Positions 1 to 64,000 of a stretch of DNA of 64,000 bases are shown piece after piece. Under the pieces are notes generated by a model, which did no database searches, had not been told where the DNA came from, and worked only from the letters and a program-made list of their open reading frames with translations. The stretch is from NCBI RefSeq assembly GCF_001006305.1, contig NZ_LBHJ01000003.1:733709-797708 (forward strand), written 5' to 3'. Positions within the stretch are counted from its first letter, which is position 1. Every line of letters starts with the position of its first letter. Source of the stretch: Silvibacterium bohemicum (GTDB lineage Bacteria; Acidobacteriota; Terriglobia; Terriglobales; Acidobacteriaceae). Made by a program: the position numbers and the translations under genes.

Positions 1-794
1 AACTGGCGACCGCCTGAAGCAATCGGAATGCGAGGACGAAGCGATCCGTTAACCGTAAACACTCGCTGTGGCACGCCGGACGCTGCGCCACAACCTGCTG
101 ATGAGGCACCAACCGCTTTCCTTATTGCAGGCGCGTTCGGGTCATGTTCCCCGGCTACACGATCCCGCAAGATCAAGATGCGTTGCCGCAGGTGTCGAAC
201 TTCGGGTGCGTATCGCTGGATTCCATCCACAACGATCGCGCCGGACATGCCATCAAGGCTCTGTTGATAGCTCTCTCCGTGAGGATGGGTGTGGTACCAG
301 TACAAACCTGGTGGTTGATCCAATGGAACGGTGACGGCGTAGTGCAAGGTCGTTCCTGGGTTTGCCATCATCGAGATCACATCGTCCTGCGGCGAATCCG
401 GCGAAACATGGAGGCCATGAAAGTGAAGATTGCTCATGTTCATGCATGGCCCGTCGATGCAGCGTTCTCCCGAATGAGCCGACATTGAGTTGATGTAACT
501 GAGATGAAGGACTGTCCCCGGGAGAACATGAATTACCGGCGGCGTCTCACGTCCCTGAAACTGGAAAGCAGACTTCCCGCTGTTCGGATCCGTGATGGCG
601 TGCAGAACCACCGGAGAGGATGTCTCAGGCGGGTCCGAGATAATGGTCGATGTATCTGACCGCGGATGATGAGTAGTATCCTGCGCTTCCACCCATTGAG
701 GTGATGCTACAGAAATGAAGAGTGCGAAGAGAACCCTAACCGCAAGAGCAGACTCGTCGGAAACAATTAGTCGGGGGAATAGTCTATTGCCCAT
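1..794 (-). CDS. Multicopper oxidase, N-terminal part (cut by window edge)
   Basis: An open frame reads on the minus strand from an ATG at 794 to base 1 without a stop, giving 264 residues. Residues about 20-38 form a hydrophobic stretch ending in VEAQD, a likely export signal. Two copper-ligand motifs typical of cupredoxin domain 1 are visible: LHFHGLH at about 123-129 and WYHTHPHGES at about 166-175. The family oxidises phenols, metals or Cu(I) while reducing oxygen to water, normally in the periplasm. The C-terminal copper motifs lie outside the window, so laccase, CueO-like and bilirubin-oxidase-like roles cannot be told apart. The start is the first ATG before the signal-like segment; its Shine-Dalgarno is weak. 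Confidence 0.85.
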   Translation of the reverse strand, partial: MGNRLFPRLIVSDESALAVRVLFALFISVASPQWVEAQDTTHHPRSDTSTIISDPPETSSPVVLHAITDPNSGKSAFQFQGRETPPVIHVLPGTVLHLSYINSMSAHSGERCIDGPCMNMSNLHFHGLHVSPDSPQDDVISMMANPGTTLHYAVTVPLDQPPGLYWYHTHPHGESYQQSLDGMSGAIVVDGIQRYAPEVRHLRQRILILRDRVAGEHDPNAPAIRKAVGASSAGCGAASGVPQRVFTVNGSLRPRIPIASGGRQ

Positions 795-944
795 GATTGA
801 GTTTGTGTCCTCAAAGTCAGTCTGAGCGGGAGCAGGCGGAGCCTGTCCGGGTTAGTTGTCGCGGGTTTAGGGGGCAGACTTCTCCCGATGAACTTTTATG
901 CTTTTGTCCGGAGCTGCAGAGCTAACGCTCGAATTCATCTGTGC

Positions 945-1370
945 TCAGTGAGCTTCGTCAAGACGTTCGATCATGACATCGGTGGATTTAATGAGCGCTC
1001 CCACATGATCGCCTTTCTTCAAGCCTAGCTCCCGAACTGCGCTGGCCGTTATGATCGCCGTGATGTGTGAGTCGACTGCGGCGATTACGACCTCGGCAAG
1101 AAATCCCTCGACACGGATGCTGACAACTTTTCCCGGAATCTGATTCCGTCCACTTACCTTGCGATATCGTTCGCGTGATTCAGCAATTGGCTTTTTGCGG
1201 TCTTTCTCCAGAAAGGGTTTGAGTGCCGACTCCCTGATTCGGTGATGGCCTCCAGGGGTCGTTGTCGTTGCCAGCTTTCCATCCAGAATCCATTGCTTGA
1301 TCGCCGGGTAACTGATGCCGAGGAGTCGGGCAGCTTCGCGCGGAGTAAAGACTGAATCGAGTTTAGCCAT
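945..1370 (-). CDS. HTH-TOBE regulator, molybdate/tungstate type
   Basis: 141 residues. Residues 1-60 form a MerR/excisionase-like helix-turn-helix (FTPREAARLLGISYPAIKQW, then GGHHRIRESAL). Residues about 75-138 are a TOBE domain (IPGKVVSIRVEGFLAEVVIA... ITASAVRELGLKKGDHVGALIKSTDVMIE), the fold that binds molybdate or tungstate in ModE and Mop proteins. This combination is usually an oxyanion-responsive regulator. The nearby binding protein at 4368-5300 and TonB receptor at 1800-4292 suggest it senses molybdate or tungstate and controls their uptake; that link is inferred from context. Confidence 0.85.
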   Translation of the reverse strand: MAKLDSVFTPREAARLLGISYPAIKQWILDGKLATTTTPGGHHRIRESALKPFLEKDRKKPIAESRERYRKVSGRNQIPGKVVSIRVEGFLAEVVIAAVDSHITAIITASAVRELGLKKGDHVGALIKSTDVMIERLDEAH

Positions 1371-1580
1371 GAAATATATTTAGCCCTTTCGTCAGAGAAT
1401 GTGTCTTCAGCTTCAGGTGCCATGCAACGCGATGCTTAGAGAATGGTGCGCATCCGCGCGTCGAATAGATGACTTTGTCAGTTCCGCGCGCTTCCATACT
1501 TTCGACGAGAACTTATCGTCTCTATGTTATTCGCAACCCTCATCGACAGCCACTAGCCAACCATGTCTAGTCCTCTAATT

Positions 1581-1598
1581 CTCTTGCCCGTTTCTGCA
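1581..1598 (+). promoter_or_regulatory. Candidate operator upstream of TonB receptor
   Basis: The 18-mer CTCTTGCCCGTTTCTGCA lies about 200 bp upstream of the receptor start at 1800. The identical 18-mer occurs on the minus strand at 5409-5426, upstream of the molybdate-binding-protein gene. It belongs to a family of similar sites elsewhere in the window. The rest of 1371-1799 shows no gene. Confidence 0.55.
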
Positions 1599-1799
1599 TT
1601 TCAGGATGCGGGTTCGTCAGGTAACGATTTTAAACATATAAAGTCGTTATAGAGCTACTTCCTCAAGGCACATGAATCGCGGCGACTACGTGACAGCTTG
1701 TGCCCTCTGACCGTTGGAACTATGTTCCGTCAAATGCCTCTTCATTTGGCCCTTGATTGATACGTCGAGGGCGAAAGAGTACCGCCTTCAAGGAGCGCG

Positions 1800-4292
1800 A
1801 TGTTTATTTCTTCTGTTGTTCGTCTGCGCATTAGCGCTTTCGCAAGTTTCAGCGGGCTGATCTGCTCCTTCCTCCTTTTGGGATCGTTGCAAGCGATCGC
1901 ACAGTCAGTCCAACTGAGCGGTACGGTCAGGGATCCCGACCAGTCGCTGGTGGCAGATGCAATCGTAACGCTTACAAATGTGCAGACTGCTTCAACATTG
2001 CGCACGACCAGCGATCAATCTGGCCACTATACTTTCGAGTCGGTCACGCCGGGGGCCTACAGATTGCAGGCCGAGAAGACTGGCTTCGCAAACGTCGTTA
2101 TACCCTCCTTGAACATTGCGAATGGGCAGAGCCTGCTTCAGGATCTTTCTTTCACTGTAGCCAGAGCGAACACATCTGTGACCGTCAATGCAGGTATTTC
2201 GGGAACACCCGCGCAGGGATATTACGTCGCCAATGTCGATCAAGGCGTCATGGGGACAGCACCGATTGTTGACCAGCCATTCACGATTACAGTTCTTTCG
2301 GCCGATCTGATCGCCAATACCCAGGTAAAGAGTTTTCGCGATGCCATGAAGTTTCTCCCGCTGGTGTCGTTTACCGAACAGCAAGGACCCGAGATCCTTC
2401 GCCCCGCGACTCGCGGGGTGCAGGGCAGTATCGCGCAGAATACCCGCATGGATGGCATGGCGATCGCCATTACAGGGGCAAATGCCATGGAGCAGTACCA
2501 GGAGTTACAGGTGGAAAATGGTCTTGGAGCCTCGATGTACGGCCCTGCCAATCCGTCAGGCATGTTTGACTTTGTCTTGAAAAGGCCCACCGAGGAGCGC
2601 ACGGCGAATCTGTATCTTGAGCAGGACAGCAGCACCGTCGGAACGATCTACGGAGATGCCGGCGGCCGTCTCGGCCCGCACAAGATCTTTGGCTATCGGA
2701 CGAATCTTCTATTCGGCGATGGCGCGCAGTGGGTTGAAGGCAGCAATCTCCGTCGTCGACTCGCAGAGTTTGCCTTCGACCTCAGGCCCACCAACAGAAC
2801 CACGATCGACACCCACTACAGTGTCTACGACATCGTGCAGCGTGGCTATCCTGGCTGGTTTACCTATGGTCCCAACAAGAGCATTGCTGGAACAACGCAA
2901 GATCCCTCACCCTCGATCATTCTGCCCACAGCTCCCGACCCAACCCGCGTCGGCTACGGGCAGTCCTATGCTGGCGTAAACCTGACCACCCAGAGCACGA
3001 GCGTCCGCCTCCTGCACGATTTTTCGTCCAACTGGCACGCCATGGCCGGCGGTCTTGCACAACGACTGGACCGCTTCATCGATACCCCTGTCAATATGCT
3101 GACCAGCAACAGCGGCAACTACAGTTCTTCTCTCGCGACCGGTTTCGCGCCGCGCTTCGGTATCGAAAGCGATCTCGGCTACATCACTGGCACTCTTGAA
3201 AGATGGGGAATCAAGCAGGATATTGTCATCGGCAGCGAAGGGTATCGTTTCAACCAGTACAGCTACACTTCGCCTCCGGCTGGAAACGTGTTCCTAGGCA
3301 CTGCCAATATAAGTAATCCCGTGATCTTCGCGCCGCCAGCCGTAGGTCTGCCGAAGAATGTAAATATCTATCAGTCCTCTATCGTCCATCAGCAGGGCTT
3401 CAATCTCGGCGATCTCATCAGCTTTCCGAAACGATTCGCTGTCCGCCTCGCCGCCAGCCAGGACTGGATCGGAGTGGATAACAACAGTCTGGTCAATGGA
3501 TCTCCGAGCCGCACTGGCGGCTCGAACAAGAACGGCATCAGCCCGTCCGTCAGCGTGATGTACAAGCCCGAGAGCTCGATGACTGCCTACGCAACCTACG
3601 CGAGCAGCCTGCAGCAGGGAGACATCGCACCCGGAGGCACGGTCAACGCCAATCAGTCCCTCGCGCCCTATCGAAGCAAGGAGTGGGAGCTTGGCTTCAA
3701 AACTGATGGACGTCCGCTCAACATCACGACAGCTCTCTTCCGCCTCGAACGGCCCTTCGCCAATACCGTTGCCTTCGGGAACACGGGCAAGACCATCTTT
3801 GAAATCGTCGGGCAACAGGTGAATTATGGAGCGGAGATATCCGGTCAGGGCACGCTCTTCCACCGGCTGCTCATTGACGGAGGCTTCACTGCTCTAAACG
3901 CGCGCCTTAACGATACCGGCGTTGCGGCTACGGATGGAAAGAGATTCGTTGGCATCCCTCCGTATCACTCCAATCTCTACAGCGAGTACCGCATCCCCGG
4001 CATCGCCAACCTCACTGTGACCGGTGACTGGCAGTTTACGGGGCGCCGCATCCAGGATGACGAGAACCTGCACTTCACCAACGGCTTCAATACGTTTGAT
4101 GTGGGTTTCCGCTACTCACATATTCTCTTCACCAAGTTGGCGACCCTGAGGTTCGGTAGCCAGAACATCGGGAACTCCCACTACTACTCCACCATCTCCG
4201 CTGGCGATATTACCGGAACGAATGCGAGCAGTAACACCGCACATCTGGGAGCCCCGCGAACGATTGCCACGTCGCTCCAGATTGCCTTCTAA
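1800..4292 (+). CDS. TonB-dependent receptor, siderophore-receptor type
   Basis: 830 residues. A signal peptide ends near AIAQS (about residue 35), followed by a carboxypeptidase-regulatory-like Ig domain (about 38-115: VQLSGTVRDPDQSLVADAIV). Next come a TonB plug (about 130-250, DQPFTITVLSADLIANTQVKSF) and a 22-strand barrel ending in a C-terminal phenylalanine (SLQIAF), as outer-membrane beta-barrel proteins do. AGGAG sits just before the ATG. Such receptors import scarce ligands across the outer membrane using TonB energy. The sequence resembles siderophore receptors, but the neighbouring TOBE regulator and molybdate-type binding protein, which share its upstream motif, suggest molybdate, tungstate or a chelate of them. 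Confidence 0.9.
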   Translation: MFISSVVRLRISAFASFSGLICSFLLLGSLQAIAQSVQLSGTVRDPDQSLVADAIVTLTNVQTASTLRTTSDQSGHYTFESVTPGAYRLQAEKTGFANVVIPSLNIANGQSLLQDLSFTVARANTSVTVNAGISGTPAQGYYVANVDQGVMGTAPIVDQPFTITVLSADLIANTQVKSFRDAMKFLPLVSFTEQQGPEILRPATRGVQGSIAQNTRMDGMAIAITGANAMEQYQELQVENGLGASMYGPANPSGMFDFVLKRPTEERTANLYLEQDSSTVGTIYGDAGGRLGPHKIFGYRTNLLFGDGAQWVEGSNLRRRLAEFAFDLRPTNRTTIDTHYSVYDIVQRGYPGWFTYGPNKSIAGTTQDPSPSIILPTAPDPTRVGYGQSYAGVNLTTQSTSVRLLHDFSSNWHAMAGGLAQRLDRFIDTPVNMLTSNSGNYSSSLATGFAPRFGIESDLGYITGTLERWGIKQDIVIGSEGYRFNQYSYTSPPAGNVFLGTANISNPVIFAPPAVGLPKNVNIYQSSIVHQQGFNLGDLISFPKRFAVRLAASQDWIGVDNNSLVNGSPSRTGGSNKNGISPSVSVMYKPESSMTAYATYASSLQQGDIAPGGTVNANQSLAPYRSKEWELGFKTDGRPLNITTALFRLERPFANTVAFGNTGKTIFEIVGQQVNYGAEISGQGTLFHRLLIDGGFTALNARLNDTGVAATDGKRFVGIPPYHSNLYSEYRIPGIANLTVTGDWQFTGRRIQDDENLHFTNGFNTFDVGFRYSHILFTKLATLRFGSQNIGNSHYYSTISAGDITGTNASSNTAHLGAPRTIATSLQIAF

Positions 4293-4333
4293 TTTGGCAT
4301 CAGCCTCAGAAGAATGTTGCTATCTCAAACCAG

Positions 4334-4365
4334 AGAGCCGTCAGCCTGTGAAAGCTGACGGCTCT
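4334..4365. terminator. Bidirectional Rho-independent terminator
   Basis: A perfect 12-bp stem (AGAGCCGTCAGC / GCTGACGGCTCT) with an 8-nt loop, followed by TTT on the plus strand. It lies between the convergent ends of the TonB receptor and the binding-protein gene and can serve both. Confidence 0.9.
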
Positions 4366-4367
4366 TT

Positions 4368-5300
4368 TCATGCACGAAGCGCAGGAGCATTACCCGGCAA
4401 ATCGAACTGATGCTTGCGAAACAGTGTCTGAGCCTCCGGTCCTTGAAGCCACTGGACAAAAGATGCTGCACCGGCTGCATTGGCCGAATTCTTGAGCGGC
4501 GCTGCATAGAAGATGAGTGGCTCGGGATAGAAGATGTGTTCTCCAACCGTCACGCTGATCTCAGGTTGACGGGTGTGAACATCGTCGCGGCTCAAGTTGA
4601 TGTCTTCCGGCAGGGCAATATATGGAAGATGAGAATGCTCTATTCCGATCTTGTAGGATGCGCTCGCATCCAACTCGCCGCTCTGCAGGCGTTCCTGGAC
4701 GTTTGAGACCATCTGCTCCTGATTCAGTGGTGTGCCAAGAACTTTCTCGACGAGATTTGCTTGGTTGTATTTCCGGGCTGCAAGCATGATCGCGAAGATG
4801 ATGGCTCTGGCTCCGGGATCGGCGGCGGGATTTCCCCGGCCGATGCGAAATCCGGGTTGCTGCAAAACCTCCCACCAGTTCGCTTTTCCGTTTGCCGCAG
4901 CCTCGAACTGGGAAGCAAACCGGCTCTTGGGGCTATACACAAGAACCAGCTCCGTTCGAGCGATAGGAAACGCGGTACCGGCGAAGCCCGCATGCATCAC
5001 CGTGAACATCGGACTGGAAGTCACCGGAATAAATACATCTGCCCGAAGGCTTCCTTCCACGATCAACTTTGCTACAGCGTCGGCTCCCTGTGCGTGCGTA
5101 TGCAAATCGAGCTTCAGAGTCTTAGCCGCAGCGACTTTGAGGACGCCGTCGAGCATCGGCCCGATCGCTCCGGCCGATGCGACATCAAGTCCTGATAACT
5201 CTTGCGCCAGAAGCCTGGTCTGGAGATCTGATAGCAGCAATCCCCCAGTAAGCGTGGCAGCACGGACCAGGAACCTTCTTCGGCTAGGATCATTTCTCAT
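4368..5300 (-). CDS. Molybdate/tungstate-type substrate-binding protein
   Basis: 310 residues from the ATG at 5300. This start is chosen because AAGGGGG lies about 9 nt upstream and it leaves a clean Tat-like signal (SRRRFLVRAATLTGG) at the N-terminus; an upstream in-frame ATG at 5453 has no such support. The protein has the ModA/WtpA fold signature: LVVEGSLRADVFIPVTSSPMF-like ligand region, YSPKSRF, GRGNPAADPGARA, and a C-terminal FVQWLQGPEAQTLF. It should bind an oxyanion in the periplasm. No cognate permease or ATPase gene lies in the window, so the ABC partner must be elsewhere. Confidence 0.85.
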   Translation of the reverse strand: MRNDPSRRRFLVRAATLTGGLLLSDLQTRLLAQELSGLDVASAGAIGPMLDGVLKVAAAKTLKLDLHTHAQGADAVAKLIVEGSLRADVFIPVTSSPMFTVMHAGFAGTAFPIARTELVLVYSPKSRFASQFEAAANGKANWWEVLQQPGFRIGRGNPAADPGARAIIFAIMLAARKYNQANLVEKVLGTPLNQEQMVSNVQERLQSGELDASASYKIGIEHSHLPYIALPEDINLSRDDVHTRQPEISVTVGEHIFYPEPLIFYAAPLKNSANAAGAASFVQWLQGPEAQTLFRKHQFDLPGNAPALRA

Positions 5301-5408
5301 TTGGTACGCCCCCTTTTGATATTGAATCTCGGGACAATGAAGTCCGCTGCTTTCTATTGCCATATTGAGGCTAGCCAGGAAGGCCAGTGGTGCTTCGGCG
5401 ATCAGATT

Positions 5409-5426
5409 TGCAGAAACGGGCAAGAG
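5409..5426 (-). promoter_or_regulatory. Candidate operator upstream of binding-protein gene
   Basis: The minus strand reads CTCTTGCCCGTTTCTGCA, an 18/18 match to 1581-1598, about 110 bp upstream of the binding-protein start at 5300. It suggests co-regulation with the TonB receptor. The rest of the 5301-5863 divergent gap shows no convincing gene. Confidence 0.55.
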
Positions 5427-5863
5427 ATTTGCAATGGAGTGCATGGACGGCACTCCGTTGCCTAAGTTCTGATAGCAGTAGGAGATCTCCTCCCTATTGC
5501 CATGTCCGTTACCAGAATCGATGTCCGTTCCCGCGTTCTCCTGGGACTCTACCGTGGAGCGATGCTGGCGTCGGGAACCAGGTAAGGCGCGCGATTACCT
5601 GGGGACACGGAATGGAAGGCAATCCGGAGATCCACAGAAAGCTGCTGGGGCGCTGGTCTATTTGCCAGAGCTGCCGGTCGATCTTCTTCTCGTTAAAAAC
5701 GGAGCGGAAGCCCGTTGCCAAAAGTGGTCCCGACTCGCAAGAGATGGAGGGGTGGAGCGACGTATCAATCGGGTCCTATCTCTAGGGCGGATCAACACAA
5801 TGTCATTTTCTGCCGTTCAGCAAAGCCCATTCGTAGAAGTGGAACAAGGACGTTAGAGAATCT

Positions 5864-7890
<2,027 letters not shown>

Positions 7891-7965
7891 GGCGCTTTGG
7901 AGATAGGCCGTTTCTTGCATTCGACAACAGGGGACGCCCAAAATGGCGACATTGAGAGGATTGGA

Positions 7966-8355
7966 ATGTTGAGAAAGATTGTATTGATAGTTATCAAGGT
8001 GCTCGTCTGTCTGAATTTGTTCTACGGTGCGTTCTTCTTCAAATTTCCCGGCGTACCGTTTTCGATTGCCCTCTTCACGACGATGTCAGATGCGGTCCAT
8101 GGGATCATCTCTCAGCCCGTCTTTCGTATTGGCGCGGGGCTGTTTGAAACGATCGGCCCAATCCTCTTTCTCATTCCCCGAACGGCAAGATTCGGAGCGG
8201 CCTTCATTGCAACCTACATGATTGGCGTTCTCATGAGTCACATTTTTGTCTTAGGGTATGGCATGGCGTTCGTCGATGCCCTCATTACATTCCTCTTGCC
8301 ATGTCTCTACCTGTACATGACTCGTCCTGGCCACGCGAAGCGTTATGCCGATTGA
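7966..8355 (+). CDS. DoxX-like four-helix membrane protein
   Basis: 129 residues from the ATG at 7966, which has GAGAGGA 6 nt upstream; an in-frame ATG at 7897 lacks such a site. Four hydrophobic segments are visible (IVLIVIKVLVCLNLFYGAFF, then VFRIGAGLFETIGPILFLI, AAFIATYMIGVLMSHIFVL and FVDALITFLLPCLYLYM). Size and pattern fit the DoxX/SURF4-like family of inner-membrane proteins, often found beside oxidoreductases. The specific role is unknown. Confidence 0.75.
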   Translation: MLRKIVLIVIKVLVCLNLFYGAFFFKFPGVPFSIALFTTMSDAVHGIISQPVFRIGAGLFETIGPILFLIPRTARFGAAFIATYMIGVLMSHIFVLGYGMAFVDALITFLLPCLYLYMTRPGHAKRYAD

Positions 8356-8555
8356 TGTCTGTGTGAGTCAGCTCTCACACTTTCGACGCGCTTAGGTTGA
8401 ATCCAGTGCGACTGTGAGCATGGCATGGTGCCGCTATCAAATAAGCAGATTCGGGCGAGAGAAAGGCAGAATCCGGCATGGTGGTCTACTCGCGTGCGGC
8501 CTATAAATAGCGTGGGAGTGGAACTCCAATCCACGCCATAGAGGGAGATCTGGAA

Positions 8556-9332
8556 ATGTTGCCAGTCACAGATACGAAACCGCTGAATGAGGCCGATGCT
8601 AATTGTAGGCCCGCATTCGTGTGTGGCCACTCGTTCGGTGGATCACGTCGAGAATGGACAGAGGCAAGTGCACTACTTGCAGATGGGTTCCGAACGATCG
8701 CGGTAGATACCCCCGGGTTCGGCGACGCAAACAAGATAACAGGCTATACAGTCGCTGAGATGGTGGATCACTATGTGCAGACGATCAAGGGCCTGAATCT
8801 CGACCGGTACGTCCTGGTGGGTCACTCGATGACGGGAAAAGTCGCCGCAATCGTTGCGAGCAAGGCGGAGGAGTACGGCATCAAGGGCCCCGAGAAGCTT
8901 GTGCTGCTCACGCCCACACCCCTGGGGGTTGAACCCATTTCGCAGGAAATGATCGACGGCCTGGTTCACATGGAGCGCAATAAGGAAAACTGTGAGAAGT
9001 TCGTGCTGTCTCACAGCCATGCCAAGCTTCCTCAGGCAATTTTTGATCGGACTGTTGAGGCGGTGATGCAGGTAAACCCGGACGCATGGGCAGCCTGGCT
9101 GTTGCACGGCACGCAGGAGGACTGGATCAGTCGAGCCTCACCCATCAAGACTGAAACACTCATCATCACTGCGGAATACGACCCTGAGTGGAGTGCGCCC
9201 GTGCAGAACCGTCTTACGGTCCCACACCATCAGCACGCGCGGGTAACGACCATCAAAGGCTCCGGGCACCTTGTTCCCCTGGAAGCTCCCGAGGCCCTTG
9301 TTGCAACCCTTCGAGAGTTCGTAGGTAACTAG
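8556..9332 (+). CDS. Alpha/beta hydrolase
   Basis: 258 residues. The nucleophile elbow is GHSMTG (LVGHSMTGKVAAIVASK, Ser about residue 90). An acidic residue is in IITAEYDPEWS and the catalytic His in GSGHLVPLEAPEAL near the C-terminus. The start has GGGAG upstream. The fold covers esterases, haloalkane dehalogenases and C-C hydrolases; the substrate cannot be read. The usual HG oxyanion motif is altered to CGHSFGG (about residues 23-29). Confidence 0.88.
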   Translation: MLPVTDTKPLNEADANCRPAFVCGHSFGGSRREWTEASALLADGFRTIAVDTPGFGDANKITGYTVAEMVDHYVQTIKGLNLDRYVLVGHSMTGKVAAIVASKAEEYGIKGPEKLVLLTPTPLGVEPISQEMIDGLVHMERNKENCEKFVLSHSHAKLPQAIFDRTVEAVMQVNPDAWAAWLLHGTQEDWISRASPIKTETLIITAEYDPEWSAPVQNRLTVPHHQHARVTTIKGSGHLVPLEAPEALVATLREFVGN

Positions 9333-9513
9333 GTTGTGTTTCAAGAGCAGAGAAACCTGCCCGAAGCTGGTGCTCTGCGGTTCACTTCTCCAGTGAACGA
9401 TGTTGCGGGAGGACTTGTCTAACGGCGGTCCTCCCTTTACTTCATAGCCCAACAGCATGTCTCACGATCATGAGGTGTGTTGAACTCACGCCGAATTCAG
9501 AAAGGGAATTAGT

Positions 9514-10116
9514 ATGTCCGATTCAACAGAAAATCTCGGCGGTCGCCTGCCGCTTCTGAGACCAGATAACTTGTCCGCAGCGCAGAGACAGTTGTACAGC
9601 TATATCGATACAACATTGGTGCCGTGGGCGAATCAGGCAGGTTTCATCGCCAAGGCTGAGAATGGTTCACTGGTTGGCCCTTTCAATTGTTTCCTGTTCG
9701 CCCCGGAAATCAGTCAAGCCTATCTCAATCTGGTCGATGCGGAATGGAAACACACGAAGCTCGAAAAACGGGTTCGGGAAGTTGTGATTGTGACGGTTGG
9801 TGCGGTTTGGAACTCCAAATACGAAGTGTACGCACACTCGGCCGTAGCGCTAAGTACGGGGATCTCAAAGGATGCTGTGGACGCTCTTGCGAGCAATACA
9901 CTTCCTCCAGACCTGTCGCTCGCGGAGTTGATTGCGCATCGCTTCGTGAAAGAGCTTTGCAGTTCCTATCGTGTTGATGATGAGTTGTACCGAGAAGCCG
10001 AAGGCGCCTTCGGCTTTGAGGGTCTCGTAAACATGATGCAGTTGGCGGGTCTCTATCTCTGGACCTCAGCCATCCTTAATGGTTTCCAAGTGCCGGTTCC
10101 CAGCGAACCTAAATAG
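9514..10116 (+). CDS. Carboxymuconolactone decarboxylase-like protein
   Basis: 200 residues matching the CMD/AhpD-like helical fold: EWKHTKLEKRVREVVIVTVGAVWNSKYEVYAHSAVALSTG-type core split over about 85-125, then ISKDAVDALAS. The AhpD CxxC pair is absent, so alkylhydroperoxidase disulfide chemistry is unlikely. AAGGGA precedes the ATG. It is the last plus-strand gene before the terminator at 10264 and probably belongs to the upstream reductase/hydrolase group. Confidence 0.85.
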   Translation: MSDSTENLGGRLPLLRPDNLSAAQRQLYSYIDTTLVPWANQAGFIAKAENGSLVGPFNCFLFAPEISQAYLNLVDAEWKHTKLEKRVREVVIVTVGAVWNSKYEVYAHSAVALSTGISKDAVDALASNTLPPDLSLAELIAHRFVKELCSSYRVDDELYREAEGAFGFEGLVNMMQLAGLYLWTSAILNGFQVPVPSEPK

Positions 10117-10263
10117 TTAGACCGTCCTCGCCTGAGGGTAGAAGACCGAGGTCATCCATTGACCGTCGGATTGCCGGCTGGGGCGCTCTCGGTCAACAGG
10201 CTCCGGTCGGGCAGCAACTCCACTCGGAGGAGACGGCGAGACCGAGCTGCTGTTCTTGAATCC

Positions 10264-10290
10264 ACCCTGTGCGATATCGTCGCACAGGGT
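10264..10290. terminator. Hairpin between convergent genes
   Basis: A perfect 10-bp stem (ACCCTGTGCG / CGCACAGGGT) with a 7-nt loop, between the CMD-like gene and the convergent AraC gene. The T-tract is poor (CTTCCG), so termination is probable rather than certain. The rest of 10117-10486 shows no gene. Confidence 0.6.
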
Positions 10291-10486
10291 CTTCCGTCGG
10301 CAGTCAGAATGGCCGAACCGAATCAAAACCGCTCCGCAGCTTGAACGATTCGAAACTGCTGGGGAAGTCTGCGTGAGGGTTTCCATCAACGGATGATGGA
10401 GAGTGTTTTCGTGAACCTTCTCTCACAACGACAAGCAGTGGGCAGCGATCAGATGACCTGCATCAAGACTGACCCACTTCTCGGAC

Positions 10487-11455
10487 TCAGGCTCGGCCGT
10501 CATATTGGGGGCTAGACGAAGCGAACACTTCCTCCGGGCCATCCGCTCCGACCAATGCTTTCATACGGACAACTTCCCGGTTCGGAGGATGCCCAAAAAA
10601 ACGTTTGAAATCCCGGCTGAACTGAGACGGGCTTTCATACCCGACCTTCGCCGCCGTCACTGCGGCACCGAGGCCGTCATACTTAATGAAAAGCCTGGCC
10701 TTATGCAATCTCACTGACTTGAGGTACTGCAGGGGCGACGCCCCGGCAACCTGCTTGAACGAGTGATGGAAGGCCGAGATGCTCATTCCGAATGTGTCGG
10801 CCATCGTGGGAACGCTCAATGGCTTCGCGTACTCATTATGAATCCACTCCAAAGCCGCCCGAATCTTGGACGCTGCACTGCCTTTACTCAGCATTTCCAC
10901 CAAGACCTGTCCGTGAGGGCCCGATAACCCATGGTAGATAATCTCCCGGATAATTCCGGGGCCGAGAATCGCCGCATCGTTCGGAGAACGCAGACTTGCC
11001 ACCAGACGAACTGCTGCCTCACTCATGCGTACGTCCAGCGGGCATGGCTGCACGGTGGCAATCTGATCGATATCCCCGCCGACTGGGGCTAGATCCATCT
11101 TGCTCGCTAACTCGGTGACGATCGACATGTCGATACGTACCGAGACGCCGAGCATCGGTTCCGTCTCTCCGACTTCTGTGGTTACCTCGAATGGGAGAGG
11201 GACAGCAAGCATAAGGTAGGTGCTGGGATCGTATACGAACCTGCGTTCCTCAACAAACCCAATCTTCCTTCCACTCGCCACGATATACACGCTAGGCTCA
11301 TAGAGCACAGGGCTTCTCGGAAGGGCTCGATCCGTCCGAGCCAGTCTCACTCCGTCGAGAACCGTGGGGCAAAGCCCTTGATCTACAGCCAGTTCCTTAA
11401 GGAGTAGCTTTAGTCGCTGTTGGCTTGCTTCGAGTTCGCATGTCGAGTCGCTCAT
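10487..11455 (-). CDS. AraC-family regulator (AraC_N type)
   Basis: 322 residues, closely similar to the next gene (11610-12590). AraC_N domain about 15-185 (VLYEPSVYIVASGRKIG, YLMLAVPLPFEVTTE); DNA-binding domain about 195-295 (ALEWIHNEYAKPLSVPTMAD, GMSISAFHHSFKQVAGASPL, VGYESPSQFSRDFKRFFGHPP). The tandem arrangement with 11610 suggests a local duplication. A degenerate TTTCTAT-N14-TTCCTGT direct repeat sits about 60-90 bp upstream of the start and may be its own operator. Confidence 0.92.
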   Translation of the reverse strand: MSDSTCELEASQQRLKLLLKELAVDQGLCPTVLDGVRLARTDRALPRSPVLYEPSVYIVASGRKIGFVEERRFVYDPSTYLMLAVPLPFEVTTEVGETEPMLGVSVRIDMSIVTELASKMDLAPVGGDIDQIATVQPCPLDVRMSEAAVRLVASLRSPNDAAILGPGIIREIIYHGLSGPHGQVLVEMLSKGSAASKIRAALEWIHNEYAKPLSVPTMADTFGMSISAFHHSFKQVAGASPLQYLKSVRLHKARLFIKYDGLGAAVTAAKVGYESPSQFSRDFKRFFGHPPNREVVRMKALVGADGPEEVFASSSPQYDGRA

Positions 11456-11517
11456 TTGATCTGTATATAAAGTGTAATCTCCTCGATCTCGGGGACATGT
11501 GCTCTCCCTCGATCCCT

Positions 11518-11545
11518 ACAGGAACCAGCAAGCTTTATATAGAAA
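11518..11545 (-). promoter_or_regulatory. Candidate AraC direct-repeat operator
   Basis: On the minus strand TTTCTAT-N14-TTCCTGT, two half-sites 21 bp apart, about 60-90 bp upstream of the AraC start at 11455. It is a degenerate member of the family described at 12653-12680. Confidence 0.4.
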
Positions 11546-11609
11546 TCAGACAAACAGGAAACGCATCGGGTACCGTCCAGACGCAATCATGAATTGCCCT
11601 GGAAGCGTC

Positions 11610-12590
11610 TCAGGTCAGGCCGGGGAAGCTTCTTTCGAACCGCGGGCTGGATGACTTGAATTCATCTTCCGCTCCGTCGACCCCAATCAGCGCCTCCCTG
11701 CGCACGGATTCCCGCGTCGGCGGATGCCCAAAGAAACGCTTGAAGTCTCTGCTGAACTGGGATGGGCTTTCATAGCCGACCTTCGCTGCTGCTACAGCGG
11801 CCCCGAGACCGTCATATTTGATGTGCAACCTGGCTTTATGCAGTCTCACTGCCTTCAGGTATTGCAACGGGGACGATCCAGTTATCTCCTTGAAGGAGTG
11901 GTGGAAGGACGAGACGCTCATTCCCATGGCCTCAGCCATCTTGGGTGCGTTCAATGGTTCTGCATATTCGCGGTGGATCCATTCAAGAGCAGCCTGAATC
12001 TTCGACGCTCCGCCGCCTTTGTTGGCCATCGCCACCAGAGCGTGCCCATGCGGTCCTGAGAGTGCATGGAAGACGATTTCTCGCACAATTCCAGGGCCGA
12101 GGATCGCCGCATCGCTCGGCGACCGCAGGGTCCTCAACAGACGAACCGCAGCGTCGCACATCAGAGCAGTAAGAGGAGACGGATGCACCGAACTGTTGTG
12201 ATCGATTTCGCCGACGCTGGGACGCAGCCCCATCTTGCTCGCCAGTTCTACCACTACGGCCATATCGAGTCGTACCGAAATACCGAGCAACGGGGCATCC
12301 TGCTCCAACTCAGACTCCACATCAAACGGAAGCGGGACGGTGAGAACAAGGTAATGGTTGGGATCGTAGACGAACGTGCGATCCGCGACGAAGCCCACTT
12401 TCCTGCCACTCGCCAGGATGTAGATGCTCGGCTCGTAAAGAACAGGGTGTCTAGGGAGGTCCTTATCCGCACGGGCGAGCTTCACCCCTTCGAGGATCGT
12501 GGGCGACAGGCCCTGTCCGTGGGTGAGTTCCGTAATCAGTATCTTCATCCGCTGTCGGCTGGATTCAAGTGTTTCGGCAGATTCATTCAT
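11610..12590 (-). CDS. AraC-family regulator (AraC_N type)
   Basis: 326 residues from the ATG at 12590. This start aligns exactly with the start of the paralogue at 10487-11455 (MNESAETLESSRQRMKIL versus MSDSTCELEASQQRLKLL); an in-frame TTG at 12605 is less likely. AraC_N domain (VLYEPSIYILASGRKVG, YLVLTVPLPFDVESE), then the HTH domain (MAEAMGMSVSSFHHSFKEIT, VGYESPSQFSRDFKRFFGHPP). Two direct-repeat sites lie upstream, suggesting autoregulation. The ligand is unknown. Confidence 0.92.
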   Translation of the reverse strand: MNESAETLESSRQRMKILITELTHGQGLSPTILEGVKLARADKDLPRHPVLYEPSIYILASGRKVGFVADRTFVYDPNHYLVLTVPLPFDVESELEQDAPLLGISVRLDMAVVVELASKMGLRPSVGEIDHNSSVHPSPLTALMCDAAVRLLRTLRSPSDAAILGPGIVREIVFHALSGPHGHALVAMANKGGGASKIQAALEWIHREYAEPLNAPKMAEAMGMSVSSFHHSFKEITGSSPLQYLKAVRLHKARLHIKYDGLGAAVAAAKVGYESPSQFSRDFKRFFGHPPTRESVRREALIGVDGAEDEFKSSSPRFERSFPGLT

Positions 12591-12652
12591 ATGGTCTTCA
12601 CGCAAAGTCTAGCTCTCCATTGGGCGCACTGAATATCCGGGCGCGGTGATTT

Positions 12653-12680
12653 GCAGAAATGAACAAGTAATCGGAAGAAA
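12653..12680 (-). promoter_or_regulatory. AraC-type 21-bp direct-repeat operator
   Basis: Minus strand TTTCTTC-N14-TTTCTGC. The half-sites repeat with a 21-bp period (two helical turns), the classical AraC-family geometry. It lies 60-90 bp upstream of the AraC start at 12590. A second site (12916-12943) lies further upstream. Confidence 0.6.
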
Positions 12681-12915
12681 TGAACTCACAGCCGAAGATC
12701 CAAGGCAAGACTTGATGTTTTGGCATCTCAAATAACTCTCCCGTAAATTTCTGGACGTGTTGCATGCCGTCCCATCCGAAAACATCGCATCAAATTGTGA
12801 TGCGATGCGGCTACTGGAGGTGACGATGATCTTGATTAAATCGGGTTGCAGCGGCGTCTTGCGAAGCGTCTCCGTGCCTGCGCGAACAAGGGATTTCTGT
12901 CCATTCGAAATCGAT

Positions 12916-12943
12916 GCAGGAATAGGCAAGGGATAAGCAGAAA
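12916..12943 (-). promoter_or_regulatory. AraC-type 21-bp direct-repeat operator
   Basis: Minus strand TTTCTGC-N14-TTCCTGC, the best-conserved of the doubled sites, within the long 12606-13229 gap, about 330 bp upstream of the AraC gene. No other gene is evident in this gap. Confidence 0.55.
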
Positions 12944-13229
12944 GAGGTGATTACCTGTGGTTTCTCTTCATGCACATTCTATTCATCCATGGACAGGTTC
13001 AAACTTGATTCAGAAAAAGAGGTGCAGCTTCCTCTCCAGGAGGCCGGAGAGTGTTCGATTACGCGGCGACGTAGGCAATAGGAGCGAAAGCGATCCGTGC
13101 AACGTTGTTGATTTTCTAGCGGGCCGGTTTGCAGTTAGAAACTCTTCGCGTTGTTGGCTGTGCGACCCAGGAAGCAAGGGGCGCTGGACGAACATTTGCT
13201 TTGAAATCGAGCCTCGCGAGAATCACGCT

Positions 13230-13421
13230 ATGCTGGGGGCCGATCGCGCGAGAGAGAGATTCTCGGATGTCGTTCAGGGCTTCTTGAAGAAGCAAACGGG
13301 CCGATCATGGACACACGGTCAAATCATGGGCGAGTTGGCTGCAGAATCACTGAAGGATGTAGAAAAGAGTGCCTTCTCCGTTGGAATCTGTTGCGTCGCT
13401 CGAGAGACGGCTTTGCCCTAA
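13230..13421 (+). CDS. Small hypothetical protein (uncertain)
   Basis: 63 residues from an ATG at 13230: MLGADRARERFSDVVQGF, KKQTGRSWTHGQIMGELAAE, then SLKDVEKSAFSVGICCVARE. Codon third positions look coding-like and the peptide is plausibly helical. There is no clear ribosome binding site, and the stop overlaps the convergent ECF sigma stop by a few bases. The frame is open back to 12957, but that upstream part looks non-coding. No family recognised. Confidence 0.25.
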   Translation: MLGADRARERFSDVVQGFLKKQTGRSWTHGQIMGELAAESLKDVEKSAFSVGICCVARETALP

Positions 13422-14107
13422 CAGTATTTCTGTCGTGGCCCTTCCTTAAGGAGTGAACGGTCAAGCCTCTCTCTGAGGTGACGGCGAGCTCTCAACGCAC
13501 GAGACTTTGCTGCCGCAGTCGTGATTCCCAAGATGCCTGCAGTCTGCTCCATCGTGAGATCTTCCATATAAAGCAGCTCGAACGCGGACTTCATCGCACA
13601 GGGAAGTCCGTCAATCTGCAACTTGATACACTCGGCTACTTCGACAGCGCTGTAACTTTCCTCGGGTGTGAGGTTGGTGTCCGGGATGTTCATCAAGAAC
13701 ACTTGGTCGTCTGCGCCCGGTGCGATATCGATGGATAGTAAGACCACACGCTTCTTGCGCAGATGGCCCAGACTCTCATTGATCGCAATGCGAGTCATCC
13801 ACGTGGAGAATTGCGAGTGTCCTCGAAACTGATCCAACTTTGTGAAGACTTGCAGGAGGCATTGCTGGGCGACATCCTCTGCATCGTGACTATTTCTGAC
13901 GATTCTGGAGATGGTACTTTGAAGCCGTTTTCGGTAAGGCCCTATGAGCAGTTCGAATGCTGCTGGATCTCCGAGTCCAACACGCTGAATCAGCGCACGT
14001 TCGCGATCAGCTCTTGAGACGTACTCAAAATCACCTTGACCATCGTTTGGCGGCTCGACCTTAGTGATGATGACGTGAGAAGCTCTGCTGTCAGAAGAGG
14101 ATGCCAT
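13418..14107 (-). CDS. ECF RNA polymerase sigma factor
   Basis: 229 residues from the ATG at 14107, which has GGAGGAGG about 11 nt upstream (an in-frame ATG at 14152 adds 15 residues). Region 2 is seen at about 55-115 (FELLIGPYRKRLQSTISRIV, HDAEDVAQQCLLQVFTKLDQ, FSTWMTRIAINESLGHLRKK); region 4 at about 160-215 (MKSAFELLYMEDLTMEQTAG, GITTAAAKSRALRARRHLRE). No anti-sigma gene is adjacent. Divergent from the unknown gene at 14414 and next to the nickel block, so it may help control it; that is inference. Confidence 0.92.
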   Translation of the reverse strand: MASSSDSRASHVIITKVEPPNDGQGDFEYVSRADRERALIQRVGLGDPAAFELLIGPYRKRLQSTISRIVRNSHDAEDVAQQCLLQVFTKLDQFRGHSQFSTWMTRIAINESLGHLRKKRVVLLSIDIAPGADDQVFLMNIPDTNLTPEESYSAVEVAECIKLQIDGLPCAMKSAFELLYMEDLTMEQTAGILGITTAAAKSRALRARRHLRERLDRSLLKEGPRQKYC

Positions 14108-14223
14108 TTGGGGTCGAACCTCCTCCCTATTTAGATATCTTGCAGTGGTCAACAGTTTAGAGATGGCACATGAATGTCTATCGGTTTATGAAACACGAAC
14201 GGGGGAGTGAGATGCCATGCCCA

Positions 14224-14251
14224 TCTCTGTAATTATCTTGCTCGTTCCTGC
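14224..14251 (+). promoter_or_regulatory. Candidate AraC direct-repeat operator
   Basis: TCTCTGT-N14-TTCCTGC with 21-bp period; its right half extends to TTGCTCGTTCCTGCA (14238-14252). It lies about 160 bp upstream of the gene at 14414 in the 14108-14413 divergent gap. Confidence 0.4.
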
Positions 14252-14413
14252 ATTTTTATCCGGTTGTGTCGGTGGTCACTACCCCGAGGCGGGAACGCAG
14301 AACAGTGCGCACCCAGCGCCTTGCGCGAGGCCGCCCGAATCCTTCTGACCAGTTGGAATCGCAGCTCTGCATCAAGGTTTCAGGCCCATGGTTACGATAT
14401 GCTTGAGTAGAAA

Positions 14414-15343
14414 ATGAAGACTCTTTCAATCGATCATCCAAGCGTTGACCATCTGGAGCTCAGGCTCAAAACGATGCTTCCTGAACCGTACCAAGAAAGC
14501 TGCGAGAGTGTTCTGCCGCTCTTGATGGGAACAGCGGGCTTGAAATTCGGGGCCGATGGGAAAGTGGCATGGGACCAGATTTGGGGATCGTTTTGTCACC
14601 TGGCGATGGCCGGCGGCCCTCCTCATAAAGGCACGCTTCTTGTACCAGCCCGGTTAGAAGAGATCAACGCGGAGCCTGAACGTTATTCAGAGGTTGTGCA
14701 GGAGATTTGCCGAGGGGTCGGTATGGTTACCGGACTGGCTGCAGAGCTATCTCCCAACCCCGGATGGATCAGAGTGTCCTGCTCAAGTACCGTAATGGCA
14801 GGATGGCTTGTTCGAGCTATTGTGATGGAAAATGTCTCTGCTCGCGTTGACGGCCTATGGCTCGAGCTTCCCGCGGGACCCCATTACAGAATTGCGAAGG
14901 AGATCAAGAACGTCGTTACGGTTATTGCCAAGACCTCTCACTACTGGGTTGATCACACCTCACCCGAACAGCACAAGGCCGTCGAGAGCTTATTTTCGGC
15001 GATGGAGTCGGAGTCGCCACTGATACAGATTGCGCTGTTCGATCGGGATGTTCAGCCAGACAACCAGAAGCTTCTCTCCGGCAAAATTGCCGGTTCAATC
15101 CTTGAAAAAACCGGGCTTTCTTCTTTGGACCAGCCGTACGAAGGTTGGCTGGGCCTGAGCTTCGGCGACGTAAGCACCGCCATCTGGATGATGCGAGTAT
15201 TGGCGGTATGCAATACATGCGCACGCAGGGAGGGAACGACTGTGTTCGTACCGTTGGATCCTCTCAGCGACCCCGATGGCGAAATGCTCGTGCGAGCAGT
15301 GGTCCGGGCGCATGGCTTCGCAGTTGAGAGAAAGATGTTGTGA
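14414..15343 (+). CDS. Conserved hypothetical protein of the nickel block
   Basis: 309 residues; no family recognised with confidence. It looks like an internal duplication of two alpha/beta modules: GMVTGLAAELSPNPGWIRVS with VMAGWLVRAIVMENVSARVD in the first half, and GWLGLSFGDVSTAIWMMRVL in the second. It contains isolated Cys/His residues (SFCHLAMAGG, SHYWVDHT, CNTCARRE), the last forming a CxxC. No signal peptide or membrane span. It lies directly upstream of nikR on the same strand, which suggests a role in nickel or cobalt handling, or in the redox process regulated by the divergent ECF gene. Confidence 0.65.
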   Translation: MKTLSIDHPSVDHLELRLKTMLPEPYQESCESVLPLLMGTAGLKFGADGKVAWDQIWGSFCHLAMAGGPPHKGTLLVPARLEEINAEPERYSEVVQEICRGVGMVTGLAAELSPNPGWIRVSCSSTVMAGWLVRAIVMENVSARVDGLWLELPAGPHYRIAKEIKNVVTVIAKTSHYWVDHTSPEQHKAVESLFSAMESESPLIQIALFDRDVQPDNQKLLSGKIAGSILEKTGLSSLDQPYEGWLGLSFGDVSTAIWMMRVLAVCNTCARREGTTVFVPLDPLSDPDGEMLVRAVVRAHGFAVERKML

Positions 15344-15490
15344 GCAACCCGTAGATCGATTGGCGCGAAAATCTCGTACGCCCGCGGATTTGGCGTTACT
15401 ACGTTGGCGAACCCGTTTCGAAAGAGTTACGAGACTTCGAGATTATCTCCTCCACCCGGTACTTCATAGAATCAAGTTGAGGCGTACACA

Positions 15491-15916
15491 ATGGCAGAGC
15501 TGAAGAGAACAGGCATATCACTCGAAGAAGACCTGTTGGCAGGATTCGATCAACTGATCGCTCGAAGGGGTTACAACAATCGATCCGAAGCCTTGCGAGA
15601 TCTGATCAGAGACGCATTGCTCGCCGACGCGGTCGACTCCAATAAGCCGGTAGTCGGAACCCTCACACTGGTCTATGACCATCACGTACCCAACCTTGCG
15701 CAAAAGCTGACCGAGATGCAGCACCACGCTGAGACTATGGTGATCGCAGCAACTCACGTTCACCTGGACCACCACTACTGTCTAGAAGTCATCATCATGA
15801 AAGGTCGGAGCAAAACGATTCGAGAGATGTCTGATCGCATGCTTGCAACGCGCGGTGTCGAATTAGGGAAGCTGGTATTGACCAACTCCGGAGCTGAACT
15901 CAAGCCGAACAAGTAG
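15491..15916 (+). CDS. nikR: Nickel-responsive regulator NikR
   Basis: 141 residues, the usual NikR length. Ribbon-helix-helix domain at 1-50 (LKRTGISLEEDLLAGFDQLI, NNRSEALRDLIRDALL). C-terminal ACT-like domain with the nickel ligands: His in TLTLVYDHHV, the VHLDHHYCLEVI motif holding His and Cys ligands. NikR represses nickel uptake genes when nickel is plentiful. The convergent NiCoT permease and the TonB receptor behind it are the likely targets. No classical GTATGA-N16-TCATAC site was found by eye. Confidence 0.95.
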   Translation: MAELKRTGISLEEDLLAGFDQLIARRGYNNRSEALRDLIRDALLADAVDSNKPVVGTLTLVYDHHVPNLAQKLTEMQHHAETMVIAATHVHLDHHYCLEVIIMKGRSKTIREMSDRMLATRGVELGKLVLTNSGAELKPNK

Positions 15917-15917
15917 T

Positions 15918-16979
15918 TCATGCTTGTATTTCGAGATCGTCCAGAACCTGGAGATCATCGAGCCGCTGCCATTTATAGAAGGCGATGGATAGTATCCAGC
16001 TGCATGCAAAAAAGCTGATGATGAAGTACCCAAGCGTTCCGAAGTTCCCATTGAGTTTCCGCACAACGTCCCAGAACACTCCGTTGAGGTGAAATCTCGC
16101 TTCGATCAGTCCCAACGTCTCGATCCCGCCTACCACCACAGCGACGATCACTGAGACAAGCGTAATGGTCATGTTGTAGTAGAGCTTCCGAATCGGTTTC
16201 ACGAATGCCCATCCATAGGCTCCCAGCATGAGGACGTTATCCGTCGCATCCACGAGGGACATGCCGGCTGCGAACAGAGCGGGGAAGACCAAAGTGGTCC
16301 AGATCGAGAGCCCCTTTGAGACTTCGGTTGCCGATATGCTCAAGAGCCCGATCTCTGTCGCGGTATCGAACCCCAGCCCAAATAAAAGGCCGAGCGGATA
16401 CATATGCCAGCTATGTTGAATCATCGCGAACATCGGTCGAAAGATTCGGGCCAGGAGCCCACGGCCTGCAAGGAGCAGATTCAGATCTTCTTCGATGTAT
16501 GGTGCTCCATTGCGGACGCTGACAAAGACGCGATAGACCGACCGTAGAACCGCCAGATTCACAAATGCGATACCGAAGAGAAAGGCGGTCGATACCAGCG
16601 TGCCGATCAATCCACCAATCTCCCGAAAAACATCGATGCGATGTCGAAGCACCGAGGCAGCCGACGCAATCGCGATGGATCCAATGACGACAATGGTCGA
16701 ATGCCCAAGCGAAAACATGAGCCCAACGGCGACAGGACGCTTGCCCTCCTGCATAAACTTGCGCGTCACGTTGTCGATTGCCGCAATGTGATCTGCGTCC
16801 ACGGCATGTCGCAGGCCAAAGCTGTAGGCGAGAAATGCCGTTCCAAGCAGAAGCGGATAGTGGCGGAATGAAACGATCGCCCACAACCATGCTCCTGCAT
16901 TGAAGAGCAGCAGGCCGACGTACATGATGAGTATCCTGGTCCGGATATTTTTTGATACAGCATTCAGCGAACTGAACAT
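15918..16979 (-). CDS. NiCoT-family nickel/cobalt permease
   Basis: 353 residues with about eight membrane segments. The signature of the family is present: GLRHAVDADHIAAIDNVTRK, followed by LMFSLGHSTIVV and LGFDTATEIGLL. The family (NixA/HoxN/HupN) imports Ni(II) or Co(II) across the inner membrane driven by the membrane potential. It starts 18 nt after the stop of the TonB receptor at 16998-19379, so both are one transcription unit moving nickel from outside to cytoplasm, probably under NikR. Confidence 0.93.
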   Translation of the reverse strand: MFSSLNAVSKNIRTRILIMYVGLLLFNAGAWLWAIVSFRHYPLLLGTAFLAYSFGLRHAVDADHIAAIDNVTRKFMQEGKRPVAVGLMFSLGHSTIVVIGSIAIASAASVLRHRIDVFREIGGLIGTLVSTAFLFGIAFVNLAVLRSVYRVFVSVRNGAPYIEEDLNLLLAGRGLLARIFRPMFAMIQHSWHMYPLGLLFGLGFDTATEIGLLSISATEVSKGLSIWTTLVFPALFAAGMSLVDATDNVLMLGAYGWAFVKPIRKLYYNMTITLVSVIVAVVVGGIETLGLIEARFHLNGVFWDVVRKLNGNFGTLGYFIISFFACSWILSIAFYKWQRLDDLQVLDDLEIQA

Positions 16980-16997
16980 TTGAACTCCTGTTGAAGA

Positions 16998-19379
16998 TTA
17001 CCTGCCAGAATTAAACCGCCATGAGATGGAACCGCCGACCCATGACACCATGCGTATGCCTACTGCTCGTTCAACCGTCCCGCAATCGAAGTTGTTGGAT
17101 ACGCCATCGACTCCTGGAGCACACACAGGTGGAGGGTTTCCGACCTCCCAGCCTGGGGCAAACGTCTCAGTCGTCTGTCCTGTGTAGCCACGAGCGATCA
17201 TTCCATCCAGTCCCAGTTGCAACCGACCTTCCATGAAAGGCCGTACCAGAGCGATGCGAGTTTCGCCAACTGGAATGGCCTCGTATTGCTGCGGGTGATC
17301 CGGATTTCCTACGTCCAGCAGTTTGTGCCCGACATATTCGTATTCGGCACGACCATGCAGGCCGAGTGGCAGCCGATCGAGGGTAGAGAGAACGTCGAAG
17401 ATGGTACGCGGAGCTTCCGGGGTTGGAAGGCCGGTGTCGTCATCACGCGCGTCAGCCTTCGAGAAGATCGCCTGTACCATGCCAAAACTAAACTGGTGGC
17501 GCACGCTGGCCGTGAGGTATTTGAGCGTGCCGGGGCCCTCATCGTCGGCCAGGCCATTGTCCGGATCAATCTTGGCAAGTGTGGCAGTTGTCGTGGTGCG
17601 CCCCAAGGTCACGCGAACATCGTTTCTGTTGAATTCCTTTTCGAGTACCAACTGCTCCGAATGCGAACGCTCGAATGGAGAGGCGAGGATCGCCGATCCG
17701 GCTGGGGAATTCGTCGCCACACTGATGCGAGGATCCTGGGTAAAGAAAGCCTGCCCAATGCTGAACGACGCAGAAGGCAACCAGCGCACTGGACCGCTTC
17801 CCGGAGTCCACGTCAATGTAGCCTTCGGGTTCTCGAATCCTTTCCACTGGTCAAATGATTGCGCGGGCTTCAGCATGTCTGTGTTATCGAGTTCTATCTG
17901 CGCATGGCGCAGGCCCGCATAGAAGTGAAGATGAGTGCCAAGGTCCCCATGTACAGCCACAAAGGGGGATACTTCGCGGATGGTGATGTTGTTGGCTAAT
18001 ACCTTGAGGTATGAGCCGAAGACTTGTGGATTGCCGGAAAGATAGTGATCCAGATTGTCACGATGAATGTCGTCTTCGTTGTAATCAAGACCACCCATGG
18101 CCTCCAGCCAGGGCGTGAATCGATGTGATTCGCGTATTTCAGCGCCTTCGACCGTGCGAAATTCGCTCTGCCGGATCAGACCTTCACCGAAGTTGGAGAA
18201 GAGCGCCAGATTGTATGTCCGGAAATAACCAGAGGAGGACAACTCATCCTTCGTATCCACCTTCCAGACATCATTCGCAGCCAGAATCCCCGTGTGCGTC
18301 TGATCCTGCTGACGCGGATCAATGGTGTCGTTCAGTTGCAGTCCATACCCGACAGGAATGAGATTTCCTTCATGAGAGTGGCCGTAGTAGCCAATACTGA
18401 GCAAGGTGATCTCGTGGTTGCCGGGATCGAAGACGCGCATCGCATTCCACTTGTACTGCTGGCGATGTTCCAGGGTACGTGTCAGGCCATTCCCATAGTT
18501 GGCTTCGAGCGCGATCCATTCCTTCTTTTCAGGATCGGACGGGGAGAATCCGGCAGATAAATCGATGTCCCTGTAGTCGCCGGTGAGAGTAATGAAGCGC
18601 CTCACTTGCGGCCGGAGGCTATACGTCGCAGCCAGGTTCAATGCATGATTGCCTTCGAGTACATTGAAGGCGCCGCCGTCAGTTCCCACGCTGCCCAACG
18701 CAGCGGAGACATAGACATTGGGGTCGGCATAGCCGTTGCCGTGCGCGTTGGCGGAGAGGTTGTTCGACGCGAGGTAGTTGCCCACCGCGATGTATTGAGC
18801 AATGGGCTCACCATGATCGCCCGCCACGCCAGGTACGAAGTATTGCGGAGCCTTGATGCCGCCAGAAGCTGTTTCGATGGGCATGCCGGGAATGGACACG
18901 GGCGCTCCGGGTCTTCCAGGATTTGCGTCCAGCAGTTCTTCGCGCACCATCACTTTTTGCGACGGGTCAGGAGAGTACAGGGAGATCTCACCCACATCGG
19001 TCGAGACGATCACATCCGCGGAGACCGAAGCCATGCTCTCCAGACGCAGAAGCACTATTCGAGTGGAGTTGTTCAGATCAAGACGACGAGTGAGAACAGC
19101 AAATCCTGTTGCTTTCACTTGCGCTGTGTACAAACCCCAGGAGGGCAATGTGAAGGAGACTCGGCCGTCGCTCCCGCTGATGGCAGACAGGAGCACTCCG
19201 GATGTGGAACCTAGTTGAACCTGCGCACCGGGCAGGGGCAATCCTGTTGTGTCGAGAACGGTTCCGACGACTTTCGCCGTATCGGTTTGGCCCGCTGCTG
19301 TCCTGACCAACATCGGCAGCATAGCGATAAATAACATCAAATACAATTTCGTGTTACTGACCGACATGGTCGTTCTCAT
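16998..19379 (-). CDS. TonB-dependent receptor, probable nickel uptake
   Basis: 793 residues. Signal peptide about 1-30 (LYLMLFIAMLPMLVRTAAG), carboxypeptidase-regulatory-like domain about 33-115 (VVGTVLDTTGLPLPGAQVQL), a reduced plug region, then a beta-barrel (ISWRFNSGR C-terminus). An internal ATG four codons in (19367) is an alternative start. Co-transcription with a NiCoT permease and proximity to nikR suggest nickel or a nickel chelate as ligand. Its 5' end is duplicated just upstream (see repeat). Confidence 0.88.
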   Translation of the reverse strand: MRTTMSVSNTKLYLMLFIAMLPMLVRTAAGQTDTAKVVGTVLDTTGLPLPGAQVQLGSTSGVLLSAISGSDGRVSFTLPSWGLYTAQVKATGFAVLTRRLDLNNSTRIVLLRLESMASVSADVIVSTDVGEISLYSPDPSQKVMVREELLDANPGRPGAPVSIPGMPIETASGGIKAPQYFVPGVAGDHGEPIAQYIAVGNYLASNNLSANAHGNGYADPNVYVSAALGSVGTDGGAFNVLEGNHALNLAATYSLRPQVRRFITLTGDYRDIDLSAGFSPSDPEKKEWIALEANYGNGLTRTLEHRQQYKWNAMRVFDPGNHEITLLSIGYYGHSHEGNLIPVGYGLQLNDTIDPRQQDQTHTGILAANDVWKVDTKDELSSSGYFRTYNLALFSNFGEGLIRQSEFRTVEGAEIRESHRFTPWLEAMGGLDYNEDDIHRDNLDHYLSGNPQVFGSYLKVLANNITIREVSPFVAVHGDLGTHLHFYAGLRHAQIELDNTDMLKPAQSFDQWKGFENPKATLTWTPGSGPVRWLPSASFSIGQAFFTQDPRISVATNSPAGSAILASPFERSHSEQLVLEKEFNRNDVRVTLGRTTTTATLAKIDPDNGLADDEGPGTLKYLTASVRHQFSFGMVQAIFSKADARDDDTGLPTPEAPRTIFDVLSTLDRLPLGLHGRAEYEYVGHKLLDVGNPDHPQQYEAIPVGETRIALVRPFMEGRLQLGLDGMIARGYTGQTTETFAPGWEVGNPPPVCAPGVDGVSNNFDCGTVERAVGIRMVSWVGGSISWRFNSGR

Positions 19380-19613
19380 CCTTTGATTGCTGACTTGTTG
19401 GGGTAGTCGACGTTGCCTGTGGTCGGCTAACGCGACAAAACGATTTCCGTTTTTGCCGTATCAGTCTGGGCCGTTGGTGTCCTGACAGACATCGGTAGCA
19501 AGGGTGGGAAATAACATCAAATTGGAATTCGTGTTACTCGCCGATGTGATTCCTTTGATCCCTCTGATTGCTGAATTTTTTGGGTGGTCGACGTCGCCCG
19601 TAGTTGGCTGGCG
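19276..19613. repeat. Degenerate tandem duplication of receptor 5' end
   Basis: Two copies offset by about 179 bp: copy A 19276-19434 covers the first 34 codons and leader of the TonB receptor; copy B 19455-19613 lies upstream. Shared blocks include GCCGTATC, GTCCTGAC, AAATAACATCAAAT, TCGTGTTACT, TGATTGCTGA and GTAGTCGACGT-like ends. Copy B has lost the start ATG (minus strand ATCACATCGG in place of ACCATGTCGG), so it cannot encode a signal peptide. Confidence 0.75.
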
Positions 19614-19668
19614 CTTATCAGACTTAAGATGACCGGCTGGGCTCTACCTCAGCCCAGCCGGCCGATTC

Positions 19669-20877
19669 CTACACTGCGAGGGGAACGTAGGGGAAGTTCT
19701 TTCGAGGTTTAGAAGTGACCGATTCCTTACCGATTCCAAGCTGAATGGGAGTGTTCGCCGCGATGGAGAACATGACATCGGGTGCGTTATCAGTCATCGT
19801 GCGGCCATTCCACTCGAGGAACCCGTACGATGCTGATGTGCCGACATGGTACGGCATAATGTTGGGGAACATCCGGTGCGCGATCTTCTCTCCATACGCC
19901 TGCGGATCTTCAGACGTTCCGTAAGCGGCGACCACGGCTGCCATCTTCTTGGCCAGAGCATCTCCCCAGGTTGCGAAGTCGTCGGCCGGACGCCCGCCAT
20001 TGAGACGATTGCCGAGATCCTCATTGTACTGCGTGAAAAGCGGCCAGATCATTGGAAGACCAAAGCGGTTGATCGTACGCCATCCGCCTGCATCTGTGGC
20101 GAGTGAAGCCACAGCCCACACACCGATCTTCCGATTGTCGCCAGCGCCGTTGAGCAACTCGGCATCCGGCAGCTCCAGAACAATCGAATACACCGTCTTG
20201 CCAGCGAACAGATTTACTGCCTTGCTGTCATTCCAATCGCCCAGATCGAGCTTCGTGCCGTCCTCGAATGCATGACCCACCGCGTGCAGCACCGTTGGCT
20301 CAATCCAGAAGGGGTCGCCAGCGGGGCCAGCCCAGACACGCACACCGGATGGCGAGGTGACGGTTTCTTCTGTGATACCCTGAGCGATGACCGTGCCCTT
20401 CGCGTGCGGGTCGACAGCCTCTTTCCCACGAATACGCCGCACGGTGTATTTCTGTTTTCCCTGCGCGTCGCGCTCCTCAAAGTTGAGGCGGTAGGTCACC
20501 TCTTCAACAGCATCGCCGTTGAGATCAACCTTGAATTCGTACATGCCTTCCGGGTGGTAACCGGGAACTTTAGGCTGGCCGAGAGAGTGGCAAACATCGA
20601 TCACAAATGCGGTGCCGACTTCGCCGCGGAATACGTAGAGATCGGTGATATCAAGACGAACGTCCTGCCGAGCGAGTGGTGAGTCAAGATGGTGAGACAT
20701 GTTTTTCCCCTTTAGGTTTGTGGAATCCGATGCGAAGGTTGACAGAGCCGAGGCGACCGGGGACAAACTCATTCCGGCCATCGTGACAGCGCCCCCAATT
20801 AGCATCTGTCGACGCGACAGTGCTTTCATCTCGGGTGTAATTGATCTCGGAACATCCGTTTCTACGATTGGTCTCAT
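19669..20877 (-). CDS. DUF4331 family protein, Tat-exported
   Basis: 402 residues. A twin-arginine-like signal (LSRRQMLIGGAVTMAGMSLS) precedes the DUF4331 domain, marked by SHHLDSPLARQDVRLDITDL, YVFRGEVGTAFVIDVCHSLG and DLNGDAVEEVTYRLNFEERD. The family has no established biochemical role. AAGAGG lies about 10 nt before the ATG. It is probably its own unit: a 280-nt gap holding the repeat separates it from the nickel receptor. Confidence 0.85.
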   Translation of the reverse strand: MRPIVETDVPRSITPEMKALSRRQMLIGGAVTMAGMSLSPVASALSTFASDSTNLKGKNMSHHLDSPLARQDVRLDITDLYVFRGEVGTAFVIDVCHSLGQPKVPGYHPEGMYEFKVDLNGDAVEEVTYRLNFEERDAQGKQKYTVRRIRGKEAVDPHAKGTVIAQGITEETVTSPSGVRVWAGPAGDPFWIEPTVLHAVGHAFEDGTKLDLGDWNDSKAVNLFAGKTVYSIVLELPDAELLNGAGDNRKIGVWAVASLATDAGGWRTINRFGLPMIWPLFTQYNEDLGNRLNGGRPADDFATWGDALAKKMAAVVAAYGTSEDPQAYGEKIAHRMFPNIMPYHVGTSASYGFLEWNGRTMTDNAPDVMFSIAANTPIQLGIGKESVTSKPRKNFPYVPLAV

Positions 20878-21056
20878 CGGTGCAGTAACCTCTTCGTTTA
20901 AGCTTCCGGAAATTTACGAACTTCGTGGTTGATGTGGGGTCAATTCAACATCGGGCGTCTTGCATCTACCTTGCCGAGCGTGGCCGTAGCAAAGTAGACT
21001 CACCCCTCCTATTCAGTACTTAGGAAACCGCATGTGGACCCAAGCGTCCATGTGTT

Positions 21057-21084
21057 CTTCTACAAATCTCTTGCCTATTTCTGC
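21057..21084 (+). promoter_or_regulatory. Candidate AraC direct-repeat operator
   Basis: CTTCTAC-N14-TTTCTGC (21-bp period), the right part reading TTGCCTATTTCTGCA at 21071-21085. It lies about 190 bp upstream of the DUF417 gene in the 20878-21272 gap, which shows no other gene. Confidence 0.5.
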
Positions 21085-21272
21085 AAAGTTGATCCTGTGG
21101 TTGAGGTGCATTGAGTTCGTGATGTTACCGGCAGCTGAATTGCAGAAGCAGGCATGTTAAATGCAGAAGTTGGCATTGCCTTCGCCGCCAAGAATCATGT
21201 CCCATCAGAAGGACTCGAGTTAGCGCGCCGCACATCTTCCGCGGAAGCCACGCTTGATTGTCCGGGAGAATT

Positions 21273-21845
21273 ATGGAGCGGTTTTTTCAATTTGCTGCAG
21301 GTCTCGATATTTGGGGGGTGCGCTTGCTTCGCATCGCCCTATTCATCGTCCTCGTATGGATCGGTGGACTGAAGGTTACCGATTACGAAGCGGATGGGAT
21401 TGTCCCACTCATTGCAAACAGCCCTTTCATGTCATTTCTGTATACGCATCCGGCCCCGGAGTACAGGACCCATACCAGCCCGGAGGGTAAGGTCAGCGAT
21501 GCGAACCATCAATGGGAGGAGAGCAATCGTACCTACCCAGTCTCCTATGCCCTCGGAGTTGCCATCATCACGATTGCCATTCTCATCGTCCTGGCTCCGG
21601 TGGCTCCGAGAATATCTGCTATCGGTAGCCTTCTCTTGGTCTGCATGTCATTCACTACGCTCTCGTTTCTCGTGACCACACCCGAGGCGTGGGTCCAACC
21701 GCTCGGGGCGGCCACACATGGTTTCCCCTACTTATCGATTGCGGGGCGCCTGATCGTGAAGGACTGCATCATGATGGCCGCGGCCGTGGTGACTTTGGCT
21801 GATTCAGCGAAGCGAGTGCTCGCGCGACGCAGCGCGAACGCTTAG
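21273..21845 (+). CDS. DUF417 (YkgB/RclC-like) membrane protein
   Basis: 190 residues from the ATG at 21273 preceded by GGGAGA. Pattern of the DUF417 family: LDIWGVRLLRIALFIVLVWI, GGLKVTDYEADGIVPLIANS, PFMSFLY, and a later HGFPYLSIAGRLIVKDCIMM segment; four membrane spans. The E. coli relative RclC is induced by reactive chlorine stress under the AraC-type regulator RclR. Here a convergent AraC gene follows and an AraC-type site precedes, a comparable arrangement. Confidence 0.88.
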   Translation: MERFFQFAAGLDIWGVRLLRIALFIVLVWIGGLKVTDYEADGIVPLIANSPFMSFLYTHPAPEYRTHTSPEGKVSDANHQWEESNRTYPVSYALGVAIITIAILIVLAPVAPRISAIGSLLLVCMSFTTLSFLVTTPEAWVQPLGAATHGFPYLSIAGRLIVKDCIMMAAAVVTLADSAKRVLARRSANA

Positions 21846-21963
21846 GATCATTCCCAAACTTCGCGTGCGACCCAATAGAAGCGAGTCGCAGCGGCCGGAG
21901 GACGACGGATCTTCGCAGTTGTTCTAAGTACCAGGGCAAATATTGTTTGCGATGAGCTCCGAA

Positions 21964-22992
21964 TCAGAGACTCGGCTTCGCGGATTCTTCGAGTTCACGG
22001 AGGACTGGTGAAACTCGCGCGGCAGCGTCTTCACCTAACCCGACTCCCATTTCGGCGCTCTCCAGAAGAGAGTCAAGTGCGCTGATACCGTTATCGTGAG
22101 GCCACCCTATCTGCGCAAGATTTTGGCCGAAAAACTGTTTGAAATCCCGGCTGAACTGCGATGGGCTTTCGTAGCCAACTTTTGATGCCGCAAGCGAGGC
22201 CGTTAGCCCGTCATACCTGAGGTACAGATAGGCCCGCTGCAGACGCACGGCTTTCATATATCGCTGGGGAGATTGCCCAATCACCTCCTTGAAGGAGTGG
22301 TGAAATGCCGAGATGCTCATGCAGACTCTATCCGCGATTTCGGGGATGTTCAACGGAGTCGAATAATGACCGTGAATCCAATCCACTGCGGCATAGACCT
22401 GTTTCCAGCGTTGACTGCCATTGAGCATGGTGTAGAGCGCACGCCTTTGAGGGCCTTTCAGAATCCTGTACACAATCTCTCTGGTGATAGAGGTGCCGAG
22501 GACCGCAGAGTCGGCCTTTGAACGCAGACTGGAAAGCAGACGAACAAAGGCGTCGCTCAAGTCTGGGTCGAGGGGAGCTGGGCAAAAATCCGTGGAGCCA
22601 TTCTCCCTCACCTCCTCTACGGGCACATTCGCTTGATGCGCAAGTTCGGCGAGGACAGCAGTGTTAATTTCTATACAGCCTCCTACCACTGGCTCCCCGG
22701 AGTCGTCGAGTTCGGTCGTCGCCTCCAGCGGCGTCGGAGACGCCAGGACAAGAAATTGCCCTGACTCCCATGAGAGATGCTTGCCATGAAGGTAGCCTTT
22801 CCTCTTGCCGCTCGCGAGGAAACAGACGCGTGGCCGATAGTCCAGCGGTCCGTGCGGAAGCCCTTGATCAAACCGGAAGAGTTTCACCCCATCCAGCTTC
22901 GTTGAGTGCCCACCCTGCTTCGGGGCCAACTCAAACAGGAGCTCTTTCATCCGCTCCCGGTCGTAGTCAAGTTTGCCTCGATAATCTCTCAT
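21964..22992 (-). CDS. AraC-family regulator (AraC_N type)
   Basis: 342 residues; the most divergent of four AraC_N paralogues here. N-terminal domain with LDYRPRVCFLASGKRKGYLH and FLVLASPTPLEATTELDDSG; HTH domain with IADRVCMSISAFHHSFKEVI, GQSPQRYMKAVRLQRAYLYL and VGYESPSQFSRDFKQFFGQN. It faces the DUF417 gene tail to tail. Target and ligand are unknown. Confidence 0.92.
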   Translation of the reverse strand: MRDYRGKLDYDRERMKELLFELAPKQGGHSTKLDGVKLFRFDQGLPHGPLDYRPRVCFLASGKRKGYLHGKHLSWESGQFLVLASPTPLEATTELDDSGEPVVGGCIEINTAVLAELAHQANVPVEEVRENGSTDFCPAPLDPDLSDAFVRLLSSLRSKADSAVLGTSITREIVYRILKGPQRRALYTMLNGSQRWKQVYAAVDWIHGHYSTPLNIPEIADRVCMSISAFHHSFKEVIGQSPQRYMKAVRLQRAYLYLRYDGLTASLAASKVGYESPSQFSRDFKQFFGQNLAQIGWPHDNGISALDSLLESAEMGVGLGEDAAARVSPVLRELEESAKPSL

Positions 22993-23317
22993 AGGAACTG
23001 GATTTCGCCTTGCACCCCGGATTTTTGGGAGCTATCCGTCCCCGGGGGGGACTTGCTCAATCGACACATACATGTTGGGTGACTGTTTTGTCCCCCAATA
23101 TTCGTCCCCTAGATCTCAGGGTAAACCACCACCTCGTGATCCGGTTTGCTGAACAGGTGGCGATGGCCGGTTGAGGGATCTGTGGGCAAGGCATCCACGC
23201 AACCGAAGTGCCCATTGAGGGGTTCGCGTCTAATATGTGCTCCCAATTGCAATTTTAGGCTAGAGATATGCAGAGTCGGGCATCGATATCCCGCATTCTC
23301 CTGGCTTACAACTAAAG

Positions 23318-23341
23318 GGGAGCCTCATTTTAGAGGCTCCC
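23318..23341. terminator. GC-rich hairpin, possible terminator
   Basis: Stem GGGAGCCTC / GAGGCTCCC with loop ATTTTA. On the minus strand it is followed by CTTTAG, a weak T-run. The flanking gap 22993-23439 holds no clear gene. Confidence 0.35.
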
Positions 23342-23439
23342 GCCGTCGCCGTGACAGTTTGTCTCGGCAAGTCGGTGAACCTGATGTCGCGAGTGAAACG
23401 GCTGCACTTTACTGCTGAATGAGCAAAGGAAAGGTATCC

Positions 23440-23796
23440 ATGAAGGCATTTTGGAGCTGCGCCTTGATGACATTGCTGAGCGCGGGAGTGAGCGCCGGCT
23501 ATTCGCTTGCCGGGCTTTTCGGAGCAGGTGGTGCGGATAGCTTTGCTCGTTATGCCGCGTCCAGAAGCATCGCGCTCCTGCTTGTCGTGCTCGTAGCTCT
23601 AGGAGCAAGATCCCGTGTCGCCATCCTCTTTCTGGGAGCGGCCATGTCGATCGTACAACTGTTCGATAGCTGGATTGGGTTCCTTGCTCACGATCCTTCA
23701 AAAACCTATGGGCCGCTGGTCTTTGCTCTGGTGAATGCAGGACTCGTAATCTGGCTGCGTCGCCAAGAGGATACCGACAAGAGGGTTGCTGGGTAA
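23440..23796 (+). CDS. Small four-span membrane protein
   Basis: 118 residues from the ATG at 23440, preceded by AGGAAAGG; an ATG at 23419 lacks such a site. Four hydrophobic segments (ALMTLLSAGVSAGYSLAGLF, SIALLLVVLVALGA, VAILFLGAAMSIVQLF, YGPLVFALVNAGLVIWL) and a charged tail. No family recognised with confidence. It ends convergently with dnaE2. Confidence 0.65.
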   Translation: MKAFWSCALMTLLSAGVSAGYSLAGLFGAGGADSFARYAASRSIALLLVVLVALGARSRVAILFLGAAMSIVQLFDSWIGFLAHDPSKTYGPLVFALVNAGLVIWLRRQEDTDKRVAG

Positions 23797-23814
23797 GTGC
23801 CGACTCCTGGTCTA

Positions 23815-26800
23815 TCAAGCCGCCCCAAGGACCCCAGTGGAAGTCGTGCGACCGTACTCCATGTCGTCGATCGCAAGCGGCATCACATCGAAGGCCTTGA
23901 GAGAGATGTCATTGTCCATGTTCTGTAGCAAGCCTTCGACCTGCAGAAATCTTCCCTGGCTCAGTAGCGCACGGTGCTTATCAAACATTTCAGGATCGAT
24001 GATGGCTCGGGATACGCCGGTTTCATCCTCGATACTGAGAAAGAAGAAGCCCTTTGCCGTTCCCGGCATCTGACGCGAGATAACGAAACCCGCGATACGA
24101 GCGCGTTGCCCGTTCGGCAGGCGTTTCAATGCCGAGGCTGAGACGGTGCCCGTACGCGCGAGACGGTCACGATGGTAGCTCATCGGATGCGGGCCTACAG
24201 TCAGGCCGGTCCCCTGGTAGTCGGCCGCGAGCCGTTCCTTGGTCGTCATTTGGAACAGCGGCGTCGATTTCCAATGCTCCTGCTCTTCCGGTATGTCTTT
24301 GAACAGTTCGCCGGATGGACGTCCCGCATACTCTGCCTGCCAGAGCGCATCGCGACGATGGATGTTTTCCCCGAGAGAGTTGAGTGCCCCTATCTGAGCG
24401 AGAGTGACAAGTTCCTGCCGACGCAATTGGGGCACACGTCGAGCGAGATCGTAGACCGAGGTGAAGGGACCTACTGAACGTGCACGGACGATCGCTTCGC
24501 CCGCCTGCCGCCGGATACCGCGCGCGTACACAAGGCCGAGGCGCACAGCGAAAGGATCCTTGAACCGCGAGGCCTCTTGTTCAGGAAGGCGCTCGAGAGT
24601 GCATTTCCAGTCGGAGTGCTGAACGTCGATGTGACGCATCTTCAAACCATGGCGCTGGGCATCTTTCACCAGCGTTGCCGGATGGTAGAACCCCATCGGC
24701 TGGTTATTCAGCAATGCGCAGAGGAACGCAGCCAGGTAGCGGTGCTTGAGGTAAGCGCTGGCGTAGGCCAAAAGAGCGAAGCTTGCCGCGTGGCTCTCGG
24801 GGAATCCGTACAAGGCAAAGGAACTGATGGCCTGGATGATCAACTTCTGCGCCGCGGGATCGACACCTTTCCTTGTCATGCCTGCGGTCAGCTTTGCTTC
24901 CAGCTGCTGCATCTTGTCTTTCGACCGGCGCATGCCCATGGCGCGACGCAACTCTTCGGCTTCGCCGCCCGAGAAATCCGCGATGACCATGGCGATGCGG
25001 ATGAGCTGTTCCTGGAAAAGCGGAACACCCAGCGTGCGTTCAAGGACAGGAATGAGCAGCGGGTGCGGGTAAGTGATCTGCTGTTTCCCGCGTCGCCGCA
25101 GCATGTATGGATTCGCCATCTTCCCGACGATGGGTCCAGGGCGAATGATGGCGACCTGCACGACAAGGTCGTAAAAGACCTCAGGAAAGTTCCTCACCAG
25201 CGCTGACATCTGCGCCGGGCTCTCGACTTGAAAGAGCCCTATGGTGTCGGCGTTCTGCAGCATGCGATAGACAGCTGCATCCTGCGGAAGCTGGCCATAA
25301 TCGAGTGACTCGCCGTAATACCTCGGCACGAGTTCGCGGCAATCCGACATGGTGGCCATCATGCCAAGGCCGAGAAAATCGACCTTGATCATCTTCATGT
25401 CGGAGATATCTTCTTTGTCCCACTGCGTGACGACACGGCCCGGCATGGAGGCGTGTTCAAGTGGAACTAGTGAATCAAGGTGGCCCTGGCAGATGACCAT
25501 GCCGCCGGAGTGTTGGCCCAGATGGCGAGGGATGTCCTGGAGGCGATAGGCAAGCTCCAGGCATTTGCGGATTCGACGATGTTGAAGGTTTGCTCCGCCA
25601 GCACGGAAGCTATTTTCGAGGGTGTCGTCCGGCCGTTTGAACTCAAACTTGCTGACGTTCCCGGCAATCTGGTTGATCGTCTCCTTGTCGAGACCAAACA
25701 CTTTGCCGGTTTCACGAGCGGCCGATTTCCCGCGGTACGTGATCACGTTGGCGCACATCGCCGCGCCAAGCTCTCCGTAGCGGCGGTAGACGTATTGAAT
25801 GGCAAGCTCACGCTTTTCGCCTGAGGGAAGGTCAAGATCGATGTCGGGCCATTCACCTCTCTCTTCGGAGAGGAACCTCTCGAAGAGCAGGTTCATCCCG
25901 ACCGGATCGACAGCGGTAATGCCGAGTGCATAGCAGACAACACTGTTCGCAGCCGAGCCGCGACCCTGGACGAGGATCCCGTTCTTCCTGCAGAACTCGA
26001 CGACGTCCCAGACGATGAGAAAGTAGCCCGCTAACCCAAGCTGCTCAATGAGCCGGAGTTCACGTTCCGCCTGCGCTTGCGCTCTCGCAAAGAGTGCGGG
26101 GTCTTTCTTCGGCAGGTAGCGCGCTCGCAATCCTTCTTCGGTGCGCTTGCGCAGAAACGAATCCATCGTCTGGCCGTCGGGCACGGGATAACGCGGAAAT
26201 TCGTATCCGAGATCATCCATCGCGAACTTCAAGCGAGAGGACAAGACACTCGTGTGCTCGACCGCTTCCGGATGGTCGTAAAAGAGCCGTGCCATCTCAC
26301 GCGAGGGACGGAGATGACGCTCGGCGTTGACGGTGAGAAGGCGGCCGGCTTCATCGAGCGTGGTCTTGTGCCGGATCGCGGTCAGAACGTCCAGCACTTC
26401 GCGTTCGTAGGCCGTCGCATGGCTGACGCCGTTGGTAGCGAGGAGAGGGAGCTTCAGCGACCGGGCGATATCGATCGCCGCACGATTGCGCCACTCTTCT
26501 TCGCGATCAAAGTGGCGTTGAACTTCGACGTAGACGTTCTCCGGGCCAAAGATCGAAACGAGGCGCTCGACTTCTTTTCTGCCTCCTTCCGCGCCACCGC
26601 GAGCAAGAGCTGCGGCCAATGGACCCTCATCGCCGCCGGTCAGGCAGATGAGACCTTCGTGATGCTCCTCGACGTCGGAGAACAGGGCCGCGCCTTCCGC
26701 CTTCTTTCCGGCGCGCAGCTTGTAGCGAGTGATCAGGCGGCAGAGATTCTGATAGCCGGTGCGGGATTCTGCGAGTACCGAAAGTCGAACCGGTTCAGGC

Positions 26801-27060
26801 AGGGACTGATGAGGCAGGTAATTCGGAGGACGAAGCCTTTGGCCGGCGTCGGCGACCGCGATCTCCGCGCCGACATGCGCTCGGACTCCGAGCTTTCTTG
26901 CTGTCGTATGGAATCGAGGAGCGCCATAGAGACCGTTGCGGTCGAGCAATGCCATTGCCGGCATCTGCAACTCGGCGGCGCGCGCCATCAGTGTTTCGGG
27001 CAGGGAAGCGCCTTCGAGAAACGAGAAGGCGGACCGGGCATGTAATTCGACGTATTGCAT
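23815..27060 (-). CDS. dnaE2: Error-prone DNA polymerase DnaE2 (ImuC)
   Basis: 1081 residues. PHP domain at the N-terminus (YVELHARSAFSFLEGASLPE), C-family polymerase palm with the aspartates of PDIDLDLPSG (about 410), helical LGLGMMATMSDCRE and FPESHAASFALLAYASAYLK fingers, and a C-terminal OB fold (RARIAGFVISRQMPGTAKGF). DnaE2 extends past lesions with ImuB and ImuA' in SOS mutagenesis. The ATG overlaps the imuB stop by one base (TGATG), so expression is coupled. Confidence 0.96.
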   Translation of the reverse strand: MQYVELHARSAFSFLEGASLPETLMARAAELQMPAMALLDRNGLYGAPRFHTTARKLGVRAHVGAEIAVADAGQRLRPPNYLPHQSLPEPVRLSVLAESRTGYQNLCRLITRYKLRAGKKAEGAALFSDVEEHHEGLICLTGGDEGPLAAALARGGAEGGRKEVERLVSIFGPENVYVEVQRHFDREEEWRNRAAIDIARSLKLPLLATNGVSHATAYEREVLDVLTAIRHKTTLDEAGRLLTVNAERHLRPSREMARLFYDHPEAVEHTSVLSSRLKFAMDDLGYEFPRYPVPDGQTMDSFLRKRTEEGLRARYLPKKDPALFARAQAQAERELRLIEQLGLAGYFLIVWDVVEFCRKNGILVQGRGSAANSVVCYALGITAVDPVGMNLLFERFLSEERGEWPDIDLDLPSGEKRELAIQYVYRRYGELGAAMCANVITYRGKSAARETGKVFGLDKETINQIAGNVSKFEFKRPDDTLENSFRAGGANLQHRRIRKCLELAYRLQDIPRHLGQHSGGMVICQGHLDSLVPLEHASMPGRVVTQWDKEDISDMKMIKVDFLGLGMMATMSDCRELVPRYYGESLDYGQLPQDAAVYRMLQNADTIGLFQVESPAQMSALVRNFPEVFYDLVVQVAIIRPGPIVGKMANPYMLRRRGKQQITYPHPLLIPVLERTLGVPLFQEQLIRIAMVIADFSGGEAEELRRAMGMRRSKDKMQQLEAKLTAGMTRKGVDPAAQKLIIQAISSFALYGFPESHAASFALLAYASAYLKHRYLAAFLCALLNNQPMGFYHPATLVKDAQRHGLKMRHIDVQHSDWKCTLERLPEQEASRFKDPFAVRLGLVYARGIRRQAGEAIVRARSVGPFTSVYDLARRVPQLRRQELVTLAQIGALNSLGENIHRRDALWQAEYAGRPSGELFKDIPEEQEHWKSTPLFQMTTKERLAADYQGTGLTVGPHPMSYHRDRLARTGTVSASALKRLPNGQRARIAGFVISRQMPGTAKGFFFLSIEDETGVSRAIIDPEMFDKHRALLSQGRFLQVEGLLQNMDNDISLKAFDVMPLAIDDMEYGRTTSTGVLGAA

Positions 27061-28583
27061 CAGTCATACGTCCCAACCAGGTACCAGCAGTGCGAGCTTG
27101 GATCATGTGCGATGCGGCAGACTTTCTGCGTTGCCTTATCGGACAGCAGTACGTCCCATTCCTCGCGGCACCAGTTCGCTTGCGACCACCACTCCCCGCT
27201 TCTGCGCCATGGACCAGCGCGCGTGACTACGTCAAACGACTCTCTGTCGATCGAGACCGCAACAGGCTGATTGCCGTGCAGTGTTGTGCCAATCGCCAGT
27301 GGCGGACGGCAGACACGAAAGGCAGCGGGCAGATTTGCTGCAACTTCAGGAATGAGTCCATTCCGTTGCGGCGGCGGAGCAAACCTTCTCATCACGAATC
27401 CCTCATCCCGCCGTGTATCGAGCAGTTGAGCTGCTCCCACTCGGTCTTCTCCCAAAAGCTTCTTCAGGCGAGCAAGGGTCACTTCAAGGCTGTCCGGCTC
27501 CGGCCCCTGAGGAAGAAACAGTCCATGCTGCGCTGTGTGTGGCTTCGCTGCTTCAATGCGCATCTCGATCGCGAGAACGGCAGCCAGCGGTGGGTGCGCC
27601 TCCATATCGAGCTGCACCAACTTGAGCAGCCGGCGGGAATCCTCACTTGGTAATGCCGGTCGAATCGTGCGGGTGTGATGGAGTTGCGCGTCATTGGCAT
27701 GCCCATCAAGGCGAAGCTGTACCTCGATCGACGCAATGGCAAGGGATCTTGTCTGGACACGAACCAGGAGTTGATCGAGTAAGCGCGCGTAGAGGAACAG
27801 CAACGGCTCGAGCAATTCAACTGGATGTTCAAGCTCAATCGTCTCGATCAGTTGCGATCTGAAATCGGGTTCGATCGGAACAAAGTGGTGCGGATGTTCG
27901 CCGCGAGCGAGGGCACGGAGATGTTGTCCCTCGAAGCCGACCCGAGCTACCAGGTCCCGTTCAGGCAGCTTTGCGAGCATGCCGCAGTTTCTGATCCCCC
28001 ACGAACGAAATGTGTCCGCCATTTCAGGCGAGAGGTCGAGAACATCGAGCGGCAGGGAAGCCAGTGCGGCCGCTTCATCGCCTGCCCTGATCGAGTTCAC
28101 GCCCAACACGCCACGGGCGATACAGGTTGCCGCGTGGAAGTTCACAGACGTGGCGACATTCGCGAGAAGTCCGTAAGCCCCGGCACGTTTGCGGAGCTTC
28201 AGGGCCAGTGCCTCGGGGCTGCCGAACAATCCATCCGTGCCTCGAATATCGAGGACGACTGCTTGCCCTGGCTCATTGGAAAAGATAGTCTGAACCGCTT
28301 CAACCAAGGGTGAAAAGCTTGCGGCGCATTCCAGCAGAGCTCCCTTGGTCACGCTTTCCTGAGTCTGCGACCGGCGAAGCGAATGGACTTGAGGAAACGA
28401 TTCGGTCTGAAGGCGGGTCATTCCGCTCATCAAACCTAATCGTCTCGCCAACATATTCGTGGACAACACCGTCTCGCGCGGAGCTTCTCCATCAAGGATG
28501 ACGACAGGCTGCCGGCGCAGATCCGGCTGCAGGCGGAGCACGGCCTGTGCTGGGAAGCTCGGAATATAGAGGCATGCATACAT
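27060..28583 (-). CDS. imuB: ImuB, inactive Y-family polymerase-like protein
   Basis: 507 residues. Y-family fold with palm/fingers at about 1-220, but the first metal-binding motif reads ACLYIPSFPAQAV in place of the DxDAFFASVE type and the second reads VLDIRGTDGLFG, as expected of catalytically dead ImuB. The HhH region is FRSWGIRNCGMLAKLPERDL; the C-terminal part should hold the beta-clamp and DnaE2 interaction region. ImuB bridges the clamp, ImuA and DnaE2 in translesion synthesis. Confidence 0.94.
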   Translation of the reverse strand: MYACLYIPSFPAQAVLRLQPDLRRQPVVILDGEAPRETVLSTNMLARRLGLMSGMTRLQTESFPQVHSLRRSQTQESVTKGALLECAASFSPLVEAVQTIFSNEPGQAVVLDIRGTDGLFGSPEALALKLRKRAGAYGLLANVATSVNFHAATCIARGVLGVNSIRAGDEAAALASLPLDVLDLSPEMADTFRSWGIRNCGMLAKLPERDLVARVGFEGQHLRALARGEHPHHFVPIEPDFRSQLIETIELEHPVELLEPLLFLYARLLDQLLVRVQTRSLAIASIEVQLRLDGHANDAQLHHTRTIRPALPSEDSRRLLKLVQLDMEAHPPLAAVLAIEMRIEAAKPHTAQHGLFLPQGPEPDSLEVTLARLKKLLGEDRVGAAQLLDTRRDEGFVMRRFAPPPQRNGLIPEVAANLPAAFRVCRPPLAIGTTLHGNQPVAVSIDRESFDVVTRAGPWRRSGEWWSQANWCREEWDVLLSDKATQKVCRIAHDPSSHCWYLVGTYD

Positions 28584-28589
28584 CGGTCA

Positions 28590-29768
28590 CTACCTCGCCC
28601 ATGGAGCTCTGGCTTGCCATTCGGTCGTCGTGCGTGCAACCGGCTTCTTATGCAGCGGACCAATCTCCTCGTTTCGCCTGCGTTCGACCGCGACGGCATA
28701 GCGCAAAGTCGTAAAGAGGGCCTTTTCTCTGTCGCCTCTCCATGGCGAGTTCTCATCGTTGCGGTAACAGCGCAAGACCAGCGACGCACAGCTCTTGGCG
28801 CATGGATTGCTGGTAAGCAGGATCAGGGCAAGCTGGGTCTGCTCTGCCAGCAGACGAAAGCGATACCAGTAGGAAGTCGGCGTGCGCATGACATGGTCTG
28901 CACGTACATCTCCCATATCGAGCACAATGGCCCGGAAGCCGCCTGTCTGCAGAAGAAGATCGGTGGCGCTCAATGCCTGGCCGAGTGGCGATTTTGGGTT
29001 GCCTCTTTGCGCAGCTTTACCGTCAGGTCTTCCAGAGGAGAAAAACTGACGCTGCTCCGGAATGAGCTCCTCTATGCGGTGATTCGCTCTTCCGTCGAGA
29101 ACCGTCTGGCCTCGGCGCGGAGGCAGGCGGTCGGCAGAGATCTGTTCCAGCTTTCTCCTGTGGGGTTGTGGCTCTGCGCAGCGAGGCCCGATCGCAGCAA
29201 GCTCAATGAGTCGCTCAGTCGAGCCACTTCGCTTCGCCTGAAGTGTGCCACCTGGTGAGTGGAACAACTGCGTGACCGCATGGCCCATGGAGCGATGTTC
29301 ATGCCGGGGATGCCCGCCGCCCGTGTGTTGCGTCGCCTCATGGGCGTTGTATGGATGAGATCGAGTCTTCTCGTTGTGCGATCCAGCAGGTGATGCTGGG
29401 GGTGGCTGCTGCATCCCGATTGACCGGCGACCGGCGCGGAGCCACAACAACCGTTCGAGCTGAACGCCATAGGCTGAAGCCGTCTCAGGGTCGAGCGCGT
29501 CCTGAACATCGACCCAGGCGCACACCGCACCCTGGCCGGTGGCGCGGGCGAGGATAGAGAGAGCCAGGGAAGTTCTCCCGGTGGTTGAGGTCCCTGTAAT
29601 TTCGGTGATGCCGCCCCGTGGAATGCCACCACCGAGAAGAACATCGAGTCCTGGGGTTCCTGTCGGAAGCAGTTCAGGCGCCTGCCTCACCTTAAGCGTG
29701 AAGGCGCTCGGGGCGCGTTCGGCGAGCGAGACTTCCAATTGAGCACGAAGAAGAGCTGCTGATTGCAT
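28590..29768 (-). CDS. imuA: ImuA, RecA-like mutagenesis protein (long form)
   Basis: 392 residues, longer than the usual 230-290. RecA-like start LPTGTPGLDVLLGGGIPRGG, then a Walker A-like ITGTSTTGRTSLALS with Arg in place of Lys. A central region of about 110 residues (145-255) rich in His, Arg, Gln and Ser (HPRHEHRSMGHAVTQLFHSP) looks like an insertion. The RecA fold resumes at SATDLLLQTGGFRAIVLDMG and LLAEQTQLALILLTSNPCAK. First gene of the imuA-imuB-dnaE2 unit (6-nt gap to imuB). A LexA box was not identifiable by eye in 29769-29972. Confidence 0.9.
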   Translation of the reverse strand: MQSAALLRAQLEVSLAERAPSAFTLKVRQAPELLPTGTPGLDVLLGGGIPRGGITEITGTSTTGRTSLALSILARATGQGAVCAWVDVQDALDPETASAYGVQLERLLWLRAGRRSIGMQQPPPASPAGSHNEKTRSHPYNAHEATQHTGGGHPRHEHRSMGHAVTQLFHSPGGTLQAKRSGSTERLIELAAIGPRCAEPQPHRRKLEQISADRLPPRRGQTVLDGRANHRIEELIPEQRQFFSSGRPDGKAAQRGNPKSPLGQALSATDLLLQTGGFRAIVLDMGDVRADHVMRTPTSYWYRFRLLAEQTQLALILLTSNPCAKSCASLVLRCYRNDENSPWRGDREKALFTTLRYAVAVERRRNEEIGPLHKKPVARTTTEWQARAPWAR

Positions 29769-29972
29769 TCCGGGTCACCACTCAGGCCGAAGTTCAAAGC
29801 TGGCGTATTCGCTTTTTATTCGCCGTCGTGTTGCAAGTCTTTCTCGCTCGAAGCCCCTTGTCAACGCTGTGAAAATTCGGCTAACCCGGAAAACGGCCAC
29901 ATCCTATTCATTCCAGAAGAGATAATTTTCCCTCGGGGAACTCGTGAGGAGGGCCTTATCAGGAAAAGCAAA

Positions 29973-30002
29973 AGCGGAAAGCCTCCCATGTGGCTTTCCG
30001 CT
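29973..30002 (-). terminator. Rho-independent terminator (minus strand)
   Basis: Perfect 11-bp stem (AGCGGAAAGCC / GGCTTTCCGCT) with an 8-nt loop; on the minus strand it is followed by TTTTGCTTTTCC. It ends transcription of the small gene at 30118-30432 before imuA. Confidence 0.85.
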
Positions 30003-30117
30003 ATCCTTCCAAGGCCCTGCGAGGGCAGGAACGTTATAGAAACCTGCAGAGATACGCATGATAGAAGATGGACTACTTCCTATCACGATGCTGCCGGTCA
30101 TCGTCATGGTCGATGCG

Positions 30118-30432
30118 TCATATGTTCCAGTTATCGAGAGGCTCATGCCATACCCAGTGAGGCTCGAACAAATGCTGAAACTCATGCTCAGACCATGAAT
30201 TGAAAAAGTAAGTGGCAGACACGAAGATCAAGACCAACAGGGAACTGCATACGATATTCAGCGCGATCTCGCCCGCGTGAAGCCTCTCCGCACGGTAGGC
30301 ACCCATGTTCGCACCGCAGTGAGCGCAGCGGGGGCCTTCACATTGCACCTGGTCCCTTGTTGGGCTTGAACACGAGTCACTTTCCGGATTAGACGGTGGT
30401 GCGGTAATGATTCCCCTGCTCCGTGTCATCAT
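30118..30432 (-). CDS. Small membrane protein with Cys cluster
   Basis: 104 residues from an ATG at 30432 that has GAGGAGG about 6-8 nt upstream; the open frame extends to 30519 but without such a site. A Cys cluster (CEGPRCAHCGANMG, about 35-48) resembles a zinc ribbon and is followed by one membrane span (IALNIVCSSLLVLIFVSATY). The C-terminus is rich in His and Trp (EHEFQHLFEPHWVWHEP). No family recognised. Confidence 0.6.
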   Translation of the reverse strand: MMTRSRGIITAPPSNPESDSCSSPTRDQVQCEGPRCAHCGANMGAYRAERLHAGEIALNIVCSSLLVLIFVSATYFFNSWSEHEFQHLFEPHWVWHEPLDNWNI

Positions 30433-30644
30433 GCTCAGCCTCCTCTGTTTGTGGTCGACGACGTTCCATGAAAATCCCTCTACTCCTATAGCCATCGGGA
30501 ATAACAAAAACGAACACATCGGTGAGGAAAAAGTGTCTTCTTTGTGGAAATCGCGTCTAACTTGAAGTACGTTCTTCGATACTGCGGGTACGCCATAGCT
30601 CGATCTGGTTTGTCCCGCAACGCAATTTTGTTGTGGGCCGACTT

Positions 30645-31214
30645 ATGAGATCACCTTCCCCTTCTGATCTTTGCTGGGTCATCGGATTTACTCCACAAGG
30701 ACATTGGATCGCTCCAATACTGCGCGCTGCTGTGCGGGCGGAGTGGCCAGATGCGCAGCAGCTAGCAGCGGTCCGGTTAGGTGACGCTTCTCTGGCTCAC
30801 GAGCTGATGGAGCAAGCAATCGAAGAGACCAAAGAAGGGCTCGAAGCAATGTCGGCCGCCGATGTCGACGAAGCTCGACAGTTGCTCTCAAGGCACTATC
30901 GAAATGCCGTCAGGCGCTGGTCGCGCTCGGAGAGCCGATTCATCTTTCGCGGAACTACCACTGATATTGAAGTTCTGTCTCCACCGTCGGCGCCGGCGGT
31001 GCCTGCCGTCGAAGCCAAGCTGGATCTGAACACGCTGCTTCAAGACACTCCGCCAGCACTGCGCCGGGCGCTGCTTCTGCGCTACGGCTCCCGGAACCGA
31101 TGGGAAGACGTTGCCGCCGAGCTGGAGAAGTCGAAAGATGCGATTCGAATGAGTTGCCAACGTGAGCTGAACCGCATCCGAAAAAAGTTAGGCATTCGAG
31201 GTCGATCCGGATGA
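30645..31214 (+). CDS. ECF sigma-like protein
   Basis: 189 residues from the ATG at 30645 (an ATG at 30633 is also in frame). Region 2-like segment: LAAVRLGDASLAHELMEQAI; region 4-like HTH: LRRALLLRYGSRNRWEDVAA, ELEKSKDAIRMSCQRELNRI. Region 2 is poorly conserved, so it is a divergent sigma or sigma-like regulator. The next gene encodes a single-span protein with HxxxCxxC, the usual anti-sigma pairing. Confidence 0.7.
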   Translation: MRSPSPSDLCWVIGFTPQGHWIAPILRAAVRAEWPDAQQLAAVRLGDASLAHELMEQAIEETKEGLEAMSAADVDEARQLLSRHYRNAVRRWSRSESRFIFRGTTTDIEVLSPPSAPAVPAVEAKLDLNTLLQDTPPALRRALLLRYGSRNRWEDVAAELEKSKDAIRMSCQRELNRIRKKLGIRGRSG

Positions 31215-31230
31215 AAATCCTTTGTAGAAA

Positions 31231-31995
31231 ATGAGAGAAACTGGAAGGGATTCCGTGGGCGAGCTTCAAAACTTCGTGAGGGATGATGAGAACGATACTC
31301 TCCTGTTTGAAAGACTCCAGGAGCACGTGCTCGAACACTATCCCAACCCAGACCGGGTGGGATGTTTTGACCGTGCAACGCTCATCACCTTCGTCGAAAC
31401 ACCTGGACGGCTAGATCTCGAAGACCCGAAATATTTGCACGTCTTTCGCTGTGCCGAGTGTACCCGCGATCTGATGGAGCTCCGCCGGCTTCGTGAGGAG
31501 CGGATTCGGCAAGCGGCCACACGTTCCGCGCAACGAACTCCTCGATGGTGGTGGTATGCCGGAGTTGCGGCCGCGGTCACAATAGTTGCCGTGCTGGTAG
31601 GGGTTTCTCGAACGCACGACAGGAGGCAACCGGTCGAGACTGCTCAGGCCGGGGTGGCGGTCCCTGTTTCTGTTGATTTGAGCTCGGACGGCCTGGCGCG
31701 AGACGGGGCCAAGAGCGATGCCCCCGCTCCAATTCCTCTGCCGCGACGGGTGATCGAGCTGCGGCTTGTCCTCCCCTATTACAGTCCTGCCGGCAGTTAT
31801 CGCGTCACTGTGTCACGGGATCAGAGCGAAAGCCTTATCGAGGCTTCGGACTCCGCGCAGGCGACGGTCGAGGGTTCGCACACCGAGCTCAGGGTGAGGC
31901 TTGACCTTGGACACCTTACTCCCGGCAACCATTACCTTGGCACAACTCGTGTGGGTGACGGAGCGCCATACTACTATCCCGTCGTCATTCGGTAG
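31231..31995 (+). CDS. Probable transmembrane anti-sigma factor
   Basis: 254 residues. Cytoplasmic part holds a zinc-binding anti-sigma-like motif, HVFRCAECTRDLMEL (about residues 70-84); one membrane span follows (WWYAGVAAAVTIVAVLVGVS, about 108-127) and the outer part is a beta-rich domain (VIELRLVLPYYSPAGSYRVT ... HTELRVRLDLGHLTPGNHYL). It begins 16 nt after the sigma-like gene. It likely holds that sigma at the membrane until an external signal. The fused protein at 56232 has the same logic in one chain. Confidence 0.72.
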   Translation: MRETGRDSVGELQNFVRDDENDTLLFERLQEHVLEHYPNPDRVGCFDRATLITFVETPGRLDLEDPKYLHVFRCAECTRDLMELRRLREERIRQAATRSAQRTPRWWWYAGVAAAVTIVAVLVGVSRTHDRRQPVETAQAGVAVPVSVDLSSDGLARDGAKSDAPAPIPLPRRVIELRLVLPYYSPAGSYRVTVSRDQSESLIEASDSAQATVEGSHTELRVRLDLGHLTPGNHYLGTTRVGDGAPYYYPVVIR

Positions 31996-32061
31996 TTACG
32001 CTTCGGCGCGCAAAATTCTGTACATGATCCAGACCGAGCGGTCGAACGATTGAATCGAAGT

Positions 32062-32367
32062 CTACTCAGCTGCTGCTCTGGCTCTTGTACGATTCTTCGG
32101 CGTTCGCCGCGCCTCCGTGGAGGGCATCACAGGAGGGGGTGGGAAATAACGGGTCTTGCCGAAGTCAAAGAGCTCCTTGAGAGGGACGTTGAGGGCTTTG
32201 GCTATGATCTCGAGCTTCTCTGGCTTCGGAAAAGAGTTTCCCCTCTCAATTTCCCCGGCCTGCTTGAGCGTCAAGCCAATCGCGTCCGCGAAAGTTGCCT
32301 GCTTCATTCCGGAGAATCGTCGTAGTTCGGCTATCCGCTTGGAGAATCGGTATCTTAGGGTCGTCAC
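32062..32367 (-). CDS. XRE-family transcriptional regulator
   Basis: 101 residues. HTH_3 domain at about 8-65: FSKRIAELRRFSGMKQATFA, DAIGLTLKQAGEIERGNSFP, KPEKLEIIAKALNVPLKELF. A Pro/Arg-rich tail follows (PPPPVMPSTEARRTP). It stands alone, divergent from the histidine kinase across 32368-32841; its target is unknown. Confidence 0.85.
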   Translation of the reverse strand: MTTLRYRFSKRIAELRRFSGMKQATFADAIGLTLKQAGEIERGNSFPKPEKLEIIAKALNVPLKELFDFGKTRYFPPPPVMPSTEARRTPKNRTRARAAAE

Positions 32368-32621
32368 CCTTTCAGTCTTGCGAAGTTGCGGTTCCCAATA
32401 TACCCATTAGAAGGTTACAAAATAGGAAGTCGCACTTCACATTTTTCAAGACCGCATGATCTAATAGAGCCGAGGGGTCATCGATCAGAGCCCGCAGCAA
32501 GGGCCGATTCTGAGTGCTCTCCAGGTGAACTGTTTGCGAGAACACCATGGAATCGCCAGGAACGATATGCCTCAAGAGAGTAACTGCAACAGTTCGCTTC
32601 TCAGAGTCTGCTGTCGGTGTG

Positions 32622-32643
32622 AGTCTCTTGGAATCAAGAGACT
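32622..32643. other. Inverted repeat in intergenic gap
   Basis: AGTCTCTT-ggaatc-AAGAGACT, a perfect 8-bp inverted repeat between the divergent XRE and histidine kinase genes. It could be an operator or a transcript hairpin. Nothing else is evident in 32368-32841. Confidence 0.4.
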
Positions 32644-32841
32644 TGCAACCCCTTCTGGAGCATTTGCTCCTGCAAGGATCTGATCGGTCAATCTAATCCG
32701 CTGCGCGCGGTTGACCTCTTCAGGCATTCGCTCGGAGAAGGCTTAACTCAAATGACTGGCCGGATGGGCTTCCTTGGAAGCTCCTTGACTACTTGTGTTA
32801 CAGACGCGATTGACCGTCGCACGAATATGTCTGACCAATAG

Positions 32842-33831
32842 ATGGCTCTTCCTTCATCATCGCGCTTTACCTGGATTGCAGTAGCCGCCCTGTTTCTCTT
32901 TGGAGGACTGGAGAGCGTTGTCTGTTTCAAGTATTTCAGCGAACAACGTTGGACAGCAGGGATTGCGTTGCTTGCCGCAGCTCTGCTGGGATGGGCTTTC
33001 CATCGAGCTGTCGGCAATCTCGCACAAGAGCCCGTCAACACAGGGCCAGGACCGAGCCCGCTTGCGGCTGGCAGCGATCTCGCCGAGAGTCTCAAAAGCA
33101 AGATCAGCGACCTGGACGCTGTCCGGGCGAACCTGGCGAGCCGCGAAAAGATGCATCTGGAATGGGTCGCCTACCTCAGCCACGACCTGGCCACGCCCCT
33201 GGCCCGCATGCTGCGTCGCGTCGAGACGATCCAGTACGACGCCGCTATGAATCCGGATGAAAAGGAAGAGACGCTCGAGCTGGTTCATCGCGACATCACC
33301 GAGCTGGCGGAGATCGTTGGCTCGATTAGTCAGCTCGCCATTCTCGAGAGCGGTATCGAAAGATGCTTCAAGGACATGCCTCTCAAGCCCTTGCTGGAAT
33401 CGACTTTCGAGGACTTTCAGTACGAGGCCTCAAGCAGGGGGATTGAACTCGACCTGCAAGTACCCGATGACATAGGTTCCGTCCGCATGGAGAAGAGTCT
33501 CGTAAAGCGTGCCGTTGAGAATCTTCTATCCAACGCGATCCGCTTTACCCCAGAGGGCGGGTTGGTCACCGTGAGTGCGCGCCGATCCGAGCAGACGGTT
33601 GACATCGTTGTCGAGGACACGGGTACTGGGGTTCCTGTTCAGGAGCTTGAACGTGTCTTCAACTTCGCTTTTAAAGGTGAAGGCCATATCCGCATCTCCA
33701 AGGTGGGTTCTCTTGGATTGGGGTTGGCGATGGTGCGGAAGGTGGCTGAAATACACTCGGGCAAGGTAAGCGCAAACAACGTCGAACCTAACGGAGCGAG
33801 GTTTGTTGTGTCGCTACCGACAACGAGTTGA
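32842..33831 (+). CDS. Membrane sensor histidine kinase
   Basis: 329 residues. Two N-terminal membrane spans (about 10-28 and 42-58) with almost no periplasmic loop. Phospho-acceptor motif YLSHDLATPLARM (H about 119), N box ENLLSNAIRFTPEGG, G1 VVEDTGTGVP, F box VFNFAF, G2 SLGLGLAMVRKVAEIH. It autophosphorylates and passes phosphate to a response regulator, but none is adjacent; the orphan regulator at 59585 is a possible partner. Confidence 0.93.
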   Translation: MALPSSSRFTWIAVAALFLFGGLESVVCFKYFSEQRWTAGIALLAAALLGWAFHRAVGNLAQEPVNTGPGPSPLAAGSDLAESLKSKISDLDAVRANLASREKMHLEWVAYLSHDLATPLARMLRRVETIQYDAAMNPDEKEETLELVHRDITELAEIVGSISQLAILESGIERCFKDMPLKPLLESTFEDFQYEASSRGIELDLQVPDDIGSVRMEKSLVKRAVENLLSNAIRFTPEGGLVTVSARRSEQTVDIVVEDTGTGVPVQELERVFNFAFKGEGHIRISKVGSLGLGLAMVRKVAEIHSGKVSANNVEPNGARFVVSLPTTS

Positions 33832-33878
33832 TGAACAGCCTTCCTGGCGGTCCTGTCATACGCTCGACACTCCACATG

Positions 33879-35303
33879 TCACTTTTGAACACCCACACAT
33901 TGGCGCGATTGAGCGGTCTTATCCATCTGGCGTACGAGGCTTCGAATGTAGCTTTTCAGTCCAGGGTTGTAGTGGTATCTGGACTCGAGCCATTGCCAGC
34001 GGCTCGTTAGGTGCGTCGCGATCGATACCAGCCTGACAGACCGAAGGCCTAGATCGATCTGAGCCTCGGAGATGTCGCATCTCCACTGTTCACGGTAGGC
34101 GTGGAGAATGCGCGAACACCATGGTGCAAAGGTTTTGCCCTGAGCAAGATAAATCTGCAATTGGTCAAGAGCGACTAACGGGTTGCCCACGCCAGCCTGG
34201 GCCCAGTCAGTGAACACGCAAGCGTCGCCCGCAACCAGGATGTTGCCGCCATTGAGATCGTTGTGAACCACCGTGTCCGGGATGCCGATCTCTTCAAGGT
34301 CAAAGCAAGCCTCCTCGAATATCTCGGCGATCTCTTTCAGTCGTCCAATCTCGATTGCGGGAATGGCGTCCGACCTCTGCGAAAGCACTGCCTCTTCGAG
34401 GTACGGCATCATCGAGAGCATAGTATCCCGAAGAGCTGGGATGCGCTGGTCAGTGAACCCATGCCCGAGCAACGAATCCAGATGGGGAATGCTTGCCTGT
34501 TGCATCTCGGCGAGCCTCTTCCCAATCGTCTCCGCGGTCTCGGCTTCGAGGTGGCCTGATTCTTCGACCGACGCTCCCCCGTCACGCATCAACCATCCAT
34601 TCCAGTCCGTCCGGACGCCTAACAGCGTTGGTAGAAACGTGGGAAGCAGGTTGCTCAGCATGGTCACGGCCACGTATTCGTTGCCTGTTGATTCGTGGGG
34701 TGATTCTGCGACTGCCTTGAACCATAACGGAGGACCGTGCCTGGGGCGGATCTTTAAGAGTGTATGGCTGGAAGACGCATTGACCTGTTCGATCTCATCG
34801 CCAATATCGATCCGGTCGTAAGGAAGCTCTCTGCCGATCCACCGCAACAGATCCTCGGTCCACCCGAGCTGCAGAAACGGCGCTTGATCGTCAGTCCTGC
34901 CTTCCAGAAGGTCCTGAAGCATTACTCGAACCGAACTCTCCGCGTCTTCAATCTCAATGTCGGCGATCTCTTCCAGAGGAAGCCATGCGAACCTGCCTGG
35001 AAGTGCGGTGATGGATTGGTCATTGGTTGCTTCCACTATCGCGATGCGCCCACTGAGAGACCACTCTCCGAGAGTTTCCAAGACCACAGACTGTAAGTTC
35101 CAACGCTGACTGATCGCGCGTTGGATGTGCGGCGCCGATCGTGTCCATTTGGGGATGGATAAGCGTGGCAGCGAGAAGGCCGAGCCGGAGTGCAGGGGCG
35201 ATTGTCGCTCAACGAGAATGCGCTTGTTCGAGCGTGAAATCAGTATCAGACGAAACTCATCGTTTTGTGGCCCGGGATGAATCGTCAGAAGACACCGCCG
35301 CAC
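33879..35303 (-). CDS. APH-fold small-molecule/peptide kinase, paralogue of lasso kinase
   Basis: About 474 residues from a GTG at 35303; the frame is open further upstream but overlaps the S41 gene, and this start matches the length of the paralogue at 44544 (458). Similarity runs end to end: EFRLILISRSNKRILVE versus AYRLLLVVPRLNLALLE, and RTDWNGWLMRDGG versus RGDWNAWIMEEFG. The catalytic loop HNDLNGGNIL and the FTDW metal site are intact, as in aminoglycoside/choline kinases. Last gene of the CHAT-S41-kinase unit, facing the histidine kinase. Substrate unknown. Confidence 0.78.
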   Translation of the reverse strand: MRRCLLTIHPGPQNDEFRLILISRSNKRILVERQSPLHSGSAFSLPRLSIPKWTRSAPHIQRAISQRWNLQSVVLETLGEWSLSGRIAIVEATNDQSITALPGRFAWLPLEEIADIEIEDAESSVRVMLQDLLEGRTDDQAPFLQLGWTEDLLRWIGRELPYDRIDIGDEIEQVNASSSHTLLKIRPRHGPPLWFKAVAESPHESTGNEYVAVTMLSNLLPTFLPTLLGVRTDWNGWLMRDGGASVEESGHLEAETAETIGKRLAEMQQASIPHLDSLLGHGFTDQRIPALRDTMLSMMPYLEEAVLSQRSDAIPAIEIGRLKEIAEIFEEACFDLEEIGIPDTVVHNDLNGGNILVAGDACVFTDWAQAGVGNPLVALDQLQIYLAQGKTFAPWCSRILHAYREQWRCDISEAQIDLGLRSVRLVSIATHLTSRWQWLESRYHYNPGLKSYIRSLVRQMDKTAQSRQCVGVQK

Positions 35304-35400
35304 TGCCCAGCAGAGCGGAGCGCTGTTGAGTTGAGTCTCCCGTCGACGTAATCGACCGGCAAGAACAATGGTGTTCGAGAGCGCGACATACGTGTGTCCT

Positions 35401-36708
35401 CTACATTGCAGATACCACTTCGATCGCACGATCGAGTTGTGTATCCAACCCTGCTCTTGCTTGCTCTGGTTCGAAGGGCACCAGCACATCGGGCTCGATC
35501 GGAAGGCCCTCGATACCGTCGCCTTCCGCGGTCTGGTATGAACCCACCGGCAGCACAAGCCAATACCCGCTGAAGAGAGCGAACTTGTTTCCTCCAAGAA
35601 CCCGCCCCGGCGTAGCCTCTCCGACGATCGTCGCCAATTGATGTTCGCGTGCGAACGCGACGAGCATCTCATTGGCGCTTGCGGTGTGCCGGTTCACAAG
35701 GATGACGATTCGGCCGTGGAAGGGCATTGCGTCCAGACCTTCGGTAGCTATGAGGATCGGGGTGTTGAGACCGACGGCCTTGCGGAGGGACATCATTGCC
35801 TGAGCTTTCAGAGCCAATGGAATGAGACCAAGTTTTTGCGAAGGAATTCTGTCGAACACAAAGTGATAGCCCTTTGCACCGTTCACGGGCGTCATGCCGC
35901 CGCCCGCATAGCGCCCGACCTGAAGCCTTGAAGGAGTCAGCAGGCTCATTGCCCGTAACACTCCTATGCCACCGCCGGTGTTTCCCCGGAGATCGAGAAT
36001 GAGGCGTGAGGCCTGTCCCACGTTTTGGATAGCGAGAGAGATCTCATTGGCGATTTCAACGCCTATTTGTCCCGGGTACATCGCGATCCGCACATACCCT
36101 ATATCGCCCGGCAGCCTTTTGTAGGACACGAGAGAGGTCGGCACTACCTGAGGAAGTTGGCCCCGTATCCGCTTGGGAGCCGGTATGACTACGTCCTTTA
36201 TCTCCTCGCGAAGTCCTTTGGCCAGCACAGTGATCTTCGCATTGGATTTAACTGCGAAGAGTGGATGCTCTGGTGGGCGAAACGGGCGCCCGTCGACAGC
36301 TAAGAGGACATCTCCTGGCCTAATACCTGCAAGTGCGGCAGGCCCGCCGGCGTGAACATCCTGGAACGTCCAACGCTCCTCCCTCAAGGGTTTCGATACC
36401 AGATAGGTGGCGCAAAGGGCCATCTTGCTGCTCGATCGGGAGAGGCTTTCATGGAAGAAGCCGACGTGCGATCGCTGCAGTTCGGCAAGCAGCGCAAGCA
36501 TTGCCACTTCGAACTGCTCGTCCGAACCGGCGTTCACGATGCGCTCTCGGTGCTTCGCTATCGCTCCTGGCCAATGAACCCAGGCCAGTTGGGTGTTGTA
36601 GAAATGCTTGCCGATGATGCCGGTGACTTTGTCGAGCATCTGCTCTCGTTGTCTTGCATTCAACAGGCTTTTGGATCTACCACTGTCAACGGATTTGTTC
36701 GTCTGCAC
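35401..36708 (-). CDS. S41 (C-terminal processing) peptidase with PDZ domain
   Basis: 435 residues. N-terminal helical region, PDZ at about 120-180 (VHAGGPAALAGIRPGDVLLA), then the S41 core: LILDLRGNTGGGIGVLRAMS and NRHTASANEMLVAF with nucleophile Ser344. The Lys general base expected 25 residues later (TFGKG motif in CtpA/Prc) is Arg369 in ATPGRVLGG. No signal peptide is evident, so it may act in the cytoplasm. It begins one base after the CHAT gene stop. It may be a processing peptidase or a non-catalytic binder. Confidence 0.88.
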   Translation of the reverse strand: MQTNKSVDSGRSKSLLNARQREQMLDKVTGIIGKHFYNTQLAWVHWPGAIAKHRERIVNAGSDEQFEVAMLALLAELQRSHVGFFHESLSRSSSKMALCATYLVSKPLREERWTFQDVHAGGPAALAGIRPGDVLLAVDGRPFRPPEHPLFAVKSNAKITVLAKGLREEIKDVVIPAPKRIRGQLPQVVPTSLVSYKRLPGDIGYVRIAMYPGQIGVEIANEISLAIQNVGQASRLILDLRGNTGGGIGVLRAMSLLTPSRLQVGRYAGGGMTPVNGAKGYHFVFDRIPSQKLGLIPLALKAQAMMSLRKAVGLNTPILIATEGLDAMPFHGRIVILVNRHTASANEMLVAFAREHQLATIVGEATPGRVLGGNKFALFSGYWLVLPVGSYQTAEGDGIEGLPIEPDVLVPFEPEQARAGLDTQLDRAIEVVSAM

Positions 36709-39306
36709 TCAAAGTACTCCCGCGGGGTCTCCGACAATTTCAAAGCTTGCCCAGTAGTAAGGCGCGAGACCAGACTGCATCATTTGAACCTGCGCTTGCT
36801 TGAGCGCTTCGGTCTTGGTTTGATGGCTGGCCAGGTTCTTATAAAACGATGTCATCAGTTGTGTCGTACTCTGGTCGTCCAGCTCCCAGAGCGCTGAAAC
36901 TACAGTTTCTGCACCGGCCTCAATGAAAGCGTGGCCGAGATCCGCTACATCGACCTCCCCGACCGGGCCAACGCCCGTGTTGCAGGCGGATAGTGTCACC
37001 AGCCGCGCTTTGAGATGAAGATTGCGCACCTCTCTGACTTCGAGAAGGCCATCATCGTGCCCATCCTTCTGCGGTGCGAAGACGAGCGCCGACCGGTCCG
37101 GATACTCGACGTCGGCATAACCATGTAACGCGAGATGGAGCACGCGATACTGGTCTAAAGGAAGAGCCTTGAATGTCGACTCTGTTGCGGCAGGTCCCAG
37201 AAGAAGCGTCCTGGGCGCCGGAAAATCACCGGCGATTGTTTCCACCTCTTTCTTGGTCTGCGGCAGAGGTTGCAGTTGCCTCATCTGGGGAAGCGAGATT
37301 GCCCTAAGCAGACCGGTTACTCTTGGACCTTGTTCGTTCTCCCCGGTCCATGCCGCGACTCCGACGTATTGATATCGATCCGCGAGCGTCGACGGTTCGC
37401 GATCGCGAAGAAGGCATAGAACCGTAGCGGATGGGCTTACGCTGAAGTTGTGGCTTTCAACGAGATACGTTCGTTCGTCCATCAGCGCCGCGAACGGGAC
37501 CAGATTGATCACACCGTCAGGGACGACAATCACGGATCGATGTTCCGCGTACTCCTTGACCGGACCGAGCAGGCCGGTGAAGAGCATCCCGGCAAGCTCG
37601 GGATCGCTCTTTCGACTGTGGATGGATCTCCGGTACTGAGCAATCAAGGATGCGAGCACCTTCCGTGAAGGCAGCGCATACCGGGTCAAGCTGCGAGATG
37701 TGATTGCAAGAACAGACGACTGGGAGTCATCGAGAACATATTCGAGAAGGAGCTCATCCGGCCCGAGATGGCGCTGTATGTCTCGGACGGCCATCGGGCG
37801 CCTTGCGGTCGCGCCAGCCAGGCTGGAATCGTCCAACTGAAGCTCCTCCTGATAGAGGGACTGTGCCAGACGCTGCCGCGTTGCGTCGCTGTCCGTTTTG
37901 ATCAATTCAAGATTGATCTGCATGATTTTCATTTCCTGGCCGGTTGGTTCGTGGGGAGCAACCAGTTCATGATGTTCGAGCGCCTGCACCTCGATCCGAC
38001 CGCGCTCCTGTTCAATCGTCTTGAGGCCGGCGTCCAGATCCCCTTCGTTGCAGAGGACGTTGTAGTAACTGGAGTAGACCTGGCTCATCTCCTCGATCAA
38101 GGCACGCTCGACGTTAGGCGTCGGTGCAGTTGCGAGGAATGAGTCGACAAGAGTCATGCTCTTCTCATAGAGCGCGTGCGATTCCCAATCACGCCCCATC
38201 CGGGCAAGAATCTCTGCCTTTATCGCCAGATTGCGAGGGGAAAAGTAGAGCTCCTGCGGAACCTTCGTATTCGCGTCGATCGCCTCGTCGATGCTGGCGA
38301 GTGCAGCAGGAAGGTCGTTCTGGCGTTCATAGGCTATCGCAAGCAGGCCGCCCGTCTGGCTGATCCCTCGCCAATATTGAAGGTGGCGCGCGTAACCGAG
38401 GGCAACTACAAGTTCAGAAGTCGCTCGATCCCAGTCGCCCATGTCCTGATAGACCGATCCCTTCGCGGTCTCGATCTGAAACAGGTGGGCATCGAGGTGT
38501 GCCGAGGGTAAGCGGCTGATTGCGGCGTCGGCAAGAGCGAGCGCTTCCGGATAACGATGGAGGCCCCGCAACGCATCGATCTTCGTATTGATCGCAATCG
38601 ACGGATAGGCAAGGCCGCGGTCTTTGTTCGCAGTGTCGATCGCCTGGTCCAGCCATTGGAGGGCTTCGTCATAGCGTTGCAGTTCTACGAGGCCCGCCCC
38701 ATAGAGGCTGGCGTATCGAACATAGGCCGCCTGGTCATGGAGTGTCTTCGCCGTGAGCCAGGCGCGGGTCACCAGCTTCTTCGCATTGGAGAAATCGCCC
38801 AGCAGAAAATCCGCTATGCCTTGCTCGCCCATCGCCCGGGCCATCAACTCGAACTCGCCGCGCCGCTCGGCCAGTGTCTGGACTTCTCCCCAGGTCTTGG
38901 CGGCCATCGCGGAATCGTAGTTGGTCTCGATCATTCCCCGAATGACAAGAATCCGAAGCCGGGTCTCCGGCTCCCGGGCGGCCGGCAGCTTCAGATCCCG
39001 TTCCAGCTCAACAAGCAGAGCTGGGAGGGGTTCTGCCTCAGCTCGTGGTATGAACTGGCTGACGTGAGCGTAAAGGGCCTGCGACGGACGGTTCGAGCGT
39101 TCGAACAATGTCTCCGCCTGCGCATAAAGCGGAGCTGCTTCGATCCAATTGTTGTTCCAGGACAACTCGTTCGCCCGGGCGAGGAGGCTCCCGGGAGAGA
39201 GCTTTGGGCTAGATTTTTGTAGAAATAGGCAAGTGGTTATTGTACCTATCGCCGCCGTCGCAAATACTAAGGCCCGAGTTCTGCTGTTTCTCAACATAAG
39301 CAGCAT
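36709..39306 (-). CDS. TPR-CHAT caspase-like protease
   Basis: 865 residues. An N-terminal hydrophobic segment (about 10-30, LVFATAAIGTITTCLFLQ) anchors or exports it. TPR-like helical repeats run to about 430, then the C-terminal CHAT domain. The caspase-type dyad is present: His728 in LHLALHGYADVEYPDRSALV and Cys775 in LSACNTGVGPVGEVD. CHAT proteases act in signalling and anti-phage or cell-death systems. First gene of a tight operon with the S41 peptidase and the kinase. Confidence 0.9.
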   Translation of the reverse strand: MLLMLRNSRTRALVFATAAIGTITTCLFLQKSSPKLSPGSLLARANELSWNNNWIEAAPLYAQAETLFERSNRPSQALYAHVSQFIPRAEAEPLPALLVELERDLKLPAAREPETRLRILVIRGMIETNYDSAMAAKTWGEVQTLAERRGEFELMARAMGEQGIADFLLGDFSNAKKLVTRAWLTAKTLHDQAAYVRYASLYGAGLVELQRYDEALQWLDQAIDTANKDRGLAYPSIAINTKIDALRGLHRYPEALALADAAISRLPSAHLDAHLFQIETAKGSVYQDMGDWDRATSELVVALGYARHLQYWRGISQTGGLLAIAYERQNDLPAALASIDEAIDANTKVPQELYFSPRNLAIKAEILARMGRDWESHALYEKSMTLVDSFLATAPTPNVERALIEEMSQVYSSYYNVLCNEGDLDAGLKTIEQERGRIEVQALEHHELVAPHEPTGQEMKIMQINLELIKTDSDATRQRLAQSLYQEELQLDDSSLAGATARRPMAVRDIQRHLGPDELLLEYVLDDSQSSVLAITSRSLTRYALPSRKVLASLIAQYRRSIHSRKSDPELAGMLFTGLLGPVKEYAEHRSVIVVPDGVINLVPFAALMDERTYLVESHNFSVSPSATVLCLLRDREPSTLADRYQYVGVAAWTGENEQGPRVTGLLRAISLPQMRQLQPLPQTKKEVETIAGDFPAPRTLLLGPAATESTFKALPLDQYRVLHLALHGYADVEYPDRSALVFAPQKDGHDDGLLEVREVRNLHLKARLVTLSACNTGVGPVGEVDVADLGHAFIEAGAETVVSALWELDDQSTTQLMTSFYKNLASHQTKTEALKQAQVQMMQSGLAPYYWASFEIVGDPAGVL

Positions 39307-39797
39307 GGGTACGGCTATGACTCATGATCCCATCGATCTCACATTAGGACCAGAGACTCAGGGCGAGCGCTTTCCTTTGATGATCTGGAACGGACTGCGG
39401 CTCACGTGGATCGTAGCGTGACCGGTCCCTTGGGCAAACCGAAATTAAGTCGGAGAGTGCGACAAAATCCAAAACGGTATTGCTTATCTACACGAAGTGA
39501 AGGGAAATGTTTATTGAAGACGTTAATGCTATTGAGAGCTGTAGTATCTTTCACAAACCAGAGATGCGTGACGCAACACTTCCGTTCGGAACACTCCGGT
39601 GGGTTTTTGCAATTCTCCGGGGATTTCGTCGGCAAAGTCTGAGCGTCGACTCGAGTACTGGGCACTCCAGATGCAGAACGGTTTGGCGCGACAGGTCTGA
39701 GTGGATTCCCCGGCAACAGAGTTCTTGTAACGAATCGGGCCCCAGGATCACTAAATGGACACACTCCAAAGAGAGGGCCGTCCATTGCCATACCCTG

Positions 39798-41000
39798 ATG
39801 GAGGCATACTTGGAAATCGATAACGCCTTGCTTCGAACGATTCTGGATCAGGCTCCAGTCGGCATCGCTCTGCTCAACTTCGATCGGACGGTACGTTATT
39901 GCAACCCAGCGTTTCGAAAGATCTATGGATGGAACGATGACGGAATTCTGGGTTCAAAGCTGCCTCTCCCTGAACATCAAAGAAAGAGCTTCAATGAGCT
40001 CCTGGACGACCTGAGATCTGACCGTACGGTGGTCGGAGTGGAGACCGTCCGGGTCCGACGGGACGGGACCGAGTTCTATGCAAGAATCTCAGCCGCGCCC
40101 ATCTACGATGGCTCTGGAAATCCAGACGGGTTCATCGCATGTATTACCGTCGCCGAAGAAAACTACTCCGACCAACTCGAACTTCGCAATCTCGAATATC
40201 TGATCCAGGGTTCCTCAGACTTCATGTGCGTCGCAGATCTCGATCTGCGTGTGCTGTTCGTTAACGATCCGGGTCGAGCGATGATCGGGTTGCGGCACGA
40301 CGATGATATCGATGGGAAGTACCTGCTGGACTTCTTCACGGCCGAGTCTCACGGTAGGCTTTCCGATATCTTTAGATCGCTGCGGCCCGCAGATGCCGGC
40401 GTGACTGTGCAGATGCAGTTGAAGCATCTCCAATCCGACGCACTGATCCCGGTATCGTCCAGCGTCTACATGGTCAACGATCCCCACACCGGGGAACCCA
40501 TTTCGATTGGGTGTGTCGCGAAGAACCTCGTAGAACTTGACGAGGCCGCGAAACGCGTTGAGGGAAGCGAAGCCGCCTTCCGGACCCTGTTGCAGCATGT
40601 GCCCGTGGGTGTGGCTCTCGTGGACCCCTCAGGGCGCCCCATTGGATCGAATGAAGCCCTCCAGGAACTCCTTGGGTACACAGCGGAGGAGTTGAGAGAG
40701 CTGCCATTCTCGCGGCACGTCCACCCGGAAGATATCTCTGAAGGTCGATCGCTTTTCCTGAAGTTGGCTGCGGGAGCCATTGACAACTATGTCGTCTTCA
40801 AGCGGCTGCGACATAGAGGCGGTCACATCATCCCCACGAAGATGAAGGTCTTTCTCGTGCGGGATCTCGATGGTCGTCCAAAGCACACAATCAGCATCGT
40901 GGAACATGCGCCGGATGCGCTGTCGAAGATACTCGATTCTTTCGGTCCCACCGAACGGCCTTCGGGTGGCGCCTCCAACAGCTCTGCGAATTGCCAATGA
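39798..41000 (+). CDS. Multi-PAS sensor protein without output domain
   Basis: 400 residues from the ATG at 39798 (frame open from 39507, but that part looks non-coding). Three PAS domains: about 5-120 (TILDQAPVGIALLNFDRTVR), about 130-250 (LIQGSSDFMCVADLDLRVLF) and about 260-380 (LLQHVPVGVALVDPSGRPIG, then HVHPEDISEGR). No kinase, GGDEF or HTH domain follows; the C-terminus is low-complexity. It may signal by protein contacts. It converges on the ABC gene with 3 nt between the stops. Confidence 0.7.
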   Translation: MEAYLEIDNALLRTILDQAPVGIALLNFDRTVRYCNPAFRKIYGWNDDGILGSKLPLPEHQRKSFNELLDDLRSDRTVVGVETVRVRRDGTEFYARISAAPIYDGSGNPDGFIACITVAEENYSDQLELRNLEYLIQGSSDFMCVADLDLRVLFVNDPGRAMIGLRHDDDIDGKYLLDFFTAESHGRLSDIFRSLRPADAGVTVQMQLKHLQSDALIPVSSSVYMVNDPHTGEPISIGCVAKNLVELDEAAKRVEGSEAAFRTLLQHVPVGVALVDPSGRPIGSNEALQELLGYTAEELRELPFSRHVHPEDISEGRSLFLKLAAGAIDNYVVFKRLRHRGGHIIPTKMKVFLVRDLDGRPKHTISIVEHAPDALSKILDSFGPTERPSGGASNSSANCQ

Positions 41001-41003
41001 GGT

Positions 41004-42800
41004 TCAAGCTTGTACCGCCGTAACGGCCGACATGGCCCCGATGGGCTTGTCCATCATCGACCTTGACGCTTCAGGCTGATCTCGTTCGTAGAGGGCCTGG
41101 TACACAGAGCAATCACACACGAGTTGCGCATGCGTCCCTTCGGCGACGATTGAGCCTGCGTCCAGCACGATGAGGCGATCGACCCATGTGAGCGATCGAA
41201 GCCGGTGGGATATCAGGATCATCGCCATGTTGTCCTGGAAACTTGCCAGCGCTTTGAAGAGCGCATACTCGGTTGGCAGATCCAGTGCTGAGGTCGATTC
41301 ATCGAGTATCAGAACGGACGGTCGTCGTAAGAGAGACCGTGCGACAGCCAGTCGCTGCTTTTCGCCTCCTGAGATTCCAGCCGCGTCCTGACCAAGTACC
41401 GTCTCCAGCCCCAAAGGCAACCGCCTGAGAAGTTGGGAGAGCTGAGCCGCTTCGATGACCCGTTCCATCTCCGCCTCCGTCGCATCGGCATTGGCGTATC
41501 GGAGGTTCTCCCGTATCGTCCCGGAAAACAGCAGCGGCTGTTGCGGCACGTAGCAGACGCTCTTTCGCAGCGCTCGAAGGCTGTATTCGTGGAGGGGCTT
41601 TCCCTCAAGGAGAATCCGTCCTGTCGTAGGATCAGCCATTCGCGCAAAGAGACGGGAGAGCGTCGACTTTCCCGATCCGCTGCTGCCAACCAGCGCAACC
41701 CGCTCTGCCTTCTGGAGCCGCAGGGAGACGTCTCGCAGTACCGGGCGCTCCGGTCGATAGCCAAACGATATCGCCTCGCATACAACTCCTTCGACGAGGG
41801 GAGCCGGGATGTTCTGGATCGTGCCCACGTCGGCTACGCTCGGTTCGGTGTCGAGCACTTCGTGTACGCGCCGCGCGCTGGCAAGCATCCTCTGTGTTCT
41901 TGAATAGAGTTCCATCGCCGACGATACTGGTTCGAAGATGCGGGTGACATACGCATAGAACGCAACCAGCCCACCAACGCTCAGAGCGCCGATGAAGTAC
42001 TCATGCGCGCCAAGGCCGAGTACGAGCAGGATGCCGACAGCAAGGACGCTTGTGACGGAAACGCTGAATGCTATTTCTGTCCGGCGTTGCTTCCACTGTG
42101 CGCCAACCTGGTCAAGCCACGCGCGAACGGTGCGTGCGATTCGGGCCTCTTCGGCACCGAGGATTTGGATCTGCGGGACTGCATTCAGATGTTCGGCGAG
42201 GTCCCCGGTTGCCTTTCCGACTTTTACCTGGGCATGATCGGCTCTGGATTGGATCTTCTCTCGAAACCGAAGTCGAACCCATAAGAACAATGGCAGAAGC
42301 GGAAGTACGGCAATCGTCATGCGCCAGTTCAATGCCATCATGATCGCCACGTTCACCACGAAGAAGACGAAGGATCTGAAGATCGTATTCCCGACGTCGG
42401 CGCCGTACTGAGATATCTGCTCTACGTCCTGGTCGATGCGGCTCAACTTTTCTCCGAGCATCGTCTTCTCGTGCCAGTCCGCGGAGAGGTTAGTCATGTG
42501 CACGAGTAACTCACTACGTAGGTCCTGGCCGAGCCACTGCGTGACGCGATAACTTGCGAGCCCGGAGAGGCCACCGAAAACAGACCTGCCGACAAAACAT
42601 AGTGCGATGGAGATAACTGCAAAGGTAGTCTGCCTGACGTCCCTGCGAGGTAATGCCACGTCGATTAACTGGCGCATCAACAGCGGATCGATCGTGGCTA
42701 CCGCCCCTGAACAGGCCGCAAGCCCGAGGCCGAGCACAATGCGTTTTGTATATGGGCGTAACTTCTGAAATAGCCATAGCCGTGCGTTTGTCCGCTTCAT
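41004..42800 (-). CDS. ABC exporter (permease-ATPase), probable lasso exporter
   Basis: 598 residues. Six membrane spans at about 20-310, then an ATPase domain: Walker A GSSGSGKSTLSR, Q-loop YVPQQPLLFSG, signature ISGGEKQRLAVARS, Walker B VLILDESTSALD, switch His in ISHRLRSL. The architecture matches McjD-type exporters of lasso gene clusters. It lies 1.5 kb from the B1 gene on the opposite strand, so it is regulated separately. A lipid or drug exporter role cannot be excluded. Confidence 0.85.
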   Translation of the reverse strand: MKRTNARLWLFQKLRPYTKRIVLGLGLAACSGAVATIDPLLMRQLIDVALPRRDVRQTTFAVISIALCFVGRSVFGGLSGLASYRVTQWLGQDLRSELLVHMTNLSADWHEKTMLGEKLSRIDQDVEQISQYGADVGNTIFRSFVFFVVNVAIMMALNWRMTIAVLPLLPLFLWVRLRFREKIQSRADHAQVKVGKATGDLAEHLNAVPQIQILGAEEARIARTVRAWLDQVGAQWKQRRTEIAFSVSVTSVLAVGILLVLGLGAHEYFIGALSVGGLVAFYAYVTRIFEPVSSAMELYSRTQRMLASARRVHEVLDTEPSVADVGTIQNIPAPLVEGVVCEAISFGYRPERPVLRDVSLRLQKAERVALVGSSGSGKSTLSRLFARMADPTTGRILLEGKPLHEYSLRALRKSVCYVPQQPLLFSGTIRENLRYANADATEAEMERVIEAAQLSQLLRRLPLGLETVLGQDAAGISGGEKQRLAVARSLLRRPSVLILDESTSALDLPTEYALFKALASFQDNMAMILISHRLRSLTWVDRLIVLDAGSIVAEGTHAQLVCDCSVYQALYERDQPEASRSMMDKPIGAMSAVTAVQA

Positions 42801-42896
42801 GCATTAGCCCTTTTGAAGACATACTTCAATGGTTTACGAGGATGAGACTCGGGTTCTAAGGGCGTGAAGCTCAGTAACTGGCAGGTTTGCACCCTG

Positions 42897-42924
42897 GTTC
42901 TGCATATCCTTTGCCTATTTCTGC
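42897..42924 (+). promoter_or_regulatory. AraC-type 21-bp direct-repeat operator
   Basis: GTTCTGC-N14-TTTCTGC, right part TTGCCTATTTCTGCT at 42911-42925. It lies in the 42801-43474 gap, between the divergent ABC exporter and AraC-like gene. Elsewhere in that gap only weak small frames are seen. Confidence 0.5.
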
Positions 42925-43474
42925 TTTTTTCAGTTATTGGAATTCGCATGGAAACTCTCCGCGGGAGAATGGCTTTTGTGACCTGAAGGTTTCTCAGGCG
43001 ACACAAGGGGCTGCAGTCTTGACAGCAGATGCGAGCCGTAGTCTTCTCATTGGAGTGACGCACAATGGCGTGAATACAAGCTATCGTCATGTGCCCGCTA
43101 GTCGTGACATTGCAGTGACAATTCCAAAAGCCTAACGAGGAAACGTGCCCATGAGAGCTACACGTGTTTCCAGTCATTATGCGACCATCCGGTCCCGCGA
43201 TAGTTTCCTGAATCACACACCAAGACATCTCCATCTGATTTCCTGAGTAACTATTTCTCCGAGAAGTCCCTTGCCGGTTTCGCCACCGGTTAGATCTCTG
43301 TTCGCAAAGGCGCATTGCTATACCAGCAACACGGAAGACAGCCAGGCCCGATCGCGTTGCGCCTTTGAGAGCCAAGGCAACAAGCGAACAGACGACCATC
43401 GAGGACGCTGCAATCTTTGTAGTTTTGCTTGAGTCCTGAAGCACCTGCAGGTTCTGCGTCCAAAGGAATGACTC

Positions 43475-43957
43475 GTGAGAAGCTCTGTCCCCAAAACACT
43501 CTCGGCCGTCGAGGGAGAAGTGATCGCAAAGATAAGACTCTGGAGGGCGACGCCCGAGGATGAGTTTCACCAGGAACTCATGAGATATCCTGCGCGCGTT
43601 ATGCAGCACTTCATACTTCTCTACCACGGCCATGTGAAGCTCCACTTCCGACCGATTGCGAGGGAGCTCGGGGTTGAGATGAGAACTCTCGAGCGGGCCT
43701 TCATTGAAGAGTTCGGGAAGAGCATGTTCCAATGCCAGGTCGATGCGCGGCTCGCATTCGCGCAGACACTTCTGCGCTGGATGCCACCTCCAAAGATCAG
43801 CGTGGTCGCCAGCATGCTTGGTTACGACGAGCCACGAGACTTTCATCACTTCTTCGAAAAGCACACGGGTGAGACGCCCTCTGCGTGGGGACGCAAGGAA
43901 CGCGAGAAGGCGAAGCTTGATATCCGCCTGGCTGCCGGCAGCGATGAACTCTTTTAG
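43475..43957 (+). CDS. Short AraC-type DNA-binding protein
   Basis: 160 residues from a GTG at 43475 with AAAGGA upstream. The C-terminal two-thirds is an AraC HTH pair: LHFRPIARELGVEMRTLERA, then ISVVASMLGYDEPRDFHHFF and HTGETPSAWG. There is no sensing domain, only about 45 N-terminal residues. It lies just upstream of, and in the same direction as, the lasso operon, with a 300-nt gap, and is a candidate activator of it. Confidence 0.8.
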   Translation: MRSSVPKTLSAVEGEVIAKIRLWRATPEDEFHQELMRYPARVMQHFILLYHGHVKLHFRPIARELGVEMRTLERAFIEEFGKSMFQCQVDARLAFAQTLLRWMPPPKISVVASMLGYDEPRDFHHFFEKHTGETPSAWGRKEREKAKLDIRLAAGSDELF

Positions 43958-44259
43958 CACCTAGGCCACGATAACGCCGCTCCCGAAAAGGCGAACAGTG
44001 TGAGCGACACTTTGTCGCAGTGTCCGACATGCTTTCGATTGCTCTCGCGATCATGACAGTGTCAGACTCTTCCTCACAGTTGGGTCGACCCCTGCTGAGT
44101 TTCTTGAACATCAGGTGCACCCAGTTTCGTCAAACGGATGCCGTCGGTCTGAGGGCTCGTTCACCCTTGCCATTCGGTATGTGCTTGGTCTACTCGTCGG
44201 GCGCGCAAACTCGTTCAGTCTGAAGACTAGAACTAAACCTTTCCCTGTGAGGTGACGAT

Positions 44260-44547
44260 ATGGGGCGACCTGCTCCGCAACTTCGCTCCATCGTGGATCA
44301 AGATGGGGCAGTTGTTCTCAACAGCGCACGAAATCAGATTACGTCTCTCGATGCGATGGGAGGTTACATCTGGCGACGACTCGAACTGGGTATGGCGAGA
44401 GAGGAAATAGTCCACCACCTCGTCGAGCAGACAGGCGAGGACGTAGCAACAGTTGAGCGCGATATCAATGAGTTCTTCTTAGACCTCGCGTCACGGTCGC
44501 TGCTAACCGACGTACCTACCACGCTGCGACCTCAGGAGGGGCGATGA
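44260..44547 (+). CDS. Lasso B1: PqqD-like leader-recognition protein
   Basis: 95 residues with the PqqD/RRE pattern: LRSIVDQDGAVVLNSARNQI, TSLDAMGGYIWRRLELGM, and LVEQTGEDVATVERDINEFF LDL. In split-B lasso systems this winged-helix protein grips the precursor leader and presents it to the B2 protease and cyclase. GAGGTG precedes the ATG, and the stop overlaps the kinase start (ATGA), so they are coupled. First gene of the operon; 43958-44259 is its probable promoter region. Confidence 0.92.
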   Translation: MGRPAPQLRSIVDQDGAVVLNSARNQITSLDAMGGYIWRRLELGMAREEIVHHLVEQTGEDVATVERDINEFFLDLASRSLLTDVPTTLRPQEGR

Positions 44548-45920
44548 CTTCCGGCCAGCCAAACGAAGATCACGCAGCTTATCGACTGTTGCTAGTAGTG
44601 CCAAGGCTGAACTTGGCATTGCTGGAAGAGGGGAAGGGCAGACCTCGGCTGCCACATATTGACATCCCTCGATACACGCGCACGGCGGAACAGATTACAG
44701 AGGCCGTTTATGAAATATGGGCACTCCGGACCGTTGTCATTGACTGGCTTCACGGACACGATGAGCCCCCCTACTGTGCTGTGTTGGAGATTCTAAATCC
44801 ATGGCCTTCTCCATGCGGGGAGCTTCGCCCCGTTCCCATCGCTCAAATCTCCGAAGAAGTCCTACCGTCAGACGTGCTTGCGACAGTTAACGCCATGCTG
44901 GACGGCAACTGTGAGAGTCGCGGGCCCTTCTCCCGCTTCGGCTGGATCAAGAAAGCAGAGCAATGGGTCCGAGATTGCGCTGAAGATCAGGCCCTTAATT
45001 TCACAGATGTTCGACAGTTCAATGCGAGCGGTGCGTTCGCCCTCGTTCGATTTGGTTCTCGTTCCTCCATATCAGCATATTGGCTGAAGGCGGTCGGAGA
45101 GCCTAATGCGCATGAGTTCGTCACTACTTCTTATCTCGTCGATCAATGTCCCGAGTACTTACCGAAGATTATCGGTATGCGGGGTGACTGGAACGCGTGG
45201 ATCATGGAAGAATTTGGCTCCTCCCTGCACTCATCGGATTCACTAGTTGACTTTGAAATGGCCGCTATCAGGTTGGCACATCTTCAGAAGAAACTCGTTG
45301 GCAGGACTCATGATCTGCTCGCGTCGCGGTTCATCGATCATCGCCTGTCGGCACTGATCTCACACATCGACGAGCTGATCGACTTCCTTGAAGAGGCTAT
45401 GCGGACACAGACTAGCACTAGGGTTCCCGTGCTTTCACGGGGGCGGCTCCGCGAGATCGGACGTCTGCTACACGAATCATGCGGAGCAATGGATACCCTG
45501 GCCATTCCTGACTCCGTGATGCATAGCGATATTAGCCCGGGAAGCATTCTTGGGGATGGTATTGGATGCGTCTTCACTGACTGGTGTGAAGCCTATGTCG
45601 GCAATCCCTTTGTGACTCTAGAACAGCTATGTGTACATACGGCAAGGAAGACGAACGACCCGACTCTCTGGCGTGCAAGTCTGACGTCCGCCTACTGTAG
45701 CTGCTGGCGCGATGTCTTGACAGAGGAACAGATCGGTAGAGCCCTCGAATATGCCCCGTTGATTTCTGTCTTGTCCTATCTTCATGGCCGTGGTGACTGG
45801 CTGCACTCAACTCGGAGACAAGAGGCAGAGTTTCAAAGCTATGCTCGGAGCCTTGCCCGTCACATGGACAGGCTTGCGGCCAGTAATGGCCAGACGGGGG
45901 TTGAATGGCAGTCTGTGTAA
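44544..45920 (+). CDS. APH-fold kinase of the lasso operon
   Basis: 458 residues, paralogous to 33879-35303. The catalytic loop is MHSDISPGSIL: catalytic Asp329 is kept, but the metal-binding Asn of the HxDxxxxN motif is Ser334. The second metal Asp is Asp346 in FTDW. It overlaps B1 by 4 nt and the downstream fusion gene by 16 nt, so it is an integral operon member. Some lasso clusters carry an HprK-like kinase that phosphorylates the precursor; this protein is from a different fold and its substrate is unknown. The Ser substitution may weaken activity. Confidence 0.8.
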   Translation: MTSGQPNEDHAAYRLLLVVPRLNLALLEEGKGRPRLPHIDIPRYTRTAEQITEAVYEIWALRTVVIDWLHGHDEPPYCAVLEILNPWPSPCGELRPVPIAQISEEVLPSDVLATVNAMLDGNCESRGPFSRFGWIKKAEQWVRDCAEDQALNFTDVRQFNASGAFALVRFGSRSSISAYWLKAVGEPNAHEFVTTSYLVDQCPEYLPKIIGMRGDWNAWIMEEFGSSLHSSDSLVDFEMAAIRLAHLQKKLVGRTHDLLASRFIDHRLSALISHIDELIDFLEEAMRTQTSTRVPVLSRGRLREIGRLLHESCGAMDTLAIPDSVMHSDISPGSILGDGIGCVFTDWCEAYVGNPFVTLEQLCVHTARKTNDPTLWRASLTSAYCSCWRDVLTEEQIGRALEYAPLISVLSYLHGRGDWLHSTRRQEAEFQSYARSLARHMDRLAASNGQTGVEWQSV

Positions 45921-48313
45921 ATGCACCTAACGGAGTAGTAGAGACAATCCATGGGAAGCTTGTGGCAGATCCCTATCGTTGGCTAGAGGGCCGGAACTGT
46001 CCCGAAACTGAAGAGTGGCTTGCGGATCAGGGCAAACGCTTCAAGGACTACTTTCAAAGGCTTGGCAGTCTAGATCCACTCCGTTCGCGAGTGCGGGAAT
46101 TTCTGGATGTCGACGCCACTGATCAGATCGGAAAAGTTCAGGGGCGTTACTTCTACCGCAAGCGCAGGGTTGGAGAGCAACAAGCGTCAATTTACGTCAT
46201 GGATTCTCATGCCCGGGCGGAGCACGTGTTGGTAGATCCACGAATCTTAGGAATATACGCATCAGTTGGAATCTATCGGATTTCGAAGGATGGGAATATG
46301 GTCGCCTATGAGCTTAAGCAAGGCGGCGAGCATAGCAAGGCAATCCACGTCGTTGAGACCAATTCAAGGAGGACTCTCACGGACCACCTCCCAACTGGTC
46401 TGTCTCGAGGATTCGCGTTCCGCCATGCGGCTGACGGGTTTTACTATTGCCACGATTTCCTCGGTAACGACCCAATGAATCCCTTGAGCAACCATCAAGT
46501 CAGATTCCACCGTTTCGGAACAGATATAGCAGACGACGAAGTGCTTCTGAGCTTCCCTCGCTCTTACGCTAGCAAACTTGTTTTCAACGCTGGCGATAAA
46601 ATGCTCTCCGCGGTGCTGTACCAGAAACGTGGCGACCAATATCTGGTCGATCTTCACGTTGGACATCAAGATTGTCATGGCTCGTGGAATCGGATTGCTC
46701 AAAATGTGCCCGCGCCGTTCAATCCATTTATCAATCGTGACAAGCTGCTAGTGGTCTCATATGATCGAGCGCCCAAGGGGCAGATCGTTGAGTTGGATCC
46801 TATCGACTGCCATCAGATTCGCGTCGTTGTTCCGGAGTGGAAAGTTCCAATCACTCGGCTGACGGTCATTCACGATCGAATTTATATCAACTATCTAGTA
46901 GGTGCTGAAGCTGCTGTGCGAATCTGGTCGTTCGATGGAGAGTATTTGGGAGAGATCCCCTTGGAGAAAGGGTGTACTTGGGACATTCTGCCAACATATT
47001 CATCGGAGGCTGAGGAACTCTTTCTCTCTCGCGAATCCTTTACGAAACCCCCGACTTTGTATTCCTTCAGTGTCGATACCCGGGAGCGTGCGGTTTGGAG
47101 CCAGAATAGTGTCGCTGCCCTGAACTTCCCTATCGCTTATCAGAAGAGTATGTACACAGCCGAGGATGGCACTTCTATTGCGATCTTGCTGGTCAGTAGC
47201 TCCACTTTGAGTCTGAAGGATCGCCCGGTGGTGATGACAGCATACGGAGGGTTCGGTGTGACCCTCACCCCTCAGTTTTCGGCGTTTATATCGATTATGT
47301 TGGAACGTGGATTCGTCTTTGCATTGCCGGAGATCCGAGGCGGAGGGGAGCACGGAACGGACTGGCATGAAGCAGCGCGTCGCAGAAGCCGTCAGGTGGC
47401 CATCGATGACTTCATTGCGGCCGCGAAATGGATCTGCGAAGAAGGCATCACGAAGCCGGCGAAACTGGCAATCTTTGGGGGATCGAACTCCGGTCTCCTC
47501 GTGGGTGCCGCGATCACACAGAGGCCGGACCTCTTTGGAGCTGGCCTATGTGTTGCCCCATTGTTAGACATGGTTCGCTACCACCGCTTTGACCGAGCTC
47601 ATGTATGGGCGCAGGAGTACGGGACATCTGACGACCCGGATGATTTCGAGGCGCTATATAACTATTCCCCCTATCATCACGTCGAGGAAGGCCGGAACTA
47701 CCCCTCCCTTCTCTTTGTTACTGGCGACAAAGACACTCGCTGCAATCCAGCTCATGCGAGGAAGATGACCGCTCAGTTGCAGAATCGTGTTGCCCAGATC
47801 TCACCAATATTGCTCGACTACAACCCTCAACGAGGACATTCTCCGACGATGCCATTGGCAGTGCGGATTGACGCTCTCGTCCATAGGATTGCATTTCTTT
47901 GCGGCGAACTCGGAGTGGCCACCCATGAGGAACATTGTCCTGTAAGACTCATCTCCAGTGCATCAGGGTGTCTTCTCAAGACAGAGTGGTATTTGCAGAG
48001 GCATCGGGAAAAGCCACTTCAATCTGTTCTTGAAGGAATTCCTACTGCAGAACACAACACAAAGCGTTATTCGGTTCAGCTTGTGTGTCGTGCAATAGAC
48101 GTTGCGTGTGTCCTGTATTTCAAAGAGGTGAAATGTTTGCAGCGTTCTGTCGCGCTGACGATGCTGCTGCGTCGCTACGGTTTAGCTGCGGAGCTTGTGA
48201 TCGGGGGACAGATCGTCCCACCCAAATTTCATGCATGGGTAGAGATGGATGGCCTTGTAGTAAATGACAAGTCCTATGTGTCCGAACTTTACCGTGAACT
48301 GCAACGGTGTTGA
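45905..48313 (+). CDS. Prolyl oligopeptidase fused to lasso B2 protease
   Basis: 802 residues in two parts. Residues about 5-690 are a full S9A prolyl oligopeptidase: N-terminal PNGVVETIHGKLVADPYRWL, propeller about 70-400, hydrolase with Ser527 in FGGSNSGLLVGA, Asp in TGDKDTRCNPAHA (608/610) and His645 in RGHSPTMPL. Residues about 695-802 are the lasso B2 transglutaminase-like domain: Cys744 in KCLQRSVALTMLLRRYG, His776 in KFHAWVEMDG and Asp788 in VVNDKSYV. Both triads look intact. B2 normally cuts the leader; the fused S9 enzyme may trim, proofread or degrade the peptide. No signal peptide, so cytoplasmic. Confidence 0.92.
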   Translation: MAVCVNAPNGVVETIHGKLVADPYRWLEGRNCPETEEWLADQGKRFKDYFQRLGSLDPLRSRVREFLDVDATDQIGKVQGRYFYRKRRVGEQQASIYVMDSHARAEHVLVDPRILGIYASVGIYRISKDGNMVAYELKQGGEHSKAIHVVETNSRRTLTDHLPTGLSRGFAFRHAADGFYYCHDFLGNDPMNPLSNHQVRFHRFGTDIADDEVLLSFPRSYASKLVFNAGDKMLSAVLYQKRGDQYLVDLHVGHQDCHGSWNRIAQNVPAPFNPFINRDKLLVVSYDRAPKGQIVELDPIDCHQIRVVVPEWKVPITRLTVIHDRIYINYLVGAEAAVRIWSFDGEYLGEIPLEKGCTWDILPTYSSEAEELFLSRESFTKPPTLYSFSVDTRERAVWSQNSVAALNFPIAYQKSMYTAEDGTSIAILLVSSSTLSLKDRPVVMTAYGGFGVTLTPQFSAFISIMLERGFVFALPEIRGGGEHGTDWHEAARRRSRQVAIDDFIAAAKWICEEGITKPAKLAIFGGSNSGLLVGAAITQRPDLFGAGLCVAPLLDMVRYHRFDRAHVWAQEYGTSDDPDDFEALYNYSPYHHVEEGRNYPSLLFVTGDKDTRCNPAHARKMTAQLQNRVAQISPILLDYNPQRGHSPTMPLAVRIDALVHRIAFLCGELGVATHEEHCPVRLISSASGCLLKTEWYLQRHREKPLQSVLEGIPTAEHNTKRYSVQLVCRAIDVACVLYFKEVKCLQRSVALTMLLRRYGLAAELVIGGQIVPPKFHAWVEMDGLVVNDKSYVSELYRELQRC

Positions 48314-48343
48314 ACGAGGAATCGGACATCGGGAGGATCCTTA

Positions 48344-50191
48344 ATGAGTGTCATTTATGGCATCTGCGGCTTGGAGGACCCCAAGGCTAATAGGGAAGCT
48401 TTGGGTAGTCTCGCTCATACTACTGCTAGGTATGGGGCTGATGGGACTTTCATCGCTGCAAAAGACTCTGTGGGGATGGCCTATCAGGCTTTCCACACTC
48501 ATGGCAGATCGCATCTTGGACACCAACCGTATCTTGATGCACGCGGGAATATGGTCACGCTAGACGGCAGGCTGGATAATTTCGAAGAGTTAGCCAATGC
48601 ACTAGGAATTAGCCCCGTCGAGACTTCAGACTCATCGTTAGTACTAAGCGCGTTTGAACAGTGGGGCAAGGAATGCTTTTCGCATTTCATTGGCGAATGG
48701 GCTGTTGCCGTATGGAGCGCACAGAGTCAAGTCCTCTATATGGCCCGCGATCACGCAGGATCAAGAACTCTGTTTTACAGGAGGATCGGCGATGTAGTTC
48801 TCTGGTCCACCTATCTAGAGACGTTCTGCCAACAACAAAATCAGCTTGAGCTGAACAAGGAATACCTTGGTTGTCTTCTTTCCTGTCAGCCTGTAGGTGA
48901 TTTGACTCCTTATAAGGGAATCCAGGCTGTTCCCCCCGCGCACTATGTCGAACTAAAAAAAGGAAAGATGACAACGGAGCCCCACTGGAATAGTGGAACA
49001 TGCTCGCAGATTCACTATCGTACTGATGTTGAGTATGATGAACACTTTCTCCAACTCTTTGGACGCGCAATTAGGCGTAGCACGATACCTGTGGAGGTCA
49101 TCCTGGCCGAGCTTAGTGGCGGGATGGATTCTTCATCCATCGTGTGTATGTCCGATCACATGTCCAATTTAGCAAACCAAATAGATACGGTCTCGTACTA
49201 TGACGATACCGAAGCAGATTGGGATGATCGCCCTTATTTCCAAGCAGTGGAAAGATATCGTCAGAAGGATGGATTTCACGTCGATGTGTCTTCGCGGGCT
49301 CCTCGTTACGAACCCGTCTCCTTGGATAACAGAGCCTATCCTTATTTCTGTGGAGACCGAAGTTATGTCGACATTGCAAATCTGTTTGAACGGATCGTAG
49401 GGGACGGACGCTATCGTGTCATCCTCTCGGGAATAGGGGGAGATGAGTTGCTGGGCGGAGTTCCGACCGGAATGCCTGAATTGGCAAACTATCTCCGCGA
49501 ATGTCAACTGCCCAAGTTAATCGCTCGAACATTTTCATGGTGCTTACCCGGGCGCCAACCTCTTATTCCGATGCTGTGGAATACCTTCAGATCTACGATC
49601 GATCTCTATCGGAAGCCTAGTCTTGACGATGAACAAATTCCCCCTTGGCTGAGTGTAGAACTGCCTAAAGTTAAAGGTTCTAGCCTCGGTCTGATTGGGG
49701 GAGCCAAAAAACTTATTGGCGCCAAGCCCAGTTCAGTTGCCAACGATCGCACATGGTGGTCGATTCTTGAGACTCTTCCAAATGGCTCCCCGGGCCTTAA
49801 GGGTTGCTACGAATATCGATTTCCTTATCTAGATCGTGACCTCGTTGATTTCTTACACCGTGTCCCGCGAGAGCAACTTGTACAGCCCGGTCGTCGTCGG
49901 CTCCTCATGCGCCGGGCACTTGAAGGTATTGTGCCGGCAGAGGTGCTGGAGCGGAAGCGGAAGGCGTTCGTCTCGCAGGCTCCGATCATTCATCTCCGAG
50001 AAGGAAGGCAGAGAATAGAGAAACTCCTTAGCGACCCACTGATTTCGCAATACGGCATCGTACATCAGGCTAAGTTGCTGTCAGCGTTTCGCGCAGCGCT
50101 TACAGGCGAAACGAAGTGGGTATGCCATGTCACAAGAGCGATTGAGGCGGAAGTATGGCTCCAGGGCCTTAGGGCACAAGCGGCGTACTAA
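48344..50191 (+). CDS. Lasso cyclase (asparagine synthetase-like C protein)
   Basis: 615 residues. The N-terminal class-II amidotransferase-like domain begins SVIYGICGLEDPKAN and lacks the catalytic Cys2 of true asparagine synthetases, as usual for lasso C proteins. The synthetase domain has the pyrophosphate loop SGGMDS at 258-263 and LSGIGGDELLGG. It adenylates the Asp/Glu side chain and closes the macrolactam on the new N-terminus. GGGAGGAT precedes the ATG. It ends 135 nt before the precursor gene. Confidence 0.93.
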   Translation: MSVIYGICGLEDPKANREALGSLAHTTARYGADGTFIAAKDSVGMAYQAFHTHGRSHLGHQPYLDARGNMVTLDGRLDNFEELANALGISPVETSDSSLVLSAFEQWGKECFSHFIGEWAVAVWSAQSQVLYMARDHAGSRTLFYRRIGDVVLWSTYLETFCQQQNQLELNKEYLGCLLSCQPVGDLTPYKGIQAVPPAHYVELKKGKMTTEPHWNSGTCSQIHYRTDVEYDEHFLQLFGRAIRRSTIPVEVILAELSGGMDSSSIVCMSDHMSNLANQIDTVSYYDDTEADWDDRPYFQAVERYRQKDGFHVDVSSRAPRYEPVSLDNRAYPYFCGDRSYVDIANLFERIVGDGRYRVILSGIGGDELLGGVPTGMPELANYLRECQLPKLIARTFSWCLPGRQPLIPMLWNTFRSTIDLYRKPSLDDEQIPPWLSVELPKVKGSSLGLIGGAKKLIGAKPSSVANDRTWWSILETLPNGSPGLKGCYEYRFPYLDRDLVDFLHRVPREQLVQPGRRRLLMRRALEGIVPAEVLERKRKAFVSQAPIIHLREGRQRIEKLLSDPLISQYGIVHQAKLLSAFRAALTGETKWVCHVTRAIEAEVWLQGLRAQAAY

Positions 50192-50326
50192 CGGACTTCT
50201 GCTTTCGATCAGCAACATACCCAAATAGGTTCCGCCCACGGAAGAAAGGGCGAGAGAGATCCGGGTGAGCAGTGTTAGCACTTAGCAATGCTCTCACGGA
50301 AATTGCAGTAAAGAGAGGAACAAATC

Positions 50327-50482
50327 ATGCTATACACAAAAGCGCATGTCCTTAGCACTGTGAACGCCAACAAGGCAATCCAATCGACCGGAAACCACCC
50401 GCACGGCAAACGTCTGATGATCCTGGACAATGTCGGTGCGGGCGACAAATCCACCACTGGCGCATATGAGGCGGACGAGTAG
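50327..50482 (+). CDS. Candidate lasso precursor peptide (core apparently cut short)
   Basis: 51 residues with GAGAGGA 7 nt before the ATG. The C-terminal half (RLMILDNVGAGDKSTT, then GAYEADE) resembles proteobacterial leaders: hydrophobic L-x-x-L patch, Thr at -2 (Thr43) and Gly45 as core residue 1. Glu at core position 7 could close a 7-residue ring as in xanthomonins, but the TAG stop follows at once, leaving no tail to thread. The frame beyond the TAG is open for 17 codons (FSLPLSNRTIAELFQPR) to a second TAG within the terminator. Nonsense mutation, sequencing error, amber readthrough or a different maturation are possible. Confidence 0.6.
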   Translation: MLYTKAHVLSTVNANKAIQSTGNHPHGKRLMILDNVGAGDKSTTGAYEADE

Positions 50483-50528
50483 TTTAGTCTGCCGCTCTCT
50501 AATAGAACCATTGCGGAGCTCTTCCAGC

Positions 50529-50560
50529 CACGGTAGACGGAGTCACATCTGTCTACCGTG
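50529..50560. terminator. Terminator between precursor and isopeptidase
   Basis: Stem CACGGTAGACGG / CTGTCTACCGTG with an 8-nt loop and one G-T pair, then CTTCTATCCTT. It lies between convergent genes and can serve both strands. The second in-frame TAG after the precursor falls inside its left arm. Confidence 0.8.
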
Positions 50561-50625
50561 CTTCTATCCTTGGCGTCGGTTTCGAAGGCTCAAAGTGTCG
50601 TGTGCTCGAGGGCGAGAAGAGCTAT

Positions 50626-52941
50626 TCAGATAGGGTTAGGGTGGCTTTCCAATCGCTGCTGTTTCGTCGCCGCTGTTGCATCTGTATCCCGAAGTTGTCT
50701 GAGGTGTTCCCATCCTTCATATTGATCTCTCTTTGCAGGCTGGGGGTCTTCATATCCTTGGAGCCAGAACCGATACCAATCGAGATTTCGTTGGAGACTG
50801 GCGACGCGAGCCTTGGGGTGGTCCGGTTGGTGCTGTTCGTCGGGATAGTAATACATCTCGAATGGCTTTTTTAGACGGGACAAACCTTTAGTGATCTCGA
50901 ACCGATTGGCTAGGTTTCGAGGAATACTTCCTGGCCATTTGAATGGGAGGTCCTCGTGAGCTCCGTATCCCATCATTTCCAAGAGAAGAGGCGTATGGAT
51001 ACTTTCAAGATTGAATGAGATGGAGTACTTCTCCCAGTTCCCCAAAGTGGACCCGTAAGGCGGACCTCCATACATGCGCTCATAGTCCCCGTCCAGCCAC
51101 GGATATAACCAATAGTCGCTCAGACTATACTGCACGTTGTCGGCAACGGTTGCAGCGGCATAGCGAGTATGAGCGTGGACGAGATCGAATTCCACCTCCC
51201 ATCCTGTTCTGCTGAAACCTATAATCCCCACTTTGGACGGATCGATTCTTCCAGTCTTGTCGAGCATGTCTACGGCACTGTCCCAAATGTCCATCTGTTG
51301 AACAGCCTCGCCGATGCCGCCTGGGTAGCCTTCGGGACGATTGTTGAGGTCATCCTGAAACTTCCAATCGATAGACTGTCCGCGGACGAGATACATCATT
51401 CCCGCTGCAGCGATCGGTTGAGGAGCGAAGGAGGGATCGTGACTCTCTCCTGAGTCACAGGCAAACCAGCCTGAATTTCCCTTCGTTTGAATCACAAGCG
51501 GATACCGCTTTGCAGGATCGTAGTGCGGAGGAAGGAACAAATAGCCTGTCACCTCCAGTCCGCCTCTGGTTGTCCAGCGCATAGTTTCCACTGAGGCTAG
51601 CTGTTCCTTGCTGAGTTCCGGGTTTAGGTTTGTGAGGATCTGGAGTTTCCTCTGGTCCATCGAATACTCGACCAGTTCAGGTGGCGTGGTGATCGTCTCG
51701 CGCGTTCCCATAATTGTTGTGCCATCTGAAGAGAGGAGGGAGAGTCGATCTAGGTCTGAGTGAGCCAGGTCAATTCGATCGACTTCGTGCCAGGAGTCGC
51801 CGGCGCGGCGGAGCCTTACGATCGCAGCAAATCCGCTTCGAAGGACAACGTCCCCGTCTGGTCGCCATGCCAGAGGCCCTTCGTGATGAAATGGGACGTT
51901 CTCGAAGACCTCCTCCACCTCCCCTGACTCCACGTCAACAGCAAAGAGGTTTGCGTCTGCCCCCGAGGTTCTATGAGCACGAATGTCCTGCTCTTGCCAA
52001 CGGCTTCCAATTGGGGACGGCGAGTTTACAAGAAACGAGCGACTGTTGTTGGACCATAGCGGCGTACTCGCAGGGTATAGCGAGTTGATGGCCAAGGATG
52101 TCGCCGCGGTGTCTATGTCGTAGAGAACCATGATGTCGAACTGATCGGAATTAAGAAAAGACTTCATTACCGTGTCTTGTCTCCAACTGTCGGGGACGCT
52201 GTCGGAAAAGTAATTGAACAGGAGTCGTTTCCCATTTGGTGACAAACTGAGCGATCGTGCAAACGGCAGATGTGTTGTCTTGACATGAGTGAACGGATTT
52301 TCGATCGTTACCTGATGTGGTAAAGACCACCCCCCATCGCCTTTGCGACGACGGAAAAAAATGGATCTAGCCACAGTAGCATCAGTCATGTCTGGTCCCG
52401 ACGCAATGCGATAGCCGCTGGCAATATCGTCGGTACTTGTTCCCGGCGTTCTCTTCGCCGAGGTCCCCGTATCTACGATCGTATAGGCTATAGTGTCTCC
52501 CTCAGAGTCGATGCTATAGGACTCGATCTGGTTCTGGGTGCTAGAAAGCCGCTGCAGCTTTTCTGTTGAGGTATCTACTATTACTAGCTGCGTGCTATTA
52601 CCGCTCTCATCACCCATGAGTAATGCGACACGGCGGTCATCATTCAGCCAGTGAACGTCTGACAGGGATGCGCTAGTCAACACGAGCTTTCCTTCTGGCG
52701 AAGAGCTGCTCGTGAGATCGCGCACAAATAGTTTATAGTCGTTGCGATTGTGTTCGATGTTGGGTGATTTCACAAGATAGGCTACTCTCTTGCCGGTTGC
52801 GCTCAGCCATAGCCCAGTTATGTATCTAACGCTGATGCAATCGCTCGGTGACACGTTGGAGATTTGAGCCCATACGGTACCACTCGATCCTCCAACAAGA
52901 AACATGCACATACCCAGGATGCAATTGCGAATCCTGCTCAT
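50626..52941 (-). CDS. AtxE2-like lasso peptide isopeptidase (S9 family)
   Basis: 771 residues. Signal peptide about 1-26 (ILGMCMFLVGGSSGTVWAQ), beta-propeller to about 470, then the hydrolase: Ser577 in GIIGFSRTGWE, His704 in YPDEQHQPDHP, and an acidic residue probably Glu655 in LLLEMMGYGAHED. The C-terminus YEDPQPAKRDQYEGWEHLRQ is the end typical of annotated AtxE2-family enzymes. Such enzymes open the lasso ring in the periplasm of producers. It follows the TonB receptor by 31 nt, forming an uptake-and-opening unit. Confidence 0.85.
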   Translation of the reverse strand: MSRIRNCILGMCMFLVGGSSGTVWAQISNVSPSDCISVRYITGLWLSATGKRVAYLVKSPNIEHNRNDYKLFVRDLTSSSSPEGKLVLTSASLSDVHWLNDDRRVALLMGDESGNSTQLVIVDTSTEKLQRLSSTQNQIESYSIDSEGDTIAYTIVDTGTSAKRTPGTSTDDIASGYRIASGPDMTDATVARSIFFRRRKGDGGWSLPHQVTIENPFTHVKTTHLPFARSLSLSPNGKRLLFNYFSDSVPDSWRQDTVMKSFLNSDQFDIMVLYDIDTAATSLAINSLYPASTPLWSNNSRSFLVNSPSPIGSRWQEQDIRAHRTSGADANLFAVDVESGEVEEVFENVPFHHEGPLAWRPDGDVVLRSGFAAIVRLRRAGDSWHEVDRIDLAHSDLDRLSLLSSDGTTIMGTRETITTPPELVEYSMDQRKLQILTNLNPELSKEQLASVETMRWTTRGGLEVTGYLFLPPHYDPAKRYPLVIQTKGNSGWFACDSGESHDPSFAPQPIAAAGMMYLVRGQSIDWKFQDDLNNRPEGYPGGIGEAVQQMDIWDSAVDMLDKTGRIDPSKVGIIGFSRTGWEVEFDLVHAHTRYAAATVADNVQYSLSDYWLYPWLDGDYERMYGGPPYGSTLGNWEKYSISFNLESIHTPLLLEMMGYGAHEDLPFKWPGSIPRNLANRFEITKGLSRLKKPFEMYYYPDEQHQPDHPKARVASLQRNLDWYRFWLQGYEDPQPAKRDQYEGWEHLRQLRDTDATAATKQQRLESHPNPI

Positions 52942-52972
52942 AGATACTCCTCTATCGGTTACCGAAGAATTC

Positions 52973-55900
52973 TTACCAGGTGAACTTCAAATTCAATTGG
53001 AGCGAACGGGGGCCGCCCATTTGATACAGCGGACTCAGGTTTCCGAGGCTCTGCGCGAGGATCTCTGTCGCTAGGCCAAATTGGACGTTCGTGCAGGTGC
53101 CCCCTACCGTACCGCCACATGTAGCGCCGATGAAGCCGAAGTTAGGATGATTGGAGATATTGAAAGCTTCCGCTCGGAACTGTCCGCGCAGTCTGTCATG
53201 GATCGGGAAGGAGCGTCGGATCGCAATATCGCCCTGGGCAGCTCCAAATCCTCTTACAAAATTGCGAGGTGCGTTGCCCGCTTGGCCGCTTGTCGGCATC
53301 GTGAATGCATCTGGATTAATACGGCGCCCACCGGGGTATACTGACCCGCTCAGATATAACGGCACGCCACCCAAAAGATTTAATCCTCCATATTCCGTCG
53401 CATGGGTCGCCGGATCAACATAGGAACTCCCGTTTAGCGTGATTGGAAAAGCCGTTCGAGCGGTAAATCTTCCGTCGAGACCCCAGTCTGAACTGAGAGT
53501 GCGCAGCCAGGAAGCGCCTCTAGTATGGGGAAGGTCGTAGGATACCGCGGAGGTTGCGTTGTTCCGAACGTCAAGGTCGGAATTGCCGTACTTATATGGG
53601 AAGGCGTCATCTTGCGATCCGTAGTCCAAAGCGTGAGACCACGTGTATGACGCTAGAACCTGGAGACCACGTGTGACCTGTCTTTGATATTTGAATTGCA
53701 GCGCGTTGTAGGTTGAGGTCAAGCCATTTGTGAACACATAGAGGTAGCCAAAATTAGGATTGATAGAGGAAATGTCGGAGAACTGTTCCCGCAGAAGCTT
53801 TCTTCCATTTGCGCCGACATAGGATAGCGTGACTGATTGTGAGTGACCGAGAGCCTGCTCCAGGCTCGCATTCCACTGCAATGTATAAGGCAACTGCAAG
53901 CGGGGCGAATAAGTAAAAATATAAGCATATGGAGCGCTGGGAGGATTGGTGATGGATGGCGCCACGACGTTAGGAGCGACCGGAAAGCTTGCCGACGTTC
54001 CGTAGTCCGTACCAAAGTAATTGTTCGCCGAAAACCCTGGCCCCTGAAATCCCTGCGATCCGGTCTGTTGCCCCGTGTCAAAGTAAATGCCGGCGCCACT
54101 ACGAAAAACCGTCTCCCAATTAGGGCTGTTGTGGGCCACGTAGGCGACACCCAAACGAGGAGCAATTCCAAACCAATCCGTCCTCCACAGTGACGTACCT
54201 TGCGGAGCGAGTGTCATAGTTGCAATGTTATTGAGACCTACCACCGTGTAGGGCGTCGGGCCATGAGAGACACTCGGCGCTGGGTTAATATCCCACCGGA
54301 CGCCCATTGATACGTTGATACGGGATGAAACCTTCCATTCGTCTTGTGCAAAAGCTGAGAAGTTAGCATATATAGGATCATTGGCGGCAGTGGAAGTTCC
54401 CGAGCCAAGATCGACGTTATTGGCTGCTGTTGTCGCTTCGCTGAAATAGTTATATGACGCATTAGCGATCTGTACCGGTATGGTCGGGGTTAGCTTACGC
54501 CAATCGATACCAAGTTTGAACGCATGTGCACCTTGCCGTAGAGCGATCGTATCGACTATGTTCCACTGCTTCTGTTGCCCGCGAACCGTCCCACTTTCCG
54601 AAATTGCCGGGTAATAGCCACCGAAGCCCGGCGAAAGTGATACCTCCGAGTTGGCACTAGGAATTCCTTGAAGGGCGAAGAGGTCGACGGGAATAGCACC
54701 TCCAAAATTATCGTCCGAATACTGATAAGATGTTCCGTTCGTGCTCAAGCTTAGGCGGAGGTCGTTGGTAATGTTTGGTGTGAAAGAGACCGTCGCGCCA
54801 AAAGTATAAGTGCGAGACAGGTACGTCGAGTTAAGGATGACGGATGGGGTTGAGGAGTCTGTAGAGGTACCCCGCGCCTTCGTGTAAGAAGGAGTATTAC
54901 TAAACCGGAAGAATAGGTGAATTTTTTGGCTGACATTGTGGTCTAGGCGGGCGCTCGTTGCATCGAGTTGGCTCGGATTGGACCAAGCACCGACAAACTG
55001 GCCCATTCCGCTGGTGAGGTCCGGGTAGCCTATGGTCGGCAGCGGAAATGCATTCAAAGCCTGTTGTAGGGCGCCAGAAGTTGACTCACGCAGTGCAACG
55101 TCAGGCACGGCATTTACGGAGACCGGCGATGGTTGGACGAGCCGAAGTCCCTCGTATGAAAAGAAAAAGAAGCTTCGATCTGCTCCGTTATACACGTGGG
55201 GAATTCGGATAGGGCCACCAAGAGTTCCGCCAAAATCATTTTGTCGCTCCGCAGTTTTCTTGGTGACTGGAACTGTATTGTTGTTGAACCAACTGTTTGC
55301 ATCGAGTGCATCGTTCCGGAAGTAATCAAAGACCGCCCCGTGCCAATCGTTTGTTCCCGATCGCGTAACGAAGGAAAACTGACCTCCGGGACTACGTCCA
55401 AATTCTGCCGAATAAGTAGAACTCTCGACGCGGAACTCTTGCAAGGCGTCCACTGAAACAAGCCCCTGTGTCGTTCCTAGGGCCGTAGAGGTTGGCAGTG
55501 AACCACCGACTGATGCCTGGTTGGGTCCCAAAGGGGCTCCAGTATTGGCACTTGCACCATCTACGGTGTAATAGTTCGATTCGGTCCGTTGCCCGTTGAT
55601 GCTAAACTCCCCGGTGGTTCCCAACTGTCCGGAGTTGACCTGTGGCGAGTTTGTAATGGCTCCAGGAGTTGACAAGATTAGGCTCTGAAAGGTGCGGCCA
55701 TTGAGGGGAATGTTGCTTACGAACCTGCTATCAATGACGGTGCTTACCGAGGCGTCGGTAGTATTGATCGTCGTGCCGCTTCCGTCGACTTCTATAGTTT
55801 CGGTTGAGGGACCCACCTTCAGGATCAGTTTCAGATGCTTGTCGTCTCCGACATTTAGCACAATGTTATCTACAGTTATGTCTGCGAACTGCGGTTTAGA

Positions 55901-56164
55901 CACCGTCAGCGCATAGTGGCCCGGTTTTACGAATGGGAAAACTGCGTTCCCAGCGTTTCCGCTACTGACGCTTTGTTGCTGATTCGTGTCTGTATTCCTC
56001 AGTGCTATGCCTGCTTTGGACATAGCTGCGCCCGATGTATCGGCTACTGTCACGGATAAGCTGGCCGAACTTGACTGAGCATGACTCTGCCGGATGGCCA
56101 AAGTACAGACGGCCGCTAGCAGACATATGACAATCGCGCGACTAGTGATTTGTGTGGTGGGCAT
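52973..56164 (-). CDS. Oar-like TonB-dependent receptor, candidate lasso importer
   Basis: 1063 residues. Signal peptide about 1-29, carboxypeptidase-regulatory-like domain about 33-115 (LSVTVADTSGAAMSKAGIAL), plug about 125-260 (IPLNGRTFQSLILSTPGAIT; GQFSFVTRSGTNDWHGAVFD), then a large barrel ending LQLNLKFTW. Oar-like receptors are typical of Acidobacteriota. It lies between the sigma gene (67 nt upstream) and the isopeptidase (31 nt downstream), so its probable ligand is the lasso peptide made by the facing operon. Confidence 0.88.
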   Translation of the reverse strand: MPTTQITSRAIVICLLAAVCTLAIRQSHAQSSSASLSVTVADTSGAAMSKAGIALRNTDTNQQQSVSSGNAGNAVFPFVKPGHYALTVSKPQFADITVDNIVLNVGDDKHLKLILKVGPSTETIEVDGSGTTINTTDASVSTVIDSRFVSNIPLNGRTFQSLILSTPGAITNSPQVNSGQLGTTGEFSINGQRTESNYYTVDGASANTGAPLGPNQASVGGSLPTSTALGTTQGLVSVDALQEFRVESSTYSAEFGRSPGGQFSFVTRSGTNDWHGAVFDYFRNDALDANSWFNNNTVPVTKKTAERQNDFGGTLGGPIRIPHVYNGADRSFFFFSYEGLRLVQPSPVSVNAVPDVALRESTSGALQQALNAFPLPTIGYPDLTSGMGQFVGAWSNPSQLDATSARLDHNVSQKIHLFFRFSNTPSYTKARGTSTDSSTPSVILNSTYLSRTYTFGATVSFTPNITNDLRLSLSTNGTSYQYSDDNFGGAIPVDLFALQGIPSANSEVSLSPGFGGYYPAISESGTVRGQQKQWNIVDTIALRQGAHAFKLGIDWRKLTPTIPVQIANASYNYFSEATTAANNVDLGSGTSTAANDPIYANFSAFAQDEWKVSSRINVSMGVRWDINPAPSVSHGPTPYTVVGLNNIATMTLAPQGTSLWRTDWFGIAPRLGVAYVAHNSPNWETVFRSGAGIYFDTGQQTGSQGFQGPGFSANNYFGTDYGTSASFPVAPNVVAPSITNPPSAPYAYIFTYSPRLQLPYTLQWNASLEQALGHSQSVTLSYVGANGRKLLREQFSDISSINPNFGYLYVFTNGLTSTYNALQFKYQRQVTRGLQVLASYTWSHALDYGSQDDAFPYKYGNSDLDVRNNATSAVSYDLPHTRGASWLRTLSSDWGLDGRFTARTAFPITLNGSSYVDPATHATEYGGLNLLGGVPLYLSGSVYPGGRRINPDAFTMPTSGQAGNAPRNFVRGFGAAQGDIAIRRSFPIHDRLRGQFRAEAFNISNHPNFGFIGATCGGTVGGTCTNVQFGLATEILAQSLGNLSPLYQMGGPRSLQLNLKFTW

Positions 56165-56231
56165 AGGTCTCCTGGGGCTTTATCAAAGCCAAGTAAGGCT
56201 GGAATTGTTCAGTCACTTTTTTCTGCTTGCG

Positions 56232-59200
56232 TCAGCGCTGTCCTGAGGACTGGAGGCGCTCGACAATCTCATGGAGCTTGCTCTCCTGAACTCTCAACTT
56301 GGACATCAGCTGCGCGATCACTACCGGGTTGGTGCTGGTGGGAAGACTGGTTGGAGACAAGGTGAGCCCGTCCGTTAGAAGACTTTGCAGGCGCTCACTG
56401 TCCTGATTCAGAGTTTGAGCCGCGTCACGAAGTTCGGAGATCGATGTAATCGTGTTCGGTGGTTTGACAGGAGTTGCAGACACATACGTGCGCTCCTGTT
56501 CGAGCAGCGCATGCAGTGTTCTTTCTAGTTCTGTGCGTTCACCGTCGAAAGCACGGACGTGTTTGTCGAGCAACGTGAGCCAGAGCATCTGATCTTCGGG
56601 CGTCATCTGTTGCAGTTCGCTGGGAGTGAAGTCGTCCGTCGCGATCTGGCGGATACTCCACGCCTCTCGGCTCAGCAGAGAGCAGTGCTCTAATGCGCTG
56701 CTGGCAATAGCGTGGACGCGGGCGTCAACATCAGAGTCGGCGGCCCCCGCAGTCGAGAGCGAGGAACGAAGCTGAGCATCCAACGGGACCCGCTGGCTCT
56801 CAACAGAAATCTCGTCGAGAGACTGCAGCTGGAGGTTCGGATGCGAGTCTGGCTTGGAGATCGGTTCGTCAGAGGCATGGAGGTCTAAGACGATGTTGTG
56901 GTTGCGTCGAAGTGGCGCGAGTACCCTGGCTACTTCTGCCTTCTGTGCTGTTGTCTGGAAGACACCGTCAATGGATGTTCTGCCATTCAGCGTTCTCTCC
57001 ACGTTGACAATCCGCTCCACATCGGGTCCGAGGTTGCTGAGCAGTGTCAATGCTTCCAGGGTTGCATGCGAGTCTGAATTCTCAGTGGCATCTCCTCCTT
57101 CAGCCTTCTCTCCAGACGTGTCGCCGGATGGCGGGGCAAAGTCACTCTCAAGCTGTGGACTCGCGGGCAGGTACTCATACGTCAGCTCCTCGAATTTGTA
57201 TTGGCGAATACTGTGGTGGTCCAAGATCTGAAGGACCTCTATAACGGGTCTTTTCGTGTCCTTGGTCAACGTCAGACTCGCTGCGATAACACTGGGTTGA
57301 TCGCCCTGCGTTACCTGAGACATATTGACCTCGTACACATTGCCCACCATCTTCGCGCTGAGGTTCTTGTCGCCTCCTGACAAGGTTGCGAAGTCATCTG
57401 CCTCAGGCAGATGAATCCAGGGAATCGGGATCTGGTCACCAGGATCCTTTATGTTCGACTGGCGGTTGTGTTCGAAGGCGCGATCCGTTACCTTTCCTGT
57501 CTCGCTGACCCAATGCCCGGCTAGGACCTTGCCTCGTCGATCGAGAAGGCGGAGAGCGCGTCTTCGCGGCGAACTCCCGCGAAGGCTGTCGATCGTTCCG
57601 CTTTCAAGGATCTTTCCCTGGTCTGATCGAACTTCAAATGCAAACGTGCGGTGCATCGCGCCATGCTCCGGAATCGCTGCCTCTTCGGCTTTGGTCGAAT
57701 CGGAGAGCAGGGCCGTTGCAGTGATCGGTGCGGTGAGATTCGTCTTCTGCGAGAAGCGGAAATACATCCCAGCGCTCAGAACGAGAGTGCCAAGTCCGAC
57801 TGCGATAGGAACCGGCATCATCCAGTGTCCGGTAAGCAGGGAAGTGAACTTCTTCCAGAGACTCGCTGGCGGGTGGTTTGTCGGAGCCTCCGACAGCGCG
57901 CGGATCTCTAAGCTTGAGAGAGTCGGACCGTCGACGGTGGAGTCTGGAGCCGAATCTTCGACAGGCAGGTCGCGGTAGGAGATGTTGACGCCGGGTCCGT
58001 TGCCCGACCAGGTAATGTCGATCGTCAGTTCTCGGCCATCGCTCAACATGACGTGTGTCCGTTGCAACGGGATGCCGTTCCTGTCGACCTGAAGCAGGTC
58101 CAGAGAGGCAAGTGTGATTCCTTGCTCGCTTACGACCTCAACGAACTCGGGGCGAGAGATCATGTCCAGGTTGTTGAGGTGGAATTCATTGAACTCGCCG
58201 GTGATGGCCGTCGTTCCCAGCACCTGTCCGTTGACCGCAACCTGCAACTGTGCCGGACGGTGCTCGAATGCCTCACGCTGCTTGCGCCGCAAGCGTTGGA
58301 GGGTTTTCTCTCTGCGCCGCCCCTTGCTCGGTGGATCTTGATCGTCTGGCTCGTTGTCGTCGGAGGAGAAGTGCATATCGAGGCTTGGAATCCCAAGAAT
58401 GTCGTTTGCGGTGTCGAGGCAGAGTCGGCAGCTTACAAGGTGTGCCAGTTCGTTCGTGCTCAATGTCTGCTCGGATTCTTCGGAGTATCGAGTCTCGATC
58501 ACTTCCCGTGGGAGATGGTCTCCCAGAGCCCTGGAAAGTATGCGCTTTCGCAACTCCGCCTTGAGTTCGGTGGGATCGTCTGGCAGGTTGGCGTACCGTT
58601 CAATCGCAATTGGAGCTCGTGCCTGCGGCAATATCGAGATGATTGGAGCTGCCCCTCGATGTTGCTGGTGATGCGGGAACTGCAGAGTATGAGGTTGGGT
58701 GAGATAAGCCTTGGCTTCGAGACGCGCCGTATGCGTGAGCTTGTCGACGGTGGCCCGGCCGGTTCTGAGTAACTTGGCGATCTCACTGGGATAGTAGCCA
58801 AAGAAGAAGCGTAGGATAAGAACACTGGCTGCTTTATGGGTCATCCGCCTCGTGCAGGCGTACTCGCAGATCTCGGCCAAGCGGCTCCGTACCAGCAGTA
58901 GTTGGTTTCCGTCCACAGAAGAGAGAGCGATCTGAATAGAGTCGAAGTCGCTGATCTCGAGACCTGCCGCGGTATCCCGATTGCGGCGATTCTTCCTGAT
59001 AAACAGATTCTTCAGGGCCTTATAGAGGTAGCCGCGGAGGCGGTCGGCGTCGTCCACCTGGACGGTGGATTTCGACTGGACAAAGCCTACATATAGGTCC
59101 TGCACGAGATCTTCGGCTTCTTCTCGCGAGCCGTGACACAGGTCTCGTGCACTCCTCAGGAGCCAGTCGTAGTGATCGAGGAATATCTCCTCGTGATTAT

Positions 59201-59255
59201 GAGACTTCTCGATCTTCGTTACCTTCAGAAGGCCCACAACTTTCTCCTTTACCAT
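56232..59255 (-). CDS. Membrane-anchored ECF sigma/anti-sigma fusion
   Basis: 1007 residues. Region 2 at about 20-95 (DHYDWLLRSARDLCHGSREE, AEDLVQDLYVGFV, LRGYLYKALKNLF) and region 4 at about 130-185 (AASVLILRFFFGYYPSEIAK, LLRTGRATVDKLTHTARLEA). Next is a zinc-binding anti-sigma-like motif, HLVSCRLC (about 278), a single membrane span about 480-502 (MPVPIAVGLGTLVLSAGMYF) and about 500 residues outside, partly coiled-coil. It would need cleavage or unmasking to act as sigma. First gene of the receptor-isopeptidase unit. Confidence 0.82.
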   Translation of the reverse strand: MVKEKVVGLLKVTKIEKSHNHEEIFLDHYDWLLRSARDLCHGSREEAEDLVQDLYVGFVQSKSTVQVDDADRLRGYLYKALKNLFIRKNRRNRDTAAGLEISDFDSIQIALSSVDGNQLLLVRSRLAEICEYACTRRMTHKAASVLILRFFFGYYPSEIAKLLRTGRATVDKLTHTARLEAKAYLTQPHTLQFPHHQQHRGAAPIISILPQARAPIAIERYANLPDDPTELKAELRKRILSRALGDHLPREVIETRYSEESEQTLSTNELAHLVSCRLCLDTANDILGIPSLDMHFSSDDNEPDDQDPPSKGRRREKTLQRLRRKQREAFEHRPAQLQVAVNGQVLGTTAITGEFNEFHLNNLDMISRPEFVEVVSEQGITLASLDLLQVDRNGIPLQRTHVMLSDGRELTIDITWSGNGPGVNISYRDLPVEDSAPDSTVDGPTLSSLEIRALSEAPTNHPPASLWKKFTSLLTGHWMMPVPIAVGLGTLVLSAGMYFRFSQKTNLTAPITATALLSDSTKAEEAAIPEHGAMHRTFAFEVRSDQGKILESGTIDSLRGSSPRRRALRLLDRRGKVLAGHWVSETGKVTDRAFEHNRQSNIKDPGDQIPIPWIHLPEADDFATLSGGDKNLSAKMVGNVYEVNMSQVTQGDQPSVIAASLTLTKDTKRPVIEVLQILDHHSIRQYKFEELTYEYLPASPQLESDFAPPSGDTSGEKAEGGDATENSDSHATLEALTLLSNLGPDVERIVNVERTLNGRTSIDGVFQTTAQKAEVARVLAPLRRNHNIVLDLHASDEPISKPDSHPNLQLQSLDEISVESQRVPLDAQLRSSLSTAGAADSDVDARVHAIASSALEHCSLLSREAWSIRQIATDDFTPSELQQMTPEDQMLWLTLLDKHVRAFDGERTELERTLHALLEQERTYVSATPVKPPNTITSISELRDAAQTLNQDSERLQSLLTDGLTLSPTSLPTSTNPVVIAQLMSKLRVQESKLHEIVERLQSSGQR

Positions 59256-59584
59256 GCTCTAGTCGCGTCGGAGTGCTATCTCCCTCCGGCGCTATTGGTC
59301 GCAAAAGGCCATTTCTCCAAGGCCCGATGGACCTTGAAGATGGCGCGTTTGAGGCGGCTTCGCCCAAGATGAATTGGGCAGCCTCACAGCTTGTCAGGGG
59401 AGGTGGAAGCTCTATGCGGCTATGCGAATGCGTGGCCGTACTGCAGGGTCTTCCTGGTGGGAGAAGGAGTACGAGGCACTCATGCACTTCGTATCCTTCT
59501 TATTGAATGTCTTCAAGTTCTGGCCGACCCGGCACGCTGATCTTGGCAGAGCGGCAGATGGCGCTACGGTGTGTTTGTTGACCT

Positions 59585-60349
59585 CTAGTCGTGGAACGCA
59601 GAAGCCGAGTCAGTCGTTCCCAGCGGCGGAACCTGTAGCCGAAAACCCTGGCCTCGGACGTTTTGAATCAGGTCATCAAATCCCTTGTCGTCCAGCTTCT
59701 TGCGGAACCGCTTGATCACTCCGCGGAGGGAATCGAGGGTCTTGTCGAGGTCTCGACGTCCCCAGGCGCCATCAAGAAGCTCCTGCGAGGTGACCACTCG
59801 AGCCGGATTGGTAGCAAGGATCTCGAGAATCCTGGCCTCTTTCTGGGTAACCGCCATCGACTTCTCGTTGTCGGCCAGAACCTGGTGGTTCCTGTCCAGT
59901 ACGAAGCGGCCTACGCCGAGACGGTGTGTGGTGCTCCGCCTCTTGCCGGTGTCCCGCTCATATCGCCGAATATGGGCATGGAGACGAGAGATCAGGAGTT
60001 GAATAGATGTGCTCTTGAGGATGTAGCCATCGGCGCCGGCGTGGAGAGATGCAAGCTCATACCATTCTCCCTCGAGCACCGTGTACATCAGAATTGGCAG
60101 ACCTACCTTGGCTGCCCGCAATTCGAACACCAGGCCAGTGCCGCTGACACTCAGCTTTGGATCGTTCTTCGGTCCGAGGTCAAAGTCGACCAGAATCAGG
60201 TCAAACTTCGAATTCTCCACCATCTGCCGTGCAGTCTCCGCATTGTCTGCCAGCTGCACTTCGAACCCAAAATTACGGAGAGTGCGCTGCAATCCGTCGG
60301 CTACGACGGGTTCATCGTCTACCAGGAGTATTGAGTGAATAGAGTTCAT
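59585..60349 (-). CDS. OmpR-type response regulator
   Basis: 254 residues. Receiver domain about 5-125 with acidic pocket LLVDDEPVVADG and phospho-acceptor Asp in DLILVDFDLGPKNDP; winged-helix DNA-binding domain about 155-245 (MAVTQKEARILEILATNPAR, TLDSLRGVIKRFRKKLDDKG, NVRGQGFRL). No kinase is adjacent; the histidine kinase at 32842 is an orphan and could be its partner. The 59256-59584 gap shows no gene. Confidence 0.92.
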   Translation of the reverse strand: MNSIHSILLVDDEPVVADGLQRTLRNFGFEVQLADNAETARQMVENSKFDLILVDFDLGPKNDPKLSVSGTGLVFELRAAKVGLPILMYTVLEGEWYELASLHAGADGYILKSTSIQLLISRLHAHIRRYERDTGKRRSTTHRLGVGRFVLDRNHQVLADNEKSMAVTQKEARILEILATNPARVVTSQELLDGAWGRRDLDKTLDSLRGVIKRFRKKLDDKGFDDLIQNVRGQGFRLQVPPLGTTDSASAFHD

Positions 60350-60653
60350 AGTCTTCCAAACATGGGAAAGAAACCCGTTCTTTTGCGAGGGGATGGCTTG
60401 GCCTGGTGTCTACCGGCTCTTTATGGTCTCTATAGACGGGCCTTTGATGGTCATTATAGACATCGCAGCGGTCGCATTGAACCAAGAATGCAGTCAATTT
60501 AAGCTAAATCGCGATACCTACAAACAGCGCATTCATCCACAATTTATCTACGATCATGGATAAAGCGATTCAGCGCTTGGGATGATGCTCGAACGTGCAT
60601 TGTCAGCGGCATGGGCAAGGGGCATCCCGAGTGGCGGAGCCATCGAAAGGTGA

Positions 60654-60684
60654 GAGTTCGGCAGGGGACTGCCCACCCGAACTC
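60654..60684. other. Strong hairpin in intergenic gap
   Basis: Outer stem GAGTTCGG / CCGAACTC with an inner GGG/CCC or GCAG/CTGC helix. It lies in the gene-poor 60350-60821 gap. No T-tract follows, so it looks like a structured RNA or leader rather than a terminator. Confidence 0.35.
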
Positions 60685-60821
60685 CCCCCAAAGTCCGCAC
60701 TGTGACGGTGGAGTTGGAGCACACACTTCGACCGGGACAAAAAAGACTACAGGACAACAGTGCAGGTTTCCCCGATCCCCTCAGAACAGGGCTCCGTGCA
60801 GCACAAGGTCGTGCAGTGCAT

Positions 60822-60846
60822 AGAATAGTCGAAAATGGACTATTCT
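60822..60846. promoter_or_regulatory. Operator copy 1 (controller-box-like palindrome)
   Basis: Perfect 9-bp arms AGAATAGTC / GACTATTCT with a 7-nt spacer, plus an overlapping weaker third half-site (CTAT-tctcaa-ATAG). A -10-like TAGAAT overlaps the left arm. It is about 140 bp upstream of the GIY-YIG start at 60985, and matches operator copy 2 in arm, spacer length and third half-site. Confidence 0.75.
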
Positions 60847-60984
60847 CAAATAGACTCGCACCATGCGTGGGACCAGCAGTCCACTCCACTCCAACCAACC
60901 CTTAACGTGGCGGAGTCGTATCTCCGAGGCTGTATCCTCCTATTGGCAGCTAATTGGGATTCGTGGTCAATTTGGAGGCAGGTA

Positions 60985-61455
60985 ATGGATGTCAGATTTG
61001 GAGCGCTCGTCGATACTCTGGCTCCTAAGCTTGAACAACTCATTCAATGCCCGCCTGTGGGCTATGGAGAACTTGCGCGGAGCATGCCACTCTCAGGGAT
61101 CTACCTGTTCTCTGAAACAGGAAGACACCTCTACGTTGGACGGTCCAACAGCCTGCGGTCTCGCTACGGCCGCCATTGCCGTCCAGGGGCTACCCACCGC
61201 CAAGCCGCGTTTGCCTTTCAGCTGGCACGAGAAGCAACCGGACGAACGAAGGCTTCTTACAAGGCAGGGAACGATAGCCGCGACGGCTTGATGCTGGACC
61301 CGGCATTCGAGCAGGCATTCCGAGATGCCAAAGGCAGGATCAGGGCAATGGAGTACCGCTTCGTGGAGGAGCCGGATCAGAATCGGCAGGCTCTCCTTGA
61401 GATCTACTGCGCGATCGTCCTCGGAACCCCATACAACGACTTCGGCACCCATTGA
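60985..61455 (+). CDS. GIY-YIG nuclease-like protein
   Basis: 156 residues from the ATG at 60985, chosen because GGAGG lies 6 nt upstream; an in-frame ATG at 60835 sits inside the operator without a binding site. GIY-YIG elements: SGIYLFSETGRHLYVGRSNS, an Arg in LRSRYGRH, and a conserved Glu/Asn region LLEIYCAIVLGTPYNDFGTH. The fold occurs in UvrC, homing enzymes and type II restriction enzymes such as Eco29kI. It shares operators with the XRE gene at 61869, which fits a regulated nuclease; no methyltransferase is nearby. Confidence 0.78.
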   Translation: MDVRFGALVDTLAPKLEQLIQCPPVGYGELARSMPLSGIYLFSETGRHLYVGRSNSLRSRYGRHCRPGATHRQAAFAFQLAREATGRTKASYKAGNDSRDGLMLDPAFEQAFRDAKGRIRAMEYRFVEEPDQNRQALLEIYCAIVLGTPYNDFGTH

Positions 61456-61808
61456 CAGGAACCACTCTCCGGATGCATTTCGAAGCGGTTGTCTAATAGG
61501 CCTCCTTTCAATAAGTTACATCGCATGAGAAGATGGACAGAGCCGGGCAGGGAATCTGTGGCTCCGGTAAATCCGATACCGTCCTGGTTGCGGGTAAGAC
61601 TGAGCGGCGCTTGAGTGTGTCGACCACTGATTCGCTCGTGTCAAACTGTCCACTCGCACTGATCAACTTTGGAAAGAGTGGTTCTGTAGTGAAGAGACTC
61701 ACTCGCAGCCGAACGTTTCGGCTGCTCCAATTCGTCGTGAAGTCCATCGATCGTGACCGTTTAAGGTTCGGATCAGCTCATCACGACTCAAGCCCGACTG
61801 CCGCCTCG

Positions 61809-61833
61809 GGAATAGTCTGTTTTGGACTATTCC
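61809..61833. promoter_or_regulatory. Operator copy 2 (controller-box-like palindrome)
   Basis: Arms GGAATAGTC / GACTATTCC with a 7-nt spacer and a third half-site (ACTAT-tccaag-ATAGT), 36 nt upstream of the XRE start. Autoregulation by the XRE protein is likely. The rest of 61456-61808 shows no convincing gene. Confidence 0.78.
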
Positions 61834-61850
61834 AAGATAGTTTTTAGCGT

Positions 61851-61868
61851 GAACGTCAGTAGACGTTC
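61851..61868. promoter_or_regulatory. Palindrome abutting the XRE start codon
   Basis: GAACGTC-agta-GACGTTC ends exactly at the base before ATG 61869. There is no Shine-Dalgarno sequence, so the message may be leaderless, or this may be a further operator or a translation-blocking hairpin. Confidence 0.5.
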
Positions 61869-62153
61869 ATGGCCAAGAGCAAGTCAATCTATAGCCGCGA
61901 GTACGGCGTGTTTCTCGACCTCCTTCGGGAGGAGCGGGAAGCGGCGGGATTGACTCAGATTGGCCTGGCGAAGAAGTTGAAGGAAACGCAGACCTACGTC
62001 AGCAAGTGCGAGCGTGGTGAGCGCCGGATCGACACGATCGAGACCCGCAAATTCTGCATAGCAATCGGCCTGCACTACCCCGCGTTCGCAGCGAAGCTCG
62101 AGGCTGCAATCGAGCAGAAAGCCGCCGCAAAGAAGCCCGCAGCGCGGCGATGA
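61869..62153 (+). CDS. XRE-family regulator, controller-protein-like
   Basis: 94 residues: a single HTH_3 domain at about 12-75 (YGVFLDLLREEREAAGLTQI, GLAKKLKETQTYVSKCERGE, RRIDTIETRKFCIAIGL) and an Ala/Lys-rich tail. Size and shape match C proteins of restriction-modification systems, which bind paired palindromes at their own promoter. Palindromes of that form precede this gene and the GIY-YIG gene. Confidence 0.85.
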   Translation: MAKSKSIYSREYGVFLDLLREEREAAGLTQIGLAKKLKETQTYVSKCERGERRIDTIETRKFCIAIGLHYPAFAAKLEAAIEQKAAAKKPAARR

Positions 62154-62306
62154 CCGGCGATTGATGTCAACCCCTCATCGATCTTGAACATTGTCCTTTC
62201 CAATATGGCGGTTATGTGGGCGAGGGCATCGAGACGAAACAGGGGCCGAGGCCGGTACCAAAGCATTAGAAAGGCCTCCCGGCGGAGAAACGACTAGAAT
62301 CCTAAA

Positions 62307-63266
62307 ATGTGCTATTCGGCCCGAGTGCGCCAAAACCTAAGCCAACTCTCGAAACGTTATGGCGCGAGAGTGGCGTGGCAGATGTATGAGGAGATTTTCC
62401 GGCGCCGGGCTGCCGGGGAAGATGTCCGGGTTGCACGAGGTCTTGAGCGGAACTTCGCTCACCCCTCCACCGAGACCGAACTCAGGACGAAGGAGTACAT
62501 CGACCAGTACGTCGCTAACCGCAGAGCAGAGTGGGAGAATGAGATCTTCACCCAGCGCCGGCGATTGGGAGGGGCAGAGGAGTCTCTCAGAGTCAGAGAG
62601 ACCAAGAAAGCGCGCGAAGACGTCCGCATCGCGACGAAGAAGATTCAGACCCTGCTGGACCGTCTCACGGATCTTCGCCGCACTGAACCAGTTGAGGACG
62701 ATGAACGAATCTTTCCGTTGTCGTATGCCCCGGTCCTGGTTCAGAAGGAAGGCGAAACCATAATCGTTCCGATGCGGTACGCTTGCAGGCTTGGAGACAA
62801 GCCCGCAAATTACGACTCTCGTTTCCCAGGCACATACAACGCGCGAAGGGATAACCTGACTGGGTTCTGGAAGAATGTGTACGGCCGCCGTCACGCGGTG
62901 ATGGTGATCAGCGGATTCTTTGAGAATGTGCCAAGGCACCTTTACGAGCATCGTGACCTGCTCCCGGAAGAGAAGCCAGAAAACCTCATCCTGCAATTCG
63001 CCCCACACCCAAGCGAGGACATGCTGGTTGCCTGCATCTGGGACCAGTGGAAAGGTCCTGACCAGCCCGACCTGCTCTCGTTTGCGGCCGTTACGGACGA
63101 GCCGCCGGCAGAGATCGCGGCCACGGGACACCAGCGCTGCGTAATCGTTCTCGAGGAGAAAAACCTGAACACCTGGTTATCTCCGGCCAAGGCGACGCCC
63201 GCCCAGTTGGACGCAATTCTCGACGATCGCGCGAAACGCATCTTCGAACACCAGATTGCGGCTTGA
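62307..63266 (+). CDS. SRAP (YedK/HMCES) abasic-site protein
   Basis: 319 residues, longer than YedK (about 220) because of a charged insertion at about 75-125. Catalytic Cys2 follows the initiator Met (MCYSARVRQNLSQLSKRYGA). Other conserved positions are FPGTYNARRDNLTGFW, Glu in MVISGFFENV and His in ATGHQRCVIVL. SRAP proteins form a thiazolidine crosslink with abasic sites in single-stranded DNA. Its place beside a nuclease/regulator pair suggests DNA damage tolerance, but could be chance. Confidence 0.9.
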   Translation: MCYSARVRQNLSQLSKRYGARVAWQMYEEIFRRRAAGEDVRVARGLERNFAHPSTETELRTKEYIDQYVANRRAEWENEIFTQRRRLGGAEESLRVRETKKAREDVRIATKKIQTLLDRLTDLRRTEPVEDDERIFPLSYAPVLVQKEGETIIVPMRYACRLGDKPANYDSRFPGTYNARRDNLTGFWKNVYGRRHAVMVISGFFENVPRHLYEHRDLLPEEKPENLILQFAPHPSEDMLVACIWDQWKGPDQPDLLSFAAVTDEPPAEIAATGHQRCVIVLEEKNLNTWLSPAKATPAQLDAILDDRAKRIFEHQIAA

Positions 63267-63332
63267 CGGCAGGAAAGGCGGCTTGCCCATCGAGAGACAA
63301 AGAAGGTGATGGGCGAAACTCTAGTCTTGAAA

Positions 63333-64000
63333 TCACTGCGAAGGCGGGACGCAAGGATCCGTTGGCTTCGCAGAGAGAGCCGTATCAAGATTTGCAAACA
63401 TCCAACGCAGCGTGATGCCCGCGTTATAAGCGGCAGGTGTGTTCTGCGCGTCGTTCATTGGGACACCAGAGACGTCGCCGTCGAAATAGGTGAACCGGTC
63501 GGTGATTGTGGACACGAAGAGGAAGGGAGCATCTGGATACGCAAGGCGGATGAGGCCATGCGTCGTCTCCACAGACGCTGGGTGGACTGGAAGGCCAGCA
63601 GCCGTGAATGCTGCAACCGTCTCCGGATCTTTGAACTTGTAATCACCGTAGTTCGTTACATTCAGTGTCCCGAGTGCGACATCGGTGATCCCTGCAGTCA
63701 CAACGGGGGAATCAGATGGATTTCGCTTCACCGGCAAAAAATGGAGCAGTGCAGAACCAGCGTCAAAGGACGCAAGCTGTCCGAACAGTGTGGGCGAAAT
63801 CGAGCTCGTGATGAGCTGATCGGTTGGCCCTTTCCAGGTGCTCGATGGATTCTGGCCGTCTGGGTGAGCGTCATGCAGAAAAACCGATGTCCCGATAGCC
63901 ACACCGCCATTGCGATTCGGGGTTACTGTTGCCGAGCTTGCCGTACCGACTGCAACCACTAAATCCGGTGCCGGACCGGTCCCGAAGATTCGAGGCAGCC
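63333..64000 (-). CDS. Unidentified protein, C-terminal part (cut by window edge)
   Basis: The frame is open from the right edge through to the stop at 63333, about 222 residues. An in-frame GTG at 63959 is not needed as a start since the frame continues. Sequence includes GTGPAPDLVVAVGTASSATV, RNGGVAIGTSVFLHDAHPDG, HPASVETTHGLIRLAYPD and DGDVSGVPMNDAQNTPAAYN. The Gly-rich segments and HDAHP loosely suggest a nucleoside-phosphorylase-like fold, but this is weak. No function is assigned. Confidence 0.6.
   Translation of the reverse strand, partial: LPRIFGTGPAPDLVVAVGTASSATVTPNRNGGVAIGTSVFLHDAHPDGQNPSSTWKGPTDQLITSSISPTLFGQLASFDAGSALLHFLPVKRNPSDSPVVTAGITDVALGTLNVTNYGDYKFKDPETVAAFTAAGLPVHPASVETTHGLIRLAYPDAPFLFVSTITDRFTYFDGDVSGVPMNDAQNTPAAYNAGITLRWMFANLDTALSAKPTDPCVPPSQ

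Follow-up and report, generated by a model that had tools for sequence, protein, structure and literature searches.

A prolyl oligopeptidase fused to the B2 leader peptidase in a lasso peptide operon of Silvibacterium bohemicum, a rare variant of a common gene arrangement

Prolyl oligopeptidases (POPs) that act on the leaders of other bacterial RiPPs have been described, namely FlaP, MpcP and probably ProTM32, with two characterised bacterial RiPP POPs being counted before its own in the available text of PMC12951456. These enzymes resemble the one described here in being S9 POPs tied to RiPP maturation, but they belong to lanthipeptides, clavusporins and biarylitides, and no lasso B2 partner is mentioned in the available portions of PMC12951456 and PMC10885120. 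Among lasso peptides, POP genes between the core genes have been reported for three Group II metagenomic split-B clusters (PMC12670498). The peptidase genes were omitted from the constructs of that study and a product was obtained from one cluster only, 89 of Group I. These clusters share a POP among the core genes with the present locus, with neither a fusion nor a POP role stated in the sections of that paper available.

Two further systems are similar in gene content. The Bradymonas bsf cluster (PMC10368454) has split B1 and B2 genes, a kinase, and a leader with Ile(-2) and the motif YxxPxL at -17 to -12; it differs in that its kinase has low identity to HPr kinases, no POP is found among its seven genes as given in the accessible text, and its ring acid lies at position 8 from the leader cut. 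The acidobacterial BGC 482.1 (PMC9064862) has B1, an APH-family kinase, B2, C and two A genes consecutively, but the available table rows show neither a POP nor a fusion. Known fusions of B2 are those with B1, with a nucleotidyltransferase and with a transporter (PMC7549694, PMC8498205, PMC7533575, PMC10885120), the partner in the parts of these papers available not being a second protease. A POP-B2 fusion was not found described in the PMC full-text literature, the sole literature searched and accessible in part, and its novelty in print is thus provisional.

The stretch of DNA analysed here (the window; 64,000 nucleotides) comes from the 6.46 Mb genome of Silvibacterium bohemicum (G000:C12). 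An operon with the gene order B1-kinase-POP/B2-cyclase-precursor was identified on its plus strand at approximately 44-50.5 kb (Table 1), with the lasso cluster set of A, B1, B2 and C all present together. The first-pass annotation, made from the sequence alone, had placed the fusion in an operon with B1, a kinase, the cyclase and a precursor, and each of these was identified between 44260 and 50482. Two other clusters occur in the same genome, one with POP as a separate gene (L034) and one without POP (L035).

Table 1. Features of the lasso peptide operon, its flanking genes and the POP-B2 fusion protein in the window.
Feature	Position	Strand	Evidence
ABC exporter	41004..42800	-	Pfam/NCBIfam; related gene near operon in many related loci
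AraC-type HTH regulator	43475..43957	+	Pfam; related gene in 10 other loci
B1, PqqD-like leader-binding protein	44260..44547	+	PF05402, 3.8e-12
APH/choline-kinase-fold kinase	44544..45920	+	Fold match of predicted model; aligned relatives
POP-B2 fusion protein, 802 aa	45905..48313	+	Single open frame; Pfam and NCBIfam matches; comparison with L105
S9A N-terminal beta-propeller, fusion residues 10-400	45932..47104	+	Peptidase_S9_N (PF02897), E 3.6e-43
S9 catalytic domain, fusion residues 456-669; S527, D610, H645	47270..47911	+	Peptidase_S9 (PF00326), E 5.8e-48
Fusion linker, residues 672-700	47918..48004	+	45% identical to L105, no indel
Lasso B2 cysteine leader-peptidase domain, residues 707-799; C744, H776, D788	48023..48301	+	Transglut_core3, E 2.7e-18
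C, lasso macrolactam synthetase (Asn synthetase-like)	48344..50191	+	Pfam and NCBIfam
A, precursor peptide, 51 aa	50327..50482	+	Profile search; GAGG upstream
AtxE2-like lasso isopeptidase relative	50626..52941	-	NCBIfam 176.8 bits against cut-off 400
Outer-membrane beta-barrel with CarboxypepD_reg domain (OMP_b-brl_4), candidate receptor	52973..56164	-	Domain match

The gene at 45905-48313 encodes a complete S9A prolyl oligopeptidase, with propeller and alpha/beta-hydrolase domain, joined to a lasso B2 domain. All three Pfam matches of the fusion (Peptidase_S9_N, Peptidase_S9 and Transglut_core3) were above cut-off, the score of PF13471 on the B2 domain being 66.4 against a cut-off of 26, and fusion residues 701-792 matched NCBIfam lasso_biosyn_B2 (NF033537) with 59 bits against a cut-off of 33. 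Because both the Pfam and the NCBIfam B2 matches exceed their cut-offs, the C-terminal part of the 802-aa frame was assigned as a B2 domain. At the N-terminal end of the B2 models approximately 20 positions are left without a match in the window, and the B2 domain of L105, the second fusion locus described below, matches positions 12-115 of 117. An S9A POP joined to a B2 domain in one frame, with the catalytic residues of both halves intact, had been proposed at first pass, where a homology search was named as the check on the B2 half; the profile matches and the alignment of all six residues to relatives bear this out.

The Ser-Asp-His triad of the POP half is kept in all 43 lasso POPs, and in an alignment of 77 B2 domains C744 was found in 76, H776 in all 77 and D788 in 71, with Glu replacing it in six. 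The POP half is nearest to the prolyl endopeptidase 2bkl in both sequence and fold (model TM 0.75 by query, 0.89 by target), and Trp568, kept in 37/43 lasso POPs, aligns with a Trp of 2bkl which we take to be the P1-stacking residue. The predicted structure of the fusion was good for the POP half, with a pLDDT of approximately 37 for the B2 half, which only two alignment rows cover. The B2 domain is predicted to remove the leader, and the POP half may cleave after Pro.

Lasso operons have an S9-type hydrolase in the isopeptidase AtxE2, which opens the isopeptide of the finished lasso peptide. The POP of the window differs from it in being an S9A enzyme with a complete propeller that is closest to 2bkl, and a relative of AtxE2 is encoded separately downstream. 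The NCBIfam score of this downstream gene does not reach the AtxE2 equivalog cut-off (Table 1), and on this match it is put down as a relative of AtxE2 and no more. For the kinase of the window no Pfam model matched, and 36 of the 39 members of its alignment match APH; its predicted model (pLDDT 92.6) resembles APH and choline kinases in fold, with a best E of 1.7e-8 and a TM of approximately 0.4-0.6. The catalytic-loop Asn is kept in 37/39 of these proteins and is Ser in the window and in L105 (L105:5600-6973), and the kinase of both fusion operons may have lost or changed its activity.

Locus L105, from a second genus, was found to carry an identical fusion layout, with 66% protein identity and no gap across the 802 residues. 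Between the two fusions dN was approximately 0.23 and dS was saturated (NG86). Since the fusion is gap-free in a second genus, with synonymous changes saturated and replacement changes few, it is regarded as old and selected and not a sequencing error; an erroneous joining of two genes, which the first-pass annotation had raised as a finding that would undo its claim, is ruled out by this independent genome. The two POPs are sisters in a FastTree POP tree (support 1.0), and one fusion event therefore suffices. In six of eight relatives compared, the POP stop falls approximately 20 nt beyond the start of B2 and in a different frame, the overlap being 4 nt in the remaining two. The old B2 start (47925) falls in the linker of the window and is now out of frame; from it to a conserved Glu-Trp there are 59 nt in the window and 45 in relatives (L050, L061 and L094 among them), and the net difference of 14 nt brings POP and B2 into one frame. 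No in-frame ATG was found between codon 649 and B2 in the window or L105, nor a start codon shared at the junction, and B2 is therefore probably translated only as part of the fusion.

The frequency of this arrangement was determined in two batches of loci. A lasso B2 search of 200 genomes of the family gave matches in 57 and listed 72 places, of which 70 regions were taken, the place of the window itself and a single weak one being excluded. By our own profiles, 37 of the 70 were of the present operon type (19 with kinase and POP, ten with kinase only, two with POP only and six with neither), the other 33 being other B2 types. Another 40 loci were hand-picked from a search of 397 genomes of the order (17 with kinase and POP, 13 with kinase only, three with POP only, five with neither and two of other type). 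Together with the window and L145 this amounts to 43 POP loci among 77 loci with this B2. POP lies directly 5' of B2 on the same strand in all 43: as a separate gene in 40, fused in the window and L105, and in L104 followed by a B2 fused to the cyclase instead. The POP-B2 fusion is thus rare (two of the 43 POP-containing operons examined) and departs from the usual form, in which POP is a separate gene directly before B2. The fusion anatomy that had been described at first pass, a B2 joined to an intact S9A enzyme, stands for the window but is not the norm, while the search for it across genomes, also put forward there, yielded one further case.

In wider searches, frames of at least 700 aa among the places fetched from the 397 genomes of the order were found in the window, in G303 and in G276, the last being a B2-cyclase fusion; no further POP-B2 fusion was found in the genus of G303 (62 genomes). 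At class level (399 genomes, E up to 1e-20), the window alone among the matches listed spans POP and B2 unbroken, G303 being absent there, and in a plasmid search with 196 matching records the matches of the 10 listed all end by residue 726. The fusion is real, old and rare, and the lasso POP family conserved.

Other neighbouring genes of the operon were also found to be fused, with B1-B2 fusions in five loci (L041, L042, L043, L128 and L142) and KIN-POP, KIN-B2 and B2-C fusions in one locus each (L125, 9374-12799; L106, 8971-10878; L104, 7102-9345). Such fusions point to products that act jointly, or merely to the ease with which overlapping genes fuse. It is a real possibility, although short of probable, that the POP-B2 fusion is neutral, with POP and B2 performing their usual separate jobs and the loss of the boundary being without consequence, which would be compatible with any role of the POP. 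The overlap of approximately 20 nt in most relatives, the fusions of other pairs and the rarity of the POP-B2 form agree with this, but the fusion has persisted in two genera from a time before synonymous changes became saturated, its linker is free of indels and no internal B2 start is shared.

The 43 lasso POPs were then compared by FastTree with 79 S9A POPs lacking a nearby B2, taken from the best 80 of 567 POPs; L145 was the only one of these 80 with a nearby B2, there a separate gene. All 43 form one clade (support 1.0) apart from the 79 others. A chance S9 neighbour is ruled out by the adjacency to B2 in 43/43 loci and by this monophyly. On the phylogeny, POP is a dedicated component of lasso operons, which is a more general finding than the fusion; this subfamily is a little-noticed enzyme of a well-studied pathway.

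What the POP may act on was approached through the precursors. The motif YxxPxL at -17 to -12 is described for leaders, Ile(-2) being proven in BsfA and Ile/Val(-2) found in Acidobacteriaceae (PMC10368454, as available in part), and the cut-site rule was transferred from BsfA to the present precursors. With Tyr as the anchor at -17, Ile or Val occurs at -2 in 87/90 precursors, a figure partly built into the search profile, which comprised the first 27 residues and whose seeds required such a leader together with the C-terminal tag. For the window precursor the predicted leader is residues 1-19 (Y-17, I-2, Q-1) and the predicted B2 product begins at residue 20. An acid at positions 7-9 after the predicted cut was found in 13/55 precursors of POP-containing operons (POP+) against 23/35 of those without POP (POP-) (Fisher 1.3e-4), the latter comprising 14/22 with kinase only (1.4e-3 against POP+) and 9/13 with neither; counted per locus, the figures were 10/42 and 19/29 (6e-4). 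Three mis-anchored L125 precursors (Gln at -2) are included in the 13 and so count against a trimming role. In L034, the cluster with a separate POP in the genome of the window, the acid already lies at 9. In PGLS over 71 loci, with 12 changes of POP state on the tree, POP is associated with 1.73 additional residues ahead of the acid on the cyclase tree (p 9e-4) and 1.30 on the B2 tree (p 0.013). Fixing lambda at 1 gave p values of 0.003 and 0.036, and the yes/no form of the test was weaker after tree correction (0.016 and 0.18). A longer extension before the ring acid in POP+ operons is therefore supported by the predicted cut sites, and it supports, without proving, a second, ring-defining cut by POP.

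The reading that we tentatively favour is that B2 and then POP act on one precursor, the POP cut setting the start of the ring. B1 would present the precursor and B2 would cut after Ile(-2)-Gln(-1), releasing a core, of 32 residues in the window, that would enter the POP. This length is near the limit of approximately 30 residues generally given for substrates of POPs. POP would trim the short N-terminal extension so that the ring acid comes within reach of the new N-terminus, after which the cyclase would close the ring. Counted from the transferred cut site the first acid lies at position 15 in the window and 14 in L105; a cut after the single Pro of the segment, Pro6 of STGNHPHGKRLMILD in the window and Pro5 of THSHPNAKIATMAD in L105, would place the Asp at position 9 in both. 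Here we infer the cut order, the cut sites and POP as the trimming enzyme; the fusion would, by channelling, tether both proteases and shorten the path of the intermediate.

In favour of two successive cuts are the POP-B2 adjacency in 43/43 loci, the monophyly, the triads, the fusion in a second genus, the fit to the leader rule, the longer extension and the POPs that act on leaders of other bacterial RiPPs. Against them, 13/55 POP+ precursors need no trimming and 12/35 POP- precursors would need it, while the agreement of Pro between the window and L105 counts as a single inherited case, whose chance we estimate at approximately 3 in 8. Over the whole family, Pro was observed seven times at positions giving a 7-9 ring against 8.9 expected (p 0.84), and it occurs in the spacer of 13/55 POP+ and 2/22 kinase-only precursors (Fisher 0.21). 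In the absence of such an enrichment, Pro-directed trimming is unsupported as a family-wide rule. Of the other residues, A, G, S, T, V and N likewise showed no enrichment at those positions, and Lys did. Counted from a Lys that recurs in the cores, the acid usually falls on residue 7 or 8, and this Lys is perhaps ring residue 1 or 2. The suggestion made at first pass of a machine that cuts twice thus gains indirect support from the precursor geometry and loses by the lack of Pro enrichment. Its strongest form, in which the leader peptidase does not define lasso residue 1 but an obligatory S9A cut does, two genera having fused both proteases into a polypeptide that hands the intermediate to itself and then feeds the cyclase, is to our mind somewhat doubtful. 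If POP does make a second cut, the standard core prediction, in which the leader cut is the ring start, would be wrong for these clusters, and constructs without the peptidase (as in PMC12670498) could fail because of its omission. As one polypeptide, the fusion allows either cut to be probed with single active-site mutants.

Clean-up of the leader, also suggested at first pass, is a serious rival to this trimming, although on balance unlikely. Here POP would degrade the free 19-residue leader or a linear, unthreaded core after the B2 cut, so that B1 is freed, residues are recycled and the threaded product is spared, the fusion bringing the scavenger to the site of leader release. The leader length fits an oligopeptidase by the size limit given above, POP adjoins the leader-releasing B2 in all 43 loci, the Pro of YxxP is kept in most leaders listed, and gains or losses of POP (12 state changes) are what an accessory step would show. 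However, the longer POP+ extensions are not predicted by such a role, the leader of the window is without that Pro (YTKA), and a dedicated monophyletic POP is not required by it alone. For a third role suggested at first pass, the destruction of misfolded product, evidence was found neither in favour nor against.

A C-terminal tag of the form [AGSCP]-Y-x-x-[DEN]-E (50462-50479 in the window, AYEADE) was found in 55/55 POP+, 19/22 kinase-only and 2/13 precursors with neither gene, the seeds having been chosen with the tag. The plant enzyme PCY1 uses a follower peptide, and structures of PCY1 with the follower bound occur within the 50 best fold matches of the model. POP could recognise this conserved tag (A/G/S-Y-x-x-D/E-E) and remove it from precursor or core, and Pro precedes it in some precursors; but the tag does not need POP, since it is present in those 19 kinase-only precursors, and such processing is improbable. 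Self-resistance, in which the operon POP would be a target copy titrating a lasso peptide that inhibits prolyl oligopeptidases, is in keeping with the inhibition of prolyl endopeptidase by the lasso peptide propeptin (PMC7549694, in the text available), but is very improbable given the fixed place of POP before B2 and the fusion, which point to biosynthesis, and the highly varied precursor cores.

Several loci showed individual features. The one of the 77 B2 domains with Leu for the catalytic Cys is by alignment that of L044, a decayed cluster from the genus of the window in which the cyclase is split over two frames and the kinase is shortened. At L036:3159-4826, B2 ends a long frame that may be nucleotidyltransferase-like in appearance. 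L085, L120 and L137 have POP without a kinase by profile, and the gap between B1 and POP holds no frame above 144 aa on the coding strand. At L066:6985-9014 POP is broken up, its two frames measuring 397 and 420 aa, and in L112, which has a near-identical precursor, POP is intact.
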